In this document: piece by piece, positions 1 to 64,000 of the stretch
Layout: every line of letters starts with the position of its first letter
Numbering within the stretch: position 1 is the stretch's first letter
From: Hyalangium ruber
GTDB taxonomy: Bacteria > Myxococcota > Myxococcia > Myxococcales > Myxococcaceae
Direction of reading: 5' to 3'
DNA length: 64,000 bases
Assembly (NCBI RefSeq): GCF_034259325.1
Contig: NZ_JAXIVS010000010.1
Location: 62,001-126,000 of the forward strand
The notes under the pieces: generated by a model
Databases searched by the model: none
Told to the model about the DNA's origin: nothing
The model's input: only the letters and a program-made list of their open reading frames with translations
Translations under genes and position numbers: made by a program

Positions 1-269
1 TTGCGCAGGTCCACCGGCCCGAAGATCTCCGACGGCTCGGTGAAGCGGCCGAGCAGGTACTCGAAATAGCTGCCCCCCAGGGCCCGGGCAGTGCGGCGCA
101 CGGCCTCGCTCTTGGCGGTGCCCGGAGGCCCGATGACGAGCAGGTGCTCGCCCGCCACGGCGGACAGGGCGACCAGCTCCACCATGGCCTCTCGCTCCAC
201 CAGGCCCCGGCCGGCGTCGGCGAGGGCATCCCGGAGCGAGGCGGCGGCGTCTTCGAAGGACAGGGACAT
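1..269 (-). CDS. MoxR-type AAA ATPase, N-terminal part only
   Basis: The gene runs off the left edge of the window, so only the first 89 residues are visible. They contain a short helical lead followed by a Walker A motif, GPPGTAKSE, at residues 47-55. The stretch after it (GRFTEPSEIFGPVDL) is typical of the MoxR/RavA branch of AAA+ ATPases, where the early strand carries a 'TEPxExFGP' signature. Such ATPases act in the cytoplasm as chaperone-like assembly factors and are often encoded beside von Willebrand A-domain proteins. The start ATG at 269 lies shortly before the Walker A domain, as usual for the family. Its partner gene would lie outside the window. The family call is good; the specific client is unknown. 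Confidence 0.85.
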   Translation of the reverse strand, partial: MSLSFEDAAASLRDALADAGRGLVEREAMVELVALSAVAGEHLLVIGPPGTAKSEAVRRTARALGGSYFEYLLGRFTEPSEIFGPVDLR

Positions 270-371
270 GGACGCGCAGTGTATGAGGCCCGACGGGGGA
301 TTCGGAACGACGAGCCATACCCGAGGGGCGGTGGACCGGCCCCCGCCCCCGAGGGCTATGCTTCAGGGGTG

Positions 372-962
372 ATGCAACCTGTATCGAAGCTCGGAGTGTT
401 GCTGGGGCTGCTGCTGTACGCGGGAGCGGCCCAGGCCGGAGAGTGGCGCGGGTACCTGTCGCTGGGCGCGGGGATGGCGCTGGACCACATGAGCGAGTGG
501 GACGCCAAGGGCGCCGCCATCAACGCCTACTTTGGAGTGGAGGCTCCCGTAGGCCTGTCCCTGGGCATCTACGGCGAGGCGGCGGAGACATGGGGCCAGA
601 AGCTCGATGAGCTGCAGCAGCGCTCCCCCGGGCGAATACAGCTCGACTATCGCCAGTACGGGCTGGAGGTCCGCATGCGGGTATTCCGCGAGCGGATGTT
701 CTCGCCCTGGCTGGCGGTGCGGCTGGCCCGTAGCGAGTCCCACCCGCTGACACCGGACGAGTTCGGCCAACTGGTGCGCCAGGAGTTCCAGGCGATGAGC
801 GCCGCGCTGCGCTTCGGCATCGATATGTGGCTGGGCAAGCACTGGGGCGCCACGGCGGCCACCTCGTGGCAGTGGTGTGACGTGCGCTACGAGCAGCAGG
901 CCGCGCGCCAATGCGCCAAGCCCATCAACTCCATCCTCGTCGGGCCCACGCTGCGCTTCTGA
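372..962 (+). CDS. Exported outer-membrane-barrel-like protein
   Basis: A 196-residue protein starting at ATG 372; the open frame extends upstream but shows no sensible protein there. Residues 1-22 form a signal peptide ending AQA before GEW. The mature part alternates hydrophobic and polar residues in the manner of an eight-stranded outer-membrane barrel, and it ends in Phe (PTLRF), a common C-terminal signature of outer-membrane proteins. Two Cys lie near the C-terminus. I do not recognise a named family. It diverges from the MoxR gene and lies 49 bases before an esterase in the same direction. The call rests on the signal peptide and general composition. Confidence 0.6.
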   Translation: MQPVSKLGVLLGLLLYAGAAQAGEWRGYLSLGAGMALDHMSEWDAKGAAINAYFGVEAPVGLSLGIYGEAAETWGQKLDELQQRSPGRIQLDYRQYGLEVRMRVFRERMFSPWLAVRLARSESHPLTPDEFGQLVRQEFQAMSAALRFGIDMWLGKHWGATAATSWQWCDVRYEQQAARQCAKPINSILVGPTLRF

Positions 963-1011
963 GCCTTGCGCGCCCTTCCGACGCGCCGTGTCGAGCGCTA
1001 AGGTTCCGCGC

Positions 1012-1725
1012 ATGAACCGCGAATACCACCGCTGGTACAGCCACCGTCTCGGAAGGGACATGGAGTTGCTGCTCTACGGGCACGCGGGCGAGCCGGTGCT
1101 GCTGCTCCCCACCAGCCGGGGCCGCTTCTACCAGAACGAGGACTTCGGGCTGGTGGGCGCCATCGCCGACCGCATCCAGGCGGGCCGCTACCTCGTGGTG
1201 TGCGCGGACGCCATCGACGAAGAGACCTGGCTCAACCGGCACATGCACCCGCACGACAGGGTGGCGCGGCACGCCGCCTGGGAGTCGTACCTCCTCCATG
1301 AGGTGGTGCCCCTGCTGATGAGCCGCAGCACGGGCGGGCGGCTGACGCTGGCCGGGTGCAGCTTCGGCGGCTTCCACACCTACAACATCGGCCTGCGCCA
1401 CCCGCACGTGTTCCGCCGCCTCATCTCCATGGCCGGCAAGTTCGACACGGCGGACTTCCTCGACGGCTACCACGACGACAGCGTGTACTTCCATTCGTGT
1501 ACGCAGTGGCTGCCGAACGTGTCGGACCACGCTCAGCTCTCCGCGCTGCAGCGGGTGGAGATGGTGCTGGCGGTGGGCGAGCACGACTTCTGCCGCCCCG
1601 CCAACGAGCAGCTCTCCAGCATGCTGTGGAAGAAGGACATCGGGAACCACCTGTCCGTCTGGAACGGTGGCATCCACGACTGGCCGACCTGGCGGCACAT
1701 GCTGCCCACCTACCTGCCCTGGTAG
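1012..1725 (+). CDS. Putative alpha/beta-hydrolase esterase
   Basis: A 237-residue cytoplasmic protein with no signal peptide. The nucleophile elbow is GCSFGG (G-x-S-x-G) in the middle of the protein, followed by a helix rich in His and Arg. A late His in GGIHDWPTW and an acidic residue in VGEHDF are good candidates for the remaining catalytic residues. It resembles the esterase D/PHB-depolymerase-like 'putative esterase' group, in which an early segment reads 'LLYGHAGEPVLLLPTSRG'. The substrate cannot be told. ATG 1012 is preferred to frames further upstream because protein-like sequence begins there. It converges with the lipoprotein gene that ends at 1727. Confidence 0.75.
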   Translation: MNREYHRWYSHRLGRDMELLLYGHAGEPVLLLPTSRGRFYQNEDFGLVGAIADRIQAGRYLVVCADAIDEETWLNRHMHPHDRVARHAAWESYLLHEVVPLLMSRSTGGRLTLAGCSFGGFHTYNIGLRHPHVFRRLISMAGKFDTADFLDGYHDDSVYFHSCTQWLPNVSDHAQLSALQRVEMVLAVGEHDFCRPANEQLSSMLWKKDIGNHLSVWNGGIHDWPTWRHMLPTYLPW

Positions 1726-1726
1726 C

Positions 1727-2317
1727 TCAGGGGCGCGCCAGGTCGAAGAGGAAGTCGAAGCTCGCGGAGTCGGCGTTGCCGCAGTCGGCCACCGTCACCT
1801 GGCCCTTGGAGGAGAGCACCACGCGACCCGCGAGCCGCGCCCGGGTGTTCTGCTCCAGCACCACCCGGCCCTCGAGCTGCTGAACGAGAGGGCCCTGGCG
1901 CACACGCGAGTAGCACCCCACGGTTGCCCACGCCGCGGTCACCACGGGCGAGTGGCCCGGGGCCGACGTGAATGCGGGGGACTCATCGCTGATCACCCGG
2001 TCGATCCGCGCCTCGCCGCCGATGGCCAGCGTCGCGGGCGCTCCCGCCGCGTCCAGGCCCGCCACATCCAGGTCGAGGAACAGGCAGAGGGTGGTCTCGT
2101 CATCGGCGAGCAGGGGCGTCGGGTCCTTGCTGCAGGTGCGGAGCTGCAGCGGATCCGTGCCCACCAGCTCCGAGTCGAACTCGGGGAAGCTCTGCTCGGT
2201 GCCACCCTCGGTGTTGGCCTGGAAGACCTTGGCCTCGGTGTCCGAGGAACCGCACGCGAAGAGCGACAGCCACAGCGGTACGGCGACCAGCGACAGGCGG
2301 GAGTGGATTCGTGTCAT
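1727..2317 (-). CDS. Hypothetical lipoprotein
   Basis: A 196-residue protein starting at ATG 2317. It begins with Met-Thr-Arg, a hydrophobic stretch and a lipobox (LFAC at the acceptor Cys, followed by GSSD). The mature part has four Cys in addition to the lipobox one and reads as a compact beta-rich domain; I do not recognise the family. The Ser after the acceptor Cys does not suggest inner-membrane retention by the Asp+2 rule. Its stop lies two bases past that of the convergent esterase gene. The upstream 360 bases carry no convincing longer gene, so it is probably transcribed alone. Confidence 0.7.
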   Translation of the reverse strand: MTRIHSRLSLVAVPLWLSLFACGSSDTEAKVFQANTEGGTEQSFPEFDSELVGTDPLQLRTCSKDPTPLLADDETTLCLFLDLDVAGLDAAGAPATLAIGGEARIDRVISDESPAFTSAPGHSPVVTAAWATVGCYSRVRQGPLVQQLEGRVVLEQNTRARLAGRVVLSSKGQVTVADCGNADSASFDFLFDLARP

Positions 2318-2678
2318 GCCCGCGACGGCTGCAAACCGGGTGCCCCTCTCGCGGCGCGGCGAGTCCCTGCGGAGAGGCTGTCCCCGTGGCCTCACGAGCC
2401 TCGAAATTCCGAGGCCCCGCGCCACTTCTCTACCGCGCGTCGCGCGCGACGAGGGCCAGCAGCAGCACCGTCGTGACACAGAAGATCTGGATGCCCAGAA
2501 GCGTCATGCCCAGGGCTTTGTGCAAAGCGGGTGCCGACCTCCCGAGGCGTGGAAACGGGGGGTGGTGTGGCCTGTGAGCCGCGCATCCCCGCGAAACCCC
2601 TCGGTGCGGGCCGGCCGGGACTCCGACAGGCCCGCCCCTACCCGCCGGGTTTCCGGGACACCGGCGCCATACCTCCGC
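2318..2678. other. Intergenic stretch with a hairpin
   Basis: No convincing long gene lies here. The stretch contains one hairpin, GCGGGCC at 2606-2612 pairing with GGCCCGC at 2629-2635 (loop of 16). It lies just downstream of the dioxygenase gene on the minus strand and has no T-run, so it may be a weak terminator or an RNA-stabilising stem. A possible 25-codon membrane peptide (2430-2507, minus) is listed separately. Confidence 0.5.
2430..2507 (-). CDS. Possible 25-residue single-span membrane peptide
   Basis: An ATG at 2507 opens a 25-codon frame ending in TAG at 2430-2432. The peptide is almost entirely one hydrophobic segment (MTLLGIQIFCV... LLLALVARDAR), with a charged C-terminal end, as expected of a small single-span membrane protein. 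There is no clear ribosome binding site, and no neighbour would explain it. It could be chance in this high-G+C DNA. It is listed because the hydrophobic pattern is clean and the region is otherwise empty. Confidence 0.22.
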   Translation of the reverse strand: MTLLGIQIFCVTTVLLLALVARDAR

Positions 2679-3464
2679 TCAGGCGCCGCGACCGAGTCCC
2701 AGGCGGATGGCGCGCTCCACGGGGGAGTAGGCGCCATCCTCGCGATGAAGCTGAAACGGCTGAGCGGAAAGGAGCGGCGGCTGGGCCATGAAGCGCGGCC
2801 GGGTGCCGCGGTGCGGCTGGGCCGCGTGGACCAGGAAGGGATGACAGAGGTAGACGGTGCCTGCCTCTCCCGTGGCCAGCGCGACCGGGCGCTCCGCTGT
2901 CGTGTCGAGCCGCTGCGCCACCTCCATGAACGTCAACCCCGCCTCGCCCTCCGGCTCGAGCAGTCGGGCAATGTCCAGGTGGGAGCCCACTCGGATTCGG
3001 GTCGGCGCGTCGTCCTCGCCTACGTCCGAGAACAAGAAGAGCATCAACAGGGCGCGGTCTCGCGAGGCCACATTCGCCCGCCAGGAGAAGTAGGAGCTCG
3101 GGTCTTCTCCCGGGAAGCTGACGTCGATGTGCCACCCGTCATCCCCCGGAGCGTCGGGGCTCGGGAAGCGGATGGGAAACGTGCCGAGATCGCCGCGAGG
3201 CAGCCAGTACCCCGGCCCCACCAGCTCGTTGAAGGCGGCATGCAGCCGAGGGGTGTTCACCGCGCGGCGGAACGGCTCCTGTCCCTGGTAGCCCAGCCGG
3301 ACGACGGCTTGGGTCCATGTCTTCGGGTCGCCCGGCTCGCACCCCGTGCCACGCCAGAGGAGCTCGCGGCCTTCATCCGCCAGCTCCCGGGGAAAGGCGT
3401 GCTCGAGCCGGAGGAAGCCCTGCTCGATGAACTGGCTGATCTGCGCATCCGAGAGTTCCGCCAT
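2679..3464 (-). CDS. Phytanoyl-CoA dioxygenase (PhyH) family protein
   Basis: A 261-residue Fe(II)/2-oxoglutarate-dependent oxygenase of the PhyH family. The first two iron ligands are in WHIDVSF (His112, Asp114). The distal His is in HPFLVHAAQ (His208 or His213), followed by Arg222, which would bind 2-oxoglutarate. The N-terminal half has the usual 'FIEQGFLRLEHAFP' opening of the family. Such enzymes hydroxylate fatty acyl chains, ectoine or secondary metabolites; the substrate is not evident. It begins four bases after the stop of the MATE pump gene, and its Shine-Dalgarno GGAGG lies within the end of that gene, so the two form an operon. A link to export of a hydroxylated small molecule is an inference. 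Confidence 0.88.
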   Translation of the reverse strand: MAELSDAQISQFIEQGFLRLEHAFPRELADEGRELLWRGTGCEPGDPKTWTQAVVRLGYQGQEPFRRAVNTPRLHAAFNELVGPGYWLPRGDLGTFPIRFPSPDAPGDDGWHIDVSFPGEDPSSYFSWRANVASRDRALLMLFLFSDVGEDDAPTRIRVGSHLDIARLLEPEGEAGLTFMEVAQRLDTTAERPVALATGEAGTVYLCHPFLVHAAQPHRGTRPRFMAQPPLLSAQPFQLHREDGAYSPVERAIRLGLGRGA

Positions 3465-3468
3465 CGTC

Positions 3469-4845
3469 TCATGCCTCCAGGGGGCGTAAGGTGCCCGCGC
3501 TCAAGCGGTGGAAGCGCCACAGCAGGGCGAGCGCCACGGAGATGAGGCCCCCGCACAGGCCCCACCAGATTCCCACGATGCCCTGGTTCAGCCCGAAGCC
3601 CAGCGCCAGCGAGAGCGGCAGGCCAATGCCGTAGTGCCCCACCATGTTGGCGAGGAAGGTGAAGCGCGTCTCCCCCGCCCCGCGCAGCACGCCAGCGCCC
3701 ACGCCCTGCACCCCGTCGAACACCTGGAAGACGGAGCTGACGATGAGCAGCGGCACCACCAGCGGCACCACGTCCGGCTGCGCGCCGGCCAGGTCCGCCA
3801 GCGTCCGCGGGAAGAGGGCGAACACCAGTGCCGACAGCGCCATGAAGCCGGCGCCCCCCGCGAAGGCGATGAAGCCGCTGAGCCGCGCCTGGGGCGTGTT
3901 GTGCGCCCCCACCGCCCAGCCCACACGCACGCTGCCCGCGCTGCCAATGCCCAGGGCGATGGTGAAGGAGAGGCTCGCATAGGAGATGGCGATCTGGTGT
4001 GCCCCCATGCTCGCCGGGCCCAGCCTGAAGGCCAACGCGGCGGCGAGCGCGAACACGCCGATCTCCGCCGTGAGGTGGGCGCCGATGGGAATGCCGACCC
4101 GCGCGGCCTGCTTGAGGTCCGCCCCCACCGGGCGGCGCACGGGGAGCCCTCCCGTGAAGGAGATGGAGCGTACCGCGCTCAGGATGATTCCGAGCTGCAG
4201 CAGGGTACACAGCAACGTGGCCAGCGCCGCACCCTCGGCGCCCATGGCGGGGATGCGCCGCAGCGGGCCGAAGCCCTCGGGCAGGATGCCGCCGCCGAAC
4301 ACGAGCAGGATGTCGGCGCCCAGGTTGAAGACGTTGGCCACCACCGTGGCCACCACCAAGGCCCGGGTGCTCGCCGCCGACTGCAGGTAGGAGCGCACCA
4401 TGAGGAAGGCCAGCATCGGCACGAGGCTGGGCGCGCGCCACAGCAGGTAGGCGCGCGTATCCGTCAGGTCCGCCTCCGCATATCCAACGAACGGCAGCAG
4501 GCTGGGAAGCGCCAGCAGCCCCCCCGCCAACACCACTCCCGCGAAGAGCGACATCCACCCGCCCTGCCACAACAGCGCCCGGGCCCGAGAGGAGTTCCGG
4601 GCTCCGAAGGCCTGCGACATGAGCGGGTCGAACCCCATCATCAGCCCCATGCCGAAGCCGCTGACGGCGAAGAAGAGGGCGTTGGCCAGGCCCACCGCGG
4701 CGAGCGCCGAGGTGCCCGCCCTGGCCACCACCAGCGTGTCGACCAGGCCCATGAGTGCCTGACCGCCCTGGGCGATGGCGATGGGGATGGCGAGCCTCAG
4801 CAGCTCGCGAAACTCCTCGCGAGGGGACTTCACGACGGTAGACAT
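3469..4845 (-). CDS. MATE family efflux transporter
   Basis: A 458-residue inner-membrane protein with about twelve hydrophobic segments in two homologous halves, the size and layout of NorM/DinF-type multidrug and toxin extruders. The first helices contain the family's opening pattern (AIPIAIAQGGQALMGLVDT), and the second half repeats it (GIPIGAHLTAEIGVFA). These carriers export drugs or metabolites in exchange for Na+ or H+. The start at ATG 4845 has no strong Shine-Dalgarno sequence. The gene is directly followed by the PhyH-like gene four bases downstream. A hairpin at 4932-4965 lies upstream and belongs to the next gene, not to this one. Confidence 0.92.
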   Translation of the reverse strand: MSTVVKSPREEFRELLRLAIPIAIAQGGQALMGLVDTLVVARAGTSALAAVGLANALFFAVSGFGMGLMMGFDPLMSQAFGARNSSRARALLWQGGWMSLFAGVVLAGGLLALPSLLPFVGYAEADLTDTRAYLLWRAPSLVPMLAFLMVRSYLQSAASTRALVVATVVANVFNLGADILLVFGGGILPEGFGPLRRIPAMGAEGAALATLLCTLLQLGIILSAVRSISFTGGLPVRRPVGADLKQAARVGIPIGAHLTAEIGVFALAAALAFRLGPASMGAHQIAISYASLSFTIALGIGSAGSVRVGWAVGAHNTPQARLSGFIAFAGGAGFMALSALVFALFPRTLADLAGAQPDVVPLVVPLLIVSSVFQVFDGVQGVGAGVLRGAGETRFTFLANMVGHYGIGLPLSLALGFGLNQGIVGIWWGLCGGLISVALALLWRFHRLSAGTLRPLEA

Positions 4846-4923
4846 GGGCGAGCCGGCCTATAGCGTCTTCTGGCGCGGAATGCGCCTGGAAGACGACGGC
4901 CGACAGCTGTCCACCTTGACGGA

Positions 4924-4967
4924 CAAAAAAACGGCCGGCCCGTCCCCCCGAGGACGGACCGGCCGGC
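4924..4967 (-). terminator. Intrinsic terminator of the beta-propeller gene
   Basis: The stem pairs 4952-4965 with 4932-4945 (14 positions, one mismatch, loop of six). Read on the minus strand, it is followed by seven T (4925-4931 are all A on the plus strand). It lies 29 bases downstream of the propeller gene's stop and before the divergent promoter region of the MATE gene. Confidence 0.85.
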
Positions 4968-4995
4968 CCTGCACCGAAGCCCGAGCGGGCTCCGG

Positions 4996-7140
4996 CTACG
5001 GAGTGAAGCTTGGCTGGAAGGACGTGCTGGCCAGCGGCACCTGCAGGTTGTCCACGTGGGCCACGCGCACGCCCGCGTCGCTGATGGCGTAAACGTAGTC
5101 ATCGGCCATCACGCTGCGGCGCACGTTGGGCGTCCAGTACCAGGACCAGCCCCGGTAGCTATGCACCTGGTACTGGTCCGCCACGGAGATGGAGCCCAGC
5201 GGGGTGAAGCCCGTGGTGGTGTCCACCCGGAACACCTTCAGCTCGCTGCGGAAGCCGCTCCAGTAGTCCGGGCTGGGGGTGTAGTCCGAGAAGGGGATGG
5301 CCAGCAGCCCCTTGGCCGGGAAGTAGTTGAAGGCCTTGTGCTCGTAGAGCGCGTCGCTCCAGCCGTAGGCGGTGCCCACCACCTGCGTGAAGGTCTCCTG
5401 GGGGTTGGCCAGGTTGGACACGTCGAACATCGACAGCTTCACCGCGCGCGGGCTCGGGTCCGAAGGGTTCTCCGGCACGTGCATGCCGATGGTGATGAGG
5501 TGGCTGTCATCCAACGGGTGAATGTAGGTGGAGAAGCCCGGCACCTTCAGCTCGCCCACCTTGCGTGGATTCTCGGGGTTGGACAGGTCGAAGGTGAAGA
5601 GCGGATCCACCTGCCGGAAGGTGACGACGTAGCCCTTGTTGCCAATGAAGCGCGCGCTGAAGATGCGCTCACCCTTGGCCAGCTCCTCGCTCTGGCCCGC
5701 CTTCCGCAGGAAGCCGTCCCGCTCTCGGAAGGTGGTGAGGCGGTTGGTCGTCTCCGCGGTGCCCCAGGGGTTCTCCTCGGTACGCCGCCACGTGCTCAAA
5801 GTGGTGGCCACGCGCAGCACGCCCTCGTGCTCGTCCATGCTGAACTGGTTGAGCAGGTACCCGTCCACCCAGCCGCTGCCGGCGTAGCGCGTCACGCCCG
5901 GCTCGCGGATGTCGAACTTGTGCAGGTACGTGTAGTCCCGCTGCCCGTCCTCCGGCCACCACCACCAGTGGCGGCTGGCCATGTAGAGGGCGTCATGGCT
6001 CATGTACAGCTCGCCCGGCTCGGCCACCAGGCTGGTGCGGCGCACGGTGGACTCCTGCGCTCCGGTGTCCAGGTTCAGCGTGGCCACGGTGACGAAGCCC
6101 AGCTTGGCCGGCGTGTTGCTGCGGTGGAAGTCGCGGCAGTCATAGCCCACCTCCACCCGGGTGCCGTCCGGGCGCTTGCGCCAGCCCTTCGGCAGCCACT
6201 GGGCCAGCGAGCGGTCGCGGATGACCTGCTCGTTCTGGTCCATCAGCGCATCCACTGCCTTCTGCAGCCGCGCCTTGTCCTTCCAGAGATCCGGCTCGTA
6301 ATCAGGCCACCAGCGCAGGCCGTCGGGGTAGCGGAAGTTGTCGTTGAGCACCAGCCGCACCGTGCCCGCCGTGCGGCGCGCGTTGGAGTAGCTGCCCGGC
6401 AGGTAGAGCTCATCCACCACCTGCGGCGAGGCCAGGTCGGCCACGTTCACCACCGTCACCTTGGTGGCGTTGCTGCCGTAGTAGCCGTAGCCGCCACAGC
6501 TCACGGGCGAGCACGGCGCGTCCATGCCTCCCCCCGGCTTGCTGCCACCGCTGCCCTGCTCCTGGTAGGTGACGGCGGAGAAGATGACGACGCGGTCCTG
6601 CTCGGCGAGGAACATCTGCTGCGGCCAACCCTCGAGCGTCAGGCTGCTCATGGCCTGGAGCGACTCGGCGGGCCAGGAGCGGTGCAGGTACAGCTTGTTG
6701 CCGGAGATGACGAAGATGCGCGTGCCGTCGTTCTTCACGAAGTCCGCCTCGTCCACCCCCTTCACCTGGTTGTTGGTGTCGGTGTAGTCGTTCGGCTTGC
6801 CACCCGGAGCGCCCGCGCCGCTGTCCTGGTTGGGGGGCGCGCCTGGCATGCCGGGAGCGCCGGCCTCGGGCATCCCGCCGTCATCGACGGGTATGCCACC
6901 GCCCCGGTCCCAGTAATCCATCATCCGCTTCTGCCAGGAGACCTGCGCGCGCATGTCGAGCACCGCGGTGTCCTCGATATAGGACTCCAGGTCCTCGCAC
7001 GTGTCGAAGCTCTGCAGCCGCGCCTGCGTCTGCAGCGGCATGTTCCCCGGAAGGCCCTGCTGCTCCGGCCCGGTCTTGTCACTGTCACACCCCGCCACCA
7101 CCAGGGCCAACCCAAGCCCTCCGAATCGCATCCACTTCAT
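4996..7140 (-). CDS. Secreted beta-propeller lipoprotein (PF09826/COG4880-like)
   Basis: A 714-residue protein starting at ATG 7140 with a good GGAGG site eight bases upstream. A lipoprotein signal (LVVAGC) is followed by a Pro/Gly-rich linker. The segment GVDEADFVKNDG is the hallmark opening of the 'beta propeller domain' family (PF09826), whose members are secreted proteins with C-terminal blades distantly related to WD-40. The rest has blade-like repeats with Trp- and Tyr-rich strands and paired Cys (CSPVSCGG). The likely location is the outer membrane or cell surface. Function is unknown in the family. A strong intrinsic terminator follows the gene, so it is the end of its transcript. Confidence 0.85.
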   Translation of the reverse strand: MKWMRFGGLGLALVVAGCDSDKTGPEQQGLPGNMPLQTQARLQSFDTCEDLESYIEDTAVLDMRAQVSWQKRMMDYWDRGGGIPVDDGGMPEAGAPGMPGAPPNQDSGAGAPGGKPNDYTDTNNQVKGVDEADFVKNDGTRIFVISGNKLYLHRSWPAESLQAMSSLTLEGWPQQMFLAEQDRVVIFSAVTYQEQGSGGSKPGGGMDAPCSPVSCGGYGYYGSNATKVTVVNVADLASPQVVDELYLPGSYSNARRTAGTVRLVLNDNFRYPDGLRWWPDYEPDLWKDKARLQKAVDALMDQNEQVIRDRSLAQWLPKGWRKRPDGTRVEVGYDCRDFHRSNTPAKLGFVTVATLNLDTGAQESTVRRTSLVAEPGELYMSHDALYMASRHWWWWPEDGQRDYTYLHKFDIREPGVTRYAGSGWVDGYLLNQFSMDEHEGVLRVATTLSTWRRTEENPWGTAETTNRLTTFRERDGFLRKAGQSEELAKGERIFSARFIGNKGYVVTFRQVDPLFTFDLSNPENPRKVGELKVPGFSTYIHPLDDSHLITIGMHVPENPSDPSPRAVKLSMFDVSNLANPQETFTQVVGTAYGWSDALYEHKAFNYFPAKGLLAIPFSDYTPSPDYWSGFRSELKVFRVDTTTGFTPLGSISVADQYQVHSYRGWSWYWTPNVRRSVMADDYVYAISDAGVRVAHVDNLQVPLASTSFQPSFTP

Positions 7141-7277
7141 GGAATTCCTCCGTGTTCTCCGGCCCTGCCGAGCCGCCCTCGCCGGGGCGGCCGCGACCGC
7201 GTGTCGCGCCGACGTTGCCACCCGCGTGCCAGGAAGCGGCGCTGGGAAATTCAGGAGGTTGGAGGAGCCACGGCCTC

Positions 7278-8441
7278 TCAGAAAGTTGAGGGACGCGAGG
7301 GAAACGAGAGCGAAAAACCGAGAGCGCGCGGCATGACGCGCTGGAGCCGAGCCGCCAGCTCCGAGTCCACTCGCTCCAGGCGCAGCCCCATGCCGGTGGG
7401 CGCATGGAAGGCCGAGCCCTGACGCAGGGGGTTGGACCAGGCCACCTGCGCCTCCACGGTGGAGGCCTGGCGCTGGCCGGCCAGCGTCACGCGCAGCGAC
7501 AGCCGGGTGCCCGTGCGCACCGGGGTCAGCGTGCGCACGAAGAGGCCCTCGGGGCTGGCGTCCGAGCTGAAGCCGGTGAGCAGGGGGCCGCAGCGCGAGG
7601 CGAATTCCACCACGGAGAAGAGCGGCACGCGCTCGGCGGCGCGCACCGAGAGCGCGGTGGGGCTGAGCTTCTGCATCACCCGCGTCACCAGCGTGTCGGG
7701 CGTCAGCCGCCTGCGCTCCAGCAGCGGCGAGCCGGTGAGCGCCCGCGCCCGTGCGTGGACCTCCGGGGGCTCCTCCACGCCGGCCACCAGCACCAGGGGC
7801 TTCCTCGGAAGGGCCGCGCGCAGCCGGTCCGCCAGCGACAGCCCGTCCTGGAAGGCGCAGGAGCGCGACAGGTCGAGGACGAGCCCTCCCAGGCGCGCGC
7901 CGTGCGCGGCCACGAGCGCCTCGGCCTCCTCGGCATGGCGCGCGTAGAGCAGGTGGAAGCCCTCGTTCTCGAGCGCTCCCCCGAGGAAGGCGCCCAGGGA
8001 GCGGCTGCCCTCCACCAGCAGCACGCCCAGACCCGGAGGCGCATGGCGCGCGTGCTCCCGGGAGGCGCGCACGGCGACCACCTTGGCGGTGAGCGCCTCC
8101 AGCTCCATCGGCTTGGGCAGGAAGTCATCCGCGCCCGCGCGCGAGCAGAGCATCACCTCATGGGGGGCGCTGGCGCTGGTGAGCATGACGACAGGCACGC
8201 CGCGAGCGGCCGGGTGCGCCTTCACGCGCCGGCACGCCTCGTCGCCCTGCATGCCCGCCATGCGCAGATCCATCAGCACCAGCGCGGGCACGCGCCGCTC
8301 CAGCTCGGCCAGGCACGCATTGCCACTCTCCAGGGGCACCGGCTCACAGCCCAGCAGGGAGAGGTGGTCACACACCATCTCTCGCGCCATGCGAGAGTCA
8401 TCGACCACGAAGATCTCATCCCGCGAGAGCGCTGGTTCCAT
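7278..8441 (-). CDS. Response regulator: receiver, degenerate receiver, PilZ
   Basis: A 387-residue protein. Residues 8-125 form a complete receiver domain: acidic pocket VVDD, phospho-acceptor Asp in LVLMDLRM, Thr in VMLTSA and Lys in LPKP. Residues 138-260 resemble a second receiver (LVLDLSRS keeps an Asp), but the conserved Lys is missing, so it is probably a protein-binding module. Residues 270-375 form a PilZ-like domain with DASPEG matching its D/NxSxxG motif; the Arg-rich half of the c-di-GMP site is weak. It lies 128 bases downstream of the Hsp70 gene in the same direction. PilZ regulators in myxobacteria affect motility and exopolysaccharide; that role is inferred here. Confidence 0.85.
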   Translation of the reverse strand: MEPALSRDEIFVVDDSRMAREMVCDHLSLLGCEPVPLESGNACLAELERRVPALVLMDLRMAGMQGDEACRRVKAHPAARGVPVVMLTSASAPHEVMLCSRAGADDFLPKPMELEALTAKVVAVRASREHARHAPPGLGVLLVEGSRSLGAFLGGALENEGFHLLYARHAEEAEALVAAHGARLGGLVLDLSRSCAFQDGLSLADRLRAALPRKPLVLVAGVEEPPEVHARARALTGSPLLERRRLTPDTLVTRVMQKLSPTALSVRAAERVPLFSVVEFASRCGPLLTGFSSDASPEGLFVRTLTPVRTGTRLSLRVTLAGQRQASTVEAQVAWSNPLRQGSAFHAPTGMGLRLERVDSELAARLQRVMPRALGFSLSFPSRPSTF

Positions 8442-8569
8442 GGAACAGCCTTAGAGCTGATCCGCCGGGCGGACCATGTAAGGACCTGGGTGCTGTGCGC
8501 GGGAGGACGCCGCGAGCGTGCGCGGCGCGACACGGTGCGGCAAGACTGGTGGGCTTTCGGACAGTGGGC

Positions 8570-10390
8570 TCAGGCCGTGCGGCCGGAGAGCACCTGGGTG
8601 AGCTGACGTGCGACGAAGGCGCACTGCTCGAGGTTTCCCGCCTGGAGCGCGGCCTGACCGGTGTCCACCAGGCTTCGCACGGTGCCCACGGCGGCGTCCG
8701 CCTCGGGGCTGGGGTTCTCGCGCGCGCTGCGCTGGAGCAGGCGCGCCAGCTTCTCGCCGCGCTCCAGCAGCTTGCGGAACTTCTCCTCCGTCTGGCGCGC
8801 GTCCTCCTGGGCCCGGACGCTGGCGTACTCGGCCTGCTCCTGGGAGAGCTTCCGCGCCTCGGGCACCGGCAGGCTGGTGCGCGCCTCCAGCCGCACCTGC
8901 TCGGTCAGCCCCGTGCGCAGGTCCAACGCGCGCACCGAGAGGATGCCCTCGCTGGACAGAGAGAACGTCACTTCGATTTGCGACTCCGCGCGCTGGCCCA
9001 CCTGCAGGTTGCGCAGCACCACCTCGCCCAGCTTGCGGCTGTCGTCCTGGTAATCTCCCTCGCCCTGGTAGATGGGGATGCGCGCCTCGGACTGGCCGGC
9101 CCGGCCCGGGAGGAACACGTCGCGAGCCACCACCGGCACCGCCGTGTTCTTGGTGATGAGCCGCTTCACGCGCCCGCCCAGCACCCCCACCCCCAGCGAC
9201 TGGCCCGCCACGTCCAACAGCAGCGCCGCGCCCGACTGGCGCATCAGCTCGTCGGCCTGGACCGCGGCTCCCAGCGCCACCGCCTCGTCCGGGTGTACGT
9301 CCGTGGAGGGCGCGCGGCCGAAGAAGTCCGCCACCAGCCGGCGCACCAGCGGCACGCGCGTCATGCCGCCTACCAGCAACACCACGTCCACCGAGCGCGG
9401 ATCCATCTTCGCGTCGCGCATCACCGCCTCGCAGACATTCAGGCAGCGGCGCGACAGCGGCTCGGACAGCGTCTCGAAGAAGGAGCGCGTGAGCACCGTC
9501 TCCACGCCCGTCAGGCGCTTGTTGCCCGGCAGGGTGTGGTCGCCCAGGTCCCCCACAGAGATGAGGGACTCCTCGAACTCGGTCAGCTCGCGCTTGGCCG
9601 CCTCCGCCGCCACCTTCAGCCGGCGCAGCGACGAGGCGTCCCGCGCCACCACCTCCCGCATCGACTCGTCCACCTGCGCCACCAGCCATTGGACGATGCG
9701 CTGATCGAAGTCCTCGCCGCCCAGCGACACGTCGCCGCCGGTGGCCCGCACCTCGAAGACGCCATCCTTCACCTCGAGGATGGACACGTCGAAGGTGCCG
9801 CCGCCCAGGTCGAACACCAGCGCATTGCCCTGGAAGCCGCGCGACAGCCCGTAGGCGAGCGCCGCCGCGGTGGGCTCGTTGACCAGCCGCAGCACCTCCA
9901 GGCCGGCGATGGAGGCCGCCTCACGCGTGGCCGAGCGCTGGTTGTCATCGAAGTTGGCCGGCACCGTAATCACGCAGCGGCGCACCGGCCGGCCGAAGTA
10001 GGCCTCGGCGTCCAGCTTCAGCTCGCCGAGGATCATCGCCGCCACCTGGGTGACGGGCAGCACCTTGCCCGCAAGGCGCACCCGCACATCCCCCGTGGGG
10101 CCGGGAATCAAAGGAAAGGGCACCTGCGCCTTGGCCTGCTGCACCAGCTCTGGCGTACACCGCCGACCCAGGAAGCGCTTGGTGGCCCACACCACCGCGT
10201 CGGGCTGTGCCTCTCCCAGGCGCTGGGCGGCGGTGCCCACCACGCGCTCCCCCTGGTCATCCAGGGCGACCACCGACGGGGTGAGCCGCCCTCCGGAGCG
10301 TGAGGGGATGAGCCGCACCCGGCCCGCCTCCACGGCGGCCGCGGCGCTGTTGGTGGTGCCGAGATCAATGCCAATGACGGGTTCTTGCAT
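8570..10390 (-). CDS. Hsp70/DnaK family chaperone paralogue
   Basis: A 606-residue Hsp70. The phosphate-1 loop IGIDLGTTNSA opens the protein, and FDLGGGTFDVS, the LVNEPTAAALAYG segment and LVGGMTRVP complete the actin-fold ATPase of residues 1-370. A substrate-binding beta domain follows, and then a short helical lid that lacks the usual DnaK C-terminal tail. No dnaJ or grpE lies next to it, so it is probably not the housekeeping DnaK but one of the extra myxobacterial paralogues (compare SglK and StkA of Myxococcus, which act on exopolysaccharide and social motility). ATG 10390 is chosen because the nucleotide-binding motif follows nine residues later. Confidence 0.9.
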   Translation of the reverse strand: MQEPVIGIDLGTTNSAAAAVEAGRVRLIPSRSGGRLTPSVVALDDQGERVVGTAAQRLGEAQPDAVVWATKRFLGRRCTPELVQQAKAQVPFPLIPGPTGDVRVRLAGKVLPVTQVAAMILGELKLDAEAYFGRPVRRCVITVPANFDDNQRSATREAASIAGLEVLRLVNEPTAAALAYGLSRGFQGNALVFDLGGGTFDVSILEVKDGVFEVRATGGDVSLGGEDFDQRIVQWLVAQVDESMREVVARDASSLRRLKVAAEAAKRELTEFEESLISVGDLGDHTLPGNKRLTGVETVLTRSFFETLSEPLSRRCLNVCEAVMRDAKMDPRSVDVVLLVGGMTRVPLVRRLVADFFGRAPSTDVHPDEAVALGAAVQADELMRQSGAALLLDVAGQSLGVGVLGGRVKRLITKNTAVPVVARDVFLPGRAGQSEARIPIYQGEGDYQDDSRKLGEVVLRNLQVGQRAESQIEVTFSLSSEGILSVRALDLRTGLTEQVRLEARTSLPVPEARKLSQEQAEYASVRAQEDARQTEEKFRKLLERGEKLARLLQRSARENPSPEADAAVGTVRSLVDTGQAALQAGNLEQCAFVARQLTQVLSGRTA

Positions 10391-10584
10391 GGCCGGACGG
10401 GGTGCCACCGTAAGGAGCCTCCCACCCGCCGCCAAGACCTGCCCCGAAGGGAATGCCCGTCACAGGCTACCTCTCTTCCCCGGAGTCCATCTAGCCGTGC
10501 GATGGAGGATGGATCCACCGTCCGTACGGGCTTTTCGGAGATCCGTTGCCCGGACCCGGGGGCCGTGCTAAGGGCGCGGCCGCC

Positions 10585-11130
10585 ATGGTGAACGTGTCCA
10601 TCGCCCGCCGCTACGCCCGTGCGCTCCTCGATGTCGCCGCCGAAGGGCAGCGCATCGACGCCGTCGCCGAGCAGCTCCTCTCCTTCGTGACGGCCTTCGA
10701 GAAGAGCCGCGAGCTCTCGGACGTGCTCCTCAACCCCGCCTACACGCGCACCCAGCGCAGCCAGGTGGTGGAGGCGCTCATGAAGATGATGGGCACCGTG
10801 GAGCCCGCGCTGGCCAACACCCTGCGCCTGCTGGTGGACCGCAACCGCCTCATCTACCTGCCGGACATCGCCCGCGCCTACCGCGACATGGCCGATGCCC
10901 GCTCGGGCCGCGCCCGGGGCGTCGTCACCAGCGCCGCTCCCATGACGCCCGAGGCCCTGGAGGCGCTGCGCAAGAACCTCCAGCAGCTCACCCAGCGCAA
11001 CGTCGTCCTCGAGACGCGCGTGGATCCGAGCCTGCTGGGCGGAGTCTCCGCGCAGGTGGGCAGCGTCCTCTATGACGGCAGCGTGCGCACCCAGCTGGAG
11101 CAGATGCGCCGCGAGCTCAAGCAGCTCTGA
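10585..11130 (+). CDS. atpH: ATP synthase F1 subunit delta
   Basis: A 181-residue protein of the OSCP/delta family, which joins the F1 head to the peripheral stalk of the ATP synthase. The N-terminal helices carry the family pattern ARRYARALLDVA, and the C-terminal domain contains VDPSLLGGVSAQVGSVLYDGSVRTQLEQMR, where 'LLGGvxxxvGxxxxDgSvrxxL' is the delta signature. The protein has the normal length. ATG 10585 starts directly at this domain. Usually atpH is followed at once by atpA. Here a histidine kinase gene of about 1.5 kb lies between them, and no gene for the b or c subunits precedes it. Confidence 0.95.
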   Translation: MVNVSIARRYARALLDVAAEGQRIDAVAEQLLSFVTAFEKSRELSDVLLNPAYTRTQRSQVVEALMKMMGTVEPALANTLRLLVDRNRLIYLPDIARAYRDMADARSGRARGVVTSAAPMTPEALEALRKNLQQLTQRNVVLETRVDPSLLGGVSAQVGSVLYDGSVRTQLEQMRRELKQL

Positions 11131-11146
11131 CCCCCTGGGAAGGGGT

Positions 11147-11165
11147 CTCCCCAACACTTGGGGAG
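11147..11165 (+). terminator. Hairpin after atpH
   Basis: A perfect eight-base stem, CTCCCCAA (11147-11154) with TTGGGGAG (11158-11165), and a three-base loop, 16 bases past the atpH stop. There is no T-run, so it may attenuate or stabilise the transcript rather than end it. Confidence 0.4.
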
Positions 11166-11213
11166 CCGACGCGTCAGGTCCTCTACACACCGGCGCTTCC
11201 CGCAAGGCCAGCA

Positions 11214-11242
11214 TTTCCAGCAGGTCCCGGAACGGCTATACT
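11214..11242 (+). promoter_or_regulatory. Candidate sigma-70-type promoter of the kinase gene
   Basis: TTTCCA (11214-11219) and TATACT (11237-11242) are separated by 17 bases, 48 bases before the kinase start. The -10 box is a five-of-six match and the -35 box four of six. Such motifs are rare in this G+C-rich sequence, which gives some weight to the match. It is not proven. Confidence 0.35.
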
Positions 11243-11290
11243 CTTGCCGTAAGCCCGGACAGAAGTCTTTGATTCCTGGCCCACCTGCCC

Positions 11291-12778
11291 ATGGCCCAGC
11301 CCGCTCTTCCGCGAATTCTTGCCGCCGCGCCGCCCTTCGCGGTGCCGGATGAAGCCAGGCCTTTTCTCCAGGCCCTACTGAACGCGCCAGGTTGGGCGGT
11401 GGGCTTCCTGGACCGGGAATTGAGGGTGCAGTGGGCCAATGACGCGCTCTCGGCGCTCATGGGCCAGCCGCTCTCGACGCTCCTGGGCCGGCCGCTGGCG
11501 GAGGCGTGGGCGGTGCTGGCTCCGGCGCTCTCTCCGCTCTGTGCGCGCGCGCTGGCGGGCGAGGCGGTCACCGGCGAGACGCTGTCGGGAGCCCTGAGCG
11601 GGCCATCCTCCACGGAGGGCATGCGCCACCTGCGGCTCAGCCTGATGCCGGCGATGACCGGAGGGCTGCTGGCCGGCGTCACCCTGATGGTCCAGGACGA
11701 GACGGAGCAGGTGCGGGAGGCGGAGCGGGCCCGGGAGGCCGAGACGCGCCTGAGCGCGCTGGTGGACCTCTCGTGCGACGGCTACCTCATCCACGATGGC
11801 AGCGTGGTGCTGGAGGCCAGCCGGGGCGGCGCCTCCCTGCTAGGCTGCACGCCGGAGGAGCTGAGCGGGCAGCCGGTGACGCGCTTCCTGTCACCCGAGT
11901 CGCGCGCGGCCTCGCTGGAGGCCCTGCGGCACATGCTGGAGGTGCCCTACGAGCTGACGGCGGTGCGCCGGACCGGCCAGCGGGTGCCGCTCCAGGTGCT
12001 GGCGCGCGAGGTGAACTACCGGGGACAACCCGCGCGACTGATGGCCATGTGGGACATCAGCGGGCGCAAGGCGGCCGAGGAGGCCGCGATGCGCACCGAG
12101 TACCTGCGCGAGCAGTTCCTGGGGCTGGTGGGGCATGATCTGCACAACCCGCTGAGCACGCTCCACCACGGGGTGCAGTCGCTGCAGCGCGACGGGAACC
12201 TGGTGGGCGAGCAGGCGCGCAACCTCTCCTACATGGCCAGCGCCGCCCGCCGCATGGAGCGCACCGTGCGCGAGATGCTGGACTTCACCCAGGCGCGGCT
12301 CACGGGCGGCCTGCGCGTGCAGCCCGCCCCGGTGAACCTGGAGGCGGTGGTGGACGCCGTGCTGGCCGAGCAGCGGATGACCCAGCCGGACCGCACCATC
12401 CTGGTGGCCACCGAGGGCGATCTGAAGGGCCAATGGGACGAGATGCGGCTGATGCAGCTCTTGTGCAACCTGCTGCAGAACGCCCTGTACCACAGCCCCA
12501 AGGGGGCCTCGGTCGCACTGGACGTGAAGGGCGCGTCCGACGGCGTCACCCTGTCGGTGCTGCACCAGGGCCCTGCCCTGCCCCCCGAGGACCGGGAGGC
12601 CGTGTTCGAGCCCTTCCGGCGAGGCAAGCGGGCCGGCGGAGGCGAGCTGGGGCTGGGGCTCTACGTCGCCCGGCAGATCGCCGAGGCGCACGGCGGGCGC
12701 ATCAGCGTGGAGTCCTCGGCGGAGCGCGGAACGAGCTTCAAGGCGTGGCTGCCCCGACGGGTGACGGTTACCTATTAG
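11291..12778 (+). CDS. PAS-domain sensor histidine kinase
   Basis: A 495-residue kinase without membrane segments. Residues 30-130 and 140-260 look like two PAS-type sensing regions joined by a helical linker. The dimerisation domain has the H-box GHDLHNPLST with the phospho-acceptor His282. The catalytic domain has the N-box NLLQNALYH, and the glycine loop GELGLGLYVARQIAEAHGG. A soluble kinase of this type would sense a cytoplasmic signal and pass phosphate to an unlinked regulator, since no response regulator lies beside it. Its position between atpH and atpA is unusual. A promoter-like site at 11214-11242 suggests separate control. It shares the GHDLxNPLS kinase type with the gene at 57062. 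Confidence 0.93.
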   Translation: MAQPALPRILAAAPPFAVPDEARPFLQALLNAPGWAVGFLDRELRVQWANDALSALMGQPLSTLLGRPLAEAWAVLAPALSPLCARALAGEAVTGETLSGALSGPSSTEGMRHLRLSLMPAMTGGLLAGVTLMVQDETEQVREAERAREAETRLSALVDLSCDGYLIHDGSVVLEASRGGASLLGCTPEELSGQPVTRFLSPESRAASLEALRHMLEVPYELTAVRRTGQRVPLQVLAREVNYRGQPARLMAMWDISGRKAAEEAAMRTEYLREQFLGLVGHDLHNPLSTLHHGVQSLQRDGNLVGEQARNLSYMASAARRMERTVREMLDFTQARLTGGLRVQPAPVNLEAVVDAVLAEQRMTQPDRTILVATEGDLKGQWDEMRLMQLLCNLLQNALYHSPKGASVALDVKGASDGVTLSVLHQGPALPPEDREAVFEPFRRGKRAGGGELGLGLYVARQIAEAHGGRISVESSAERGTSFKAWLPRRVTVTY

Positions 12779-12934
12779 CCCCCGTCCGGGCCCTTCCCCT
12801 TACCGAGGCGATAACGCCTCTCACACTTCCCCTGGCCGATCGCGTTGCGGCGCTGGGAGGTGCGTGGTAAGGGGGGCCCGTTTTCGCTTTCCTGGCGGCT
12901 GTGGGCCGCCCTACCCGAAGGACTCTGGACGCAC

Positions 12935-14482
<1,548 letters not shown>

Positions 14483-14516
14483 GCACCGGCGCCTTCCCAG
14501 GCTGAAGTTCCATGAG

Positions 14517-14545
14517 GCCCCGCGCTCCCGAAAGGGAGGCGGGGC
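14517..14545 (+). terminator. Hairpin terminator between atpA and the HAD gene
   Basis: GCCCCGC at 14517-14523 pairs with GCGGGGC at 14539-14545, and CTCCC (14525-14529) with GGGAG (14534-14538) around a GAAA tetraloop. A single bulged G interrupts the stem. The following TTCGTGCTT is only moderately T-rich. It serves the convergent pair atpA and the HAD gene. Confidence 0.6.
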
Positions 14546-14561
14546 TTCGTGCTTCCGGGTG

Positions 14562-15425
14562 TTAGGCGCGCACCCGGGGGAGGATGGCGCGCAGGCTGCG
14601 GTCCACGCCACCCCGAGGGCCGAGCTGCTCCACGGCCTTCAGCTCGTAGGGCAGCGCGTTCTCGCGCGAGACGAACTGCACGTGCGCCCCGAGCGCGGCG
14701 GGCAGCGCCAGGTCCAGCTCGTAGATGTCGCCCGCCACCAGGGTGGCCTCGGGCTCGGTGCCCGTCTCCTTCCAGATGGAGCGCAGGGCCTCGTAGTACC
14801 GGCCTCGGCGCAGGTACACGGGACGGGGCAGCAGCCCCTTGTCGAAGGAGACCGTGTCCGGCACGGCCGAGAAGCGCGCGTCCACGGGCTGCGGCTCCTC
14901 GATGAGGTACTTGCGCGCATCGCCCAGCACCTTGAGCCGCTCGCGGCCCTTGGGGGCGAGCTTGGTGAGCTTGGCGTCCACCAGGTCGGTGTGCGCGTTG
15001 GTCACCACCCACACGGGCAGCTGCGTGGCGAGCAGCGCTTCCAGCACCTCCTTGGCCTCGGACTTGAAGGCCATGCCGGTGAGCTTGTAGGCCTCGCGGT
15101 ACATCTCCTGGAGCGTCTCGTGGCGCTCGGAGGGGTCGGGCAGCACGCCGTAGCGGTCCATCAACTGGCGCGCCACGCAGTTGGACAACAGGTAGGGGTC
15201 CGCCGTGGCGGGAGCCACCACCCGACCGCCCACGTCCCAGCCGAAGGCCTGGGCGCCGGCGATGACCGCGGCCTCCTCTTCCTGCCAGGCCGCCTCCACG
15301 GTGCCCTCGTCCTGGCCTAGCACCCTGGCCAGGTGGCTCTTGTAGTGGCGAACGAAGGGGGCGCCCTCCGCGGCCACATCCGTGAAGGTCCCATCGAAGT
15401 CCAACACCACGCACCGAATGCCCAT
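14562..15425 (-). CDS. HAD family hydrolase
   Basis: A 287-residue cytoplasmic phosphatase-like protein of the haloacid dehalogenase superfamily. Motif I is VLDFDGTFTDV at residues 6-16 with the nucleophile Asp; motif II is VVTNAH (Thr); a Lys appears in the middle; and motif IV is LVAGDIYELDLALP with two Asp. The cap region between motifs I and II is large and helical. The substrate is unknown. ATG 15425 starts four residues before motif I. The gene converges with atpA and diverges from an OmpA-family gene 192 bases away. Confidence 0.85.
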   Translation of the reverse strand: MGIRCVVLDFDGTFTDVAAEGAPFVRHYKSHLARVLGQDEGTVEAAWQEEEAAVIAGAQAFGWDVGGRVVAPATADPYLLSNCVARQLMDRYGVLPDPSERHETLQEMYREAYKLTGMAFKSEAKEVLEALLATQLPVWVVTNAHTDLVDAKLTKLAPKGRERLKVLGDARKYLIEEPQPVDARFSAVPDTVSFDKGLLPRPVYLRRGRYYEALRSIWKETGTEPEATLVAGDIYELDLALPAALGAHVQFVSRENALPYELKAVEQLGPRGGVDRSLRAILPRVRA

Positions 15426-15617
15426 GCCTCTTACGCGCTCCTCACAAGTCGGGCGAATCGGATACCACGTCCTACCCTCTGCCGCGAAGAGGCCGGGGTG
15501 ACGTGTACGGTTGGACGCGCCTCTCGACACACCGCGGCACGGACCTTCGCGCCTTGAGGCCCACCCCCGGAGAGCCGGTAGCGTTGGAACTCCAACAATC
15601 TGGAATGGAGGCCCGGC

Positions 15618-16493
15618 GTGGAACATGCCCCAAGCGCAGCGAAGCGGCGACGCCGGGCATGGCTGCCGTGGGCGCTGCTGGCGGGGACGGGCGTGGTGGT
15701 GGTGGGAGGGGGGTGGATGACCTCGCGCTCCATCTCCGCGCTGACGGCGCGCAACGCCCAGCTCGAGCAGGAGGCCATCGAGTCCGAGGCGCGGGTGGCC
15801 GAGCTCCAGGTGTTACGCTCCAGCATGGAGCGCCGGCTGCGGCTGTTGGAGCAACAACAGACGGGCGTCACCACCCAGCGCGACGGCGAGGCCCGGAAGG
15901 CGCGGGAGACGGAGGCGCAGATGCTCCGACGCGAGGCCGCCCGGCAGAGCCTGGTAACAAAGCTCAAGGACGAGCTGGCGGTGGGAGATGCCTGGCTCGA
16001 CACCGTTCCCCCCGAGTCCCTGCGCCTGGAATTGTCCGAGCGGCTCCTCTTCGAGCCGGGCCAGTCGGCCCTGACGCCTCGAGGCGTGGAGGTGCTCACG
16101 CGCGTGGGGAACGTGCTGGCCGGAGTGGACGGGCACGCGGTGGCCATCGTCTCCCACACGGATGAGCTGCCACCGGCCGCCACCGCGGGCCCGGCGGGGA
16201 CGAGCTGGGAGCTGTCCACCGCGCGCGCCACCACCGTGGTGCGCTCGCTCCTGGAGGGCCCCACGCGCATGGCTCCCGAGCGGCTGAGCGCCACCGGCCA
16301 GGCCTCCTTCCGGCCCGTGGTGCCTTCGGACTCGCCGCAGAACCGCCTGCGCAACCGGCGCCTGGAGCTGACGCTCTCGCCCATGCCCCTGCCTCCGGCG
16401 GCCCTGGTGGCGGCCACTCCTCCCGCCCCGCCCCCCGCTCCGGCCAAGGCGGAGGCGCGCGGCCAGGCGGGCAAGAAGACGGCGCGGCGCTGA
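15618..16493 (+). CDS. OmpA/MotB-family peptidoglycan-binding protein
   Basis: A 291-residue protein starting at GTG 15618 (Shine-Dalgarno GGAGG about six bases upstream). Residues 10-37 are a basic stretch followed by one membrane anchor. Residues 40-125 form a long charged coiled coil (many Glu, Arg and Gln). Residues 130-255 are an OmpA C-terminal-like domain with SHTDE and NRLRNRRLELTL, which corresponds to the NxxLSxxRA...R binding region. The tail is Pro/Ala rich. It would tether the inner membrane to peptidoglycan. It has the same layout as the gene at 27115, so the two are distant paralogues. It converges with the MFS gene: their stops share the palindrome TGATCA. Confidence 0.85.
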   Translation: MEHAPSAAKRRRRAWLPWALLAGTGVVVVGGGWMTSRSISALTARNAQLEQEAIESEARVAELQVLRSSMERRLRLLEQQQTGVTTQRDGEARKARETEAQMLRREAARQSLVTKLKDELAVGDAWLDTVPPESLRLELSERLLFEPGQSALTPRGVEVLTRVGNVLAGVDGHAVAIVSHTDELPPAATAGPAGTSWELSTARATTVVRSLLEGPTRMAPERLSATGQASFRPVVPSDSPQNRLRNRRLELTLSPMPLPPAALVAATPPAPPPAPAKAEARGQAGKKTARR

Positions 16494-17741
16494 TCAACCG
16501 CTCAGCGGCCTCACGTCGTCGGGGCGGGCGATGCGGCGCAGCTCCGGGAAGAGCCACGCCCACAGCACCACCACGATGCCGGTGCCCACGCCTCCGAGCA
16601 CCACTGCGGGCACCACTCCGAACCACTCGGCGGTGAGGCCTGACTCGAAGTCGCCCAGCTCGTTGGAGGCACCGATGAACACCATGTTCACGGCGCTCAC
16701 CCGGCCGCGCATCTCCGGTGGGGTGGCCAGCTGCACCAGCGTCTGCCGCACCACCACGCTCACCATGTCCGCGGCGCCCATCACCCCCAGCGCCACGACC
16801 GAGAGGGCCAGGCTGCGCGACACCCCGAACACCACCGTGGCCAGCCCGAAGAGCCCCACGCACGCCAGCATCATCACCCCCGCGTTGCGCCGCAGGGGGA
16901 AGAGGGCCAGCGCGGCGGCGATGAGGGCCGCACCCACCGCTGGCGCGCTGCGCAGCATCCCCAGCCCCCACGGCCCGGTCTGGAGAATGTCCTGGGCGTA
17001 GATGGGCATCAGCGCCGTGGCGCCCCCGAGCAACACCGCGAACAGGTCCAGGGAGATGGCGCCCAGCACCACCTTCTGTCGCCACACGTAGCTCAGCCCC
17101 GCCAGCAGCCGCTGCCACGAGGGGGCGGCCTGCTCCATGCGCCCGGTGCGCACCCGCATCAGCGCCAGCATGGTGAAGGCCCCCACCATCATCACGGCGC
17201 ACGTGGCGTACACGCCCTTGGCATGCACCACGTCATAGAGCAGCCCGCCCACCGTGGGACCGACGATGGTGCCCGCCTGGAAGATGGAGGAGTTCCACGC
17301 CACGGCGCTCGAGAGGTGCTGAGGGGGAACCAGGTGGGCCACGAGCGACTGGCCCGCGGGACCGGCGAACGCGCGCGCGGTGCCCACCAGCACCAGCACG
17401 ACATAGAGCGGCCAGGTCTGGGTCACTCCGGCCCACGTGAGCCCGAAGAGCAGCAGTGCGCCCACCACCATGGTGGCGTAGCAGCACATGAGGATGCCGC
17501 GCCGGTCATGGCGATCCGCCGTGTCCCCCGTCACCAGTGACAACAGCAGGATGGGGAGGAACTGTGCGAGACCCACATACCCCAGGTCCAGCGCGCGGTG
17601 GGTGAGGCTGTAGACATGCCAGCCCACGGCCACCGACTGCATCTGCACGCCCAGCGTCATGAAGATGCGGGCCGCCTGGTAGAGACGAAAGTCGCGGTGC
17701 GCGAAGGCGGAGCGGGAGGGAGCCGCTGTGGCGCTGTCCAT
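16494..17741 (-). CDS. MFS transporter (EntS/MFS_3-like)
   Basis: A 415-residue carrier with about twelve membrane segments. The cytoplasmic loop between helices 2 and 3 carries GDTADRHDRRGIL, the classic MFS motif A. A second copy lies in the C-terminal half around PPEMRGRVSAV. The type is the MFS_3 group, which includes exporters of siderophores and drugs. ATG 17741 is chosen because the open frame upstream is not protein-like. The substrate is not evident, and no siderophore genes lie nearby. Its last codon abuts the stop of the OmpA-family gene (16491-16496 read TGATCA). Confidence 0.9.
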   Translation of the reverse strand: MDSATAAPSRSAFAHRDFRLYQAARIFMTLGVQMQSVAVGWHVYSLTHRALDLGYVGLAQFLPILLLSLVTGDTADRHDRRGILMCCYATMVVGALLLFGLTWAGVTQTWPLYVVLVLVGTARAFAGPAGQSLVAHLVPPQHLSSAVAWNSSIFQAGTIVGPTVGGLLYDVVHAKGVYATCAVMMVGAFTMLALMRVRTGRMEQAAPSWQRLLAGLSYVWRQKVVLGAISLDLFAVLLGGATALMPIYAQDILQTGPWGLGMLRSAPAVGAALIAAALALFPLRRNAGVMMLACVGLFGLATVVFGVSRSLALSVVALGVMGAADMVSVVVRQTLVQLATPPEMRGRVSAVNMVFIGASNELGDFESGLTAEWFGVVPAVVLGGVGTGIVVVLWAWLFPELRRIARPDDVRPLSG

Positions 17742-17895
17742 GCGCCCCACATATCCGCCATGGGCGCGCCCTACCAGCACCGCAGGGTGGGTGGCTTGCC
17801 TGCCTGGCCGGCGTTACGGTTTAAATATTCCCGGCAGTCCCCCGTCCGTGCGCCAGGCCGAACCATGGCGGCCCCCCTGCCCCAGGAGTTGGACC

Positions 17896-18744
17896 GTGCC
17901 GTCCATCCGAAACCTGCTGTGCGCCGTGCTCACCATCGGCGTTCTCCTGTCGGCCACGAGCGCGGAAGCGCGCTTCGGCAAGCGCTCCGATTCCAGTGAG
18001 TCCTCCAAGGACGACCACGAGCATGACGCCTCGGCGGTGGGCGACGACGACGACGATGACGACGATGACCACAAGAGCGAGCGCCGCCACAGCGACGCCC
18101 CGCGCTTCCGTAGCTCCTCGGGCTCGTTCTTGGTGGACCTGCTGTTCTCCATCCTTCTCGACTCGCGCCCCTCGCGCAGCTACTCGTCGCCCTCCGGCGA
18201 GGTGACGTCCTCGTCGTCCGAGGCGTCTCCACTCCTGCTGCGGGTGGGCGTGGACGGCGGGGCCTTCGGCCAGGGCGCCGGGCTGGGCGCCTACCTCGCC
18301 ATCGAGGGCGACCGGATCGGCGTGGACGGGCGGGCCCTGGCGCTCATCCTCCCCACGGATGACGGCACCTCGGGCACCGACAACATCACCCTGACGAATC
18401 TGCACCTCACCGCTGCGGTGATCTCCCACCCCAAGGCGCGTTTCCGATTGGAGGGCGGCATCAGCAGCGCGCACGCCCCGGACCTCATCGTCGCGGGCCC
18501 CAGCATGGCCCTCTCGTTCGAGGGGTGCATCGTCGGCCCGCTGGATGTGGAGCTGCGCCTGCAGGGCACGCCCTACCCCTATCGACAGCTCGACGCGCAC
18601 GCCGGACTGGCGCTCCACTTCAACACGCTGGTGGTGCGCGGCGGCTGGCGCGGCCTCTACCTGGACGACAACGGCCTGGTGGACGGCGTGGTGAATCGAG
18701 ACGCCTTCACGGGCCCGTATCTCGGCCTCGGCTTCGCCTTCTGA
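17896..18744 (+). CDS. Exported surface protein, first tandem paralogue
   Basis: A 282-residue protein starting at GTG 17896 with AGGAG about eight bases upstream. The signal peptide ends SAEA before RFGKRS. The linker that follows is striking: HEHDASAVGDDDDDDDDDH, a run of nine Asp, and then a Ser-rich stretch. The C-terminal 190 residues are a barrel-like beta domain with a conserved LPTDDGTSGTDNIT turn and GPYLGLGFAF at the end. It is the partner of the next gene (18828), which shares the signal-peptide junction and the C-terminal domain but has a Pro-rich linker. It is probably an outer-membrane or surface protein; function unknown. The Asp run may bind a cation such as calcium. Confidence 0.75.
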   Translation: MPSIRNLLCAVLTIGVLLSATSAEARFGKRSDSSESSKDDHEHDASAVGDDDDDDDDDHKSERRHSDAPRFRSSSGSFLVDLLFSILLDSRPSRSYSSPSGEVTSSSSEASPLLLRVGVDGGAFGQGAGLGAYLAIEGDRIGVDGRALALILPTDDGTSGTDNITLTNLHLTAAVISHPKARFRLEGGISSAHAPDLIVAGPSMALSFEGCIVGPLDVELRLQGTPYPYRQLDAHAGLALHFNTLVVRGGWRGLYLDDNGLVDGVVNRDAFTGPYLGLGFAF

Positions 18745-18827
18745 GCCACCCCGCTCCCTGAATAAAGGGAGTAGGCAGCCGTCCATCCTCCTGACTTCGA
18801 TACGAAGCCCACCCCCAGGAGCTGGTC

Positions 18828-19691
18828 GTGCTCGATTTCAGGAACCTGCTTTGCGCCGCGCTCGCCGCGAGCCTGCTCTTCTCCGCCTCGGAAGCCGAGG
18901 CCCGCTTCGGTAAGCGCTCCCCCTCCAGTGACTCCGAGAAGAAGGAGGACAAGGAGGACAAGGACGACAAGAAGCAGGAGCGGCGGAACCCCAGCCAGGT
19001 GCATGACGCCTCGGGCGTGGGCAGCCACTCTCCTCCTCCGCCGCCTCCCCCGCCGCCGCAGCAGCACGTCGTCATCGTCGAGCAGCCCGCGCCGACCTAC
19101 TACGTGAGCCCGCCGCCGGACCCCGAGTACGCGGCGAGGGCCTCCGCTGTCATCGCCGAGCGCGAAAGCTCCGTCTACCGCTTCCTCCGCTTCGGCATCG
19201 GTGGCGGACCCATGGGCGGTGGCGCGGGATTGGACCTCTTCCTCGCCGTCGAGGGTGAGCGCCTGGGCCTGGACGGGCGCGTGACGGGCTTGAGCCTGCC
19301 CACCGATGATGGGACGGAGGGCACGGACGGCATCACCGTGGCCGGCGCGCACCTGACCTACGCCCTGGTCGCCGCGCAACGCCTGCACTGGCGCGTGGAG
19401 GCGGGCATCAGCACCGCCCGCGCCCCGAGCCTCATCGTCACGGGCCCCAGCCTCGGCACGTCGTTCGACGCACGGCTCGTCCACGCGCTGGACTTCGAGT
19501 CGCGCGTGCAGGTCACCCCGCTCCCCTACCGGCAGCTCGACGCCCAGGCAGGACTCGCCTGGAAGCCCTACCCGTGGGTGCTGCGCGCCGGCTGGCGGGC
19601 GCTCGTGCTGGATGACGCCGGCCTCGTGGACGGCGTGGTTCACCGCGACGTCTTCAACGGCCCCTACTTCGGCGTGGGCGTCTTCTTCTAG
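18828..19691 (+). CDS. Exported surface protein, second tandem paralogue
   Basis: A 287-residue protein starting at GTG 18828 with CAGGAG eight bases upstream, 83 bases after its paralogue. It begins FRNLLCAALAAS and ends its signal at SEAEA before RFGKRS, matching the neighbour. The linker is charged (repeated Lys/Glu/Asp) and then a run of nine Pro followed by a Tyr/Pro stretch. The C-terminal domain is clearly homologous (LPTDDGTEGTDGIT, RQLDAQAGLAW, GPYFGVGVFF). Tandem duplication with divergence in the linker is the simplest explanation. The linker of such proteins may span the periplasm or extend from the cell. Confidence 0.75.
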   Translation: MLDFRNLLCAALAASLLFSASEAEARFGKRSPSSDSEKKEDKEDKDDKKQERRNPSQVHDASGVGSHSPPPPPPPPPQQHVVIVEQPAPTYYVSPPPDPEYAARASAVIAERESSVYRFLRFGIGGGPMGGGAGLDLFLAVEGERLGLDGRVTGLSLPTDDGTEGTDGITVAGAHLTYALVAAQRLHWRVEAGISTARAPSLIVTGPSLGTSFDARLVHALDFESRVQVTPLPYRQLDAQAGLAWKPYPWVLRAGWRALVLDDAGLVDGVVHRDVFNGPYFGVGVFF

Positions 19692-19743
19692 CCCCGTACC
19701 CCTCTCCCGACTCCCCCGGGAGAGGGCCCCAGGTCCGCCAGCC

Positions 19744-20418
19744 TTACTCGTCCGGCGAGGCGGACATCTCGATGCCGGAGGACGACATCGACATTCCGGA
19801 TGAAGCGGGCTTCTTCCCACGCCGCTTGGGCGGAGGCGCCAGCTTCGGCTGCATCCCGAAGAGCCGCTCGTACGTCTCCGGCGTGTTGATGTTGACCACC
19901 ACGCCCGGGTCCTTCACCGGCACGCGCCGCAGCTTCACACCCTGGAGCGCCGCATCCAGCTGCATGGGGCCTCCCGACATCAGTCGCTCCGCCGCCGCGC
20001 GAGAGAGCACCACCGGGTAGCCCGGCGCGCTCTCGAACTCAGGCCGCAGCCCTTCGTCCGAGTCCCCCACCACCTTGAGCAGGGACTTGAGCGTCGAGGC
20101 CCGCACCGCGGGCATGTCCACCGGGTGCAGGAGCACCACGTCCGCGCCCTCCTCCAGCGCGGCCGCCATGCCCGCCTGGATGGACGCCATGGGCCCCTCC
20201 TGCCACCGAGGGCTCTCCACCAGGTTCAGCGTCGGGTGCTGCTCCCGCACCGCCTCCCCGTCCTTGCCAATGACCCCCAGCACCGCGCAGCCCGCCTTGC
20301 CAAAGGTGGACGCGAGTGACTGGAGGAAGCTCCTCCCCCCCTCGTGCTCGATGAGCGCCTTGGGGTGGGACATCCGCCGGGCCTCGCCCGCAGCGAGGAT
20401 GATCGCCACTGCCTTCAT
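19744..20418 (-). CDS. MobA-like NTP transferase
   Basis: A 224-residue nucleotidyltransferase. It opens with the nucleotide-binding pattern ILAAGEARRMSHPKALIEHEGG (residues 6-27), has an acidic LHPVDMPAV as the metal-binding strand and a later PGYPVVLS. This is the MobA/MocA/CoxI-associated family, which transfers CMP or GMP to molybdopterin; some members act on other sugars or cofactors. The Ser/Met-rich C-terminal tail (about 40 residues, PPPKRRGKK then MSMSSSG) is an extension outside the enzyme domain. ATG 20418 follows a clear GAGG site. No molybdenum enzyme lies nearby, so the cofactor role is not supported by context. Confidence 0.8.
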   Translation of the reverse strand: MKAVAIILAAGEARRMSHPKALIEHEGGRSFLQSLASTFGKAGCAVLGVIGKDGEAVREQHPTLNLVESPRWQEGPMASIQAGMAAALEEGADVVLLHPVDMPAVRASTLKSLLKVVGDSDEGLRPEFESAPGYPVVLSRAAAERLMSGGPMQLDAALQGVKLRRVPVKDPGVVVNINTPETYERLFGMQPKLAPPPKRRGKKPASSGMSMSSSGIEMSASPDE

Positions 20419-20634
20419 ATCCACAGCCTCCTCACGCCCCATGCACACTGGGGGGCACCGTGTATGAGGCTGGTGCTTCCTCGCTAGATTGCAGCCCACC
20501 CTCAAGGGCGAGCCGTTCGGAAGCCTGCACTCCCGATGCGGCGATGTTCGATAAGAGGTGGGATGGGGTCGGTGCTACGTCTACGAGCCACCAGATGGCC
20601 GCTCCGCCCGGCTTCATCCCCCCCGCCGCCCGGC

Positions 20635-20949
20635 TCAGTGCAGCCAGGCGTGCTCGCCTTCCAGGGCCACCTGCCACCCTTCGGCCACCCCGGTCGTAAC
20701 TTCCTGCCCGCCGAGCGCCTTGGCGGTCAAAACTTCAGCGATGGGGATCAGCGGCAGCCGTGACGCGACGCGGCAAAGCTCCGCCTCCGTCACCTCGCCG
20801 ACCAGCTCCCCGCGTTCTTCATCCACCACCGGCAGCACCGCCAGTGCGTACCGCTGCATCACCTGTAGTGCAGCGAGCACCGTATCCCCTGGAAACAAGG
20901 TGATTGCACGAGAGATGAGGGACTCATCACGCCTGACGCACTTGGCCAC
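20635..20949 (-). CDS. Single CBS-domain protein
   Basis: A 104-residue protein starting at GTG 20949, chosen because GGAGG lies five bases upstream. A longer start at TTG 20997 is possible. The main body is one CBS motif pair: ISRAITLFPGDTVLAALQVM followed by LPVVDEERGELVGEVTEAEL. CBS domains bind adenosyl ligands such as AMP or ATP and regulate a partner enzyme. A lone half-module must work as a dimer or with another protein. It diverges from the patatin gene at 21122; the 172 bases between their starts show no obvious operator. Confidence 0.75.
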   Translation of the reverse strand: MAKCVRRDESLISRAITLFPGDTVLAALQVMQRYALAVLPVVDEERGELVGEVTEAELCRVASRLPLIPIAEVLTAKALGGQEVTTGVAEGWQVALEGEHAWLH

Positions 20950-21121
20950 GCCAACCTCCACGAGAGGACCCCGGTCTGGGTCTCCCAGTCCCTTCAAGCA
21001 ATTCGCTTGCCGAGCGTGTGGGACTGTTGACTACTGGTCTGACACAACATCCGACAAGCTCCGGAGGATAATGGGGACAAGCTGATCCATTGATCGAACG
21101 AATCCGGACCGGAGCCTCCGC

Positions 21122-23110
21122 ATGTCCGTCAAACTGAACCCGCCTTCTCCCAGCTCGCCGCGGCGAAGCTCGGACACCCAGGCGCCCCAGAAGAACGAAG
21201 TCACCCACCCCCTGGCCCGCCTCGGCCAGGGCCTGCAGCGCGTGGCACAGCAGGTCGACAAGGGCGTGGACCGGCTGGTCGACACCTTCGAGGCGAAGCT
21301 GCCCTCGCTGCCCAACCCCGCGGCGGCCGGCAAGGCCCCATGGGAGGGCATCACCCTCACCGGCAATCCGCTGCAGATCCCGCTCGACAAGCTGCTGAGC
21401 GTGGACCTGAGCCAGGTGCGCAAGGTGCTCGAGCGCGTGGTGCCGCAGAAGATCCGCGACGACGAGGCCAAGCAGCTGGTGGGGCAGACGCAGAACTTCC
21501 GGGAGACGCTGTCCAAGGTGCGCGCGCTGGCCACGGAGCTGGAGCTGGTGCCCCCCAGCCACCCGCGCCACGCCGAGGTGAAGGCGGCGCTGGCCAAGGC
21601 GGAAGGGGAGCTCACCTCCAAGTACGGCTACACGCGGACCACCGCGCCGAAGCCGGGCGCCATGTGGGTGGACCCTCAGTTCATGGGCAAGGAGCTGCCC
21701 GGCGGGCAGATGTCCGCCTCGCGGCTGCCCACGGGCACGCCGGTGACGAAGCCGCCCGAGCCGCTGGACTTCCTCTTCGGCGGCAAGCCGGACGGGGCCG
21801 CGCAGGCCAAGGCGTACCAGCAGGAGGTGGCCGCGCGCCGCGCCGAGCTGGGCATGCCGGTACAGGATGGCAAGCCGATCGGCGTCCACATGTCCCTGCA
21901 GGGCGGTGGCGGCAAGGGCAAGCGCTACGCGGCGATGCTCTCGGAGATGCAGCAGCTGGGCGTGGTGCCGGTGAGCCTGACGGGCACCTCGGCAGGCTCC
22001 ATCGCGGCGGCGTTCGCGGCCACGGGCGCCTCGCCCAAGCAGATTGAAGACATCGCCAAGGACCCTCGGCTGCAGCAGCTCTACGACTTCGACCTGGACA
22101 TGAAGGATGGCGGACTGCTCAACGGCAACAACGCCTATGAGCTGTTCGACCAGAAGCTGCGTGAGCTGACCGGCATCAAGGACCGCCCCGTCACCTTCGC
22201 GGACCTGAAGGTGCCGCTGCAGCTGGTGGCCGCCAAGGCGTACGACAGCGCGGCGCCCAACGGCTTCCCCACCAACAAGGACCGCATCTTCGTCTTCAGC
22301 CAGGAGACGACGCCGGACACCCCGGTGGCGCTGGCGATGCGCGCCTCCATGGCGATTCCGGGCGTGTTCGAGCCGGTGCAGGTGGTGGACCCCACCACGG
22401 GCCGCAGCATCCACCTGACCGATGGTGGCTCGCTGGACAACCTCCCCATGGGCTACGGCAAGCACAACCTGCCGCAGATCGGCGCGGCGCTGGTGAGCCC
22501 GGACGAGAACCACCCGTCCAACGCCGTCGGCACGGCGAAGCCGCTGCCCACCGGCCAGCTCGACACCACCAACCTGCTGTGGAGCGCCGTCAACGGCTAC
22601 ACGTTCCTCAAGGACAACGCGACGGGCGCCGCCGACTTCCGGGACCGCACGCAGCCGGGCGCCAACCAGTTCATGCTGAGCCTGCCCACGTGGAACTTGG
22701 ACAACCCCAAGCAGAGCAACAGCATGCTGGGCTTCGGCTACGACGCGAAGGTGGACCCCGTCCTCGACACGCAGACGCGCCAGGTGACGCGCGACTTCCT
22801 CAAGGACTTCATGGACGACATGCGCGTACCGGGCTCGCGCGGCGCCAACGTCACCACGTCCATTCCGCAGAACCTGCGCTTCAACGAGCAGGTGACGGTG
22901 AACGGGCAGAACTACCAGATCTCCTATAATGGTGGAGACAACCTGGTGGCCCACAACACATCCACCGGCAAGAAGTCGGACCTGAAGCTGGGCCAGAAGA
23001 AGATCGAGGCCATGTACCTGGACCACCTGGCCTACGGCGACCTCAAGGCGCAGCTGGCCCACGCGGTGACCAACCCCCGCAGCGTCAAGCCGGACTGGCT
23101 GCCCTTCTAG
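21122..23110 (+). CDS. Patatin-like phospholipase
   Basis: A 662-residue protein with an N-terminal region of about 250 residues that is helical and has no signal peptide. It then has a patatin core: the glycine-rich oxyanion loop LQGGGGKGKR, the nucleophile in GTSAG (Ser290), and the catalytic Asp in LTDGGSLDNLP (Asp434). Patatins are serine-aspartate lipid acyl hydrolases acting on phospholipids. It is long for the family, and the extra N-terminal third carries DUF-like helices with Lys and Asp. It may be secreted without a signal peptide or act in the cell. The neighbours do not point to a pathway. The gene is clearly intact. Confidence 0.88.
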   Translation: MSVKLNPPSPSSPRRSSDTQAPQKNEVTHPLARLGQGLQRVAQQVDKGVDRLVDTFEAKLPSLPNPAAAGKAPWEGITLTGNPLQIPLDKLLSVDLSQVRKVLERVVPQKIRDDEAKQLVGQTQNFRETLSKVRALATELELVPPSHPRHAEVKAALAKAEGELTSKYGYTRTTAPKPGAMWVDPQFMGKELPGGQMSASRLPTGTPVTKPPEPLDFLFGGKPDGAAQAKAYQQEVAARRAELGMPVQDGKPIGVHMSLQGGGGKGKRYAAMLSEMQQLGVVPVSLTGTSAGSIAAAFAATGASPKQIEDIAKDPRLQQLYDFDLDMKDGGLLNGNNAYELFDQKLRELTGIKDRPVTFADLKVPLQLVAAKAYDSAAPNGFPTNKDRIFVFSQETTPDTPVALAMRASMAIPGVFEPVQVVDPTTGRSIHLTDGGSLDNLPMGYGKHNLPQIGAALVSPDENHPSNAVGTAKPLPTGQLDTTNLLWSAVNGYTFLKDNATGAADFRDRTQPGANQFMLSLPTWNLDNPKQSNSMLGFGYDAKVDPVLDTQTRQVTRDFLKDFMDDMRVPGSRGANVTTSIPQNLRFNEQVTVNGQNYQISYNGGDNLVAHNTSTGKKSDLKLGQKKIEAMYLDHLAYGDLKAQLAHAVTNPRSVKPDWLPF

Positions 23111-23156
23111 GCACTGTCAGCAGCGAATGGGATGCTAGGGGTAGGGCCACGTCCCC

Positions 23157-24587
23157 ATGGCCACGCCCCCTCCCAGGAGCCGCGCAGCAATGGAGCAGAA
23201 GCAGGAGTCCACCGTCCGCAACCTCTCCCACGGAGGCAGCGATGATGCCTCCGTGCTGCAACGGCACCTGGTCTCCGAAGCCAACGCGGCGCTGCGCAAA
23301 GGCGCCCTCGCCGCGCTCATGCCCGCAGTGACCGGCGCGACGGTCATCCCCGTCCTGATGTGGGCGGGGCTCATCCAGGGCATGCACGTGCCGGTGCTGT
23401 TCTGCTTGCTGTGCATCGTGTCGTGCAGCGCGCTGTACCTGCTGGCGCGCCGCGAGCGGGTGCATGGGTGGAGGGCCTGGGCCGTGCTGCTGCCCTTCGT
23501 GTCCCTGCCCACCGTCTTCTTCCTGATGAGCCACGCGCTCATGCCCTCGGGCGCCGCCACGTTCATCGCCGGCCCCATCTCGCACCTCTACTTCGTCACC
23601 CTGGCCGTCGCGGGCTTCCTCTTCGACTTCCGGCTCTCGGCGGTGGCCAGCGTGGTGGCCGCCGTCAGCTACCAGGGCTGCTTCCTGCTCGCTCGGAACG
23701 GGCTGCGGACCATCTCCGCGCCGGACCCGATGCTGGTGCAGGAGTTCACCAGCACCTCCATCAACAGCTTCAAGTCGCTGATGATCTTCTTCGGTGGGAT
23801 TACCCTGGCGGCGCTCGCCGTGGTGACGCGGCGGCTGGTGGAGCGCGTGCTGCGAGAGGAGCGCCAGAAGAACCTTTTGAGTCGGCTCTTCGGGCAGTAC
23901 GTCAGCGAGGAGGTCAAGGAACGCCTGCTCAAGGACCCCCACGCCCAGAGCGGCGAGCGCAAGGAGGTGGTGGTCCTCTTCTCGGATCTGCGCGGCTTCA
24001 CCGAGTACAGCGAGACCGCCGCTCCCGAGGAGATCGTCGAGCGCCTCAACGCCTACTTCGATGCGATGGTGGGCGCCATCACCGAGCATGGCGGCATCAT
24101 CGACAAGTTCATCGGGGATGCGGTGATGGCGACCTTCGGAGGGCTGGTGCCGCTGGAGAACCCGAGCGCCTCCGCGCTGGAGGCGGCGCAGCAGATGCGC
24201 CAGCGGCTGCACGCGCTCAACACGCGCTGGTGGCGGGAGGGGCGTACGGCCTTCGACACCGGCATCGGCCTGCACGTGGGCGAGGTGGTGCTGGGCGCCA
24301 TCGGCAGCGAGCAGCGCAAGGACTTCACCGTCATCGGCGATGCCGTCAACACCGCCTCGCGCGTGGAGTCGCTGACGAAGCAGTACGGCCACCCCATCCT
24401 CGTCACCAGCGCGCTGTATTCCCGGCTGCCCGCCGCGTTGCAGGCCCGCTGCCGGGCTCTGGGAACAGCCCAGGTCAAGGGCCGCCGGGCGGCGTTGGAG
24501 CTGTACGGCCTGCCCGATGCCCACTCGGCGCCGGAGGTGCGCGGAGGGGAGGAGGCTCCACACCCCCGTGACACCCTGGTGACATAG
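23157..24587 (+). CDS. Membrane-bound class III adenylate cyclase
   Basis: A 476-residue protein. Residues 45-225 hold about six membrane segments, followed by a short coiled stretch and a class III cyclase domain from residue 265. Both metal-binding Asp are present (Asp277 in FSDLRGFT and Asp321 in DKFIGDAV). The purine-specifying Lys317 and the Asp389 of KDFTVIG are typical of ATP as substrate. The transition-state residues Asn398 and Arg402 lie in VNTASRVES. It should make cAMP at the inner membrane. Two proteins with cyclic-nucleotide-binding domains are encoded at 38162-40645 and may be receptors; that link is only inference. It is 68 bases upstream of the TIGR04222-like gene and might be co-transcribed with it. 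Confidence 0.92.
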   Translation: MATPPPRSRAAMEQKQESTVRNLSHGGSDDASVLQRHLVSEANAALRKGALAALMPAVTGATVIPVLMWAGLIQGMHVPVLFCLLCIVSCSALYLLARRERVHGWRAWAVLLPFVSLPTVFFLMSHALMPSGAATFIAGPISHLYFVTLAVAGFLFDFRLSAVASVVAAVSYQGCFLLARNGLRTISAPDPMLVQEFTSTSINSFKSLMIFFGGITLAALAVVTRRLVERVLREERQKNLLSRLFGQYVSEEVKERLLKDPHAQSGERKEVVVLFSDLRGFTEYSETAAPEEIVERLNAYFDAMVGAITEHGGIIDKFIGDAVMATFGGLVPLENPSASALEAAQQMRQRLHALNTRWWREGRTAFDTGIGLHVGEVVLGAIGSEQRKDFTVIGDAVNTASRVESLTKQYGHPILVTSALYSRLPAALQARCRALGTAQVKGRRAALELYGLPDAHSAPEVRGGEEAPHPRDTLVT

Positions 24588-24655
24588 GAGTGACAATGGG
24601 CCCGCGTGACGGCGGAGGCACGGGCTCCCTTCTATGCTCCCCTCACGGAGAGACC

Positions 24656-25642
24656 ATGAACCCTCTGGATTGGAGCGGCACGCAGTTCCTCCTGATGTAT
24701 GTGCCTCTGATGGTGGTGGGCTACGTGGTGGCGTGGGGACTGCGTCGGCCCTCCCAGCAGTCCGACGCGGCTCCGGACGCCATTGCCCAACGCCTGGAGC
24801 CCTACGAGGTCGCCCTGCTCAAGGGCTTCAAGACGTTTCGTGACGCGGTGACCGCCTCGCTCGTCCACCGCGGGGTGTTCCTGATCCAGGACGAGGAGCT
24901 GTTCCCCAGCACCAAGCCTCCCTCGGGCATGACACGCCTGGAGCAGAGCGTGCATCGGGCCGCGCGTGGGCGGAGCCTGGCGCGCTCCGAGCTGGCCAAC
25001 ATCCTCCAGACCGAAGCGGAGCCGCTGCGAGAGCAGCTCGTCCGCAAGGGCCTGCTGGTGGACGCGAAGGAGGCTCACGAGAAGCGGCGCGTGCCGGCCA
25101 TCGTGTTCGGCGCCGTGCTGGCCCTGGGCGCCGCGAAGCTCGCCCTGGGGCTGGTGAGGGACCGGCCCGTGGGCATCCTGTTCTTCCTCCTCATCCTGGG
25201 CCTCATCGGCTTCGTGAGCATCTTCAAGATGAAGATCGGCCGGACTCCCCTGGGGGACAAGACGCTGAAAAGCCTCGTGTCCAAGCACGAGCCCCTGCGC
25301 ACCACCGCCGCCACCGAGGGGAGCCTGCCCACGCTGAGCGGCACGGAGGTGGCGCTGGCGGTGGCCCTCTTTGGCACCTCGGCCATGGCCGCCAGCCAGA
25401 TGGAACCCTTGCGGCGGTACCTGCAGCCCGCGAGCACGGGAGGCGCCAGCGTGGACAGTGGCGCGGACGGCTGCGGCACTGACTACGACAGTGACACCAG
25501 CCTCTTCAGCAGCAGTAGCAGCTGTAGCAGCAGCAGTGACTCCAGCAGCAGCTGTAGCAGCAGCAGCAGTGACTCCAGCAGCAGCTGTAGCAGCAGCAGC
25601 AGCAGTTGCGGAGGCTGCAGCAGCGGAGGGAGCAGCGATTGA
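24656..25642 (+). CDS. TIGR04222-like membrane protein with Ser/Cys tail
   Basis: A 328-residue protein starting at ATG 24656. The first 30 residues (MNPLDWSGTQFLLMYVPL) form the N-terminal signature of the TIGR04222 membrane-protein family together with one membrane span. Two further spans lie at about 147-190. The last 46 residues are nearly all Ser and Cys: Cys290, 300, 311, 318 and 321 sit in runs of Ser with a few Asp, and Cys273 lies just before. The family is known, from memory, for a simple Gly/Cys-rich tail of unknown function. Here the stop overlaps the start of a DUF692 oxidase gene (TTGA at 25639-25642). The tail is therefore a candidate substrate for peptide modification. The role is unknown. 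Confidence 0.85.
   Translation: MNPLDWSGTQFLLMYVPLMVVGYVVAWGLRRPSQQSDAAPDAIAQRLEPYEVALLKGFKTFRDAVTASLVHRGVFLIQDEELFPSTKPPSGMTRLEQSVHRAARGRSLARSELANILQTEAEPLREQLVRKGLLVDAKEAHEKRRVPAIVFGAVLALGAAKLALGLVRDRPVGILFFLLILGLIGFVSIFKMKIGRTPLGDKTLKSLVSKHEPLRTTAATEGSLPTLSGTEVALAVALFGTSAMAASQMEPLRRYLQPASTGGASVDSGADGCGTDYDSDTSLFSSSSSCSSSSDSSSSCSSSSSDSSSSCSSSSSSCGGCSSGGSSD
25515..25605 (+). repeat. Tandem AGC/TGT repeat in the Ser/Cys tail
   Basis: The tail coding region is built from a unit of about 30 to 33 bases that encodes S4-5 D S4 C. It occurs twice in near-identical form (first from about 25528, second from about 25558) and is followed by AGC repeats ending in TTGC. The Asp in the middle and the Cys at the end recur (Cys300, Cys311). 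Such repeats are prone to slippage, so length variation between strains would be expected. Confidence 0.75.
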
Positions 25643-26526
25643 AGCCGCTGTCGGGGGTGGGCCTCGGCTGGCGGCGACAGCTCGCGCACCGCATCGATCA
25701 GGACGCGGGGCTGGGCTTCGTGGAGGTGCTGGCCGAGCACCTGAACCCCACCGCGCCGCTGCCCGTGCCGCTCTTGCGCCTGAAGGAGCGCGGTGTCCCC
25801 GTGGTGCTGCACGCGGTCTCGCTGAGCCTGGGCGGCGCGGAGCCTCCGGAGGCGCGGCGCCTGGACACACTGGCGCGCCTCGCCGAGCGGCTGGGCGCGG
25901 TGTGTGTGAGCGAGCACGTGGCCTTCGTGCGCGCGGGCGGCATCGAGTCCGGTCACCTGCTGCCCGTGCCTCGCGGCGACGAGGCGCTCGACATCCTCGC
26001 GGAGAACGTACGCCTGGCCCAGGCGGCACTGCCCGTCCCCCTGGCGCTGGAGAACATCGCCACCCTGTTCGAGTGGCCCTCGCCCGCCTTCACGGAGGCG
26101 CAGTTCCTCTCCGGGCTGCTCTCGCGCACCAGCGCCCTGCTGCTGTTGGATGTGGCCAACCTGCACGCCAACGCGCTCAACCATGGCACCGACGCGGCGG
26201 CCGTGCTCTCCGCCGTGCCACGCGAGCGGCTGGCCTATGTCCACGTCGCTGGCGGCATGCGGCACGGAGGCCTGTACCACGACACCCACGCGCACCCGGT
26301 GCCGGAGGGCCCGCTGGCTCTGCTGGAAGCCCTCGCGGCGCGCCTGGGCCCCGTGCCGGCCCTGCTGGAGCGTGACGACCACTTCCCCCCTCCGGAGGAG
26401 CTGAGCGCGGAGCTCCAGGCCATCTCGGCGGCCCTGGCGCGCGGCGTGGCGACTTGGGAGGCTGGAACAACTCGCGCGCCTGGGCACGCGGTGGCGGCTC
26501 CCGGACTCACGGAGGCCCGGCCATGA
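25639..26526 (+). CDS. DUF692 multinuclear non-haem iron oxidase (MNIO)
   Basis: A 295-residue TIM-barrel protein of the DUF692/MNIO family, relatives of which (MbnB, TglH) use a multi-iron centre to oxidise Cys in ribosomal peptides. All expected metal ligands can be seen: His58, His93, Glu138, Asp171, His176, His202, Asp215, His217 and Glu244. TTG 25639 overlaps the previous stop (TTGA), with GGAGG at 25625-25629. The protein ends with a short extra Pro/Ala/Thr tail. Its stop overlaps the next start (ATGA at 26523-26526). These overlaps indicate translational coupling and a functional complex. The most likely substrate is the Ser/Cys tail of the preceding protein, but this has not been shown. 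Confidence 0.9.
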   Translation: MKPLSGVGLGWRRQLAHRIDQDAGLGFVEVLAEHLNPTAPLPVPLLRLKERGVPVVLHAVSLSLGGAEPPEARRLDTLARLAERLGAVCVSEHVAFVRAGGIESGHLLPVPRGDEALDILAENVRLAQAALPVPLALENIATLFEWPSPAFTEAQFLSGLLSRTSALLLLDVANLHANALNHGTDAAAVLSAVPRERLAYVHVAGGMRHGGLYHDTHAHPVPEGPLALLEALAARLGPVPALLERDDHFPPPEELSAELQAISAALARGVATWEAGTTRAPGHAVAAPGLTEARP

Positions 26527-27002
26527 GCACGCGGGAGGCGCGGGAGCGGCTGGCCGAGGCACAAGCAGCCCTGGCGCGAGCGCTCGCCCAGGGCACACCG
26601 GTTCCTCCTGGCTTCGACGCGGAGCGCGTCCACGAGGCGGCGCGCTCGCTGCTGGCCAAGCGCCGTCGGAGCGTCGAGCGCACGTGGCCCCGTCTCGCCG
26701 CCGCGCTCGGAGACTCCTTCCGCGCACGGTTCGATGCGTGGGCCCGGGAGAACCCCATGGCCCTGGAGACCAGCGCCCTGGCCGACGGAGGCCGGTTCGC
26801 GCAGGCGCTGCTCACGGTGAGCCCGTTCCCCGAGGACGCCCGCGAGGAGCTGCTCGCCTTCGAGTTGCGCTATCGCCTCACCGAACAGGGCCTCGTGGCG
26901 AGGCGAGGCTTTACACTGCGAACCTCACGGCTGGGCGCCTCGCGAGTGCTTGCCGCTCGGCTGCCGGGCGGGCGAGTGCTTCGACTGCGGCTCCCCTTCT
27001 GA
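26523..27002 (+). CDS. MNIO partner protein (SCO6045-like)
   Basis: A 159-residue basic protein starting at ATG 26523, whose ATGA overlaps the DUF692 stop. Residues 1-85 are helical with an ARALAQGTPVPPGFD segment and KRRRSVERTWPRL. The pattern is recalled from a partner domain found beside or fused to DUF692 in actinomycetes (SCO6045-like) and, more remotely, from the MbnC/HvfC partners that present the substrate to MNIO enzymes. Residues 85-159 are a beta-rich half. A typical DUF2063 domain is not obvious. It probably recruits the peptide to the oxidase; this is by analogy only. It is the last gene of the trio and lies 112 bases before the next start. Confidence 0.7.
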   Translation: MSTREARERLAEAQAALARALAQGTPVPPGFDAERVHEAARSLLAKRRRSVERTWPRLAAALGDSFRARFDAWARENPMALETSALADGGRFAQALLTVSPFPEDAREELLAFELRYRLTEQGLVARRGFTLRTSRLGASRVLAARLPGGRVLRLRLPF

Positions 27003-27114
27003 ACCCGGCGCCCTCGGCCCGGGATACTCTCACTTACCTGAACCGACTTGCGTCCCCCCCGGCGGGTGCCGCTACGGTCCGGCCTTCCACTCCACGGCAG
27101 AGACAGGGCGCGAC

Positions 27115-28032
27115 ATGGCGGATTCGTTCTGGGAGCAGCAGCAGCAACCACGCGAGCGGGCATCACGGATGCCTTGGGTGGTGGCGGTGCTGGTGGTGCT
27201 CCTGCTGGGAGTGTTCGTCTATTTCGGTCTGGGAGCGTACCGCGCGGCCCAGGCGCGCATCGCCACCGCCGAGTCCGAAGCCCTGAAGGCCCACGAACGA
27301 GCCAAGGCCGCCGAGCTCGCGCACAAGGCGCTGGAAGAGAAGTTGGCGGCGCTCGACGCGGAGCGGACGCGGCTGTCCACCGAGCGCGACCAGCTCTCCA
27401 CGGAGCGAGATCAGCTCTCCACGGAGCGTGACCAGCTCTCCCAGGCGGTGCAAGAGAAGGAGGCGGAGCTGGCCCGCCTCAAGGCCACGTACACGGACCT
27501 GGAGGAAAAGATGAAGGCGGAGATCGCCGAGGGCGAGATCCGCCTGTCCCAGGCCGAGGGCCGCATCCAGGTGGACCTGGTGGACAAGATCCTCTTCGAC
27601 TCGGGCGAGGCCAAGCTCACCGACCGCGGCGCCGAGGTGCTCTCGCGCCTGGGCACGGTGCTCGTGGGCGTGGAGGGCCGCAGCATCCAGGTGTCGGGCC
27701 ACACGGATGACAGCCCTCCCTCGTCGCGGCTGGCGGCCACCTTCCCCACCAACTGGGAGCTGTCGGTGGCGCGCGCGGTGAACGTGGTGCGCTTCCTCCA
27801 GGAGAAGGCGAAGGTGCCGGCGCGTCGGCTGGTGGCGGCGGGCTACGGGGACACGCACCCGGTGGCCAGCAACGCCACCCCCAAGAGCCGCGCGCGCAAC
27901 CGGCGCATCGAGATCCTCCTGATTCCGGACCTGCCCGCTGCCGCCTCCAAGGCCGCGGAGCTCACGAACACCGCGCCGACCGAGGAGAAGAAGTCGGAGA
28001 CGGCCTCCGCGCCGAAGCCCGGAGGCCCTTGA
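27115..28032 (+). CDS. OmpA-family coiled-coil protein
   Basis: A 305-residue protein with one membrane anchor at residues 20-45, a coiled coil (about 45-150) and an OmpA/MotB-like domain (155-285). The coiled coil includes three perfect or near-perfect copies of STERDQL, a seven-residue heptad encoded by three 21-base repeats at 27376-27438. The OmpA domain has SGHTDDSPP, NWELSVARAVNV and NRRIEILL, including the peptidoglycan-binding Asp and Arg. It likely connects the inner membrane to the cell wall. It resembles the OmpA-like protein at 15618. Its stop is followed by a perfect stem at 28032-28049. Confidence 0.87.
   Translation: MADSFWEQQQQPRERASRMPWVVAVLVVLLLGVFVYFGLGAYRAAQARIATAESEALKAHERAKAAELAHKALEEKLAALDAERTRLSTERDQLSTERDQLSTERDQLSQAVQEKEAELARLKATYTDLEEKMKAEIAEGEIRLSQAEGRIQVDLVDKILFDSGEAKLTDRGAEVLSRLGTVLVGVEGRSIQVSGHTDDSPPSSRLAATFPTNWELSVARAVNVVRFLQEKAKVPARRLVAAGYGDTHPVASNATPKSRARNRRIEILLIPDLPAAASKAAELTNTAPTEEKKSETASAPKPGGP
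27376..27438 (+). repeat. Three 21-base tandem repeats encoding STERDQL
   Basis: Units 27376-27396, 27397-27417 and 27418-27438 each encode Ser-Thr-Glu-Arg-Asp-Gln-Leu, with only a few synonymous differences. They extend a heptad coiled coil by whole turns and could vary in number between strains. Confidence 0.8.
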
Positions 28033-28049
28033 GCCAGGAAGTCCTGGCT
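28032..28049 (+). terminator. Perfect stem between convergent genes
   Basis: AGCCAGGA (28032-28039) and TCCTGGCT (28042-28049) form an eight-base stem with a two-base gap, directly at the stop of the OmpA-family gene, followed by the pyrimidine-rich CTTCTTCTTC. It may end transcription from the left; the two-base loop makes folding as a hairpin less favourable. Confidence 0.45.
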
Positions 28050-28575
28050 ACTTCTTCTTCATGCTCTCGAGCAGCTTGCGGAAGGGCTTCTCCGCCGCGG
28101 TGACGGTCTTCTCCGGACCGGTGAGCTTGAAGAAGACGGCGCCCTCGGGACCCTCGACGATGGCGCCGAGCAGCCGGGAGCCGGGCTTGGGCGTGGCCGG
28201 GCCCATCATCGGCCCGCCGGAATAGGTGCCCTTCACTTCCACCGTGGTGACGGGCAGCCCGGCGATCTTCTCCTGCTTCGTCTTCGCGTCTTTCTCCGCC
28301 GAGGTGCCATCCGGCCGCTGGAACTGCGACACCCAGCGCTTCACGTTGGCATCCACGGCGCCGCCCTGGCCCTTGCCAAAGTGGAAGACGGCGAGCTCGG
28401 CGCCCTCTGTATCTCCCTTCGTCGCCGGGATGTTGTAGGTGACGATGCGCATGGGGCGCTCCTCGCCGACCTTCCACTCGGCGGGAGCAATCCACGACAG
28501 GCCCGAGGCATCTTCCGCCCGAGCTACCCCCGCGACCGCGAGGCTGACGACAACGACACTGAGCATTCGGTTCAT
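28048..28575 (-). CDS. Exported protein of unknown function
   Basis: A 175-residue protein with a signal peptide (MNRMLSVVVVSLAVAGVARA) cleaved after ARA, then a beta-rich domain with a Trp-Lys-Val opening (WIAPAEWKVGEERPMR) and FHFGKGQGGAVDANVKRW. This pattern resembles small exported proteins with a PsbP/Mog1-like fold seen in many proteobacteria. No metal or catalytic motif stands out. It converges with the OmpA-family gene; the stops are a few bases apart. Function unknown. Confidence 0.7.
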   Translation of the reverse strand: MNRMLSVVVVSLAVAGVARAEDASGLSWIAPAEWKVGEERPMRIVTYNIPATKGDTEGAELAVFHFGKGQGGAVDANVKRWVSQFQRPDGTSAEKDAKTKQEKIAGLPVTTVEVKGTYSGGPMMGPATPKPGSRLLGAIVEGPEGAVFFKLTGPEKTVTAAEKPFRKLLESMKKK

Positions 28576-28649
28576 GGCACTCCAAGCGTAAGTGAAGGCC
28601 CCGCAAGCTGCTCGACTGCCCGTTCAGGGAGCGGCAATCGAGGGAGCGC

Positions 28650-29687
28650 TCACCCGGAGCCAGGGATGCGCTCGCGCCGCAGCGGGCGCCAGCGGTAGGG
28701 ACAGTCGCGCAGGTGCAGCACCGAGTCCAGCCGCGAGTGGCCCTTGAGTGCCCCGTCCTGCATGTACTCGCAATAGAGCTCCACCGGCCGCACGAAGCTC
28801 GCGTTCCACGGTCCCCGGTCGATGGTGAGCACGTACACGTAGCCGTCCGCCACGCCGAAGGCGTCGTAGCACTCCACCAGCGGCTCGTGCAGCGACTCCA
28901 GGCTCGGCCACACCGAGCCCAGGGGCGCGCCCGGCAGCGGTCGCGTGTCCAGCACGCCCACCAGCCGGCCTCCCGGAGAAGCCGCGCCAGGGTCCACCGC
29001 GAAGGTGAGCCGCTCGTCCTCGCGAGCCATCACCATGTCCGCCTCGCCGAACTCGTGGAACTTGAACTCGATGAGCGTGTTGCCGATGCGGCGCATCAGC
29101 GGATCATTCGTCTCGCTGCGCACGAAGTAGCCGCCGCGCCGCCAGCGCCCCTCCGCGTTGCGGTAGCGCACCGCCGCGCGGTAGCTCACCTGGTAGAAGT
29201 TGAAGCCCACCAGCCCCGTGAGCCCCTGCGGTCGCATCTCCCGCAGCGAGGACATCAACACCTGCACCCACGCAGTGCCCCGGTGCAGCTCCGGCTCCAG
29301 CGGCGCGGGCAGCAGCTTCTTGAGCACGTGCGGCGTCACCGCGTAGTTGAGCGAGAGCGCCTCCACCCACACCGTCTGCACCTGGGTGAGCCAGGGCACC
29401 GAGGGGCACTCCTCCATGCCGGCAGTGGAGGGGCTCACGTCCTGCGAGCGCTCCAGCGCCGCATGGACCTCGCGCAACACCGCGTGGCCCTCGGGCGTGG
29501 GCAACAACACGCCCACCTGCTCCGTCACCAGCCCTCGCCCGGCGAGCGCCACCAGGGCCCGCTCTCCCGCCTCGCGCGCCACGCCCGAGCCCTCCAGACG
29601 CCAGAGCAACGCCGCGCGCTTGAGCCCCAACGGCTCCATGGACAGGGCCACCAACACGGCCAGCTCGTGCGGCGTGGGCATCGTCAT
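28650..29687 (-). CDS. DUF2071 domain protein
   Basis: A 345-residue protein. Residues 1-85 look like a winged-helix or small helical lead (LALSMEPLGLKRAALLWRLEGS and GLVTEQVGVLLPTPEGHAVL), and residues 95-330 form a DUF2071/acetoacetate-decarboxylase-like fold with a WxxALSLNYAVTP start and FNFYQVSYRAAVRYRN in the middle. DUF2071 members (YqjF) are of unknown activity. ATG 29687 overlaps the stop of the upstream membrane-protein gene as ATGA, so translation is coupled. The winged-helix lead is unusual for DUF2071 and suggests a fusion. Confidence 0.75.
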   Translation of the reverse strand: MTMPTPHELAVLVALSMEPLGLKRAALLWRLEGSGVAREAGERALVALAGRGLVTEQVGVLLPTPEGHAVLREVHAALERSQDVSPSTAGMEECPSVPWLTQVQTVWVEALSLNYAVTPHVLKKLLPAPLEPELHRGTAWVQVLMSSLREMRPQGLTGLVGFNFYQVSYRAAVRYRNAEGRWRRGGYFVRSETNDPLMRRIGNTLIEFKFHEFGEADMVMAREDERLTFAVDPGAASPGGRLVGVLDTRPLPGAPLGSVWPSLESLHEPLVECYDAFGVADGYVYVLTIDRGPWNASFVRPVELYCEYMQDGALKGHSRLDSVLHLRDCPYRWRPLRRERIPGSG

Positions 29688-30304
29688 ACGAGCCGGACCT
29701 CCGCGCCGCCCGCCGCCAGGCGCTTGCGCCGAGCCCGGTGCAGCAGCAGCCCGCCGATGAACTGGGTGACGAACCACAGCGCCCCGAGCACCGCGAAGCC
29801 CAGGTGCGGCACGCGCGCCAGCACCAGCGCGCTGAGCACGAACACCGCCGCGGCCGCGTACCAGGCGCGCCCCATGATGGCGCCCATGACGGAGAAGGCC
29901 ATGGCGATGAGCACGCACGCCACCGAGGGCATGAAGAGCACCTCCAGCCCCAGCAGCCAGTTGCACAGCGCCACCAGCACATGCGCCGCCATGCACGTCG
30001 TCCAGATGGACCACACCTGGCGCTCGATGAACGTGCGCACCCCGGCCGCCTCGCGCCGCCGCAACCAGAAGATGGAGATCAGGTTGAGCGGAACAATCGC
30101 GCTCCACAGCAACGCGTAGGGCCCAGGGCTGCGGTAGCCCTGCGCGTAGAGCGCGTGCGTGGCCAGGAAGCCTCCGCCGTTGGTGAAGGCGTGGATCATC
30201 CAGATGACGCCCCAGTTCTGGAGCGCCGTGTCGTCCCTCGCCTGGGAGACGACGCGACGGATGAGCTGCAGGGCCTCGGCGGCTTCCTCTCGATTCATGC
30301 GCAT
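29684..30304 (-). CDS. Multi-pass membrane protein of unknown family
   Basis: A protein of about 206 residues, with a start at ATG 30304 or two codons later at 30298. The first 30 residues are soluble and helical (EAAEALQLIRRVVSQA). About five or six membrane segments follow, and then a basic tail (HRARRKRL). No known transporter signature is visible. It is translationally coupled to the DUF2071 gene (overlap ATGA at 29684-29687), so the two may work together. The 139 bases to the divergent VolA-like gene probably hold the promoters of both. Confidence 0.7.
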   Translation of the reverse strand: MRMNREEAAEALQLIRRVVSQARDDTALQNWGVIWMIHAFTNGGGFLATHALYAQGYRSPGPYALLWSAIVPLNLISIFWLRRREAAGVRTFIERQVWSIWTTCMAAHVLVALCNWLLGLEVLFMPSVACVLIAMAFSVMGAIMGRAWYAAAAVFVLSALVLARVPHLGFAVLGALWFVTQFIGGLLLHRARRKRLAAGGAEVRLV

Positions 30305-30442
30305 TCGCGAGCCTACCCGAGAAAGCGGGTTTGCCTCATCGCATGTGACTCACTGCGTCACCGCCTCTTGCTTTCGGCACGATCTCGAACGTGCTACCAA
30401 ACCCTGCCTTCTGTCGTTCCACCTCGGAGGGGGTTACCCACA

Positions 30443-33337
30443 ATGAAGAAGCTGTTGCTCGTCGGGGCCATGGCCCTGGGCGGGGCTTCCTGCGCACCGG
30501 ACATCAAGCAGGACGAGCCCGCCAATTTCGTGATCGCCCAGTTCGATCCGGCCGCAGAGACCCCTGTCGTCCCCACCCCGAATGATCTGGCGATCAACCA
30601 GGACACGGGCCTGGTGAACGCCCCCATCAACCCGTCGGCCTCCGCGGCCGAGCAGGAGTTCACGCGGGATTACCTCAACACGCTCAACGGCTTCCCGACG
30701 AGCGCGCCGGCCACCGCGAAGCTGGTGGATCTGGATCCGGCCACCATCAATGAAAACACGGTGCTCTTCATCGACCTCCTCAAGGGCACGGCCATCGCCA
30801 AGCCCGAGGTGACGCCCAAGGCGCGCGTGTACAACGAGGAGACGGACACGCTGGCCGTCCTCGCTCCCGACACGGGCTGGTCCAAGGGTGGCCAGTACGC
30901 GATCGCGCTCATCGGCGGTGAGAGCGGGCTGAAGGGCAAGAACGGCAAGCCCGTGGTGGGCTCGGCGGTGTGGGCGTTCGTCACCTCCGAGGAGCCGCTG
31001 GTCACCTGCGAGGACCTGACGGCGCCCGACTGCCGCGCCACCACGGGGATCATCCCCTCGGACGAGGAGGATCCGGCCGCGCGCATCGCGGACCAGACGG
31101 CCAGCGCGCTGCAGTTGGAGCGGCTGCGTCGCTCCTACAAGGACGTGTTGGACGGCATCGCCAACACGCGAGGCGTGGCCCGCAAGGACATCGTCCTCAT
31201 GTGGACCTTCACCATCATGAACCAGCCGGAGCTCACGTTCGATCCGGCCAAGAGCGTCATTCCCTTCCCGAACGACATCCTGCGCCGGCCCTCGGGCAAC
31301 ACCGCGACGCTGGACTTCCCGGAGCTGCCGGCCGATGCCTCGGAGCTGCAGAAGCAGCTCTTCGCGGGCCTGGAGACGCTGGATGGCTTCTCCACCACGG
31401 CGCCCATCGTCTCGGAGAACGGCGCGGCCACCGGGGCGATCGACGTGGGCAGCAAGCTGGATCCGAACACCCTGGGCTTCACTGAGACGGACCCCACGAA
31501 GAAGAACGTCAACTTCGTCAAGCTGACTCCGGGCGGAACGGCCCCGAACGTGACGGTGTGCTTCAACTGCACGGGCACGGCGACGAGCGGGCCGCAGCAG
31601 CTGCAGTTCGTGCCGCTGGTGCCGTTGGATGAGAAGTCCCAGTACGCGGTGTACATGACGACGGCGCTCAAGGACGAGCGCGGCCGGCAGGTGGCGCCCG
31701 CGGGGGCCTTCGCGCTGGCGCGCCTGGCCAACCCGCTGGTGGCCGATGGCAAGAGCACGGTGTCGGCCCTGACGGACGAGCAGGCCCTGGGCCTCGAGCC
31801 GCTGCGCGCGGGTCTCAAGCCGCTCATCGACGGGCTGGTGGCACAGGGCCTGCCGCGCTCGAAGATCGCCCTGGCGTGGGCCTTCACCACGCAGAGCACG
31901 GTGTCCACGCTGCAGACGCTGCACGCGATTCCCTCGGTCCTGCCGGCTCAGGCCATGCCGGACTCGCCGACCTACCTGGTTGAGATCACCACCAACTTCA
32001 AGGCTGCCATGCAGGCCCGGGGCCTGCCCACTGGTAACCTCGGCAAGATCTTCGAGGGACAGATCATCGTTCCCTTCGCGCTCACGAACACGGGTGGCAC
32101 GCTGAACCCCGACGCCACGAAGTTCCGGTTCGATCGCATCCCCTTCCTGCTGGCGCTGCCCGCAGCAACTCTCCCACAGGGAAGCCCTGGCTACCCGGTC
32201 ACCATCTTCAGCCACGGCCTGACCGGCAACCGCAACAACGCGCTCGCCATCATCAACGGCCTGGCTGGCGCGGGGCAGGCGACGGTCGCTATCGACACCG
32301 TCTTCCACGGCGAGCGCACCAGCTGCGTGGGCCTCAGCGCGGCGGCAGGGCAGAAGGAGAACAACGGGACGCTGATCGACACGCCGGACAAGGCCTGTGC
32401 CAACGCCGCTACCCAGCGGTGCGAGACCAGCCCGACCAGCCCGAGCTTCGGCCGCTGTGTCGCGACCGAGGACACGTTCCGCGCCAGCTGCGGCGAGGAC
32501 GTTCGTGGCCCCATCCCGGGGGACGTCTACTGCGGTCAGCAGGGCCAGGGCCGCTGCATGGCGGATGCGAAGTGCGAGGGTGGCAGCTTCAAGCTCAACC
32601 CCGACACCAATGCCCCGTACATCTCGGGCTGGAACCTGCTCAACCTCACCAACCTCTTCGCCACGCGCGACAACTTCCGCCAGCACACCATCGATCACGC
32701 CCAACTGACGCGAGTGCTCGCCGGCAGCGGCATTGACGCCGCGCTCGCCGATAAAAGTGCGGGGCCGATCGACGGCGACAAGATCAACTACCTGGGCCAG
32801 AGCCTGGGCTCCATCGTGGGCCCCCTGTTCACCTCCGTGTCGCCGAGCGTGAAGAACGCGGTGTTCAATGTGCCCGGTGGAGACCTGACCGGCGTCCTCA
32901 TGACCTCGGGCGCCTTCGCGACCCAGCGCAACGGATTCCTGGCGGCCCTGGCCGCGAACCGCATCAACGTGGGCACCCCGGAATTCGATCAGTTCCTCGG
33001 GCTGGCCAAGATGATCCTCGACCCGGCCGACCCCTTGAACTACGCGTACCAGGTGGAGAACGGCACGGTGCCGGCCAGCCGCCAGGCGCTCTTCCACTAC
33101 ATCACGGACGACGAGGTCCTGCCGAACACGGGAACGCAGCTGCTCATTCGGGCGGCCAACGAGCGGGCCGCGGACAAGAAGGACGTGTCCGTGCTGCAGG
33201 TCAGCTCGGCGACTCCTCCGGTTGAGATGGGCAAGGTCAACCGCCACGGCTTCCTGCTGAACTTCGTGGATCCCGCCGTGACGGCCGAGGCTCAGACCAA
33301 GGCCATTACGTTCCTCAGCACCGGGGCCCTGCCGTAA
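30443..33337 (+). CDS. VolA-like surface lipoprotein lysophospholipase
   Basis: A 964-residue lipoprotein with GGAGGGG upstream of ATG 30443. The lipobox is GGASC after residue 12. Residues 20-570 are a long beta-rich region typical of these proteins. Residues 580-960 form an alpha/beta-hydrolase: oxyanion loop FSHGLTGNRNN at about 588, nucleophile in GQSLGS (near residue 787), a candidate Asp in ITDDEVLP and a final His in NRHGFLLNF. A Cys-rich insert (about 635-710) lies between. The next gene encodes a FadL porin, the same order as volA-fadL in Vibrio. The pair would cleave acyl chains at the surface and import them. Confidence 0.83.
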   Translation: MKKLLLVGAMALGGASCAPDIKQDEPANFVIAQFDPAAETPVVPTPNDLAINQDTGLVNAPINPSASAAEQEFTRDYLNTLNGFPTSAPATAKLVDLDPATINENTVLFIDLLKGTAIAKPEVTPKARVYNEETDTLAVLAPDTGWSKGGQYAIALIGGESGLKGKNGKPVVGSAVWAFVTSEEPLVTCEDLTAPDCRATTGIIPSDEEDPAARIADQTASALQLERLRRSYKDVLDGIANTRGVARKDIVLMWTFTIMNQPELTFDPAKSVIPFPNDILRRPSGNTATLDFPELPADASELQKQLFAGLETLDGFSTTAPIVSENGAATGAIDVGSKLDPNTLGFTETDPTKKNVNFVKLTPGGTAPNVTVCFNCTGTATSGPQQLQFVPLVPLDEKSQYAVYMTTALKDERGRQVAPAGAFALARLANPLVADGKSTVSALTDEQALGLEPLRAGLKPLIDGLVAQGLPRSKIALAWAFTTQSTVSTLQTLHAIPSVLPAQAMPDSPTYLVEITTNFKAAMQARGLPTGNLGKIFEGQIIVPFALTNTGGTLNPDATKFRFDRIPFLLALPAATLPQGSPGYPVTIFSHGLTGNRNNALAIINGLAGAGQATVAIDTVFHGERTSCVGLSAAAGQKENNGTLIDTPDKACANAATQRCETSPTSPSFGRCVATEDTFRASCGEDVRGPIPGDVYCGQQGQGRCMADAKCEGGSFKLNPDTNAPYISGWNLLNLTNLFATRDNFRQHTIDHAQLTRVLAGSGIDAALADKSAGPIDGDKINYLGQSLGSIVGPLFTSVSPSVKNAVFNVPGGDLTGVLMTSGAFATQRNGFLAALAANRINVGTPEFDQFLGLAKMILDPADPLNYAYQVENGTVPASRQALFHYITDDEVLPNTGTQLLIRAANERAADKKDVSVLQVSSATPPVEMGKVNRHGFLLNFVDPAVTAEAQTKAITFLSTGALP

Positions 33338-33370
33338 CCGCCCTCAGCGCGAGATAGAGAGAACAACTCC

Positions 33371-34567
33371 ATGATGAAGAACACACTCTCCGTCGTCACC
33401 CTGCTCGCTGCCGGCGTCAGCCACGCCGCGGGCTTCTCCGTCGACACCCACAGTGCCCGAGCCACCGGCATGGCCTCCACGGCCAACGCCCTGATGGATG
33501 ACTCGTCGGCGGTGGCCTACAACGCCGCCAACATCCTCGGGGTGGAGAAGCTCGACGTCACCGTAGGCGACGTGGCCATCATCCCGCGGCTCACGTTCAC
33601 CCCCACGGATGGACAGAAGCAGGGCTTCAAGCCGACCGTCGTTCCCCCGCCACATGCCTTCGCCGTCTACCGCATCAACGAGAAGATGGCGGCCGGCATC
33701 GGCCTCTACGTGCCATTCGGCGCGGGTTCCAACTGGGTGGATGACTTCGTAGGCCGCACCATCGGCTACGAGTCGCAGGTGGCCACCTACTTCATCAACC
33801 CGACGTTCGCCTACCAGCCCATCGACGGGCTGCGCCTCGGCGTGGGCGTGAGCCTGGTGCGTGGCACGGTGTCCATCCGCCGCAAGCTCGACTTCGTCGC
33901 GAGCGAGGGCGCCATCGAGCTCGGTGGTGGTGGCTGGGGCTTCGGCTACAACGTCGGCGCCCAGTACGAGGCCGTGGACAACTTCCTGAGCATCGGCGCT
34001 TCTTTCCGCGGCCCGAGCAAGGTGAACTTCGACGGCAAGGGCGACTTCCAGGACGTGCCCGACGCGTTCGCGGCACAGCTCCAGGACCAGCCCGTGAAGG
34101 CCGCCATCACCCTGCCCGGCACGGCGCGCGTAGGCCTGGCCCTCACGCCGCTGGAGCGGCTGAAGGTCGGCCTCGACGCGAACCTCGTGCTCTGGTCGAG
34201 CATCGATCGGTTCGGCGTCGAGTTCGAGAACCCTGCGCTCACCAGCTTCGCGCCCAAGCAGTGGAAGAACACGTGGAACTTCCACGTGGGCGCCGAGTAC
34301 GGCGTGACGGAGGCGCTGGCCGTGCGCGTGGGCCTGGCGTACGACCCGTCGCCGAGCCCCGCCGAGACGCTGACTCCCGACCTGCCGGACGCCAACCGCT
34401 ACAACGCGGCGGTGGGCGTGGGCTATTCGTTCAGCCCTGTGCGCGTGGACGTGGGCTACCAGTTCGCCTACCTGGATGACACCGCGAGCACCTCCCCGGC
34501 CATGCCGGGCACCTACGGCGGCATTGGTCACGCCGTGGGCCTGACCCTCGGCTACTCGATGAAGTAA
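33371..34567 (+). CDS. FadL/OmpP1/TodX-family outer-membrane fatty-acid transporter
   Basis: A 398-residue outer-membrane barrel. The signal peptide ends SHA before AGFSVDTHSARATGMAST, and the N-terminal hatch segment (GMASTANALMDDSSAVAYNAANI) is the standard FadL pattern with NPA-like Asn. The barrel ends in GLTLGYSMK. It moves long-chain fatty acids across the outer membrane. It lies 33 bases downstream of the VolA-like gene and should be co-transcribed. Two hairpins follow, the second a strong terminator. A second Met (33374) is also possible as start. Confidence 0.92.
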   Translation: MMKNTLSVVTLLAAGVSHAAGFSVDTHSARATGMASTANALMDDSSAVAYNAANILGVEKLDVTVGDVAIIPRLTFTPTDGQKQGFKPTVVPPPHAFAVYRINEKMAAGIGLYVPFGAGSNWVDDFVGRTIGYESQVATYFINPTFAYQPIDGLRLGVGVSLVRGTVSIRRKLDFVASEGAIELGGGGWGFGYNVGAQYEAVDNFLSIGASFRGPSKVNFDGKGDFQDVPDAFAAQLQDQPVKAAITLPGTARVGLALTPLERLKVGLDANLVLWSSIDRFGVEFENPALTSFAPKQWKNTWNFHVGAEYGVTEALAVRVGLAYDPSPSPAETLTPDLPDANRYNAAVGVGYSFSPVRVDVGYQFAYLDDTASTSPAMPGTYGGIGHAVGLTLGYSMK

Positions 34568-34585
34568 CGAACACTCCCGCACCGG

Positions 34586-34607
34586 GGCAGGGCCTAAGCG
34601 CCCTGCC
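34586..34607 (+). terminator. Hairpin 3' of fadL-like gene
   Basis: GGCAGGGC at 34586-34593 pairs with GCCCTGCC at 34600-34607 (loop of six). There is no T-run directly after it. It precedes the stronger terminator by about 26 bases. Confidence 0.4.
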
Positions 34608-34633
34608 TGGGTGTTCATCGCCACAGAAACTCG

Positions 34634-34674
34634 ACGCCCGGGCCTCTCACTCGAGAAGCCCGGGCGTTGTTTTT
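34634..34674 (+). terminator. Intrinsic terminator of the volA-fadL operon
   Basis: ACGCCCGGGC (34634-34643) pairs with GCCCGGGCGT (34658-34667), a perfect ten-base stem, followed by TGTTTTT. This is the textbook form on the plus strand. Confidence 0.85.
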
Positions 34675-34738
34675 GGGCCCATAGCCTGGGCCTTCGCTAT
34701 TTTACAACTGGACAGCCAGTCACCTCCGCCATCCGTGA

Positions 34739-36547
34739 TTAGTAGTTGAAGCGAGCAACATATATTCCACCACCAACGACCTCTGACTCACTCCATGCGA
34801 TGACAGGAAAGCCGTCGGCATTGAGTTGAAGTGATAGACCGTAGGCAGACGTGTAACTGCCCGGCTTCGCACTCAATGCACCTCCGAGCATTTCCCATCC
34901 TGCGCCTGTCCACCTTCCAATGTGGACATCAAAAACATCACTACCTCCCGTCCAGGCAACCACGGCACGTCCCTCTGAATCCAACTGGAGAGAGTTTACG
35001 TCCACGACGATTGAACTCACGTTGAGATTACCTCCCAATGCTGTCCATTGGCTTCCCGTCCATCGATGTACGTAAAGCCCTCCCCTGGAACCGCTACTCT
35101 CTTGAAAACTCACGACAGGCTGACCAGCCGAATCCAGTGCAAGAGAAGTACGATGAACCGGAGTCATTCCTGGATTGACGCTGATTGGGCCTCCCAGCAT
35201 CTCCCACTCCTCTGCGTTCCATCTGCTCACATACAGCGCCTCAAAGGAGTCATCGCCCATCTCCGTCCAACTCACTACAGGGCTGTCTGCAGAATCCAGT
35301 CGGAGTGAGACATCCCTTACAGGTGTATTGCCCGGCTTTGCGCTGAGTGCATTACCGACACTTGCCCAAGTAGTGCCACTCCAACGCCATACCTGAAGAT
35401 TCAGAGTCGAACCATCATCTGCCGAAAATGCAACGACAGGATTGCCGCTACCATCCATCCGCAGCGATGACAGTGACGATATCGCACTGCCAGGGGACGC
35501 ACTCAATGCTGTCCCGACGGACTCCCAATTACTCCCGGTCCACCGCTTGACATATATATACCGAACGGTTTTCGTTTCACTCCACGCTATGACAATCTCC
35601 CCATTGCCTGTCATCTGAAGAAGCGGACTAGCAAGAGTGCTTCCTGAGGTGACATTCAACGATCCTCCCAACTGCTCCCATTCACTCCCCGTCCAGCGCC
35701 TGACATAGCCATAGCCTCCAACCACATACGCCACAAGCGGCATGCCGGCAGCGTCCAATTGAAGGCTAGGCTGCCCTGCAACCATTGAAGGCACCTGCGG
35801 CACGGACCCTATGAAATAGAAGTCCGGCACACTCCAGTTCCAAACATCCTGAGGAACTTGGAGAGCATTTCCAGCCAAGTCTCGCAAGCCGCTCGTCAAG
35901 TTGAGGTCAACCTCTGCTGGAAGACCCATTCTCATTGAAGGAGCGACCTGGAAAAGCTGGGCATCCGCTGAGAGCGTCACATTCGTCGCGATATCGGCCC
36001 CGTTCACGCTCATTCGGACCGAGGTGCTGTTGACGGAACTCGGGTCCAATGGCTCGGAGAACGCCACTTGAACGGGGCGGCTGGCGGAAACACCCTCCGC
36101 GCCTGGCTCAGGAGTACGGATGACGACTTGGGGAGGCGTGCGGTCCACCACGACGTTCCGAGCAGCACTGGTGAATGTCTGCGCGGCTCTCCGCGCCCTC
36201 GCTACCAGCGCGTAGTTGCCTTCCGCTTTCGTCGTCGTATCCCAGCGGAAGGTGTATGGCGCGGTCAGGGTTGCCAGCAACTCGTCGCCTACGAGCAACT
36301 CCACTACATCTGGCGTCCCGCTCGTTACCTCAACGCTGACGTCTACTACGCCGTTCGTGTAGGTCGTCCCTGCTGGGGCCAGGACTCGCACGCTCAAATC
36401 CGGCAGGCTCTCGTCGGGTAAGCCTCCATCCGGGTTTGGGTTCCCTGCATCGGGAGTCTCGACGGGGTCGATTCCAGGCAGGCTGATGCAGCCGGATGCA
36501 GCGAGGAACAGCATCACTGCGAAGGATGAAGCTCGGTTTCGGTTCAT
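34739..36547 (-). CDS. Lipoprotein with Ig-like domains and repeat propeller, low G+C
   Basis: A 602-residue lipoprotein (AGGAG upstream of ATG 36547; lipobox AASGC). A Pro/Asp/Gly linker, then a Big-type Ig domain (residues 50-135) and an SbsA-like Ig domain (135-245) with a typical TPPQVV...SRPVQVAFSEPLDPSSV entry. From residue 250 about seven repeats of a Trp-rich blade (RRWTGSxWExLGG...LSxxPG) form a propeller. The protein is likely anchored on the outside of the cell. Its base composition is near 50% G+C in the lines I counted, well below neighbours, and its third positions are not G+C-biased. Recent transfer is the likely explanation. Binding partner unknown. Confidence 0.8.
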   Translation of the reverse strand: MNRNRASSFAVMLFLAASGCISLPGIDPVETPDAGNPNPDGGLPDESLPDLSVRVLAPAGTTYTNGVVDVSVEVTSGTPDVVELLVGDELLATLTAPYTFRWDTTTKAEGNYALVARARRAAQTFTSAARNVVVDRTPPQVVIRTPEPGAEGVSASRPVQVAFSEPLDPSSVNSTSVRMSVNGADIATNVTLSADAQLFQVAPSMRMGLPAEVDLNLTSGLRDLAGNALQVPQDVWNWSVPDFYFIGSVPQVPSMVAGQPSLQLDAAGMPLVAYVVGGYGYVRRWTGSEWEQLGGSLNVTSGSTLASPLLQMTGNGEIVIAWSETKTVRYIYVKRWTGSNWESVGTALSASPGSAISSLSSLRMDGSGNPVVAFSADDGSTLNLQVWRWSGTTWASVGNALSAKPGNTPVRDVSLRLDSADSPVVSWTEMGDDSFEALYVSRWNAEEWEMLGGPISVNPGMTPVHRTSLALDSAGQPVVSFQESSGSRGGLYVHRWTGSQWTALGGNLNVSSIVVDVNSLQLDSEGRAVVAWTGGSDVFDVHIGRWTGAGWEMLGGALSAKPGSYTSAYGLSLQLNADGFPVIAWSESEVVGGGIYVARFNY

Positions 36548-36874
36548 GGTGACTCCTGCTCAATGCAGCAACCGTTCCGATGGGCTGCCCAGAAACCGCT
36601 CTACCTTCCCCCCACTCCACCTCGGGACCTGCTCAACGAAACTCCCTGCAATCACTGGAACTTACGATCTTTCGGCCTGTGTCCCGCAGTTCCCCTGAGG
36701 CGTCCGCCACTCCGTCCACACCACCGGACCCGTCTCCAGGCGCGGACTGGGCGTCCATGAATGAGACTCCTTGGCGAGAAGCCCTCCTGGCTTCGTTGCC
36801 TCGTCACCGTTCGGACGTCACCTCCGGAATCCATCCGCGACGGGTGAGTCCTGGGGCGATACCGTGGCGCCCCG
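36548..36874. other. Intergenic stretch, no gene seen
   Basis: The 327 bases between the divergent genes show no convincing coding frame. The half next to 36547 shares the lower G+C of the lipoprotein gene. A small hairpin GAAGCC/GGCTTC (36778-36794) without T-run is the only stem noticed. It presumably carries the promoters of both divergent genes. Confidence 0.5.
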
Positions 36875-38161
36875 ATGAGTTCATCCAAGCCCGGACGTAA
36901 CGACCCGTGCCCCTGTGGCAGCGGCAAGAAGTACAAGGTGTGTCACGCCGCCGAAGACCGCGCGCGTGACGCGCCTCCTCCCGCGACTCCCCATCCGCTC
37001 GCCAAGGACCTCCGGGCCGCCATGGATCTGCTCGGGGACCCGGATGTCTCCAAGCTGTCTGGCGCGCTCGACCACCTGGGCAAGCTGCTCTCCGCGTGGG
37101 GCCCCGCTCCCGGACTGCGCTTCGACTCCGCTGCCTTCGAGACCCATATCAGCAAGGCGCTCGAGGCCCTGCCCGATGCCGTCGAGCAGAACCCCGCCCA
37201 GACCCGCCGCGACCTCTTCATCGGCGCCGCGCGCGTGTTCGGCACCCGCGATTTCCTGAACTCCTTCCGCAACGCCCTGCTCCAGCGCGCCTCCGAGCCT
37301 TCCCGCACTCCCGAGGAGCGGTTGGCTCTGTCCGTCGGCGTGCTGCTCGCCTCCGCCTCCGAGAAGAGCAAGCAGTTCCGCCCCGAGGACATCCCCGTCC
37401 TCGATGTCATCTTCGACGTCCAGTTCCGCGAGTGGAGCACGCACCGCCACGAGCTCGCCAGCAAGCTGGATGCCCTCGTCCGCGCCGCCGAGGAGGAAGA
37501 GGAGGCGAAGCTCACGCCCGCGGGCGAGGAGGCCCTGCGTCAGGCCAACGAGGGCAACGTGGAGGCCCTCGTCCAGCACATCCAGTCGGATCCGCGCCTC
37601 TTCGAGCGCATCAACCGCGAGGCCAAGGAGCGCGCCGCCCGCGTCGAGGCCAAGCTGCGCGAGCCCGCCACCCCGCCCCTCTTCGCCCCCGAGGAGGAGT
37701 TGTGGTTCACCTGCGTCCTCTGGGAGCCCCTCGGCGCCGTGAAGCGCGCCGCCTCCGACGCCGGCACCCGCCGCGCCGCCGTGGAGAACCTCATCCGCGC
37801 CGTGAAGGGCGCCCTCGATGCCACGCTCCTCGATGGAATGCTCGAGCGCCTGCGTCAGAAGGCGAAGGACCCCGCGCTGGATGACGACGCCCGCGCCTGG
37901 TTCACCGACCTCTCCATCGCCCTGGAGGCCGAGCCCTCCCGTATGGTCATGGCCGCCCTCTTCACCGCCAGCCAGGAGGCCCAGGGCCGCTCCGCCGAGG
38001 AGATGGTCATGCTCGCCGACATCAAGGCCAAGCCCGTCTGGACGCCCGAGGACTTCGAGCCCTATCGCCAGCTCCTGGAGACCCAGGGCCTGCCCGCTGC
38101 CGCCGAGCGCATCCGCCGCAGCCAGGACTGGCTCCGCGAGCACCCCGTCTCGCTGGCCTGA
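36875..38161 (+). CDS. SEC-C metal-binding domain protein
   Basis: A 428-residue cytoplasmic protein with an N-terminal SEC-C motif (Cys12, Cys14, Cys23, His24) that binds zinc, as in the C-terminus of SecA. The remaining 400 residues are a single long run of alpha-helices with many Ala, Glu and Arg, and no known enzyme motif. In SecA this motif contacts SecB or the ribosome, and in other proteins it is found in a variety of contexts. The gene ends at a TGATCA palindrome shared with the stop of the convergent gene (38159-38164). Confidence 0.8.
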   Translation: MSSSKPGRNDPCPCGSGKKYKVCHAAEDRARDAPPPATPHPLAKDLRAAMDLLGDPDVSKLSGALDHLGKLLSAWGPAPGLRFDSAAFETHISKALEALPDAVEQNPAQTRRDLFIGAARVFGTRDFLNSFRNALLQRASEPSRTPEERLALSVGVLLASASEKSKQFRPEDIPVLDVIFDVQFREWSTHRHELASKLDALVRAAEEEEEAKLTPAGEEALRQANEGNVEALVQHIQSDPRLFERINREAKERAARVEAKLREPATPPLFAPEEELWFTCVLWEPLGAVKRAASDAGTRRAAVENLIRAVKGALDATLLDGMLERLRQKAKDPALDDDARAWFTDLSIALEAEPSRMVMAALFTASQEAQGRSAEEMVMLADIKAKPVWTPEDFEPYRQLLETQGLPAAAERIRRSQDWLREHPVSLA

Positions 38162-39400
38162 TCAGACGCGCAGATCGCCGTCGTGCAGATCCCGCCCGGA
38201 GAGGAGCCGGGCGGTCCGCTGCAGTCGCTCCGTGCCCACCCGCGTCAGCGCGCCGCGCATGCCCGGCTGGCTCAGGATGAGCCGCTCGAAGGCCTCCCGC
38301 TCCAGCCGCAGCACCACGCTGCCGTCCTCCGCTCGCACCGTGGCCGACACCGGCTTGCCCAACAGCAGGGAGATTTCTCCGAAGACGTCTCCCTCGCGCA
38401 TCTCCGGGTACGCCTTCTCCCGCCCGTCCGGCAGCACGTGGTACGGCGTGCAGCGCCCGCGCAGCAGCAGGTAGAAGGCATTGCCCACCTGCCCCTGCTC
38501 GAGGATGGCCTTGCCGGCGGCTACCTTCAGCAGCTTGAACTCCCGCGCCACCGCCTGCTTCTGCTCCGGCTTGAGCGGGGCGAACACCGGGTTGCTGCGC
38601 AGCAGGTTCTCCACCATCCGTTCCCGGTAGAAGGCCTGCACCACCTGCCCCACCACCGGGTAGCGCTTCACCACCGGCGACAGCTTCGCCCGCGTGCATT
38701 CCAGGAGCACCACCGGCTCCATCGCCACCACGCTCGCCAGCCGCGGGCCCTCCGAAATCAACGCCAGCTCTCCGAAGAAGGCCCCCTCTTCCAACTGCCC
38801 CACCTTGCGCTTCTCTCCACCCTGGAGCTCGCGCACCACCTCCACCTTCCCCTGCACCAGCGCGAACATCGAGGCCCCGGGCTCGCCCTCCTTCACCACC
38901 GTGTGGCCCGGAGGGAAGGCGCGCACGTCCAGTTGCTCCACCACCGCCGCGAACGCCTCGCGCCCCAGCTTCGAGAACAACGGCACCACCGGCATGCCCG
39001 CCGCCGGCCCGTGCCCGTCCGGCACCAGCTCGAACTCCGCCGAGTGCGTGGCCGGCCCGTGGTGGCTCGCCTTGTCCGGCCCGCGCCACCCGTACAGGTC
39101 CGCCAGCGAGCGCTGCGTCCGCGTGTGCCCTGGTTCCAGCTTCAGCAGCGCCTTGCACGCCACGATGGCTCGCAAGAGGTGCCCGCCTCGCGCCCACGCC
39201 AGCGCCGCCTCCTCATAGGCGTCCACCGCCTCCGCGCGCCGGCCGAGCCGCTCGCGCAGCTCGCCCACGTGCTGGTGGCTGACCCCATCGTCCGGATCCG
39301 CCTTCACCACCTGCTCGTACTCGGCGAGCGCCGCCTCCACCTGGTCCAACGCCGCCAGGCGCGCGGCCTTCTCCCGGTGCCGCTGGAGCGTGTCCGTCAC
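38162..39400 (-). CDS. TPR plus two cyclic-nucleotide-binding domains
   Basis: A 412-residue protein starting at GTG 39400. Residues 1-100 are TPR-like helices (AALAEYEQVV and AVDAYEEAAL). Two CNB domains follow at about 145-255 and 265-385. Each has the jelly-roll pattern; the phosphate-binding cassettes read FFGELALISEGPRLASV and VFGEISLLLGKPVSATV. The usual Arg is present only in the first copy (PRL), and its absence from the second suggests that only one domain may bind cAMP well. It has no DNA-binding domain, so it probably acts as a binding subunit or scaffold. It begins six bases after the stop of the related gene at 39407 and forms an operon with it. Confidence 0.85.
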   Translation of the reverse strand: MTDTLQRHREKAARLAALDQVEAALAEYEQVVKADPDDGVSHQHVGELRERLGRRAEAVDAYEEAALAWARGGHLLRAIVACKALLKLEPGHTRTQRSLADLYGWRGPDKASHHGPATHSAEFELVPDGHGPAAGMPVVPLFSKLGREAFAAVVEQLDVRAFPPGHTVVKEGEPGASMFALVQGKVEVVRELQGGEKRKVGQLEEGAFFGELALISEGPRLASVVAMEPVVLLECTRAKLSPVVKRYPVVGQVVQAFYRERMVENLLRSNPVFAPLKPEQKQAVAREFKLLKVAAGKAILEQGQVGNAFYLLLRGRCTPYHVLPDGREKAYPEMREGDVFGEISLLLGKPVSATVRAEDGSVVLRLEREAFERLILSQPGMRGALTRVGTERLQRTARLLSGRDLHDGDLRV

Positions 39401-39406
39401 AACGCC

Positions 39407-40645
39407 CTACGCGCTCAGCGCCCGCACCCGGGCCGCCAGGTTCCGAGTGAAGAGGCGGTAGATGCGCAGCGCCGCCCCCTCATGCGTGTCCAGGTAGTGC
39501 TGGAAGCCCGCCCGTGTAATGCGCAGCGCCCGCACCGCCGTGCGCGCCCGAACATGCGCCGAGGTGGGCCCATCCTGGATGAGCGAAATCTCGCCCAGGT
39601 ACGCCCCCGGCCCCAGCGTGTTGAGCCGCTTGGCGTCCGGCTCCGGGCCGCTGAACACGTCCACCGTGCCCTCCAGCAGCACGAAGAGCCCCGAGCCCTG
39701 GGCGCCCTTCTCCAACACCGTGGCCCCTTCCGGAATCAGCACCTGCTGCGCCACCCGGTACAGGTCCTTCATGTCCTCCAGCGAGAGCTCGCCGAAGATG
39801 GGAATGGCCTTCAGGTAGCCGTAGCCGCTCGTGGCCGGAGTGATTCGCGCCGCCGGCGGCACCGAGGGCGCCGTCGAGCTCGCGCCCGGCAACTGCGCCA
39901 GCACCTCGTCCGCCTCCGCGTCCCGGCCTACGCGCCGCAGCAGCCGCGCCTGCTCGGCCAGCACCGCCGGATCCTTGCGCGCATCCTCCGAGGCCCGCAG
40001 CGTGTCCACCAGCAGCGCCAGCGCGCGCCGGGGCTGCGACTCGTTGTCCAGCAGGGTGCAGATGCGAAGCACCGACTCGAGGTGCCGCGGATCATCCAAC
40101 GGCACCCCGCAGAGCGCCTCCACCTCGGCGTGGACGTTGCCCAGCTCGCGGTACACCGCCGCCGCCTCCAGCGGCCGGCCCAGCCGCGCCAGGCACTGCG
40201 CCATCGACTCGCGCGCGCCCAGCCCGCGGTAGAGCTCCAGCGAGCGCTCCAGCGCCCCGCCCCGCTCGAAGGCCGCCGCCGCCTTGGCGATGTCTCCGGC
40301 GCGCATGTACGCCTCGGCCGCCTCCACCTGATTGCCGCCCTGCTCGTAGAGCGCCGCTACCTCCGCGTCCGGGCCCAGGCTCTCCGAGAGCCGCGCCGCG
40401 CCGGTGAAGTCGCGCGCCTTGCGCAGCACCTCCACCAGCCCCTTGCGCTCCTCCGCCGTGGCCGCCGCCGCCTCCCGCAGCAGCCGCTCCCGCTGGGCCG
40501 CGCTCAGGTCCTCGTAGAGCTGAACGGCCGTCTCCACCTCGTCGCGCGTGGCCAGCCACTGCACCACCTGGTAGGCGCTCCCACCGGGCGCGCCCGGCTG
40601 CCCGCTCTCATCCACGCTGTTGGACTCCGCCGGGGTTGGCTCCAT
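39407..40645 (-). CDS. TPR-like repeats plus one cyclic-nucleotide-binding domain
   Basis: A 412-residue protein (ATG 40645, AGAGGAAG upstream). Residues 20-270 hold several TPR-like helical repeats (AAVYRELGNVHAEVEAL and similar). Residues 295-410 form one CNB domain with the cassette YLGEISLIQDGPTSAHV. It lacks the usual Arg of the cAMP site, so ligand binding is uncertain. It is paralogous in layout to its downstream neighbour. No GAF or output domain is present. The pair may act with the adenylate cyclase at 23157, but the genes are not adjacent. Confidence 0.83.
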   Translation of the reverse strand: MEPTPAESNSVDESGQPGAPGGSAYQVVQWLATRDEVETAVQLYEDLSAAQRERLLREAAAATAEERKGLVEVLRKARDFTGAARLSESLGPDAEVAALYEQGGNQVEAAEAYMRAGDIAKAAAAFERGGALERSLELYRGLGARESMAQCLARLGRPLEAAAVYRELGNVHAEVEALCGVPLDDPRHLESVLRICTLLDNESQPRRALALLVDTLRASEDARKDPAVLAEQARLLRRVGRDAEADEVLAQLPGASSTAPSVPPAARITPATSGYGYLKAIPIFGELSLEDMKDLYRVAQQVLIPEGATVLEKGAQGSGLFVLLEGTVDVFSGPEPDAKRLNTLGPGAYLGEISLIQDGPTSAHVRARTAVRALRITRAGFQHYLDTHEGAALRIYRLFTRNLAARVRALSA

Positions 40646-40810
40646 GTCGTCTTCCTCTACCACGCCGGGCGATTGGCGAAGTGCCAGAATCCCTCGGCCC
40701 GAAAGTCCCACGACCGTACCGACTGGGCGAGCCCCAAGCTACCACAGCGCTTCGGAGATGGTCCGCACCAGTACGTAACCCTCCCACCTTCACCGCGCCC
40801 TCCGAAGCGC

Positions 40811-41539
40811 CTACCCCGCGCGGCTGAAGAGCAGGAAGTACTGGTTGGGGAGGAAGCCGTGCTCCTCGACGAAGCGGTAGCCCGCGGCCTCCATCTCCTG
40901 GCGCAGCTGCTCCGGCGGCAGCCGGTGCTCCTCGGGCGGCCCCATGGGCTGGCCCTTGCGGAAGTCGATGACGGCCACGCGGCCCTTCGGCGTGAGCATC
41001 CCCTGGAGCTTCCGGAAGTACGTCACCCGGTCCGAGATGTGGTGGTACGTGTTGACGACGAGCACCAGGTCCACCGGCTCGGGAAGCTGGGGGCTGGCGG
41101 GCGCTCCGAGCACCGGCTTCAGGTTGCCCAGTCCCTCTCGCCGCGCACGCTCTCCCAGGTAGCGCGCCATGTCCGGCTCGATGTCCACGCCGTACACCAC
41201 CCCCTGGTGTACCGCCCGCGCCAGCCGCACCGCGAAGTACCCCGTGGCCGAGCCCAGGTCCGCCACCTTCGCCTCCGGCGGCAGCGCGAGCGCGGAGATG
41301 ACCTCGTCCGGCTTCTGCCACGCATCCCGCGCCGGATCCTCGAAGCGCTGGGCCCACGCCTCCGCGTCCTCGAAGCGGTGGGGCATGGCGCCGTGGTGGC
41401 TCACGGAGTGCTCCGCGTGGCCGCCCTCGGGCGGGGCGTGCGCGCATGAGACCGCGAGCAGTGGTACCAGCAGCGACCCGAGGAGACGGGGACAAAAGGC
41501 GTTCGGCACGAAATCCTCCAGGGTGGACGGGGCGCGCAT
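40811..41539 (-). CDS. Lipoprotein with class I SAM-dependent methyltransferase fold
   Basis: A 242-residue protein from ATG 41539. The N-terminus is a signal with lipobox (LAVSCAHA), and the mature sequence is a class I methyltransferase: motif I KVADLGSATGYFAVRLA, acidic VDIEPDMA, and later LVLVVNTYHHI. It matches the COG4798-type 'predicted methyltransferase' group, in which some members carry export signals. A methyltransferase outside the cytoplasm would lack S-adenosylmethionine unless it is imported or the signal acts otherwise. It diverges from the four-gene secreted operon at 41701 by 161 bases. Confidence 0.82.
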   Translation of the reverse strand: MRAPSTLEDFVPNAFCPRLLGSLLVPLLAVSCAHAPPEGGHAEHSVSHHGAMPHRFEDAEAWAQRFEDPARDAWQKPDEVISALALPPEAKVADLGSATGYFAVRLARAVHQGVVYGVDIEPDMARYLGERARREGLGNLKPVLGAPASPQLPEPVDLVLVVNTYHHISDRVTYFRKLQGMLTPKGRVAVIDFRKGQPMGPPEEHRLPPEQLRQEMEAAGYRFVEEHGFLPNQYFLLFSRAG

Positions 41540-41700
41540 TCTCGCCTCCCGGGAGCGCGCCAGGCGAGCAGGCAATCGGCCTGCTGACTCCTCCGGCAAT
41601 GCGCCACACCCGTTCTCACAGCCCAAGAGGATCATCCGTGGTACCCCAACCGTCTCCCAGCGGTATCGTGCGGGGCGCCGTTCGCCTGGAGCCCACCGAG

Positions 41701-43005
41701 ATGAAGACCCTTCCCCCCTGCTGGAGATTGCTGCTGGCGCTGGTGACCTTGCGCGCCACCGCCGCGCTGGCCCACGGCGGCCTGCCCGAGACGACCAATG
41801 TTTCGCTGCGCCGTGGCAATGACAGCGATCTCATCGTGGGCGCCAGCTTCGGCGCGGTCATCTCCCGGGACAGCGGGCAGACATGGCGGTGGATCTGCCC
41901 CGAGGGCATGGGCATCGGCGCCTGGCGTCCGGAGCGCTACTTCTGGCTGACCGACGGGGACATCCTCGCCGCCACTGGCAACTCGCTGGTGCGCTCCTCG
42001 GACGGGGGCTGCACGTGGAGCATGCACCCGACCTTCAAGGACACCTGGGCCACCAGCCTCGCCGTCCACCCGACCGACGAGCGCATCATGTACGTCACCA
42101 CGGGCAAGCCCTACGTGGCCAACAGCGTCTACCGCTCCGAGGACGGCGGCCAGACGTGGACGCCCATGGTGACGCCGAACGCGGAGACGCGCTACTCCGT
42201 CGTCCGCATCGCCCCGTCCGACCCCCGGCGGCTCTATGCCTCGGGCCTGGATGGCAGTGGCATGTTCCTGCTGCGCAGCGACGACGCGGGCCAGAGCTGG
42301 ACGCGCCTGCCCCAGCCCCTGCCCCAGTTCCAGACGCCGTATGACTTCATCATGGTGATGGTGAGCGAGGCCTCGCCGGACGTGCTCTGGGCCAAGGTCT
42401 CCGCCCAGGGCTACAGCTACCTGCTCAAGAGCACCGATGGCGGCGCCACCATGACGCAGGTGCTGGAGGTGGCCGACATCCTCATCGGCGCGGAGGTCTC
42501 CGCGGACGGCAACACCGTGTGGGCCGCCACCCCCGTCTACCTCTACCGAGGCCGGGAGGGCGAGGCCATCGCTCCCCTGCCGCTGCCCAACGGCAACGCC
42601 TGCGCGAAGCGCTCGGGGGATGTGCTCTATGGATGCGGCTCGAGCTGGGTCCACGAGTGGGCCCTGGCGCGCAGCCGCGACGAGGGCACCACCTGGGAGC
42701 CCCTCTTCCGCCTCAAGGACATCGCCGGCTCCCACGTCTGCGGGGAGAGCACCCCCGTGCAGCAGGCCTGCCCCTCGCGCTGGCCCCAGGTCGCCGCGAC
42801 GCTTGGCTCGAGTGTCGCCACCGACGGGGGCGTCCCCTCCGGCTCGGATGGCGGTACCAACGGGCCGGGGGACGGCACCTCCCCGCCTCCGCCCGCCGCG
42901 AAGGGGGGATGCAGCACCGCGAGCGGCCTGGCGCCCTCCGCCCTGTTACTCCTAACCCTCGGTCTGAGCCGCCACTCCCGGCGGCGCCAGGCCCGGAGAG
43001 ACTGA
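41701..43005 (+). CDS. BNR/sialidase-like propeller with MYXO-CTERM-like tail
   Basis: A 434-residue exported protein. The signal peptide ends at ALA before HGG. Residues 30-360 have Asp-box-like blades (SRDSGQTW, SSDGGCTW, SEDGGQTW, SDDAGQSW, STDGGATM), the hallmark of BNR propellers. A Gly/Ser/Pro linker leads to a C-terminal sorting tail: Cys in GGCSTASG, a hydrophobic span and the basic end RHSRRRQARR. This is the MYXO-CTERM pattern, in which the Cys is processed and the protein becomes surface attached. It is the first gene of four; the next starts two bases past its stop. Confidence 0.86.
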   Translation: MKTLPPCWRLLLALVTLRATAALAHGGLPETTNVSLRRGNDSDLIVGASFGAVISRDSGQTWRWICPEGMGIGAWRPERYFWLTDGDILAATGNSLVRSSDGGCTWSMHPTFKDTWATSLAVHPTDERIMYVTTGKPYVANSVYRSEDGGQTWTPMVTPNAETRYSVVRIAPSDPRRLYASGLDGSGMFLLRSDDAGQSWTRLPQPLPQFQTPYDFIMVMVSEASPDVLWAKVSAQGYSYLLKSTDGGATMTQVLEVADILIGAEVSADGNTVWAATPVYLYRGREGEAIAPLPLPNGNACAKRSGDVLYGCGSSWVHEWALARSRDEGTTWEPLFRLKDIAGSHVCGESTPVQQACPSRWPQVAATLGSSVATDGGVPSGSDGGTNGPGDGTSPPPPAAKGGCSTASGLAPSALLLLTLGLSRHSRRRQARRD

Positions 43006-43007
43006 CC

Positions 43008-43640
43008 ATGACGACGAGACAACGCATCCTCTGGAGTGTCTGTGCTTCCACGCTGCTGCTGGGCTCTGCCTGCGGCAAGGAAGAAGAGCCCACCGACAAG
43101 TGTGGCGAGCCGCTCTACGGTGGCTCCGCCACGGACGAGGCGTGGATGACGATGGTGGACGCGCAGAGCAAGGCGGCGGACGCCTCGCGCGCCGTCTCGC
43201 TGATGTCGCCGACCGAGGGGGAGACGTTCGCCGCCGACGCCGCGGCGCCCCGCTTCTCGTGGACCTCGCCGCTGCGCGCCTCCCTGGAGCGCGACACGCC
43301 GAGCCGCTACGCCCTGGCGCACCCGCGCGCCTCCAAGGGCGTGTTCTCGTGGCTGGGTGAGTTGCTGGTGCCCACCGCCGAGGCGCACCTGCCGCCCTTC
43401 ACCGGAGACATCTACTTCGTGGAGGTGAGCGTGCCGGGCCGGGAGTGCCCGCTCCAGGTGCTCACCTCGGAGCTGGCGTGGCAGGTGGACGCCGAGTCGT
43501 GGAAGACGATGGGCGACGCGGCCGGCAAGGACCTCAAGCTCCAGGTGACGAGCGCCTACCTTCAGGACAACCGCCTCAAGGAGGGGCCCTTCCGGCTGGC
43601 GACACCGCGCGTGTTCCGCCGGGCGGCCGCCACGCCATGA
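43008..43640 (+). CDS. Small lipoprotein of unknown function
   Basis: A 210-residue lipoprotein; lipobox GSAC after an N-terminal hydrophobic segment. The mature sequence has two more Cys (DKCGEPL, GRECPL), a Trp-rich stretch and a segment rich in Glu and Asp, without any recognised domain. It lies two bases after the propeller gene, and its stop overlaps the start of the next gene (ATGA at 43637-43640). It is therefore part of the same translated unit and probably forms a complex with the propeller and cytochrome at the cell surface. Confidence 0.75.
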   Translation: MTTRQRILWSVCASTLLLGSACGKEEEPTDKCGEPLYGGSATDEAWMTMVDAQSKAADASRAVSLMSPTEGETFAADAAAPRFSWTSPLRASLERDTPSRYALAHPRASKGVFSWLGELLVPTAEAHLPPFTGDIYFVEVSVPGRECPLQVLTSELAWQVDAESWKTMGDAAGKDLKLQVTSAYLQDNRLKEGPFRLATPRVFRRAAATP

Positions 43641-44881
43641 CGCGCACCCGACTGCTGCTGGCCGCGCTGGCACCGCTCGCCTTCGGCGCGTGCGCGGAGA
43701 GCACCTCCACCGGGCCGCTGGAGGTGCCGGAGCTGGAGTACGGCTCGGACACGGCCTGGCCCGCTCCCGAGTCGCTGCCTCCGGTGGGTCCCGCCGGGCG
43801 CCTCGTCATCACCAACAGCCTGGATGACACGCTCAGCCTGCTGGACCTGGACACGATGGGCTCGGCGAGCTGGGGGGAGCTGGCGCGCATCCCCGTGGGG
43901 CTCAACCCCGTGGAGCTGGAGGGGCCGCACCACACCGCCGCCTCTCCCGACGGCGCCTTCTATTACGTGGGCATCTCCAACTACGTGCCGGGCGGAGGCT
44001 CGGGCCCCCACGGCGCGCACGGCGCCGGCACGGCGGATGGCTACTGCCTCAAGATGGATGCGCGCACCAACCGGCTCGTGGGCTCGGTGCGCGTGGACCG
44101 CAACCCCGGCGACGTCATCCTCAGCAAGGACGGGCGCACGCTGTACCAGACGCACTTCGACCTGCTGAAGATCGCCGACGCGGCCCGGCGTGGCGTCACC
44201 GACGAGCGCCAGATGGACTCGCGCCTGGCCATCCTCGACGCGGAGACGATGACCCGCAAGGCCATGGTGCCGGTGTGCCCCGCGCCTCACGCGGTGCGCC
44301 TGTCGCCAGATTCTCGCCGCGCGTACATCGCCTGCTGGTCCGACGAGGTGGCCGTGGTGAACCTGGAGGATCCGAGCTACCCGGTGACCCGCGTGGACGT
44401 GGCCATCAACGCCGGCTCCGCCGTCACGCCCCGGCACGAGCCCTACGCGCTCACGGTGTCGCCCACCACGGGCGCGGTGTGGGTCAGCTCGCTGGCCAGC
44501 CACTCGGTGCAGTACATCGACCCCGTGACGCTCACGGCGGATCCGACGCGGACCGTCATCCTGGATGGCTCGCCGATGTTCGGCACCTTCACCGCGGACG
44601 GGCGCATCCTTTATATGCCGTACCAAAGTGTCGAGGCGATCGCGGTCATCGACGCGGCCACGGGCACCAAGAGCGACATTCCGCTGGCGCCCAGCGGCTG
44701 CATCAACGTCCACCAGGTGGAGCTGACACCGGACGAGCGCCACGGGCTCGTCGTCTGCGAGGGAGACCACGTGGGCCCCGGCACGCTGCACGTGGTGGAC
44801 CTGGCCGAGCGCACGGTGGTGAAGACGGTGCGGGTGGGCCTCTATCCGGACTCGGTCGCCATCCTCCGGGGGACGCCATGA
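43637..44881 (+). CDS. YncE-like beta-propeller lipoprotein
   Basis: A 414-residue lipoprotein (lipobox GAC at about residue 19). The mature part has YncE/lactonase-like blades: NSLDDTLSLLDLDT, HHTAASPDGAFYYVG, VILSKDGRTLY, VRLSPDSRRAYIACW and so on. Such propellers bind partners or redox proteins and are often encoded beside cytochromes. Its start overlaps the previous stop (ATGA) and its stop overlaps the next start (ATGA at 44878-44881). A likely role is docking for the cytochrome; the ligand is not known. Confidence 0.85.
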   Translation: MTRTRLLLAALAPLAFGACAESTSTGPLEVPELEYGSDTAWPAPESLPPVGPAGRLVITNSLDDTLSLLDLDTMGSASWGELARIPVGLNPVELEGPHHTAASPDGAFYYVGISNYVPGGGSGPHGAHGAGTADGYCLKMDARTNRLVGSVRVDRNPGDVILSKDGRTLYQTHFDLLKIADAARRGVTDERQMDSRLAILDAETMTRKAMVPVCPAPHAVRLSPDSRRAYIACWSDEVAVVNLEDPSYPVTRVDVAINAGSAVTPRHEPYALTVSPTTGAVWVSSLASHSVQYIDPVTLTADPTRTVILDGSPMFGTFTADGRILYMPYQSVEAIAVIDAATGTKSDIPLAPSGCINVHQVELTPDERHGLVVCEGDHVGPGTLHVVDLAERTVVKTVRVGLYPDSVAILRGTP

Positions 44882-45582
44882 GGTGGGGACTGCTGGTAGC
44901 GGGGCTGTGGGTCGCGGGCTGTGGCGGTAGCGGTGCCACCCCGGCGGCGGACTACGGCGAGGAGCTGTTCCAGGACTCGCGCCTGTCCGAGAGCCAGTTC
45001 AACAGCTTCTCGTGCGCCACGTGCCACGCGACCACGGCCACGCCGGAGCCCGGTCGCATGAACGCGGGCTACGCGCTCCACAACGTGGCCTCGCGCCCGA
45101 ACTGGTGGGGCGGCTACGAGACGCGGCTGCTGGACGCGGTGAACTTCTGCTACGTGAACTTCATGCGCGGGGTGACGCCGCTGGCGCCCGAGGACCCCAA
45201 GTCGCGCGCCCTCTACGAGTACCTGGTGCGCCTCAGCCCGGACCCGGAGGCGGCCGCCCTGCCCCTCACCGTGGTGAAGGACATCACGGACGTGCCGAGG
45301 GGAGACATCGGGCGCGGCGGTGAGGTGTACCGAGCAGCCTGCCAGACGTGTCACGGCGAGCTGCACACGGGCAAGGGGCGGATCGCCGCGAACGCCTCCG
45401 TGCTGCCCGAGGTGGTGGGCGACTACGACGCGCTCTTCCCGGGCGTGCCCAAGCAGCTCGTCGTCATCGAGAAGGTGCGGCACGGGCAGTTCTTCGGCGT
45501 GGGAGGCAACATGCCGCCCTACAGCCGAGAGGCCCTGTCGGACGCGGACCTGGGCGCGCTGCTCACGTACCTGGGGCTGTAA
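44878..45582 (+). CDS. Dihaem c-type cytochrome lipoprotein
   Basis: A 234-residue protein with a lipoprotein signal (Cys15 in WVAGCGG). Two haem-binding motifs are present: CATCH at residues 46-50 and CQTCH at 155-159. Candidate axial Met lie in GRMNAGYAL (first domain) and in NMPPY (second). It is the last gene of the operon and is translationally coupled to the propeller gene. It would carry electrons in the periplasm or at the outer membrane. The electron donor and acceptor are not evident here. A stable hairpin follows at 45594-45632. Confidence 0.9.
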   Translation: MRWGLLVAGLWVAGCGGSGATPAADYGEELFQDSRLSESQFNSFSCATCHATTATPEPGRMNAGYALHNVASRPNWWGGYETRLLDAVNFCYVNFMRGVTPLAPEDPKSRALYEYLVRLSPDPEAAALPLTVVKDITDVPRGDIGRGGEVYRAACQTCHGELHTGKGRIAANASVLPEVVGDYDALFPGVPKQLVVIEKVRHGQFFGVGGNMPPYSREALSDADLGALLTYLGL

Positions 45583-45593
45583 AGCGTCGGACC

Positions 45594-45632
45594 GTGGACT
45601 CCCAGCCCTCCGGGGGGCTGGGAACCGTCCAC
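45594..45632 (+). terminator. Long hairpin after the cytochrome gene
   Basis: The outer stem GTGGAC (45594-45599) pairs with GTCCAC (45627-45632); the inner stem CCCAGCCC (45601-45608) pairs with GGGCTGGG (45615-45622). No T-run follows, so it could be a Rho-assisted stop or a stabilising 3' end. Confidence 0.5.
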
Positions 45633-45654
45633 GATCGGACCTAACTTGCACGCC

Positions 45655-46461
45655 ATGAGCCTGCGCTCGCCCATGCAGCTCACGCTCTTTGAAGTGCCGG
45701 GGGCCTCCCGCCCTGTGCCGGAGCGCTCCCGGTCTCCCCGGCCCCCGGCCGCTCCCTCTCCAACCGAGCGCTCGGTGCCCGCCCGGGCCGAGGCCCTGCC
45801 CCGCGCCGCCGGGCTGGCGCACCAGCTCTCGGAGCACCTGGGCCTGCCGGTCCACCTCACCCTCACGGACAACCGCGCCACCCTGGTCAGCTTCCGCCGC
45901 CGGCCCGAGGGGGTGCGGGTACGCGTACACCACCTGTTCCTCGACGCGCCCGAGGCCGTGGTGCGCGCCATGGCCGCCTTCGTGGGCCGGGACGAGGCCC
46001 GGGCCCGCGCCGTGCTGGAGGCCTACGCTGGCGAGCAGCGCTCCCGCGTGCGGCGCACCCGCAAGCCGGGCGCTCCGCTGAAGGCCCGGGGCCAGTGCTT
46101 CGACCTGCGAGCCCTCTACGAGCACCTGAACGCCACGTACTTCGAGGGCCACATCCAGGCGGACATCGGCTGGGCGCGCCGGCCCGGGAACAAGCGCCGG
46201 AAGACGATCCGCCTGGGGGTGTACGACGCGCGGCTGCGGGAGATCCGCGTCCACCCCGCGCTGGACCAGCCCCACGTGCCCGCTTTCGTGGTGGAGGCCG
46301 TCATCTTCCACGCCATGCTGCACCAGCTCTTCCCCGAGGCGCCGGACGGCAGCCACCCCTCGCACTCTCCGGAGTTCCTCGAGCGCGAACGTGCCTTCCC
46401 CCTGCTCGACTCCGCCCGGCGGTGGCAGCGCGAGCACCTGCGCACCCTCCTCCGTGGGTAG
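45655..46461 (+). CDS. SprT-like protein lacking the catalytic Glu
   Basis: A 268-residue protein, start ATG 45655 (a TTG at 45646 is possible). Residues 145-268 resemble the SprT metalloprotease domain: ALYEHLNATYFEGHI, the metal-binding helix IFHAMLHQLFP and the third ligand in HPSHSPEF (His237). In place of HExxH the motif reads HAMLH: His219, Ala220, His223. The two His and third ligand are kept, but the catalytic Glu is Ala (codon GCC at 46312). The N-terminal 140 residues are Pro- and Arg-rich. It probably binds metal or DNA without protease activity. It is either a genuine pseudoenzyme or a single-base assembly or sequencing error. Confidence 0.75.
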   Translation: MSLRSPMQLTLFEVPGASRPVPERSRSPRPPAAPSPTERSVPARAEALPRAAGLAHQLSEHLGLPVHLTLTDNRATLVSFRRRPEGVRVRVHHLFLDAPEAVVRAMAAFVGRDEARARAVLEAYAGEQRSRVRRTRKPGAPLKARGQCFDLRALYEHLNATYFEGHIQADIGWARRPGNKRRKTIRLGVYDARLREIRVHPALDQPHVPAFVVEAVIFHAMLHQLFPEAPDGSHPSHSPEFLERERAFPLLDSARRWQREHLRTLLRG

Positions 46462-46577
46462 GCCCGAGCCTGGTCTTTCCTCTGGGTGAAGAAACCCCAG
46501 ACAGCAAGGAACTTCTCGTCACGAACCGACTTCAGGGGTTGGCTCCAGGCACCGGGCCGCTGCATGCTCCGGGGTGC

Positions 46578-46985
46578 ATGCGTTACTTCAGCGTGAACGA
46601 AGCGAGCCGGCTGATCCCTCTGCTGAACCAGACCTTCGAGAAGGTGCGCCCCTGGGTGGAGCGGGCGCAGCAGCTCGGCGAAGAGCTGGCGTCGCTGCGG
46701 AGCCAGGGCACGCGCGACGCGCACACCGAGGTGCTCCGCGAGCAGCATGACGGGCTCATCGAGCGGATCCGCGCGGAGCTGCGGCAGCTCCAGGACATGG
46801 GCATCGAGGTGAAAGCAGCCGACGGGCTGGTGGACTTCCGCGCCCAGCTCGGAGGACGGACCGTGTACCTGTGCTGGCGCTACGGCGAGAGCGCCATCGC
46901 CCACTGGCACGAGCTGGAGACGGGCTTCGCGGGACGCCAGCGCATCGAGGACCCGGAGGTATTCGCTCCCACCTACCTGAGCTGA
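46578..46985 (+). CDS. DUF2203 family protein
   Basis: A 135-residue cytoplasmic protein with the family opening MRYFSVNEASRLIPLLNQTF, a Glu/Arg-rich helical middle, and the beta-rich end VDFRAQLGGRTVYLCWRYGE followed by HWHELETGFAGRQ. DUF2203 is widespread and has no established function. The start ATG 46578 fits the conserved N-terminus. It lies 116 bases after the SprT-like gene in the same direction and is convergent with the coiled-coil gene. Confidence 0.88.
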   Translation: MRYFSVNEASRLIPLLNQTFEKVRPWVERAQQLGEELASLRSQGTRDAHTEVLREQHDGLIERIRAELRQLQDMGIEVKAADGLVDFRAQLGGRTVYLCWRYGESAIAHWHELETGFAGRQRIEDPEVFAPTYLS

Positions 46986-47000
46986 CGCCGAGGGCCGCCG

Positions 47001-47606
47001 TCAGGACGAGGAGAGCCCCTTGCGCAGCAGCACCAGCTTGTTGCGCGCCGAGAGGATCTGCTGGCGCAGCGACTCGGCCTGGCGGCCGATGTCCGAGAAG
47101 TCCTGCTCATCGGCGAGCTGCGTGACCGCCTGGGCCTCGTCGGCCACCTGTCCCATGCGCTCATGGAGGACATCCAAGCTGCCGGAGAGCTCGGTGTTCT
47201 GCTCAGGAGTCTTGGCCTCGGCGCGCTTGGTGGCGAAGTCCTGCATGCGCTGGTTGAGCTCGGCGGCGCTCTGGCCCAGGGCGCCGTAGCGCTCAAGCAC
47301 GGACTTGAAGGTCTCGGCGCGCTGTTGGAGTTCCTGGGCGCGGGCGTTGACGGCCTCGGCCTGGGTGTGTTGCCGCTCGCGAGCGGAGGACACGGCGTTG
47401 ACGAGGGCGCTCACGCTCTCGTTGAGGACGCGGTCCTGCTCGGCCACGTCGCGGAGCAGCTTGGAGGCGCGCTCCAGGCTCTTCTCGGAGTTCAGCGGGG
47501 CCTTGCGCAGCTGGTCCGCCAGGGACTCGAAGCGGCGCAGTTGATCCTCCAGGGCCTCGGCGGCGGTGGTCAGCTCGGACGCGGGCGGCTTGTCGCGCTT
47601 GCTCAT
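47001..47606 (-). CDS. Coiled-coil protein
   Basis: A 201-residue protein composed almost entirely of alpha-helix with heptads of Leu, Ala, Glu and Gln, and no signal peptide, membrane segment or enzyme motif. Segments such as LLRDVAEQDRVLNESVSALV and LSARNKLVLLRKGL are typical coiled coils. It could be a cytoskeleton-like or scaffolding protein. ATG 47606 is the start because upstream sequence does not continue the heptad pattern. It diverges from the SitA-like toxin gene 101 bases away. Confidence 0.7.
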   Translation of the reverse strand: MSKRDKPPASELTTAAEALEDQLRRFESLADQLRKAPLNSEKSLERASKLLRDVAEQDRVLNESVSALVNAVSSARERQHTQAEAVNARAQELQQRAETFKSVLERYGALGQSAAELNQRMQDFATKRAEAKTPEQNTELSGSLDVLHERMGQVADEAQAVTQLADEQDFSDIGRQAESLRQQILSARNKLVLLRKGLSSS

Positions 47607-47707
47607 GGGGCAGGCACCATGGCACGGCCGGGGCGGGTTGCCACGCCTGGAGATAGGAGAAGATGCTCGGAGCGTCTCCCATGGACATCTCCCACGGAGG
47701 GCGGCGC

Positions 47708-49060
47708 ATGACAGCACAATTGACCCTTTCCATCTTGCTCCTGGTCATCTCCACGGCGTGCAGCACACCACGCGTGGTACGCCTCGACACGGGACGAGAC
47801 GCCCCCCTCATCCACACCCCTCGCACGGACGAAGCTGCTGCGGTGGAAATGGAGGAGGTGGATTTCACCCAGGCCCTCGCGAAAGAGGCCCGGCAGTGGA
47901 GGCCCCCACCCAACCCCGAGCGAGCCGCCCGGGAACTCTTCGACGTCCCGCCGCGCAGTGGCTGGTACGGCTACACCCAGCGCCACGGGGTCGTGCCCTT
48001 GAGCGAACAGCCTTCCACTTCGCAATGGGCCCAGGTGGACGTGGCGCTGACGCAGGAATACGTGCGGTGGTGCGAGGCCACGAGCAAGCCTCGGGACTGC
48101 CTGAGGCTGCTGCTCAACAGCCCCGTGCTCAACGGAGATGGCCGCTATGCCCTCGCCATGTCCTTCGCCATGGAAGAGGTGCTGCCCGAGATGATGGCCG
48201 CCTTCAAGGACATGGCCGACCCCCAGACGATCAAGGCCGCCATCCTCTGGACGATGACCGTCTACGCCGCGATGTGGCTGGCGCCCGAACCCGTGTTCTC
48301 CAAGGGGCTGGCGACGGTCGTGACGGCCAGCTTCATCTGCTACATCGGCGTGGACACGTTCTGGACACTCATCCAGGGCTGGAGGCGACTGGTCGAAGCC
48401 GCCGACCATGCCACCTCGCTGTCGGCTCTCCGCGCGACGGGTGAGCGGTACGGCAAGGTGATGGGGCAGAACGCCGCGCGGGCCTTCGCGCTTCTCCTCA
48501 CTGCGGCCATCGGTCAGACGGCCTCCAGTTTCTCGGCCAAGGTGCCTACGCTGCCAGGCTCGGCCCAGGCGTCAGTGGCGGGTGCGGCACAGACACGAAT
48601 CCGACTGACCGCCGTGGCGCAGGTGGAGACCGTGGCTGTGTCTCCCCATGCGGTCACGATGGCCCTTGCCCCCGACGCGGTCGCCGCCACGGAAGAAAGC
48701 CTGCGCGGCACAGCTTCCGGCCCGGTGGAGAAGGAAGGCCCGTGGCACCACATCGCCACCGACAAATGGGCAGATGCCACCCACAGCGGAGGCCCATGGA
48801 CACCAAAGTTCCAGAGAATCTTCGATCGGGCGGGTATGTCCCTGAACGATCCTGCCAACCAAGTCCGCATCCACGGACACAGAGGCCCCCACCCACAGGA
48901 GTACCACGAGCGGATCTACGAGCGACTGGAGGAAGCAACCAAGGGCTGTGGCAGCATCCAACAGTGTCGAAAGGCGCTGACGGCGGAACTCCACCGGCTG
49001 GCGAAGCAGATCTCGACCGAAGGCACCACGCTCAACAAGCTGGTGACCCGGAGCCAGTGA
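47708..49060 (+). CDS. SitA-family polymorphic lipoprotein toxin with AHH nuclease tip
   Basis: A 450-residue lipoprotein, ATG 47708 with GGAGG nine bases upstream. The lipobox is STAC; the following RVVRLDTGRDAPLIHTPR matches the leader of Myxococcus SitA toxins. Residues 170-270 contain hydrophobic segments of the conserved delivery region. Residues 347-450 form the variable toxin tip: WHHIATDK, SGGPWTPKFQRIF, GHRGPHPQEYHERI, an AHH-type (HNH-like) nuclease pattern with His at each expected site. SitA toxins are passed between kin cells by outer-membrane exchange and kill cells lacking the immunity protein. The next gene is the expected immunity. Confidence 0.88.
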   Translation: MTAQLTLSILLLVISTACSTPRVVRLDTGRDAPLIHTPRTDEAAAVEMEEVDFTQALAKEARQWRPPPNPERAARELFDVPPRSGWYGYTQRHGVVPLSEQPSTSQWAQVDVALTQEYVRWCEATSKPRDCLRLLLNSPVLNGDGRYALAMSFAMEEVLPEMMAAFKDMADPQTIKAAILWTMTVYAAMWLAPEPVFSKGLATVVTASFICYIGVDTFWTLIQGWRRLVEAADHATSLSALRATGERYGKVMGQNAARAFALLLTAAIGQTASSFSAKVPTLPGSAQASVAGAAQTRIRLTAVAQVETVAVSPHAVTMALAPDAVAATEESLRGTASGPVEKEGPWHHIATDKWADATHSGGPWTPKFQRIFDRAGMSLNDPANQVRIHGHRGPHPQEYHERIYERLEEATKGCGSIQQCRKALTAELHRLAKQISTEGTTLNKLVTRSQ

Positions 49061-49075
49061 CCCCAGGTGGCCAGC

Positions 49076-49645
49076 ATGGCGATGAAATACTTCAAGCTCT
49101 CCCAGGACGTTGACCGCGCTGGCGGGTGGGATCTGGGCAACCCCACGGACCCACAGGGCCGGGAGGTGGAAGACCCGTGGAGGTTCCGGGAGGGCATGCC
49201 GGTTGCGCCCCCGGGGATTTTGAAGATCCCCATCGGCCGTCCGGGCAAAGCCCTCGACTTCACGCTCGCGGGATTCAGCCTCCCAGTCGTTCACGCCAAG
49301 GTCGCTTCCCTTTTCATGGAGCTGGCTCCTGGCGATGTTCAGCTTCTGCCGGTGGACATCCCAGGGCAGCCGGATCAGTTCTGCCTCCTCGTGGCCACAC
49401 GGCTCATCCGGTGCATCGATGACACGGCCTCCGAGGAGGTGGAGTATTGGACGCCAGAAGATGGGCGACCGGAGAAGGTCGGACAGTATCGGGACGTCTA
49501 CGGTATGCGGATCGACCCCGCGAAGGTGAGCGACGCCAAGGTCTTCCGTACCTGGGGCTGGACCGTGGCACTGATCGTCTCGGAGCAGGTCAAGGAAGCC
49601 CTGGAGCGCATCGGGACCACGGGGGCGAAGTTCAAGCAGGTGTAG
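49076..49645 (+). CDS. Imm11-type (DUF1629) immunity protein
   Basis: A 189-residue protein starting 15 bases after the toxin stop (ATG 49076; ATG 49082 and GTG 49067 are alternatives). It opens MKYFKLSQDV... GGWDLGNPTD and contains GKALDFTLAGFSLPVVHAKVASLF, the pattern of Imm11/DUF1629 proteins commonly paired with SitA toxins. The protein is soluble. It would bind and neutralise the AHH nuclease of the preceding gene. The pairing is by position and family. Confidence 0.82.
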   Translation: MAMKYFKLSQDVDRAGGWDLGNPTDPQGREVEDPWRFREGMPVAPPGILKIPIGRPGKALDFTLAGFSLPVVHAKVASLFMELAPGDVQLLPVDIPGQPDQFCLLVATRLIRCIDDTASEEVEYWTPEDGRPEKVGQYRDVYGMRIDPAKVSDAKVFRTWGWTVALIVSEQVKEALERIGTTGAKFKQV

Positions 49646-49750
49646 CTAGGCGACCTGTTCTCGGAGCCCTGCCCACCGCCCGAGCCCAAGCGGCCCTGGC
49701 TCGCCTGCTCGCCGCAAGGGCATTCCAGGTACGCGGGGACTGCCTAGTTT

Positions 49751-49776
49751 TCCTCGGGGCACACATGCCCTGAGGA
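49751..49776 (+). promoter_or_regulatory. Hairpin overlapping the ribosome binding site of the H1-like gene
   Basis: TCCTCGGGGCA (49751-49761) pairs with TGCCCTGAGGA (49766-49776): an eleven-base stem with one G-U pair and a CACA loop. The 3' arm covers part of the Shine-Dalgarno sequence GAGGAGG (49772-49778) that serves ATG 49789. It might control translation, or simply terminate the immunity transcript, but it lacks a T-run. Confidence 0.4.
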
Positions 49777-49788
49777 GGAAGCAAGGGA

Positions 49789-50547
49789 ATGCCCAGGAGC
49801 TATAGCTTCGACCACTACACGGCAGTGAAGCCGGACACGAGCAAGCTTGGCACGGCGGACGACCGTCAGACGCCGGTCAAGAGCGAGACGCCCATGCCCG
49901 AGCAGGAGGGGATTCATTACGGGCAACGCCACGCGGAGACGATCGCCCGGTTCCAGGCGCGACACCTGGAGCGGGAGACCGAGCACCGGCTGGAAGAGGA
50001 GGCATCGCAGCTGGATGACGCGCCTCCGGACAACGTGAGCCTGTCACGGGATGAGGACTCCGAGCCCGTGGAGGCTCAGGTGGCCGAGGAAGAGCCGCCC
50101 TCGATGGAGGCCGCCACGGTGGAGGAGCCCTCGGAAGCTTCCGAGCCCCAGCAGGTGGACACCGAGCAACCCCCGATGGAGGCCGCGGCGGAGGAGAAGC
50201 GTCTGGAGTCCTCCGAGACCGTGACCCCGGAAGCCGCGCCCGTCGCGGTGCGAAAGCCGGTCCGGAAGCGTCCCGCCCAGCGAAAGACGGCCACGCGCGC
50301 GGGCGCGAAGAAGCGCGCGGAGCCGAAGCGGGCGCAGTCCACCTCCAAGGCCAAACCGGGCAAAGTCACCAAGCGAGCAGCCGTCGCCAAGAAGCCCACC
50401 GCGTCGCGAACCCCGAGCAAGGTCACCCGTGGCGCCAAGCAGGTCGCCCGCACGGGAGCGGCACGCACGGCCCGTCAGGCCAAACCCACCACCGCCAAGG
50501 CAAAACCCAAGCAGGGTGCCACACGGCGACCGACGAAACGGCGCTAG
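49789..50547 (+). CDS. Histone H1-like basic protein
   Basis: A 252-residue protein. Residues 1-70 contain a mixed helix-rich start (RHAETIARFQARHLERETEHRLEEEASQ). Residues 75-150 are acidic with repeated Glu and Pro. Residues 150-252 are Lys/Arg/Ala/Thr-rich with KKPTASRTPSK and AKPKQGATRRPTKRR, the composition of bacterial H1-like/AlgP nucleoid proteins. It should bind DNA or RNA by its tail. The N-terminal segment is not a known domain. The gene is preceded by a stem overlapping its ribosome site. Confidence 0.7.
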   Translation: MPRSYSFDHYTAVKPDTSKLGTADDRQTPVKSETPMPEQEGIHYGQRHAETIARFQARHLERETEHRLEEEASQLDDAPPDNVSLSRDEDSEPVEAQVAEEEPPSMEAATVEEPSEASEPQQVDTEQPPMEAAAEEKRLESSETVTPEAAPVAVRKPVRKRPAQRKTATRAGAKKRAEPKRAQSTSKAKPGKVTKRAAVAKKPTASRTPSKVTRGAKQVARTGAARTARQAKPTTAKAKPKQGATRRPTKRR

Positions 50548-50733
50548 CCCCACAGCCGTGCCCTCTCACCCAAGAGGGCGCACGGCACGACAGTGACACT
50601 TCGTGCGGGTCAGGCAGGTCGTTCAGTCAACCTGACAGATTGGCCTCACAGCTTCCAACCTGCCTCTGCCCAAGTGTCCACTAAGCGCTATACTCGCACC
50701 CCGGCCAGGGACTCCACACCCAGCGGGGACGCC

Positions 50734-52977
50734 ATGACCCGAAGCGAGCGAAGCGTCAGTCGCCTTTCCAACACCGTTGCCCTGCTGCTCATCGCGGCGT
50801 TCGCGGCGGCCTGCACCTCCGACACACCCACCATCACAGGCGTGAGCGTGCAGGCCGACTCCCCCCGGCTCCGGCCCGGGAGCACGGTCCGCCTGGTCGC
50901 CACGGTCAGCGGCAGCGGGCGCTTCGATGCGGGCGTGTCCTGGGCCATCGAGTACGGCGGCGGCACGCTCTCCAGCGAAGAGGGCGCGGAGGTGACCTAC
51001 CTCGCTCCCGAGAGCGAAGGCTCCTGGGAGGTCGTCATCCGAGCCACCTCGCGGGTGGACCCCACCGTATCGGGCACCGCGAAGCTCGCGGTCTCCTCGG
51101 AGCGCGTCGCCGACCTGCTCATCACCGCCGTGCCCACCACGCTGCCCCCGGGCGGCACGGCGTCCGTGGTCGCGTTCGTCGATGGGCTCGGGGTGTTCAA
51201 CCGGGACGTCACCTGGAAACTCATCGAAGGGTCGGGGCAGTTCCACCAGATGGACAACCGCTCCGCCGAGTTCCAGGCGGCCGAAGACTTCACCGGCCAG
51301 GTCATCCTCGAGGCCTCCTCCAACGAGGACCCCAGCCGCAAGCAGACGGTGACCCTCACGGTGGAGCGCCCGCTGACCGACAGCCTCTCCACGCGGATCC
51401 GCGCGCCCGGGTGCGAAGTCGACCGGGGCGCGTGGGGGTGTACGGGAGTGCCCGCCCATGACAGCAGCACCCTCCTCGCCTCCATCACCTCGGCCCATGA
51501 GTTCAACGCGCTCGCGCGCATCCCCGGAACGGACCTCCAGGCGCCCCTCGCGTACAGCACCGCCGACGCCGCCTACAGTGGCGCGCTGGACCTGCGCTCA
51601 CTGAACCGGGGGCAGTACCCGCTGGAGGTGGCCGTCTCGGACACGCAGGGCCACACGCTCATCACCCCGGCGACGTTCGTGCTCGACCGTCCCCCTCGGC
51701 TGGAGGTGACGGAGCCGGCCACGTGGCAGATGGTGGGCTCCTCCCTGCGCATCCGCGCCACGTGCGGCGATGACTCCACGGAGTGCAGCCTGACCGCCAG
51801 CGTGCTGGATTCTCCGGGCACCGCTCGGCCCACCGCCCTGGGAACCCTCGACACGACCCTCGAGCTGGCCGCCGCCGAGCGCAACCCCGTGCCGCTGCAC
51901 ATCATCGCGGAGGACTCCCTGGGGCAGACCACCTCGCGCACCTTCTCCCTCTTCGTGGCGGACCCTGCCTTGGAGGCCGTGGCGAGAGTCCCCGGGCAGC
52001 TCGTGGACGCCGACGCCTCCCGGCTCCTCTTCACCACCGGCGGCGGCCCCAACACGGCCGCGACCGGCCTGGCGCTCATCGACCGGACCTCGGGCCAGCT
52101 CCAGACGTTGCCGATGCCCACCCAGAGCGTCATCAGCCAGGCCCGGCTGACCACCTCCGCGGCGCTGTTCCTCTCCGAGTCCGTGCCCGCCTCCGGGCTG
52201 GGCCCTCGGCTGTACCTGTATCGCAATGACGGGTTTGGCCATTACCTCCTCTTCCCCGTGGAGACGGACCGGCAGCTCCTGTCGTTCACGGCGCGGGGAG
52301 ACCTCGCCCTCTGGATGACCCACCCGGACAACGAGCTGCTGCTGCGCCATCTCGTCTCCGACGCCACGGTGCGCGTGGCGGTGGCGGGCGTCTCCGAACA
52401 CGACGTGGCGGAGAACGGCCTGGTCGCGTTCATGGACCCCAGCTACGACATCGTGACCTACCGGGACAACGTGACGCGCCGCCTAACGGATGATCCGGAC
52501 GACCGCGTGCGCAATGGCGGCCCGCTCACGGACGGAAAGCTCGTGGTCTACAACAAGGTCACGGTCTGCTGTGGCACCCCGACCCTCACGGTGGCGCTCC
52601 ACACCGGCGAGCAGGAGATCCTCCTGACGCCGCCGCGCCCCCTGGGGCCGACGTATACGCCGGGGCGCAGCTACGCGGTACACGCGGGCTGGGTGGCCTA
52701 CATTGACCTGGGCTCCAACGGGCAGCGCCAGGTGTGGCTGCGCAGCCCGGAGGGCGAGACACGCCAGGTCACCGACTTCAGCACCGCGACCACGATCGAG
52801 GCGCTCGGCCCGGAGGGACGGCTCGCCGTGCGCAACGTCGTCAACGGCAAGGCGAACCTGCACGTGAGCCGCGCCGATGGCACCCTACAGGACCTCGGGC
52901 CCGTGGAGGGGCGCGCCCTCTGGCTGCAGGACGCCTGGCACGTTCTCTGGGCCGACACCCTGTTCCGGGTGCGGTAG
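50734..52977 (+). CDS. Lipoprotein with Ig-like domains and TolB-like propeller
   Basis: A 747-residue lipoprotein with lipobox AAAC after a hydrophobic signal. Residues 30-210 contain two Big_2-like Ig domains (ITGVSVQADSPRLRPGSTV; LLITAVPTTLPPGGTASVV), then two more beta domains. Residues 410-747 are propeller-like blades with LFTTGGG, LIDRTSGQL and the end LFRVR. It is likely anchored to the outer membrane and exposed. Function unknown. ATG 50734 is used; the open frame further upstream is not protein-like. Confidence 0.8.
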   Translation: MTRSERSVSRLSNTVALLLIAAFAAACTSDTPTITGVSVQADSPRLRPGSTVRLVATVSGSGRFDAGVSWAIEYGGGTLSSEEGAEVTYLAPESEGSWEVVIRATSRVDPTVSGTAKLAVSSERVADLLITAVPTTLPPGGTASVVAFVDGLGVFNRDVTWKLIEGSGQFHQMDNRSAEFQAAEDFTGQVILEASSNEDPSRKQTVTLTVERPLTDSLSTRIRAPGCEVDRGAWGCTGVPAHDSSTLLASITSAHEFNALARIPGTDLQAPLAYSTADAAYSGALDLRSLNRGQYPLEVAVSDTQGHTLITPATFVLDRPPRLEVTEPATWQMVGSSLRIRATCGDDSTECSLTASVLDSPGTARPTALGTLDTTLELAAAERNPVPLHIIAEDSLGQTTSRTFSLFVADPALEAVARVPGQLVDADASRLLFTTGGGPNTAATGLALIDRTSGQLQTLPMPTQSVISQARLTTSAALFLSESVPASGLGPRLYLYRNDGFGHYLLFPVETDRQLLSFTARGDLALWMTHPDNELLLRHLVSDATVRVAVAGVSEHDVAENGLVAFMDPSYDIVTYRDNVTRRLTDDPDDRVRNGGPLTDGKLVVYNKVTVCCGTPTLTVALHTGEQEILLTPPRPLGPTYTPGRSYAVHAGWVAYIDLGSNGQRQVWLRSPEGETRQVTDFSTATTIEALGPEGRLAVRNVVNGKANLHVSRADGTLQDLGPVEGRALWLQDAWHVLWADTLFRVR

Positions 52978-53040
52978 GCCCGGCTCAGGCGAGCCGCTTG
53001 CCCTGGGTGCGTGTAGCGCGCGACGAGGGTCCACGCGTCT

Positions 53041-54279
53041 TCACGAGGACTGGGCGGGCGCCAGCCGGAGCGTGCCCTCCAGCGGCGCCCCGAGGCTGAG
53101 CATCAGCTGCGCCAGCGACTGCGCCGCCAGCTCGGCCGTGTTGCCCAGGCGCACCAGCATGTCGCCTACCTCGTCCGGTGAGCGCGCCAGCGCCAGCGTC
53201 TGCAGCCCCACGTCCCCTTCCCACAGCTCCATCGCCGAGGTGCGCGCTTCCCGCTCGAACTGCGCCGGGTCCAGGTTGTTGCGCTCACACACCCGCATGC
53301 GCGCCAGGTTCCGCCACAACATGACTTCCTGGTCCGCCAGCCGCAGCTCCACGTGCCAGCGGCCCTCCAGCCCCTCGGCCTCCCCGCGCAGCCCCTTGGC
53401 CAGCGCCGCCACCGTGGCCGGCGTGAGGTGGCTGAAGACGACCGACAGGTCCCCGCGCGTCTGCTGCCCGGTCGAGTCGATGACCACGTACCAGAGCACC
53501 ATCCGGCCGGTGAAGCGCGCCGAGGAGCGGACCTCCACGCTCCCATCGTCATACTCGGCCGACCACTGCGCGTTCACCACGCGCTCGGCATCCAGCCGCC
53601 GGAACTGCCGCAGGAAGCCCAGCTCCGCGCCCGGGCTGCGCTGCTGCGTGAAGACCGCCACCCGGCCCGAGCGCAGCACCCCACGCTCCGGCTCCGCCAG
53701 GGGCACCTCGCCCGTGGCCACGAAGTGCCCGTAGGCCTCGAGCGCGCCCGGCCGCGACAACTCCAGGTCCGCCGTCCGCCCCAGCGAGCGCTCCAGGGGC
53801 ATCAGCGTGTTGCCGCCACCCGCGTTGCCCAGCGGCTCCAGGCCCGCGAACGGATCCTCCACCTGCCCCGCCGTGGACGTGGTGGTGACGCGCAACGTCT
53901 GGGCCCCGAGCCGGCTCACCTCGTGGAGCTTGCCCTGCTCTCCGGGCCGCTCCGTGCCAGACACCTCCCAGCGCAGGGTGCTGCCCTCCGGCAGCGTCAT
54001 CGGCTCCCGCAAGTCCAGCGGCGGCAGCGCGCCGGCGCGCAGCTCGGCCGCCACCGTGACGGTGGTCTCCAGGTAGCAGGCCGGGGGAACCTCCTTCACC
54101 CACGACACGCCGGCCGTGCTCCCCGCGTTGAGCAGCAGCACATAGGTGTCCTGCAGGTCCTCGCTCACCAGCGTCTCGGGCAAGGTGGCCGGCAAACCGC
54201 CCTCGGAGCCGGCCGGACCACCGGTCGCCTCCTCGAACGCCGCCGCGCTGGTACCTGGCAAGACTCTGTCCACCGCCAT
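53041..54279 (-). CDS. Hypothetical cytoplasmic protein
   Basis: A 412-residue protein from ATG 54279 (GGGGGAG upstream), with a possible longer start at GTG 54330. No signal peptide or known motif is seen. The sequence is mixed alpha/beta: TLPEGSTLRWEVSGTERPG and RRLDAERVVNAQWSAEYDDGSVEVRSSARF suggest beta-sheet modules, and the C-terminal 80 residues are helical (ERNNLDPAQFEREARTSAMEL). I do not recognise the family. It is not in an obvious operon; the next gene rightwards (54474) is divergent. Confidence 0.6.
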   Translation of the reverse strand: MAVDRVLPGTSAAAFEEATGGPAGSEGGLPATLPETLVSEDLQDTYVLLLNAGSTAGVSWVKEVPPACYLETTVTVAAELRAGALPPLDLREPMTLPEGSTLRWEVSGTERPGEQGKLHEVSRLGAQTLRVTTTSTAGQVEDPFAGLEPLGNAGGGNTLMPLERSLGRTADLELSRPGALEAYGHFVATGEVPLAEPERGVLRSGRVAVFTQQRSPGAELGFLRQFRRLDAERVVNAQWSAEYDDGSVEVRSSARFTGRMVLWYVVIDSTGQQTRGDLSVVFSHLTPATVAALAKGLRGEAEGLEGRWHVELRLADQEVMLWRNLARMRVCERNNLDPAQFEREARTSAMELWEGDVGLQTLALARSPDEVGDMLVRLGNTAELAAQSLAQLMLSLGAPLEGTLRLAPAQSS

Positions 54280-54473
54280 GAGCTCCCCCACAGAGAGGCT
54301 GAAACGGAGCGTGCCCCCTGGACCTATCACGCTCCCCCGGATGCTGTCCGCTCATCCGGTGGTTCTGGAAGTTCCCTCTCGCCTGCCCCACATCCAGGCA
54401 TGACGCGGGTGCTCGCGGCTCCCACCGCGCGCACGCAGCTTACAAGGCACAGGTCCACCGAGGTGACACGCGC

Positions 54474-55379
54474 ATGGATTCTCTATTCTCCGTCCTGGTG
54501 ACGGGTGCTACAGGCCAGCAAGGGGGCGCGGTGGCCCGTCACCTGCTCCGGCGGGGCTACCACGTCCTGGCCCTTACCCGTCGCATGGACTCCCCCGCCG
54601 CCCGAGCCCTGCAGGCCCAGGGCGCCGAGCTGGTGCAGGGGGACTTCGAGGACCGGGACTCGCTCGAGGCCGCCGTCCGCCGCGCCGACATGCTCTTCGC
54701 CATGGCCACCCCCTTCCAAGCCGGCATCGAGGCCGAGGTGCGCCACGGCCTGCACCTCATCGATGCGGCCCGGCACGTGGGCGTCAAACACTTCGTCTAC
54801 TCCTCGGTGGCCGGGGCGGACCGGCGCACCGGCATCCCCCACTTCGACAGCAAGCACGAGGTGGAGCGCTACCTGCGCCACGCGAACCTGCCCTACACCA
54901 TCATCGCCCCCACCTTCTTCATGGAGAACTTCACCGGCTCCATGTTCCGCGAGGGCCTCCAGGCCGGGCAGCTCGCCCTGCCGCTGGCTCCATCGCATGG
55001 ACTGCAGTTGGTGTCCGTGGAGGACCTGGGTGCCTTCGTCGGCCGGGTGCTCGCTTTCCCCGAGGACTTCCTGGGCGAGCGCATCGAGGTCGCCTCGGAC
55101 GAGGTGACGGGGCACCAGGCCGCCGACCTGCTCTCGTACGTGAGTGGCCACCGCATCCACTACCACCAGCTACCGCTGGAGCTGGTGCGCGAGCAGAGCG
55201 AGGACCTGGCCCGCATGTACGAGTGGATCGACCGCGTGGGCTACCACGCCGACATCCTCACCCTGCGCCACGAGTTCCCCGACGTGGGCTGGCACACCTT
55301 CGAGGAGTGGGCCCGGGGCCAGGAATGGCACTTCATCGGCGCCGCGGCCCGTCTGGACATGGGCTCCAGCGCACACTGA
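54474..55379 (+). CDS. NmrA/HSCARG-type NAD(P)-binding protein
   Basis: A 301-residue Rossmann protein. The dinucleotide loop is VTGATGQQGGAVARHL (residues 9-24), typical of the NmrA-like atypical short-chain dehydrogenases. The next acidic strand is VQGDFEDRDS, and the active-site-like YSSVAGADR lacks a complete YxxxK. Such proteins act as redox sensors or reduce small molecules; the lack of YxxxK favours sensing or a divergent activity. It is followed directly by a strong terminator, so it is a single gene unit. Confidence 0.85.
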   Translation: MDSLFSVLVTGATGQQGGAVARHLLRRGYHVLALTRRMDSPAARALQAQGAELVQGDFEDRDSLEAAVRRADMLFAMATPFQAGIEAEVRHGLHLIDAARHVGVKHFVYSSVAGADRRTGIPHFDSKHEVERYLRHANLPYTIIAPTFFMENFTGSMFREGLQAGQLALPLAPSHGLQLVSVEDLGAFVGRVLAFPEDFLGERIEVASDEVTGHQAADLLSYVSGHRIHYHQLPLELVREQSEDLARMYEWIDRVGYHADILTLRHEFPDVGWHTFEEWARGQEWHFIGAAARLDMGSSAH

Positions 55380-55381
55380 AC

Positions 55382-55419
55382 CGACCCCTGGGAGACTTCC
55401 TCCCAGGAGTCGGGCTTTT
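55382..55419 (+). terminator. Intrinsic terminator of the NmrA-like gene
   Basis: CGAC and CCTGGGAG (55382-55394) pair with CTCCCAGG and GTCG (55400-55412), with one C-A mismatch and a five-base loop, followed by GGCTTTT at 55413-55419. It begins three bases after the stop codon. Confidence 0.85.
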
Positions 55420-55439
55420 GTGGGGGCTGGGCGAGCCGC

Positions 55440-55733
55440 TCAATGCAGCAGCACGCGCTCGTGGGGAGGAAGCCGCTCGTAGCGAGACTTGATCAGCCGC
55501 TCCTCCTCGGGCAGCCCCAGGCCACGTCGGATGTCCGACCCTCTCCAGGGATGACCGAAGAGCGGGCCGAGCAGACACACGTCCAAAGCACCCGCCATCA
55601 ACGGCACCAACCCCAGCAGCGCCACCGCTCCGCCGCGCGAAGAGCCCGATGAGAGCCCTCCGCAGACCAGCCCGGCCCCGGCCAGGATGCGGATCCAGCG
55701 CCCCGGGCGCGAAGCCATGAACCCCACGAGCAT
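55440..55733 (-). CDS. DUF2892-like small membrane protein
   Basis: A 97-residue protein with two membrane segments (residues 15-55) and the pattern GRWIRILAGAGLVCGG... LVPLMAGALDVCLLGPLFG, close to the DUF2892/YgaP-transmembrane family. A charged C-terminal region ends PPHERVLLH. GGAGG precedes ATG 55733. Function of the family is unknown; related segments anchor rhodanese domains. The gene lies alone between opposing units. Confidence 0.72.
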   Translation of the reverse strand: MLVGFMASRPGRWIRILAGAGLVCGGLSSGSSRGGAVALLGLVPLMAGALDVCLLGPLFGHPWRGSDIRRGLGLPEEERLIKSRYERLPPHERVLLH

Positions 55734-55834
55734 GAACCACCTCCTGCTCGAAGATGGGCACGCATGAGGGCTGCTTCAGTAGCCCCCCCAGCGCTTCCCG
55801 CGCGCCTGCCCGTCCGCCCACCGCCCAGGGAGGC

Positions 55835-56797
55835 TCAGGCGTCGAAGTCCACCCGACGCACCTCGTCATCGCCGAGCGCCGCCTGGTAGACGTGCCACGC
55901 GGTCGCGAGATCCTGGAAGGGCAGCCCCACCATGCCGAACACGGTGAGCTGCTCGGAGGCGGTGCGGCCCGTGCGCAGGCCGGAGATGATCTCTCCCAGC
56001 TCCGCGTGGATGGAGGACTCCGCGGGCCCCGCGCCGCCCACCAGCCCGCTGGAGGCCGCCAGTCCCCGGTGGTCGCACACGAAGGTGGCGCCGCGCAGCA
56101 GCCCCGCGGGCAGCTCCACCTTCTCCGACTCCTCGGCGCCCAGGGCGGTGATGTGCAGACCCGGGCGCAGCCACTCCGCGGAGAGCGAGGGCTGACCCGC
56201 GACGCTCGACACCACCACGATGTCCGCCTCCGCCACCGCTTCGGCCACCGAGTGTACGGGCTGCACCGGGAGCGAGAGCTGCTGGTACATGCGCGTGGCG
56301 AACGTGGCGGCGCGCGTGAAGTCCACGTCGTAGACGAAGGCCTGCGCCAGCGTGCGCACCAGCCGCAGCGACTTGAGCTGGAGCACCGCTTGATTGCCAG
56401 CGCCGATGAAGGCCACGCGGGTGGCATCCACGCGGGCCAGCACATCCGCCGCCAGCGCGCCCACCACGCCACTGCGCACCGCGGACAGGTGCCCCGCGTC
56501 CATCACCGCCAGGAGCGCCCCGGTGGCCAGGTCATGCAGCTGGAGCACGCCCGGGCTCGCGGGGGTGCTCGAAGGGAAGCGGCCATGGACCTTCACCGAG
56601 TACGCGGGCACTCCTGGAAGGCTGCCGGGAAACATCACCATGGCCGTCCCCTCGGCGTGCAGGGGGACGCGGGTCCGCTGGGGCGCCACCGTTCGCGCCA
56701 GCGCATCCGCGCGGAACGCCTCGCGCATGTCCGACAGCAGGGTGAGGGCCTGGAGGTTGCGAGCCACATCGGAGCGGGAGAGGAGGAGCGTGCTCAT
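55835..56797 (-). CDS. Ornithine cyclodeaminase/mu-crystallin family protein
   Basis: A 320-residue NAD-binding enzyme. The N-terminal half ends in RSGVVGALAADVLA; the Rossmann loop is FIGAGNQAVLQLKSL (residues 129-143); and MDAGHLSAVRSG is the conserved segment before it. The family covers ornithine cyclodeaminase, ketimine reductases and alanine dehydrogenases. The active-site Lys is in SVKVHGRFP. The substrate is uncertain; cyclic-imine reduction is as likely as ornithine deamination. Monocistronic. Confidence 0.87.
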   Translation of the reverse strand: MSTLLLSRSDVARNLQALTLLSDMREAFRADALARTVAPQRTRVPLHAEGTAMVMFPGSLPGVPAYSVKVHGRFPSSTPASPGVLQLHDLATGALLAVMDAGHLSAVRSGVVGALAADVLARVDATRVAFIGAGNQAVLQLKSLRLVRTLAQAFVYDVDFTRAATFATRMYQQLSLPVQPVHSVAEAVAEADIVVVSSVAGQPSLSAEWLRPGLHITALGAEESEKVELPAGLLRGATFVCDHRGLAASSGLVGGAGPAESSIHAELGEIISGLRTGRTASEQLTVFGMVGLPFQDLATAWHVYQAALGDDEVRRVDFDA

Positions 56798-57061
56798 TGT
56801 CCACCACCCTACCCGAGCGCCCTCCGAGTCCCCATTCCCGCGTCACATCTGGCCTGGGCGCTGTCCGTGAAGGAACGGAAGTGACCCCTGCCCGTCTTCC
56901 AGGGCGAGCAGGCGTGGGAGGCGTCTCCCCGGAGGCTCTCGGGGGCCCCGGTCACCCCAGCCCAGGCCTGTCCGCCCTCGCCAGGGGGGCGGTGGGCGCG
57001 GTCGTCCTGTCGTGTTCAAGGTGAAACCTGGGCGTGAGCACGAGTGGTCGCGGAGGTAGAC

Positions 57062-59119
57062 ATGCTGGAGCAGGAGCCACGTCCCCAGGCTTCGGAGGCA
57101 ATGAGGGACCCGGAGGAACCCCACCGGCTGGCGGCCTTCCTGCGCGCGCACCGCGAGGAGCTGCTCGCCGACTGGAAGCGCTCTACCCATGCCATGCACT
57201 CCCGGCATGCGGACGGCGCCACCCTGGAGGACCACATCCCTCCCCTGCTGGACGGCATCACCGAGGCGCTGGCGCACGAGGCGCATGGCATGCCGCTGCA
57301 GTTGCCGGCCGTGCTGTCCGACGTGCATGCCTTCTCGCGCCTGGCCCAGGGCTTCACCATCCATGAGCTCACCTATGAGTACGGGCTCCTGCGCCGCTGC
57401 ATCCTCCACCGCCTGGAGGCCGCGGCGGTCCACCCGGCGCCTGGTACCCTGGCACTATTGGACGAGCTGATTGATCAAGCGGTGACGCGCTCGGTGCAGA
57501 GCTACACCAAGATGCGAGAGCGCACGCTGAACTCGCTCGACCGGATGATGCAGGCCACGCTGGACAGCCCGGATGTGGACACCCTGCTGCACCGACTGCT
57601 CACCTTGCTGATGGAGTCGGCCCTGCAGGTGGACTCGGCCACCATCCTGCTGCGCGAGGACGGCACGCTGAAGATCCGCGCGGCGACGGGGCTTGGGGCC
57701 GAGCAGACGGTGGGCCAGCGCATCCAGGTGGGCGAGGGCTTCGCCGGACAGGTCGCCGCCCAGGGCCATCCGCTGTCCATGCGCCTGGCGCCCGCAGCCA
57801 CGGCACAGAAGGAGCAGCTACCAGGCCCCCCGGGCCTGCGCGCGCTGTACGGCGTGCCGATGCTGGATGAAGAGCGGCTCGTCGGTGTGGCCTACATGGG
57901 CTCGCGGACGGCCTATGCCTTCTCCGAAGCGGACGCGCTGGTGTTCCGCATCATGGTCAGCCGGGCCACGACGCTCATCGTCCAGGCGCAGCTGCGCGCC
58001 CGGGAGCTGGCGGCGAGAGAGGAGGCCGAGCGCTCGCTGGCGATGATCGACGCGCTGCTGGCCGCGGCCCCCGTGGGCATCGCCTTCCTGGACCGGAAGA
58101 TGCGCTACGTCCACATCAACGAGACCCTGGCCGGCCTCAACGCCGTGCCGGCGAAGGACCACAAGGGGCGCACCGTGCGCGAAGTGCTGGCGCCCTCCAT
58201 CGTCGACATCGTCGAGCCCTTCCTTCGCCAGGTGTTGGAGACGGGCAAGCCCTCGAAGGAGTTCCAGTTCTCCACGCCCGCCGAGCTGGGCCGGGTCCTG
58301 GAGCGCACCTGGTTGAGCAGCTACTTCCCGGTGCGCACCCAGGCAGGGGAGCTCCTGGGCGTGGGCGCGGTGGTGATGGACATCACCCCGCACAAGCAAG
58401 CGGAGCAGGCGCTCGAACAGGGCCTGGTCTTCCGCGAGCAACTGCTGGCGGTGCTGGGCCATGACCTGCGCAACCCGCTGTCGGCCATCAGCGCCTCGGC
58501 CTTCGTGCTGGCGCGGGCCTCGGGGCTGGAGTCACGCGAGCGCCAGGCGGTGGAGCGCATCCGCCGCAGCAGCGCGCGCATGGCCCGGCTGATCAACGAC
58601 ATCCTGGACTTCGCGCGCAGCCGGCTGGGCGGGGGCATTCCGGTGAAGGCCCAGCGCATGAACATGGCGGAGGTGTGCCGCACCACGCTCGAGGAGCTGC
58701 AGGTCATCTTCCCCGAGCGCCAGCTGCTCCTCGAGGTGATGGGAGACACCTCGGGGCAGTGGGACCCGGACCGGGTGGCGCAGGTGCTGGGCAACCTGGT
58801 GTTCAACGCCCTGCAGCATGGGCAGATGGACACGCCGGTGCGCACGCGGGTGCGCGGCGAGGGCGCCGAGGTGCTGCTGGAGGTCATCAACCAGGGCGAG
58901 CCGGTGCCGGAGGACATGCTCCCGCGCCTCTTCGATCCCTTCAAGCGGGGCCCGGAGGACCAGCGCCCGCACGAGGGCCCTGGCGGCTCGCGGAGCCTGG
59001 GGCTGGGGCTCTACATCGTCCGGCAGATCGCCCTGGTACACGGTGGGGACGTGGAGGTCCACTCCAGCGCCGAGGCGGGCACGCACTTCACCGTGCATTG
59101 GCCCCGCGCGTGCCAGTAG
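57062..59119 (+). CDS. RsbRD-GAF-PAS sensor histidine kinase
   Basis: A 685-residue soluble kinase (ATG 57062, GGAGG six bases upstream). Residues 22-160 are an RsbRD-type helical domain (HREELLADWKRS through FTIHELTYEYGLLRR). Residues 170-320 form a GAF domain, and 325-450 a PAS domain. Phospho-acceptor His467 lies in GHDLRNPLSAIS; the N-box is NLVFNALQHG, and SRSLGLGLYIVRQIALVHGG is the nucleotide-binding G2 loop. The signal may be a ligand of GAF or PAS. No regulator gene is adjacent. It is of the same kinase type as the one at 11291. Confidence 0.93.
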   Translation: MLEQEPRPQASEAMRDPEEPHRLAAFLRAHREELLADWKRSTHAMHSRHADGATLEDHIPPLLDGITEALAHEAHGMPLQLPAVLSDVHAFSRLAQGFTIHELTYEYGLLRRCILHRLEAAAVHPAPGTLALLDELIDQAVTRSVQSYTKMRERTLNSLDRMMQATLDSPDVDTLLHRLLTLLMESALQVDSATILLREDGTLKIRAATGLGAEQTVGQRIQVGEGFAGQVAAQGHPLSMRLAPAATAQKEQLPGPPGLRALYGVPMLDEERLVGVAYMGSRTAYAFSEADALVFRIMVSRATTLIVQAQLRARELAAREEAERSLAMIDALLAAAPVGIAFLDRKMRYVHINETLAGLNAVPAKDHKGRTVREVLAPSIVDIVEPFLRQVLETGKPSKEFQFSTPAELGRVLERTWLSSYFPVRTQAGELLGVGAVVMDITPHKQAEQALEQGLVFREQLLAVLGHDLRNPLSAISASAFVLARASGLESRERQAVERIRRSSARMARLINDILDFARSRLGGGIPVKAQRMNMAEVCRTTLEELQVIFPERQLLLEVMGDTSGQWDPDRVAQVLGNLVFNALQHGQMDTPVRTRVRGEGAEVLLEVINQGEPVPEDMLPRLFDPFKRGPEDQRPHEGPGGSRSLGLGLYIVRQIALVHGGDVEVHSSAEAGTHFTVHWPRACQ

Positions 59120-59125
59120 GCGCGC

Positions 59126-60931
59126 CTAGCGGGCGTTGGCCGAGAGGGCCAGGGAGTGCAGGGCCTCGGCGAGCATCTGGGTGCCGAGGCCCAGGTGCTC
59201 CAGGGAGATGAACTCATCGGGCGCGTGGCCGGTGTAGACCTGCCCTGGCAGCCCGGGCCCGAAGTCCACGCCGCGCGGGAAGAGACGGGCGTAGGTGCCG
59301 CCGGCGATGGAGATGGGGGCGATGTTCGAGCGGATGTTCTGGTGGCGCTTGTAGATGTCCATCAGCGTGAGGACCAGCGGGCCGGAGACGTCGGCCACGT
59401 GCGGCTCGCCCACGTAGCGCCCCGGGCCCTCGACGATGCGCCCGTCCGACTCCTGGGTGATGCGGGACACGGCGTGGTTGAGGGCCTGGTGGAAGTCCTC
59501 GTCCCCCTCCTCGCTCCGGGGCCGGCGCAGGTTGACGCCCAGGGAGACCTTGCCCTCCTTCACGCGCAGCAGCGTGGCCGCGACGATCATCGGCCCCATG
59601 AGCGGATCCTTCCCGGTGAAGCCCAGACGGTCGCCGTGGTGGTCCCCGTCGAAGCGGCGGGCCACGGCGCGCAACATGGCGGCGATGCCGTTGTCCACCA
59701 GGGGCAGCTTCTCGGCGATGGCCGACAAGTCCCACAGCGCGTTCTGTCCCTGCTCGGGAGCCGAGGAGTGGACGGCCTTGCCCTGGGTGGTGATGACGAT
59801 GCGCATTCCCCCACCGGCCAGCCCCACCAGCGGCGCGCTGCGCACCTCGGCCTTGAGGGTGGAGCGCTCCTTGCGGACGGACTCCACGGCGGCCTTGGCG
59901 GCGGCCAGCGCCTGCTCCAGCGAAGTGCCCGAGGTGGGCACCAGGCTGAGCATGGCGGCGCCGGGCACCTGGGTGAGGAACTCCCCGGCGGAGGCATCCA
60001 CGGCCACCAGGGTGCCCTCGCCCTTGGCTTCCGACTCCAGGGCCGCCTCCAGGGTGAGGGCGACGAAGCCCGACTGGGCGACGACGACGGGGTACTCCGA
60101 GTCCACGGAGACGGCGTGGGTAGGCAGCACCTCGGTGCGGGTGTACTCCTGCATGCCCTTCCAGTCGCTCTCCTCGCCGTTGCCGATGATGAGGAGCACC
60201 TTGCCCTTGTGGGGCTTGAGCCCCATCTCCTTGGCCATCGCCAGCGAGACGAGCCCCATGGCGATGGGCCCCTTGTCGTCCATCACCCCGCGGCCATAGA
60301 GGCGGCCATTGCGCACCTTGGCCTCGAAGGGGTTGGACTTCCACTCGTGCGCGGGCGCGGGCACGACATCGCCGTGGAAGATGAAGCCCAGGTGCGGGGC
60401 ACCCTCGCCCCAGGCCAGCTCGAACACGTCGTTCTGGCCCACGGTGCGAAAGGCGAAGCCGTGGGTCTGGGCCCACTTCTGCAGGAAGCGACCCATGGCG
60501 GCGATGCCGGGGCTCTTGGCGGCAGGCTGCTCGCTGCTCACCGTCTTGAAGCGGACGAGCTGCTGCGTGAGCGCCACCACGTCCCCGAGCCCGCAGGCGC
60601 TGACGTACAGGGCATAGCGCTGGGTGAGGGGAATGCCGGGCAGCGCCTCCTCGGAGAACTGGGCGGTGCGCTTCGCCCCCGCGAGCTGACAGTTGGGAGG
60701 CTTCGGCTCGGCCTCCTTGCCCTTCTCCTTGCCCTTGCCCTTGGTGTCGCCCTTGGGCGCCTTGGGTACCTCGGCCTGCACGCCCTGCTTGCGCAGCCGG
60801 TCCTGGAGCTTCTGGTTCTCACGCTCGATTTCCCGGAGCTGCGCCGGGGTGAGCTTGGGCCGGGAGCCCTGGGCGAGCGCGGGTGCGGAGGCGAGGAGAA
60901 CGAGACCGAGACAGAACAGATCCAGGCGCAT
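59126..60931 (-). CDS. Secreted M20-family dipeptidase
   Basis: A 601-residue protein with a signal peptide (residues 1-20, SAPALA). A charged coiled lead with a Lys/Gly/Pro stretch (residues 28-80) precedes the enzyme. Metal ligands of M20 peptidases are seen: His186 and Asp188 in FHGDVVPA, Asp218 in GRGVMDDKG, and Glu253/Glu254 in NGEESDWKG. The gene is closest to the PepV/Xaa-His dipeptidase group. It would hydrolyse dipeptides in the periplasm or outside the cell. Large insertions explain its length. It converges with the kinase gene, six bases apart. Confidence 0.88.
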   Translation of the reverse strand: MRLDLFCLGLVLLASAPALAQGSRPKLTPAQLREIERENQKLQDRLRKQGVQAEVPKAPKGDTKGKGKEKGKEAEPKPPNCQLAGAKRTAQFSEEALPGIPLTQRYALYVSACGLGDVVALTQQLVRFKTVSSEQPAAKSPGIAAMGRFLQKWAQTHGFAFRTVGQNDVFELAWGEGAPHLGFIFHGDVVPAPAHEWKSNPFEAKVRNGRLYGRGVMDDKGPIAMGLVSLAMAKEMGLKPHKGKVLLIIGNGEESDWKGMQEYTRTEVLPTHAVSVDSEYPVVVAQSGFVALTLEAALESEAKGEGTLVAVDASAGEFLTQVPGAAMLSLVPTSGTSLEQALAAAKAAVESVRKERSTLKAEVRSAPLVGLAGGGMRIVITTQGKAVHSSAPEQGQNALWDLSAIAEKLPLVDNGIAAMLRAVARRFDGDHHGDRLGFTGKDPLMGPMIVAATLLRVKEGKVSLGVNLRRPRSEEGDEDFHQALNHAVSRITQESDGRIVEGPGRYVGEPHVADVSGPLVLTLMDIYKRHQNIRSNIAPISIAGGTYARLFPRGVDFGPGLPGQVYTGHAPDEFISLEHLGLGTQMLAEALHSLALSANAR

Positions 60932-60991
60932 GCGCGCTCCACCCTACCTCAAGAGGATGAAAACGGGCGGCCAGGTGGCTAACACTGAGGC

Positions 60992-61647
<656 letters not shown>

Positions 61648-61651
<4 letters not shown>

Positions 61652-61863
61652 GGCTTCTTCTTCTGGGAGAATGCCAGGCCCCGAGCGGCCAGTGCATTCT
61701 CCAGAATGCCAATGGCCTTGGGACCCACGCCGTGAAGCCTGGCCAGCTCGGCCTTGCTCAGCTGGGTCACCTGGCTCAAGCGCGTGATGCCTATGACCTC
61801 GAGAGCGCTGCGCGCGGGGTTGCCGATCTTCGGCAGGCTGTCGTCGAGCTCGGGCTTCTTCAT
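61648..61863 (-). CDS. Small helix-hairpin-helix protein
   Basis: A 71-residue protein with one HhH-like motif: [24 protein letters not shown]. The hairpin GVGPKA is typical of sequence-independent DNA backbone contacts, as in the RNA-polymerase alpha C-terminal and DNA-repair domains. The last residues are Lys-rich (SQKKKP). It may be a small DNA-binding accessory. The gene directly follows a dihaem cytochrome gene by four bases, on the same strand, but no functional link is visible. Confidence 0.78.
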
Positions 61864-61867
61864 GGAG

Positions 61868-62395
61868 CTACTGCTCCTTGGAGGTGTGGCAGTTGCCGCA
61901 GCCGAAGGCGCCGGGCGGGGGATTCTGAGGATCGAACGGCGCGCCGAGCAAGGCGGCCATCTCGGGCGTCACCTTCTCGCTCATGAACTTCACCCACTCG
62001 GGCTTCTCCTTCATGAGCGCGCCGAACTCGGCGTGGGTGGACGGGAGCGAGAGAATCTCCGGGTTGGGCATCTCGAAGCCGCGCTCCCGGGCGTTCTTGC
62101 CGTGGCAGGTCTTGCAGCCGAACTCGGCGAACTCCTTGGGGTCGAAGGCTTGGAACACCGGCCGCATCCTCGGCACGACGACCATGGCCATGAACTTGCC
62201 GCGCTGCTCCTTCGGCAGGTCCTTCCACGCCAGCTGTTGAGGGGCGGCGGCAGCGGGGGGCTCGGCGGCCTGGGGTGCGGGCGCCGGAGGCGGACTGGCC
62301 GGAGCCGTCGTGGCCGCGCTCTGGCTGGCACAGGAGAGCGCACCAGCGCCGGTCAACCCAACGAGCGCGATGAAGACGAGGGAGCGGTGATTCAA
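61868..62395 (-). CDS. Dihaem cytochrome c-type lipoprotein
   Basis: A 175-residue protein with TTG start at 62395, supported by GAAGGA seven bases upstream and by the lipobox GALSC, where no ATG is available. An Ala/Pro-rich linker (about residues 25-55) is followed by two haem motifs: CKTCH and CGNCH, 65 to 75 residues apart. It is probably a periplasmic electron carrier attached to a membrane by its lipid anchor. It is four bases upstream of the HhH gene. Its redox partner is not in view. Confidence 0.82.
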   Translation of the reverse strand: MNHRSLVFIALVGLTGAGALSCASQSAATTAPASPPPAPAPQAAEPPAAAAPQQLAWKDLPKEQRGKFMAMVVVPRMRPVFQAFDPKEFAEFGCKTCHGKNARERGFEMPNPEILSLPSTHAEFGALMKEKPEWVKFMSEKVTPEMAALLGAPFDPQNPPPGAFGCGNCHTSKEQ

Positions 62396-62526
62396 GGAGT
62401 GTCCTTCCCGTTGAACTCGACAAGCCCCCAGAGGGCTTGGGCTCCAGCATCCCAGGGCTCGAGTAGCACAGCAACACGGTGAGTGCCCGAGCCGGCCATG
62501 AGCCACCATGGCCGGCCTGGGTTGAG

Positions 62527-63030
62527 TCACTGGCGGTTCTGCATCCGCTGGCGCATGGCTTCGTGCCGGCGCTGGTGCTCCTCGCGCTCCTGGGTGATGA
62601 GTTCCTGGGCGCGCGCCTTCTGCGAGTCGCTCAGGAGCTTCTCCGCCTCCTGGTAGAACGCGGCGTCATTGGCTCGCAGCTCGGTGATGAGGGGCTCCAG
62701 TTGCTGCATCCGCTCGCGCATCGCCTCGAAGTCAGGCGGCGGCCTGTTCATCCGCTCGGTGTCGCTGGGAGGCGGCCCCGACGGGCGCGGCGGACGCAGC
62801 GCCTCCAGCTGCTCTACGATCGGCGCGTTCTTCTGCTCCAGCGCGGCCTGCAGCGCTTCCAGTTGGGCCACCTGCTCAGCCGTCAGGGCCAGCTCTTGCG
62901 GGTTCTTCAGCAGCAGTTCCAGCGACGAGGGAGGTTTGCCCCGTCCTCCCCCGGGTCCATGGGGGCCCTGTGCGCCCGCCAGCAGCGGGACCACCAGCAC
63001 CAGTACGAGTGGCATCAGCTTGAGGGACAT
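62527..63030 (-). CDS. Spy/CpxP-like periplasmic protein
   Basis: A 167-residue protein with a signal peptide (residues 1-20, LAGA before QGP). The mature helical part has LALTAEQVAQLEAL, an LTxxQ motif, and the second half contains Gln/Arg/Glu-rich helices (REEHQRRHEAMRQRM). This composition is that of Spy/CpxP/ZraP chaperones, which respond to envelope or metal stress. The second LTxxQ copy of the family is not seen. It lies 131 bases from the cytochrome gene on the same strand. Chaperone activity is inferred. Confidence 0.75.
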   Translation of the reverse strand: MSLKLMPLVLVLVVPLLAGAQGPHGPGGGRGKPPSSLELLLKNPQELALTAEQVAQLEALQAALEQKNAPIVEQLEALRPPRPSGPPPSDTERMNRPPPDFEAMRERMQQLEPLITELRANDAAFYQEAEKLLSDSQKARAQELITQEREEHQRRHEAMRQRMQNRQ

Positions 63031-63348
63031 GATGGTCTTACTCCTGTGGGTATGCGTCCGGGGCGGCCCTGCCTTGCAGGTTCCCTGGCGCGACAGGGTT
63101 CAATGTGTCCCCAGCCCATGTCCCGCGCATGACGCCCATATTTCGGTATGTTTCTCGCACTCTGGGCGCCTGGGTGCTTAACAAGTGACGAAGGCTGCGC
63201 ATCTTCGCGCAGGGCCCGAGTCGGGCTTTCGAGCCCCCCAGCGGCGCTCCCGCCAAACCTGTCTGACTGTCTGACAGGTTTGCCCAGCGCCGCCGCGAGC
63301 TGGCACAGAAGAGCTCTTCAGGCTCATCACCTTCTGAACGGAGCGGTC
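63031..63348. other. Intergenic stretch with an inverted repeat
   Basis: No long gene is supported in these 318 bases. An open frame through it is not protein-like, and the next real coding sequence begins at TTG 63349. The clear feature is an inverted repeat at 63254-63282, listed separately. Confidence 0.45.
63254..63282. promoter_or_regulatory. Ten-base inverted repeat, candidate operator
   Basis: CAAACCTGTC (63254-63263) and GACAGGTTTG (63273-63282) are perfect inverted arms separated by nine bases. The interior contains a second CTGTCTGA copy. It is 66 bases before the TTG start. It could be a repressor operator or a hairpin; there is no T-run. Confidence 0.45.
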
Positions 63349-63954
63349 TTGAGTCAGGTCAATCTCGAGGGCAGGGAAATCGCGAACGAGCGGCTGGTGC
63401 TCGACTCGGGGGCCATCTACTTCCTTGGCCCCAACCTGACGCTCCGCAACTGCGCCCTGGTGCTAAAGGTGTCCGCGCGAAGTTTGATCATTCCCCAAGC
63501 GGACTTCATCGACTGCACCATCGACATCCCCAAGGAACTGAAGAACTTTCGTTGGGAGCACGCCTCTCTGAAAGGTTGCCGGTTCACCGGGCGCATGAGC
63601 GGCAATGACTTCGGGCGGTGGCCTTGGTCCGAGAAGGCGTATGGAAGTATCGAGGGGTGTGACTTGACTGCGGCACACCTGGACGCATGTCGGTTCCTTG
63701 GGTGCGACGCCAGCACGATGCGCTTTCCTTCCTGGCCGTACTTCACCCTGCTTGACCCGGTGCGCAGATACCGCGAGCTGAGGGCAGCCGCGTGGCCTGG
63801 GGACATTGGCTCCATCGTGGTGGAGAGCTTCGCGGAGTGGCCGGCTTCGAGCATGGCCATCACGTACTCTGCCCTGGAGCTGGCCAAGCGGCGCGGCACG
63901 ACTCCGGAGGCCATCAGGGCCGTGCTGGAGGAACTCGACGGCGTGAAGTACTGA
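63349..63954 (+). CDS. Pentapeptide-like repeat protein, hypothetical
   Basis: A 201-residue protein, TTG start at 63349 with GGAG five bases upstream. Upstream frame is not protein-like. The middle is a right-handed beta-helix pattern: LTLRNCALVLKV, ADFIDCTIDI, ASLKGCRFTG, CDLTAAHLDACRFLGC, in which small residues, Asn/Asp and Cys recur at five-residue spacing like pentapeptide repeats. The C-terminal 55 residues are helical (ALELAKRRGTTPEAIRAVLEEL). Such proteins occur in myxobacteria as unassigned hypotheticals. The base composition is slightly lower in G+C than neighbours. Function unknown. Confidence 0.7.
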   Translation: MSQVNLEGREIANERLVLDSGAIYFLGPNLTLRNCALVLKVSARSLIIPQADFIDCTIDIPKELKNFRWEHASLKGCRFTGRMSGNDFGRWPWSEKAYGSIEGCDLTAAHLDACRFLGCDASTMRFPSWPYFTLLDPVRRYRELRAAAWPGDIGSIVVESFAEWPASSMAITYSALELAKRRGTTPEAIRAVLEELDGVKY

Positions 63955-64000
63955 GAGGCTTGCTCAGTACTTCAGGCTCGCTCACGGCCAGCGGTCGAGC

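Follow-up and report, generated by a model that had tools for sequence, protein, structure and literature searches.

The window analysed here, a stretch of 64,000 nucleotides from the soil bacterium Hyalangium ruber, holds a confirmed unit of three genes that follow one another in the order P0001, P0002 and P0003:

24656..25642, plus strand: P0001, 328 aa, TIGR04222-domain membrane protein with a Ser/Cys tail, the proposed MNIO substrate
25639..26526, plus strand: P0002, 295 aa, MNIO (DUF692, MbnB_TglH_ChrH) enzyme
26523..27002, plus strand: P0003, 159 aa, MNIO partner protein with a predicted DUF2063/MbnC-like fold (PME-type 2 sensu Antoine et al.)

Coordinates and overlaps are exact. The TTG start codon of P0002 lies inside its TTGA overlap with P0001, and P0002 and P0003 overlap by ATGA, both as described in the original prediction; from these overlaps we infer translational coupling of the trio. 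Across 46 loci only the trio was conserved in all groups, other gene families being confined to narrow groups.

P0001 belongs to TIGR04222 (126.7 bits against an NCBIfam cut-off of 43, profile positions 1-228 of 229) and, as a 328-residue membrane protein, is not a RiPP precursor in the sense of a short ribosomal peptide with a leader. In its AlphaFold2 model (mean pLDDT 83.6, 71 sequences) the following parts can be distinguished:

24677..24745, plus strand: transmembrane helix 1 (residues 8-30; model helix 8-30, peak hydropathy 2.04)
24773..25063, plus strand: first half of a winged-helix-like domain (residues 40-136), predicted to be cytosolic
25064..25228, plus strand: transmembrane hairpin (residues 137-191; model helices 137-167 and 173-191, peak hydropathy 2.25 and 2.87)
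25229..25429, plus strand: second half of the soluble domain (residues 192-258; broken helices, peak hydropathy only 1.38)
25430..25639, plus strand: disordered Ser/Cys tail (residues 259-328; all six Cys, pLDDT under 50 over much the greater part of 262-317)
25607..25618, plus strand: Cys318-Gly-Gly-Cys321, a recurring C-terminal motif among Cys-tailed relatives, not pointed out in the original prediction

The first half-domain is made up of helices 40-46, 49-56 and 58-71 and strands 75-78 and 81-84, the second of broken helices at 198-210, 212-219, 229-239, 241-244 and 247-256. The low-complexity C-terminal region adjoining the TIGR04222 domain (259-328) is disordered in the model, and its Cys residues, 290, 300, 311, 318 and 321 plus Cys273 as originally listed, are the complete Cys set of the protein. 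Among 198 open frames of at least 150 aa in the window, P0001 is the only one with five or more Cys and 40 or more Ser/Gly in its last 70 residues, so that we do not regard the tail as a product of chance.

A Foldseek search of the PDB with P0001 listed 134 rows, of which not one reached E 0.001, and hence gave no solved match, and the TIGR04222 profile recovered from the PDB Gly-rich construct linkers and weak winged-helix regulators, the best of those at E 0.008. At the profile level the first half-domain resembles DUF2207_C and, to a lesser degree, GPP34. Weak TIGR04222 matches in other actinobacteria were DUF2207 membrane proteins (PF20990; profile-profile probability 97), whose tails are likewise Gly/Ser-rich, several ending in GGGSW; unlike P0001, these proteins have an extra N-terminal domain and tails without a Cys cluster. 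P0001 itself did not match DUF2207_C, which was hit by 26 of its 71 relatives at E up to 1 (best 1e-7). GPP34 (PF05719) gave no Pfam match in P0001, one among the 71 relatives (E 0.0023) and, as a profile, none in the soluble homologues discussed below; the profile-profile comparison with P0001 reached a probability of 83 over 79 columns, against at most 0.1 in five shuffled controls. In VIA-align, rows for GOLPH3 and Vps74 span residues 41-258 with up to 163 aligned positions, rmsd 5.7-6.1 and Z 6.3-7.1, which is below the safe level of the tool, and because helical bundles rank higher the GOLPH3/Vps74 rows (17th, 19th, 28th and 37th) are taken as a lead only. Structure and profile comparisons thus lean towards a possible GPP34-type fold, at scores short of safe levels. 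That the TIGR04222 domain might be an RRE is speculation on our part. Searching plasmids with P0001 yielded a single weak match, which was considered irrelevant.

P0002 was assigned to the MNIO/DUF692 family with 259.4 bits against PF05114 (cut-off 25), can be aligned to the DUF692 structures 3bww and 8hci, and is predicted from its sequence to be an oxidase. Every iron-site residue checked was found, which bears out the earlier claim that all DUF692 metal ligands are present. The nine residues (H58, H93, E138, D171, N174, H202, D215, H217 and E244), which the 3bww alignment and residues of HvfB mark as the probable iron ligands, are present in all of 79 MNIOs next to Cys-tailed proteins and in 10 of 10 next to Cys-less ones. 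The HvfB residues used in this assignment are N175, D242 and H244, named in the part of PMC13419390 considered here. P0002 stayed below the equivalog cut-offs of the bufferin maturase BufB (NF050167; 193.4 bits of 310) and of the HvfB-type maturase (NF003818; 160.3 bits of 360), and reached only 32 bits with the MbnB profile (cut-off 325).

P0003 is basic (28 K+R versus 18 D+E), and no Pfam or NCBIfam family, DUF2063 included, matched it. Its model (mean pLDDT 94.9) had MbnC chain 7dz9_C as the best Foldseek match (E 0.015, probability 0.98), and the top four of 999 chains in VIA-align were NGO1945 and three MbnC (3dee: Z 7.5 over 113 aligned positions at rmsd 3.6, with the next unrelated row falling to Z 3.8). 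A Z below 8 is weak alone; the argument lies in all four top rows being MNIO partners. Partner sequence profiles recovered no MNIO partner from the PDB. The partner domain is also found fused to MNIO, in 25 frames at 20 distinct loci, so that charge, predicted fold and natural fusions all agree with the small basic partner that had been proposed. As a gene that follows the MNIO, has an NGO1945/TglI-like predicted fold and carries no DUF2063 signature (PF09836, weakly matched by 7 of 54 relatives, best E 0.0002), P0003 falls under PME-type 2 and not under PME-type 1.

The same three gene classes make up the TIGR04222-MNIO-PME-type 2 clusters of Antoine et al. 2025 (PMC12452194), where, in the part considered here, MNIO modification of the Ser/Gly/Cys C-terminal tails was already proposed. 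The central idea is therefore not new, and the earlier statement that no function was known for this type of substrate does not stand. Substrate and partner roles are supported by our analysis; novelty, constant tail Cys and surface display are not. What is added to the published proposal are the partner fusions, the tracking of Cys with MNIO, the Cys-less exceptions, the cytosolic placement and the radical-SAM neighbours.

Tail Cys and MNIO occur together across several phyla. The 46 loci were fetched by MNIO peptide motifs (A2, built from TIGR04222-linked MNIOs), and about 10 of them lie on contigs of genomes already seen and are not independent. TIGR04222 was present in 42, and 41 of these 42 hold a copy with at least two tail Cys. 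The partner domain was present in 46 of 46, sometimes fused, whereas the part of PMC12452194 considered here gives PME-type 2 for at least 10% of TIGR04222 clusters. Among unique Cys-tailed TIGR04222 proteins 136 of 150 are MNIO-linked (120 within the fetched stretch, 16 more by coordinates). Ten Streptomyces-like genomes that lack MNIO, those fetched out of 11 TIGR04222-positive MNIO-less genomes (all except G686), hold 11 TIGR04222 loci, and no tail with at least two Cys was found at any of these. Counted over genomes and uncorrected for kinship, TIGR04222 and MNIO were both present in 77 of 150, singly in 5 and 2 and absent in 66; in a set of 101 the figures were 67 both, 11 and 6 single and 17 neither. 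Surveyed loci were mostly the best-scoring ones and not random, and the Cys tail in 97 of 110 loci is not an unbiased rate, as regions were partly hand-picked as suspected exceptions. Streptomyces-like is a presumptive label for the G407 family (among named sequences L208 matches Streptomyces sp. BHT-5-2 best), and the G199 family was assigned to Pseudonocardiaceae because of Kutzneria. Association, fusion and predicted folds make the membrane protein's own tail the likeliest MNIO substrate, as had been suggested.

Whether tail Cys always accompany DUF692 had been put forward for checking; they do not. Twelve Streptomyces-like loci have an intact-site MNIO next to only Cys-less TIGR04222 proteins, which implies another substrate there or action in trans. 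A kept trio with a Cys-less tail had been named as evidence against the idea; it occurs in one lineage, and 5 of the 12 genomes hold elsewhere a Cys-bearing soluble member, a TIGR04222 protein free of membrane segments with a one-Cys Gly tail. A Cys-tailed protein was also found in three genomes without MNIO (L047/G038, L239/G569 and L240/G576), with no recognised modifier near the gene at L239 and L240, and another ten Cys-tailed copies have no linkage with the MNIO that their genomes encode elsewhere. At L047 and L045 a radical-SAM/SPASM gene adjoins the Cys-tailed gene and no MNIO was seen at the locus. These genes are comparable to radical-SAM/SPASM peptide maturases (ACGX, SbtM and sactipeptide types), missed every NCBIfam cut-off (best 133 bits of 400) and have no counterpart in the window. 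A different enzyme thus seems, from gene neighbourhoods, to replace MNIO in some relatives; the part of the main text of PMC12452194 considered here describes no radical-SAM gene next to TIGR04222. The twelve loci and the three MNIO-less genomes could also mean that MNIO acts on some other peptide or on the folded domain and that the tail shares the operon but stays unmodified, serving in metal binding or redox reactions. We consider this unlikely, since, apart from the trio, the 46 loci have no conserved Cys-bearing gene in common, Cys tails are absent from the 11 loci of MNIO-less Streptomyces-like genomes, and another class of peptide-modifying enzyme adjoins two Cys-tailed genes that lack MNIO.

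Taking the tail as substrate, the side of the membrane on which it lies is of interest. Averaged over 71 relatives, K+R count 0.1 in residues 1-9 and 17.0 in residues 30-145, so that the positive charges are on the domain side of helix 1 and the N-terminus is probably outside. Five homologues have neither helix 1 nor the hairpin and still retain the domain and a Gly/Cys tail; a membrane-deleted profile fits them nearly without gaps (e.g. profile 8-155 of 166 on residues 5-153), and none of their 19-residue windows exceeds a hydropathy of 1.79, compared with 2.04-2.87 in the membrane helices of P0001. Since domain and tail persist in these soluble forms, which have no membrane segment at all, the tail of P0001 is probably cytosolic. 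This is contrary to Antoine et al. 2025 (PMC12452194), who, in the part considered here, placed the low-complexity regions in the periplasm by transmembrane topology and AlphaFold2 models. The tail would then be modified likewise before crossing, as a membrane-tethered relative of the secreted bufferins; bufferins and oxazolins are indeed exported, and segment 229-256 has moderate hydrophobicity, averaging about 1.3 over 71 relatives. However, this segment is modelled as short broken helices with local pLDDT mostly above 90, peaks at 1.38 in P0001 and is retained in soluble homologues that have no other membrane helix, and no transporter, peptidase or chaperone gene accompanies the trio outside narrow groups at the 46 loci. 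We therefore regard a periplasmic tail as improbable. Soluble homologues, charge pattern and model likewise speak against the suggested display of the modified tail on the membrane. A cytosolic tail, if confirmed, would make it easy to see how the oxidase, itself cytosolic, gains access to its substrate, and would suggest a metal store, sensor or chaperone at the inner face.

The composition of the tails was compared in 202 unique sequences from 281 readable C-termini, leaving out C-termini cut by the end of a stretch, DUF2207-type loci (L136-L154) and incomplete domains. Cys-tailed proteins carry CGG at the C-terminus in 144 of 150 cases and CGGC in 56 of 150. A tail Cys is followed by Gly in 75% and by Ser in 22% of cases, compared with overall tail contents of 34% Gly and 23% Ser. 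In the tails of the 71-member alignment 290 of 2861 residues are Cys, in the cores 77 of 18336, an excess that stems partly from selection, as 67 of 71 members are Cys-tailed. The P0001 tail has 29 AGC and 6 AGT next to 3 TGC and 3 TGT codons, which might be read as Cys arising without a role where AGC turned into TGC among the repeated Ser codons of a low-complexity linker, a highly improbable and already disfavoured explanation given that tails elsewhere are based on Gly and still carry Cys and the C-terminal CGG (144 of 150) and that Cys content tracks MNIO.

Our preferred reading (probability about 0.7) is that the three genes form a self-contained unit for modifying a protein tail, in which P0002 and P0003 oxidise the cytosolic tail Cys of the membrane carrier P0001, probably followed by metal binding. 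It starts from gene content, family membership, conservation, association and predicted folds, from which we infer the tail as substrate, the topology, the chemistry and the role of metal. The N-out helix and the hairpin of the membrane-anchored carrier would hold the winged-helix-like domain on the cytosolic face, with the disordered Ser/Gly/Cys tail hanging from it into the cytosol. P0002, with MbnC-like P0003 as its partner, would oxidise tail Cys, most likely at Cys-Gly sites, and by analogy with other MNIO systems the product would most likely be a thiooxazole or an oxazolone/thioamide-type group. The modified tail would probably bind metal at the inner face of the membrane, copper being the best guess from bufferins and methanobactin. 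With bufferins and oxazolins (BufB, HvfABC) the unit shares the MNIO superfamily, the DUF2063-like partner fold and a Cys substrate; it differs in having a transmembrane protein instead of a secreted peptide, an enzyme below both equivalog cut-offs and a partner that lacks a DUF2063 Pfam match. The fold of P0003 resembles MbnC (7dz9, 7tcr, 7fc0) of methanobactin MbnABC, and MbnA, unlike P0001, is a short free peptide. If the reading is correct, a large, widespread enzyme family known from the synthesis of small metal-binding peptides would also act on tails of membrane proteins that stay resident, a type of protein modification so far unexplored.

More tentatively, and with the odds somewhat against it, TIGR04222 may be a general carrier at the membrane face, sometimes soluble, that offers a cytosolic Cys tail to interchangeable enzymes via a GPP34/DUF2207-like recognition domain, with MNIO and an MbnC-like partner as modifiers in most lineages and radical-SAM/SPASM enzymes in others. 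Tail modification with swappable chemistry would then be a cellular system and not a natural-product pathway, and the tail would lie across the membrane from where the published reading places it. The soluble homologues, with about 200 residues, one tail Cys and no membrane segment, would be an easy system in which to study the chemistry.

Three genes joined by head-to-tail overlaps make up the locus:

24656-25642, plus strand: P0001, membrane protein of the TIGR04222 family, scoring 126.7 bits against a cut-off of 43
25639-26526, plus strand: P0002, DUF692-family multi-iron enzyme (MNIO), scoring 259.4 bits against a cut-off of 25
26523-27002, plus strand: P0003, partner, overlapping the end of P0002

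Coordinates, family scores and cysteine positions confirmed what the original prediction had observed, namely the overlaps, the DUF692 gene and the tail cysteines, with all six Cys of P0001 lying within its Ser/Gly/Cys C-terminal tail. P0003 gave no match in Pfam and NCBIfam profile searches. Among the matches found, the nearest named MNIO to P0002 is from Hyalangium versicolor (86% over its best segment). In the genome of the host, a myxobacterium, P0001 is the sole TIGR04222 gene found and MNIO genes number four; the other three (L002, L004, L005) comprise one at 343 bits and two divergent ones at 109 and 102 bits. By eye, the gene 5′ of the trio (23157-24587, ending 68 bases before P0001) looks like a membrane adenylate/guanylate cyclase, a patatin-like frame lies further upstream (21122-23110) and an OmpA-like frame downstream (about 27115-28032). 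A promoter-like match (9/12) is located at 24568-24597, upstream of P0001.

The original prediction that an MNIO acts on the tail of a membrane protein is partly supported here, but its outline is not new, because it had been proposed already. Antoine et al. 2025 (PMC12452194) describes a collection of more than 3,500 TIGR04222 proteins, proposes subsets with Cys-rich C-terminal segments as MNIO substrates, names the partner class PME-type 2, and reports that C-proximal Cys are missing in more than a quarter of TIGR04222 proteins and an MNIO in a third of TIGR04222-bearing genomes. The open-access literature searched names TIGR04222 in two papers, and experiments on MNIO modification of TIGR04222 tails were not found in it. 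The new points are a cytosolic-topology argument with soluble homologues, the identity of the partner by fold and fusion, a two-way test of Cys against MNIO with its exceptions, and an apparent radical-SAM replacement.

A genome-collection search using MNIO peptide motifs only yielded 46 loci in Myxococcota, Actinomycetota, Planctomycetota, Chloroflexi, Dormibacterota and Melainabacteria/Cyanobacteria; since the motifs were derived from TIGR04222-linked MNIOs, the result speaks for that MNIO subgroup. All 46 loci encoded a P0003-like domain and 42 a TIGR04222 gene, with a copy carrying at least two tail Cys in 41 of the 42. Two of the four TIGR04222-less loci (L055, L066) start at a contig end, at most 60 bases from the MNIO; the other two (L082, L095) are true misses with no TIGR04222 in the stretch, the MNIO of L095 being partial. 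Among 150 genomes of Pseudonocardiaceae, 77 encoded both TIGR04222 and MNIO, 5 TIGR04222 only, 2 MNIO only and 66 neither (Fisher 8e-34, uncorrected for ancestry); the corresponding numbers for 101 genomes that we call Streptomyces-like were 67, 11, 6 and 17 (Fisher 1e-7, likewise uncorrected). Co-occurrence carries little information in Myxococcales because MNIOs of other kinds are widespread there (107 of 145 genomes). The trio alone was conserved in gene content across groups in our neighbour survey, and the wider genomic context gives no pointer to its function. One locus (L041:3530-8996) has four consecutive TIGR04222 genes, one without a Cys tail, followed by MNIO and partner; two others (L010:814-2229, L017:1462-2832) show TIGR04222 and partner with no MNIO between, and both genomes encode a full trio elsewhere.

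Readable C-termini were available for 202 unique TIGR04222 proteins, of which 150 had at least two tail Cys (Cys-tailed). An MNIO was present inside the fetched stretch for 120 of these, always on the same strand and at most 2.6 kb off, and within about 4 kb by coordinates for a further 16 (at L156, L160, L167, L169, L170, L175, L177, L179, L180 and L182). The remaining 14 comprise ten whose genomes encode an MNIO at another place (L010, L017, L037-L040, L191, L244-L246), three from genomes where no MNIO was found (L047, L239, L240), and L045. A C-terminal CGG occurred in 144 of the 150, and Gly directly follows Cys in 75% of tail cases versus 34% Gly in tails overall. In ten Streptomyces-like genomes lacking an MNIO, none of the 11 TIGR04222 loci had a two-Cys tail. 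Conversely, an MNIO beside TIGR04222 does not always come with a Cys tail, a point that the original prediction had proposed to test: 12 Streptomyces-like loci of one lineage (L208-L214, L216-L220) have an MNIO and only Cys-less TIGR04222 copies. For this lineage, these loci are the kind of counter-example that the original prediction had set as refuting it. Their MNIOs belong mainly to one clade, and the iron site is intact in all ten that could be aligned.

Elsewhere in five of these 12 genomes we identified a shorter form of the TIGR04222 protein, 194-229 residues long (L275-L279), in which transmembrane helix 1 and the hairpin are missing and the Gly-rich C-terminus holds a single Cys (e.g. 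GSGCGGGGGGD). Every 19-residue window is at most 1.79 on the Kyte-Doolittle scale (2.04, 2.25 and 2.87 for the membrane helices of P0001), and a membrane-deleted profile covers four of the five nearly end to end, and L276 only to position 119 of 166. These stretches contain no MNIO, and among the matches listed soluble copies were not found in the other seven genomes. The soluble Cys-bearing copies may account in part for the Cys-less loci.

In the P0001 model, where pLDDT mostly exceeds 90 except in the tail, residues 8-30, 137-167 and 173-191 form long membrane helices, and the stretch from 198 to 256 holds broken ones. Mean K+R is 17.0 in residues 30-145, 0.1 before helix 1 and 6.2 in 192-226, a charge distribution that places the 30-145 domain inside; with the N-terminus outside and three membrane passes, the tail would end inside. 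Segment 229-256 appears to be part of the soluble domain, since its hydropathy peaks at 1.38 and the soluble homologues contain an equivalent segment. On this model the tail is probably cytosolic (roughly three chances in four), contrary to the periplasmic placement in Antoine et al. 2025 (PMC12452194), and the substrate would thus be reachable by a cytosolic enzyme.

The P0003 model (pLDDT 94.9) found MbnC of the MbnABC complex as best solved match in Foldseek (E 0.015, probability 0.98); NGO1945 came third and another MbnC fourth, and the second row, at probability 0.18, was unrelated. A second look with VIA ranked NGO1945 and three MbnC on top (Z 7.5, 6.1, 5.6, 5.2; next row 3.8). Many actinobacterial partners have only about 110 residues, in which the second domain of NGO1945 would not fit. 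The partner domain is fused to MNIO in 25 frames at 20 distinct loci, 19 from the Streptomyces-like draw and one in Kutzneria buriramensis (G206, genome of L072). The HvfC partner is required for the active mixed-valent iron state (PMC13419390), and by analogy P0003 may act similarly on P0002. In the likeliest scheme, P0003 would bind P0002 and set its iron cluster, the P0001 domain would dock the pair at the membrane face, and the disordered tail would feed successive Cys into the P0002 site. The reaction may yield a thiooxazole or a similar group, and a metal role for the modified tail is guessed by comparison with bufferins and methanobactin.

As to the domain itself, below-threshold TIGR04222 matches in other actinobacteria are DUF2207 proteins with Gly/Ser tails (PF20990 E 4e-44 to 4e-33, three tested); profile-profile comparison of TIGR04222 with DUF2207 gave 97%, and PF20990 matches at E up to 1 were seen in 26 of 71 relatives. 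A possible link of P0001 to GPP34 (GOLPH3/Vps74) shows in four VIA rows across residues 41-258 (Z 6.3-7.1, under the safe range, with helical bundles ranking higher) and by profile (probability 83%, 79 columns; five shuffles and two unrelated profiles at most 0.1). Direct GPP34 searches failed or were marginal, and no paper in the open-access literature searched names DUF2207 and GPP34 together.

One genome without an MNIO found (G038, 98% complete) encodes at locus L047:

2806-4179: radical-SAM/SPASM gene (PF04055 and PF13186 above cut-off)
4207-4947: nucleotidyltransferase-domain gene, overlapping the next
4944-5792: Cys-tailed TIGR04222 gene

A related radical-SAM gene with a possible start at 4884 adjoins an interrupted Cys-tailed gene ending at 4887 in L045 (G163; pair at 3808-5897, no MNIO seen). 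The nearest NCBIfam families of the radical-SAM gene are ACGX system and SbtM maturases, under cut-off. Such neighbours are absent from the main text of Antoine et al. (PMC12452194), the phrase occurring only in its references. If the tail is modified, a switch of enzyme next to an unchanged tail would be expected, although the cases are few, at two loci. The nucleotidyltransferase-domain gene (PF01909, 22.6 bits, cut-off 21) directly adjoins TIGR04222 in L047, L017 (692-1462), L010, L048 and L081, accompanied by radical SAM in L047, by MNIO in L048 and L081, and by the partner with no MNIO in the stretch in L010 and L017. Divergent from the pair in L045, an ArsR-type regulator with permease-like and small thioredoxin-like frames (5819-7673, by eye) is a possible hint of metal stress.
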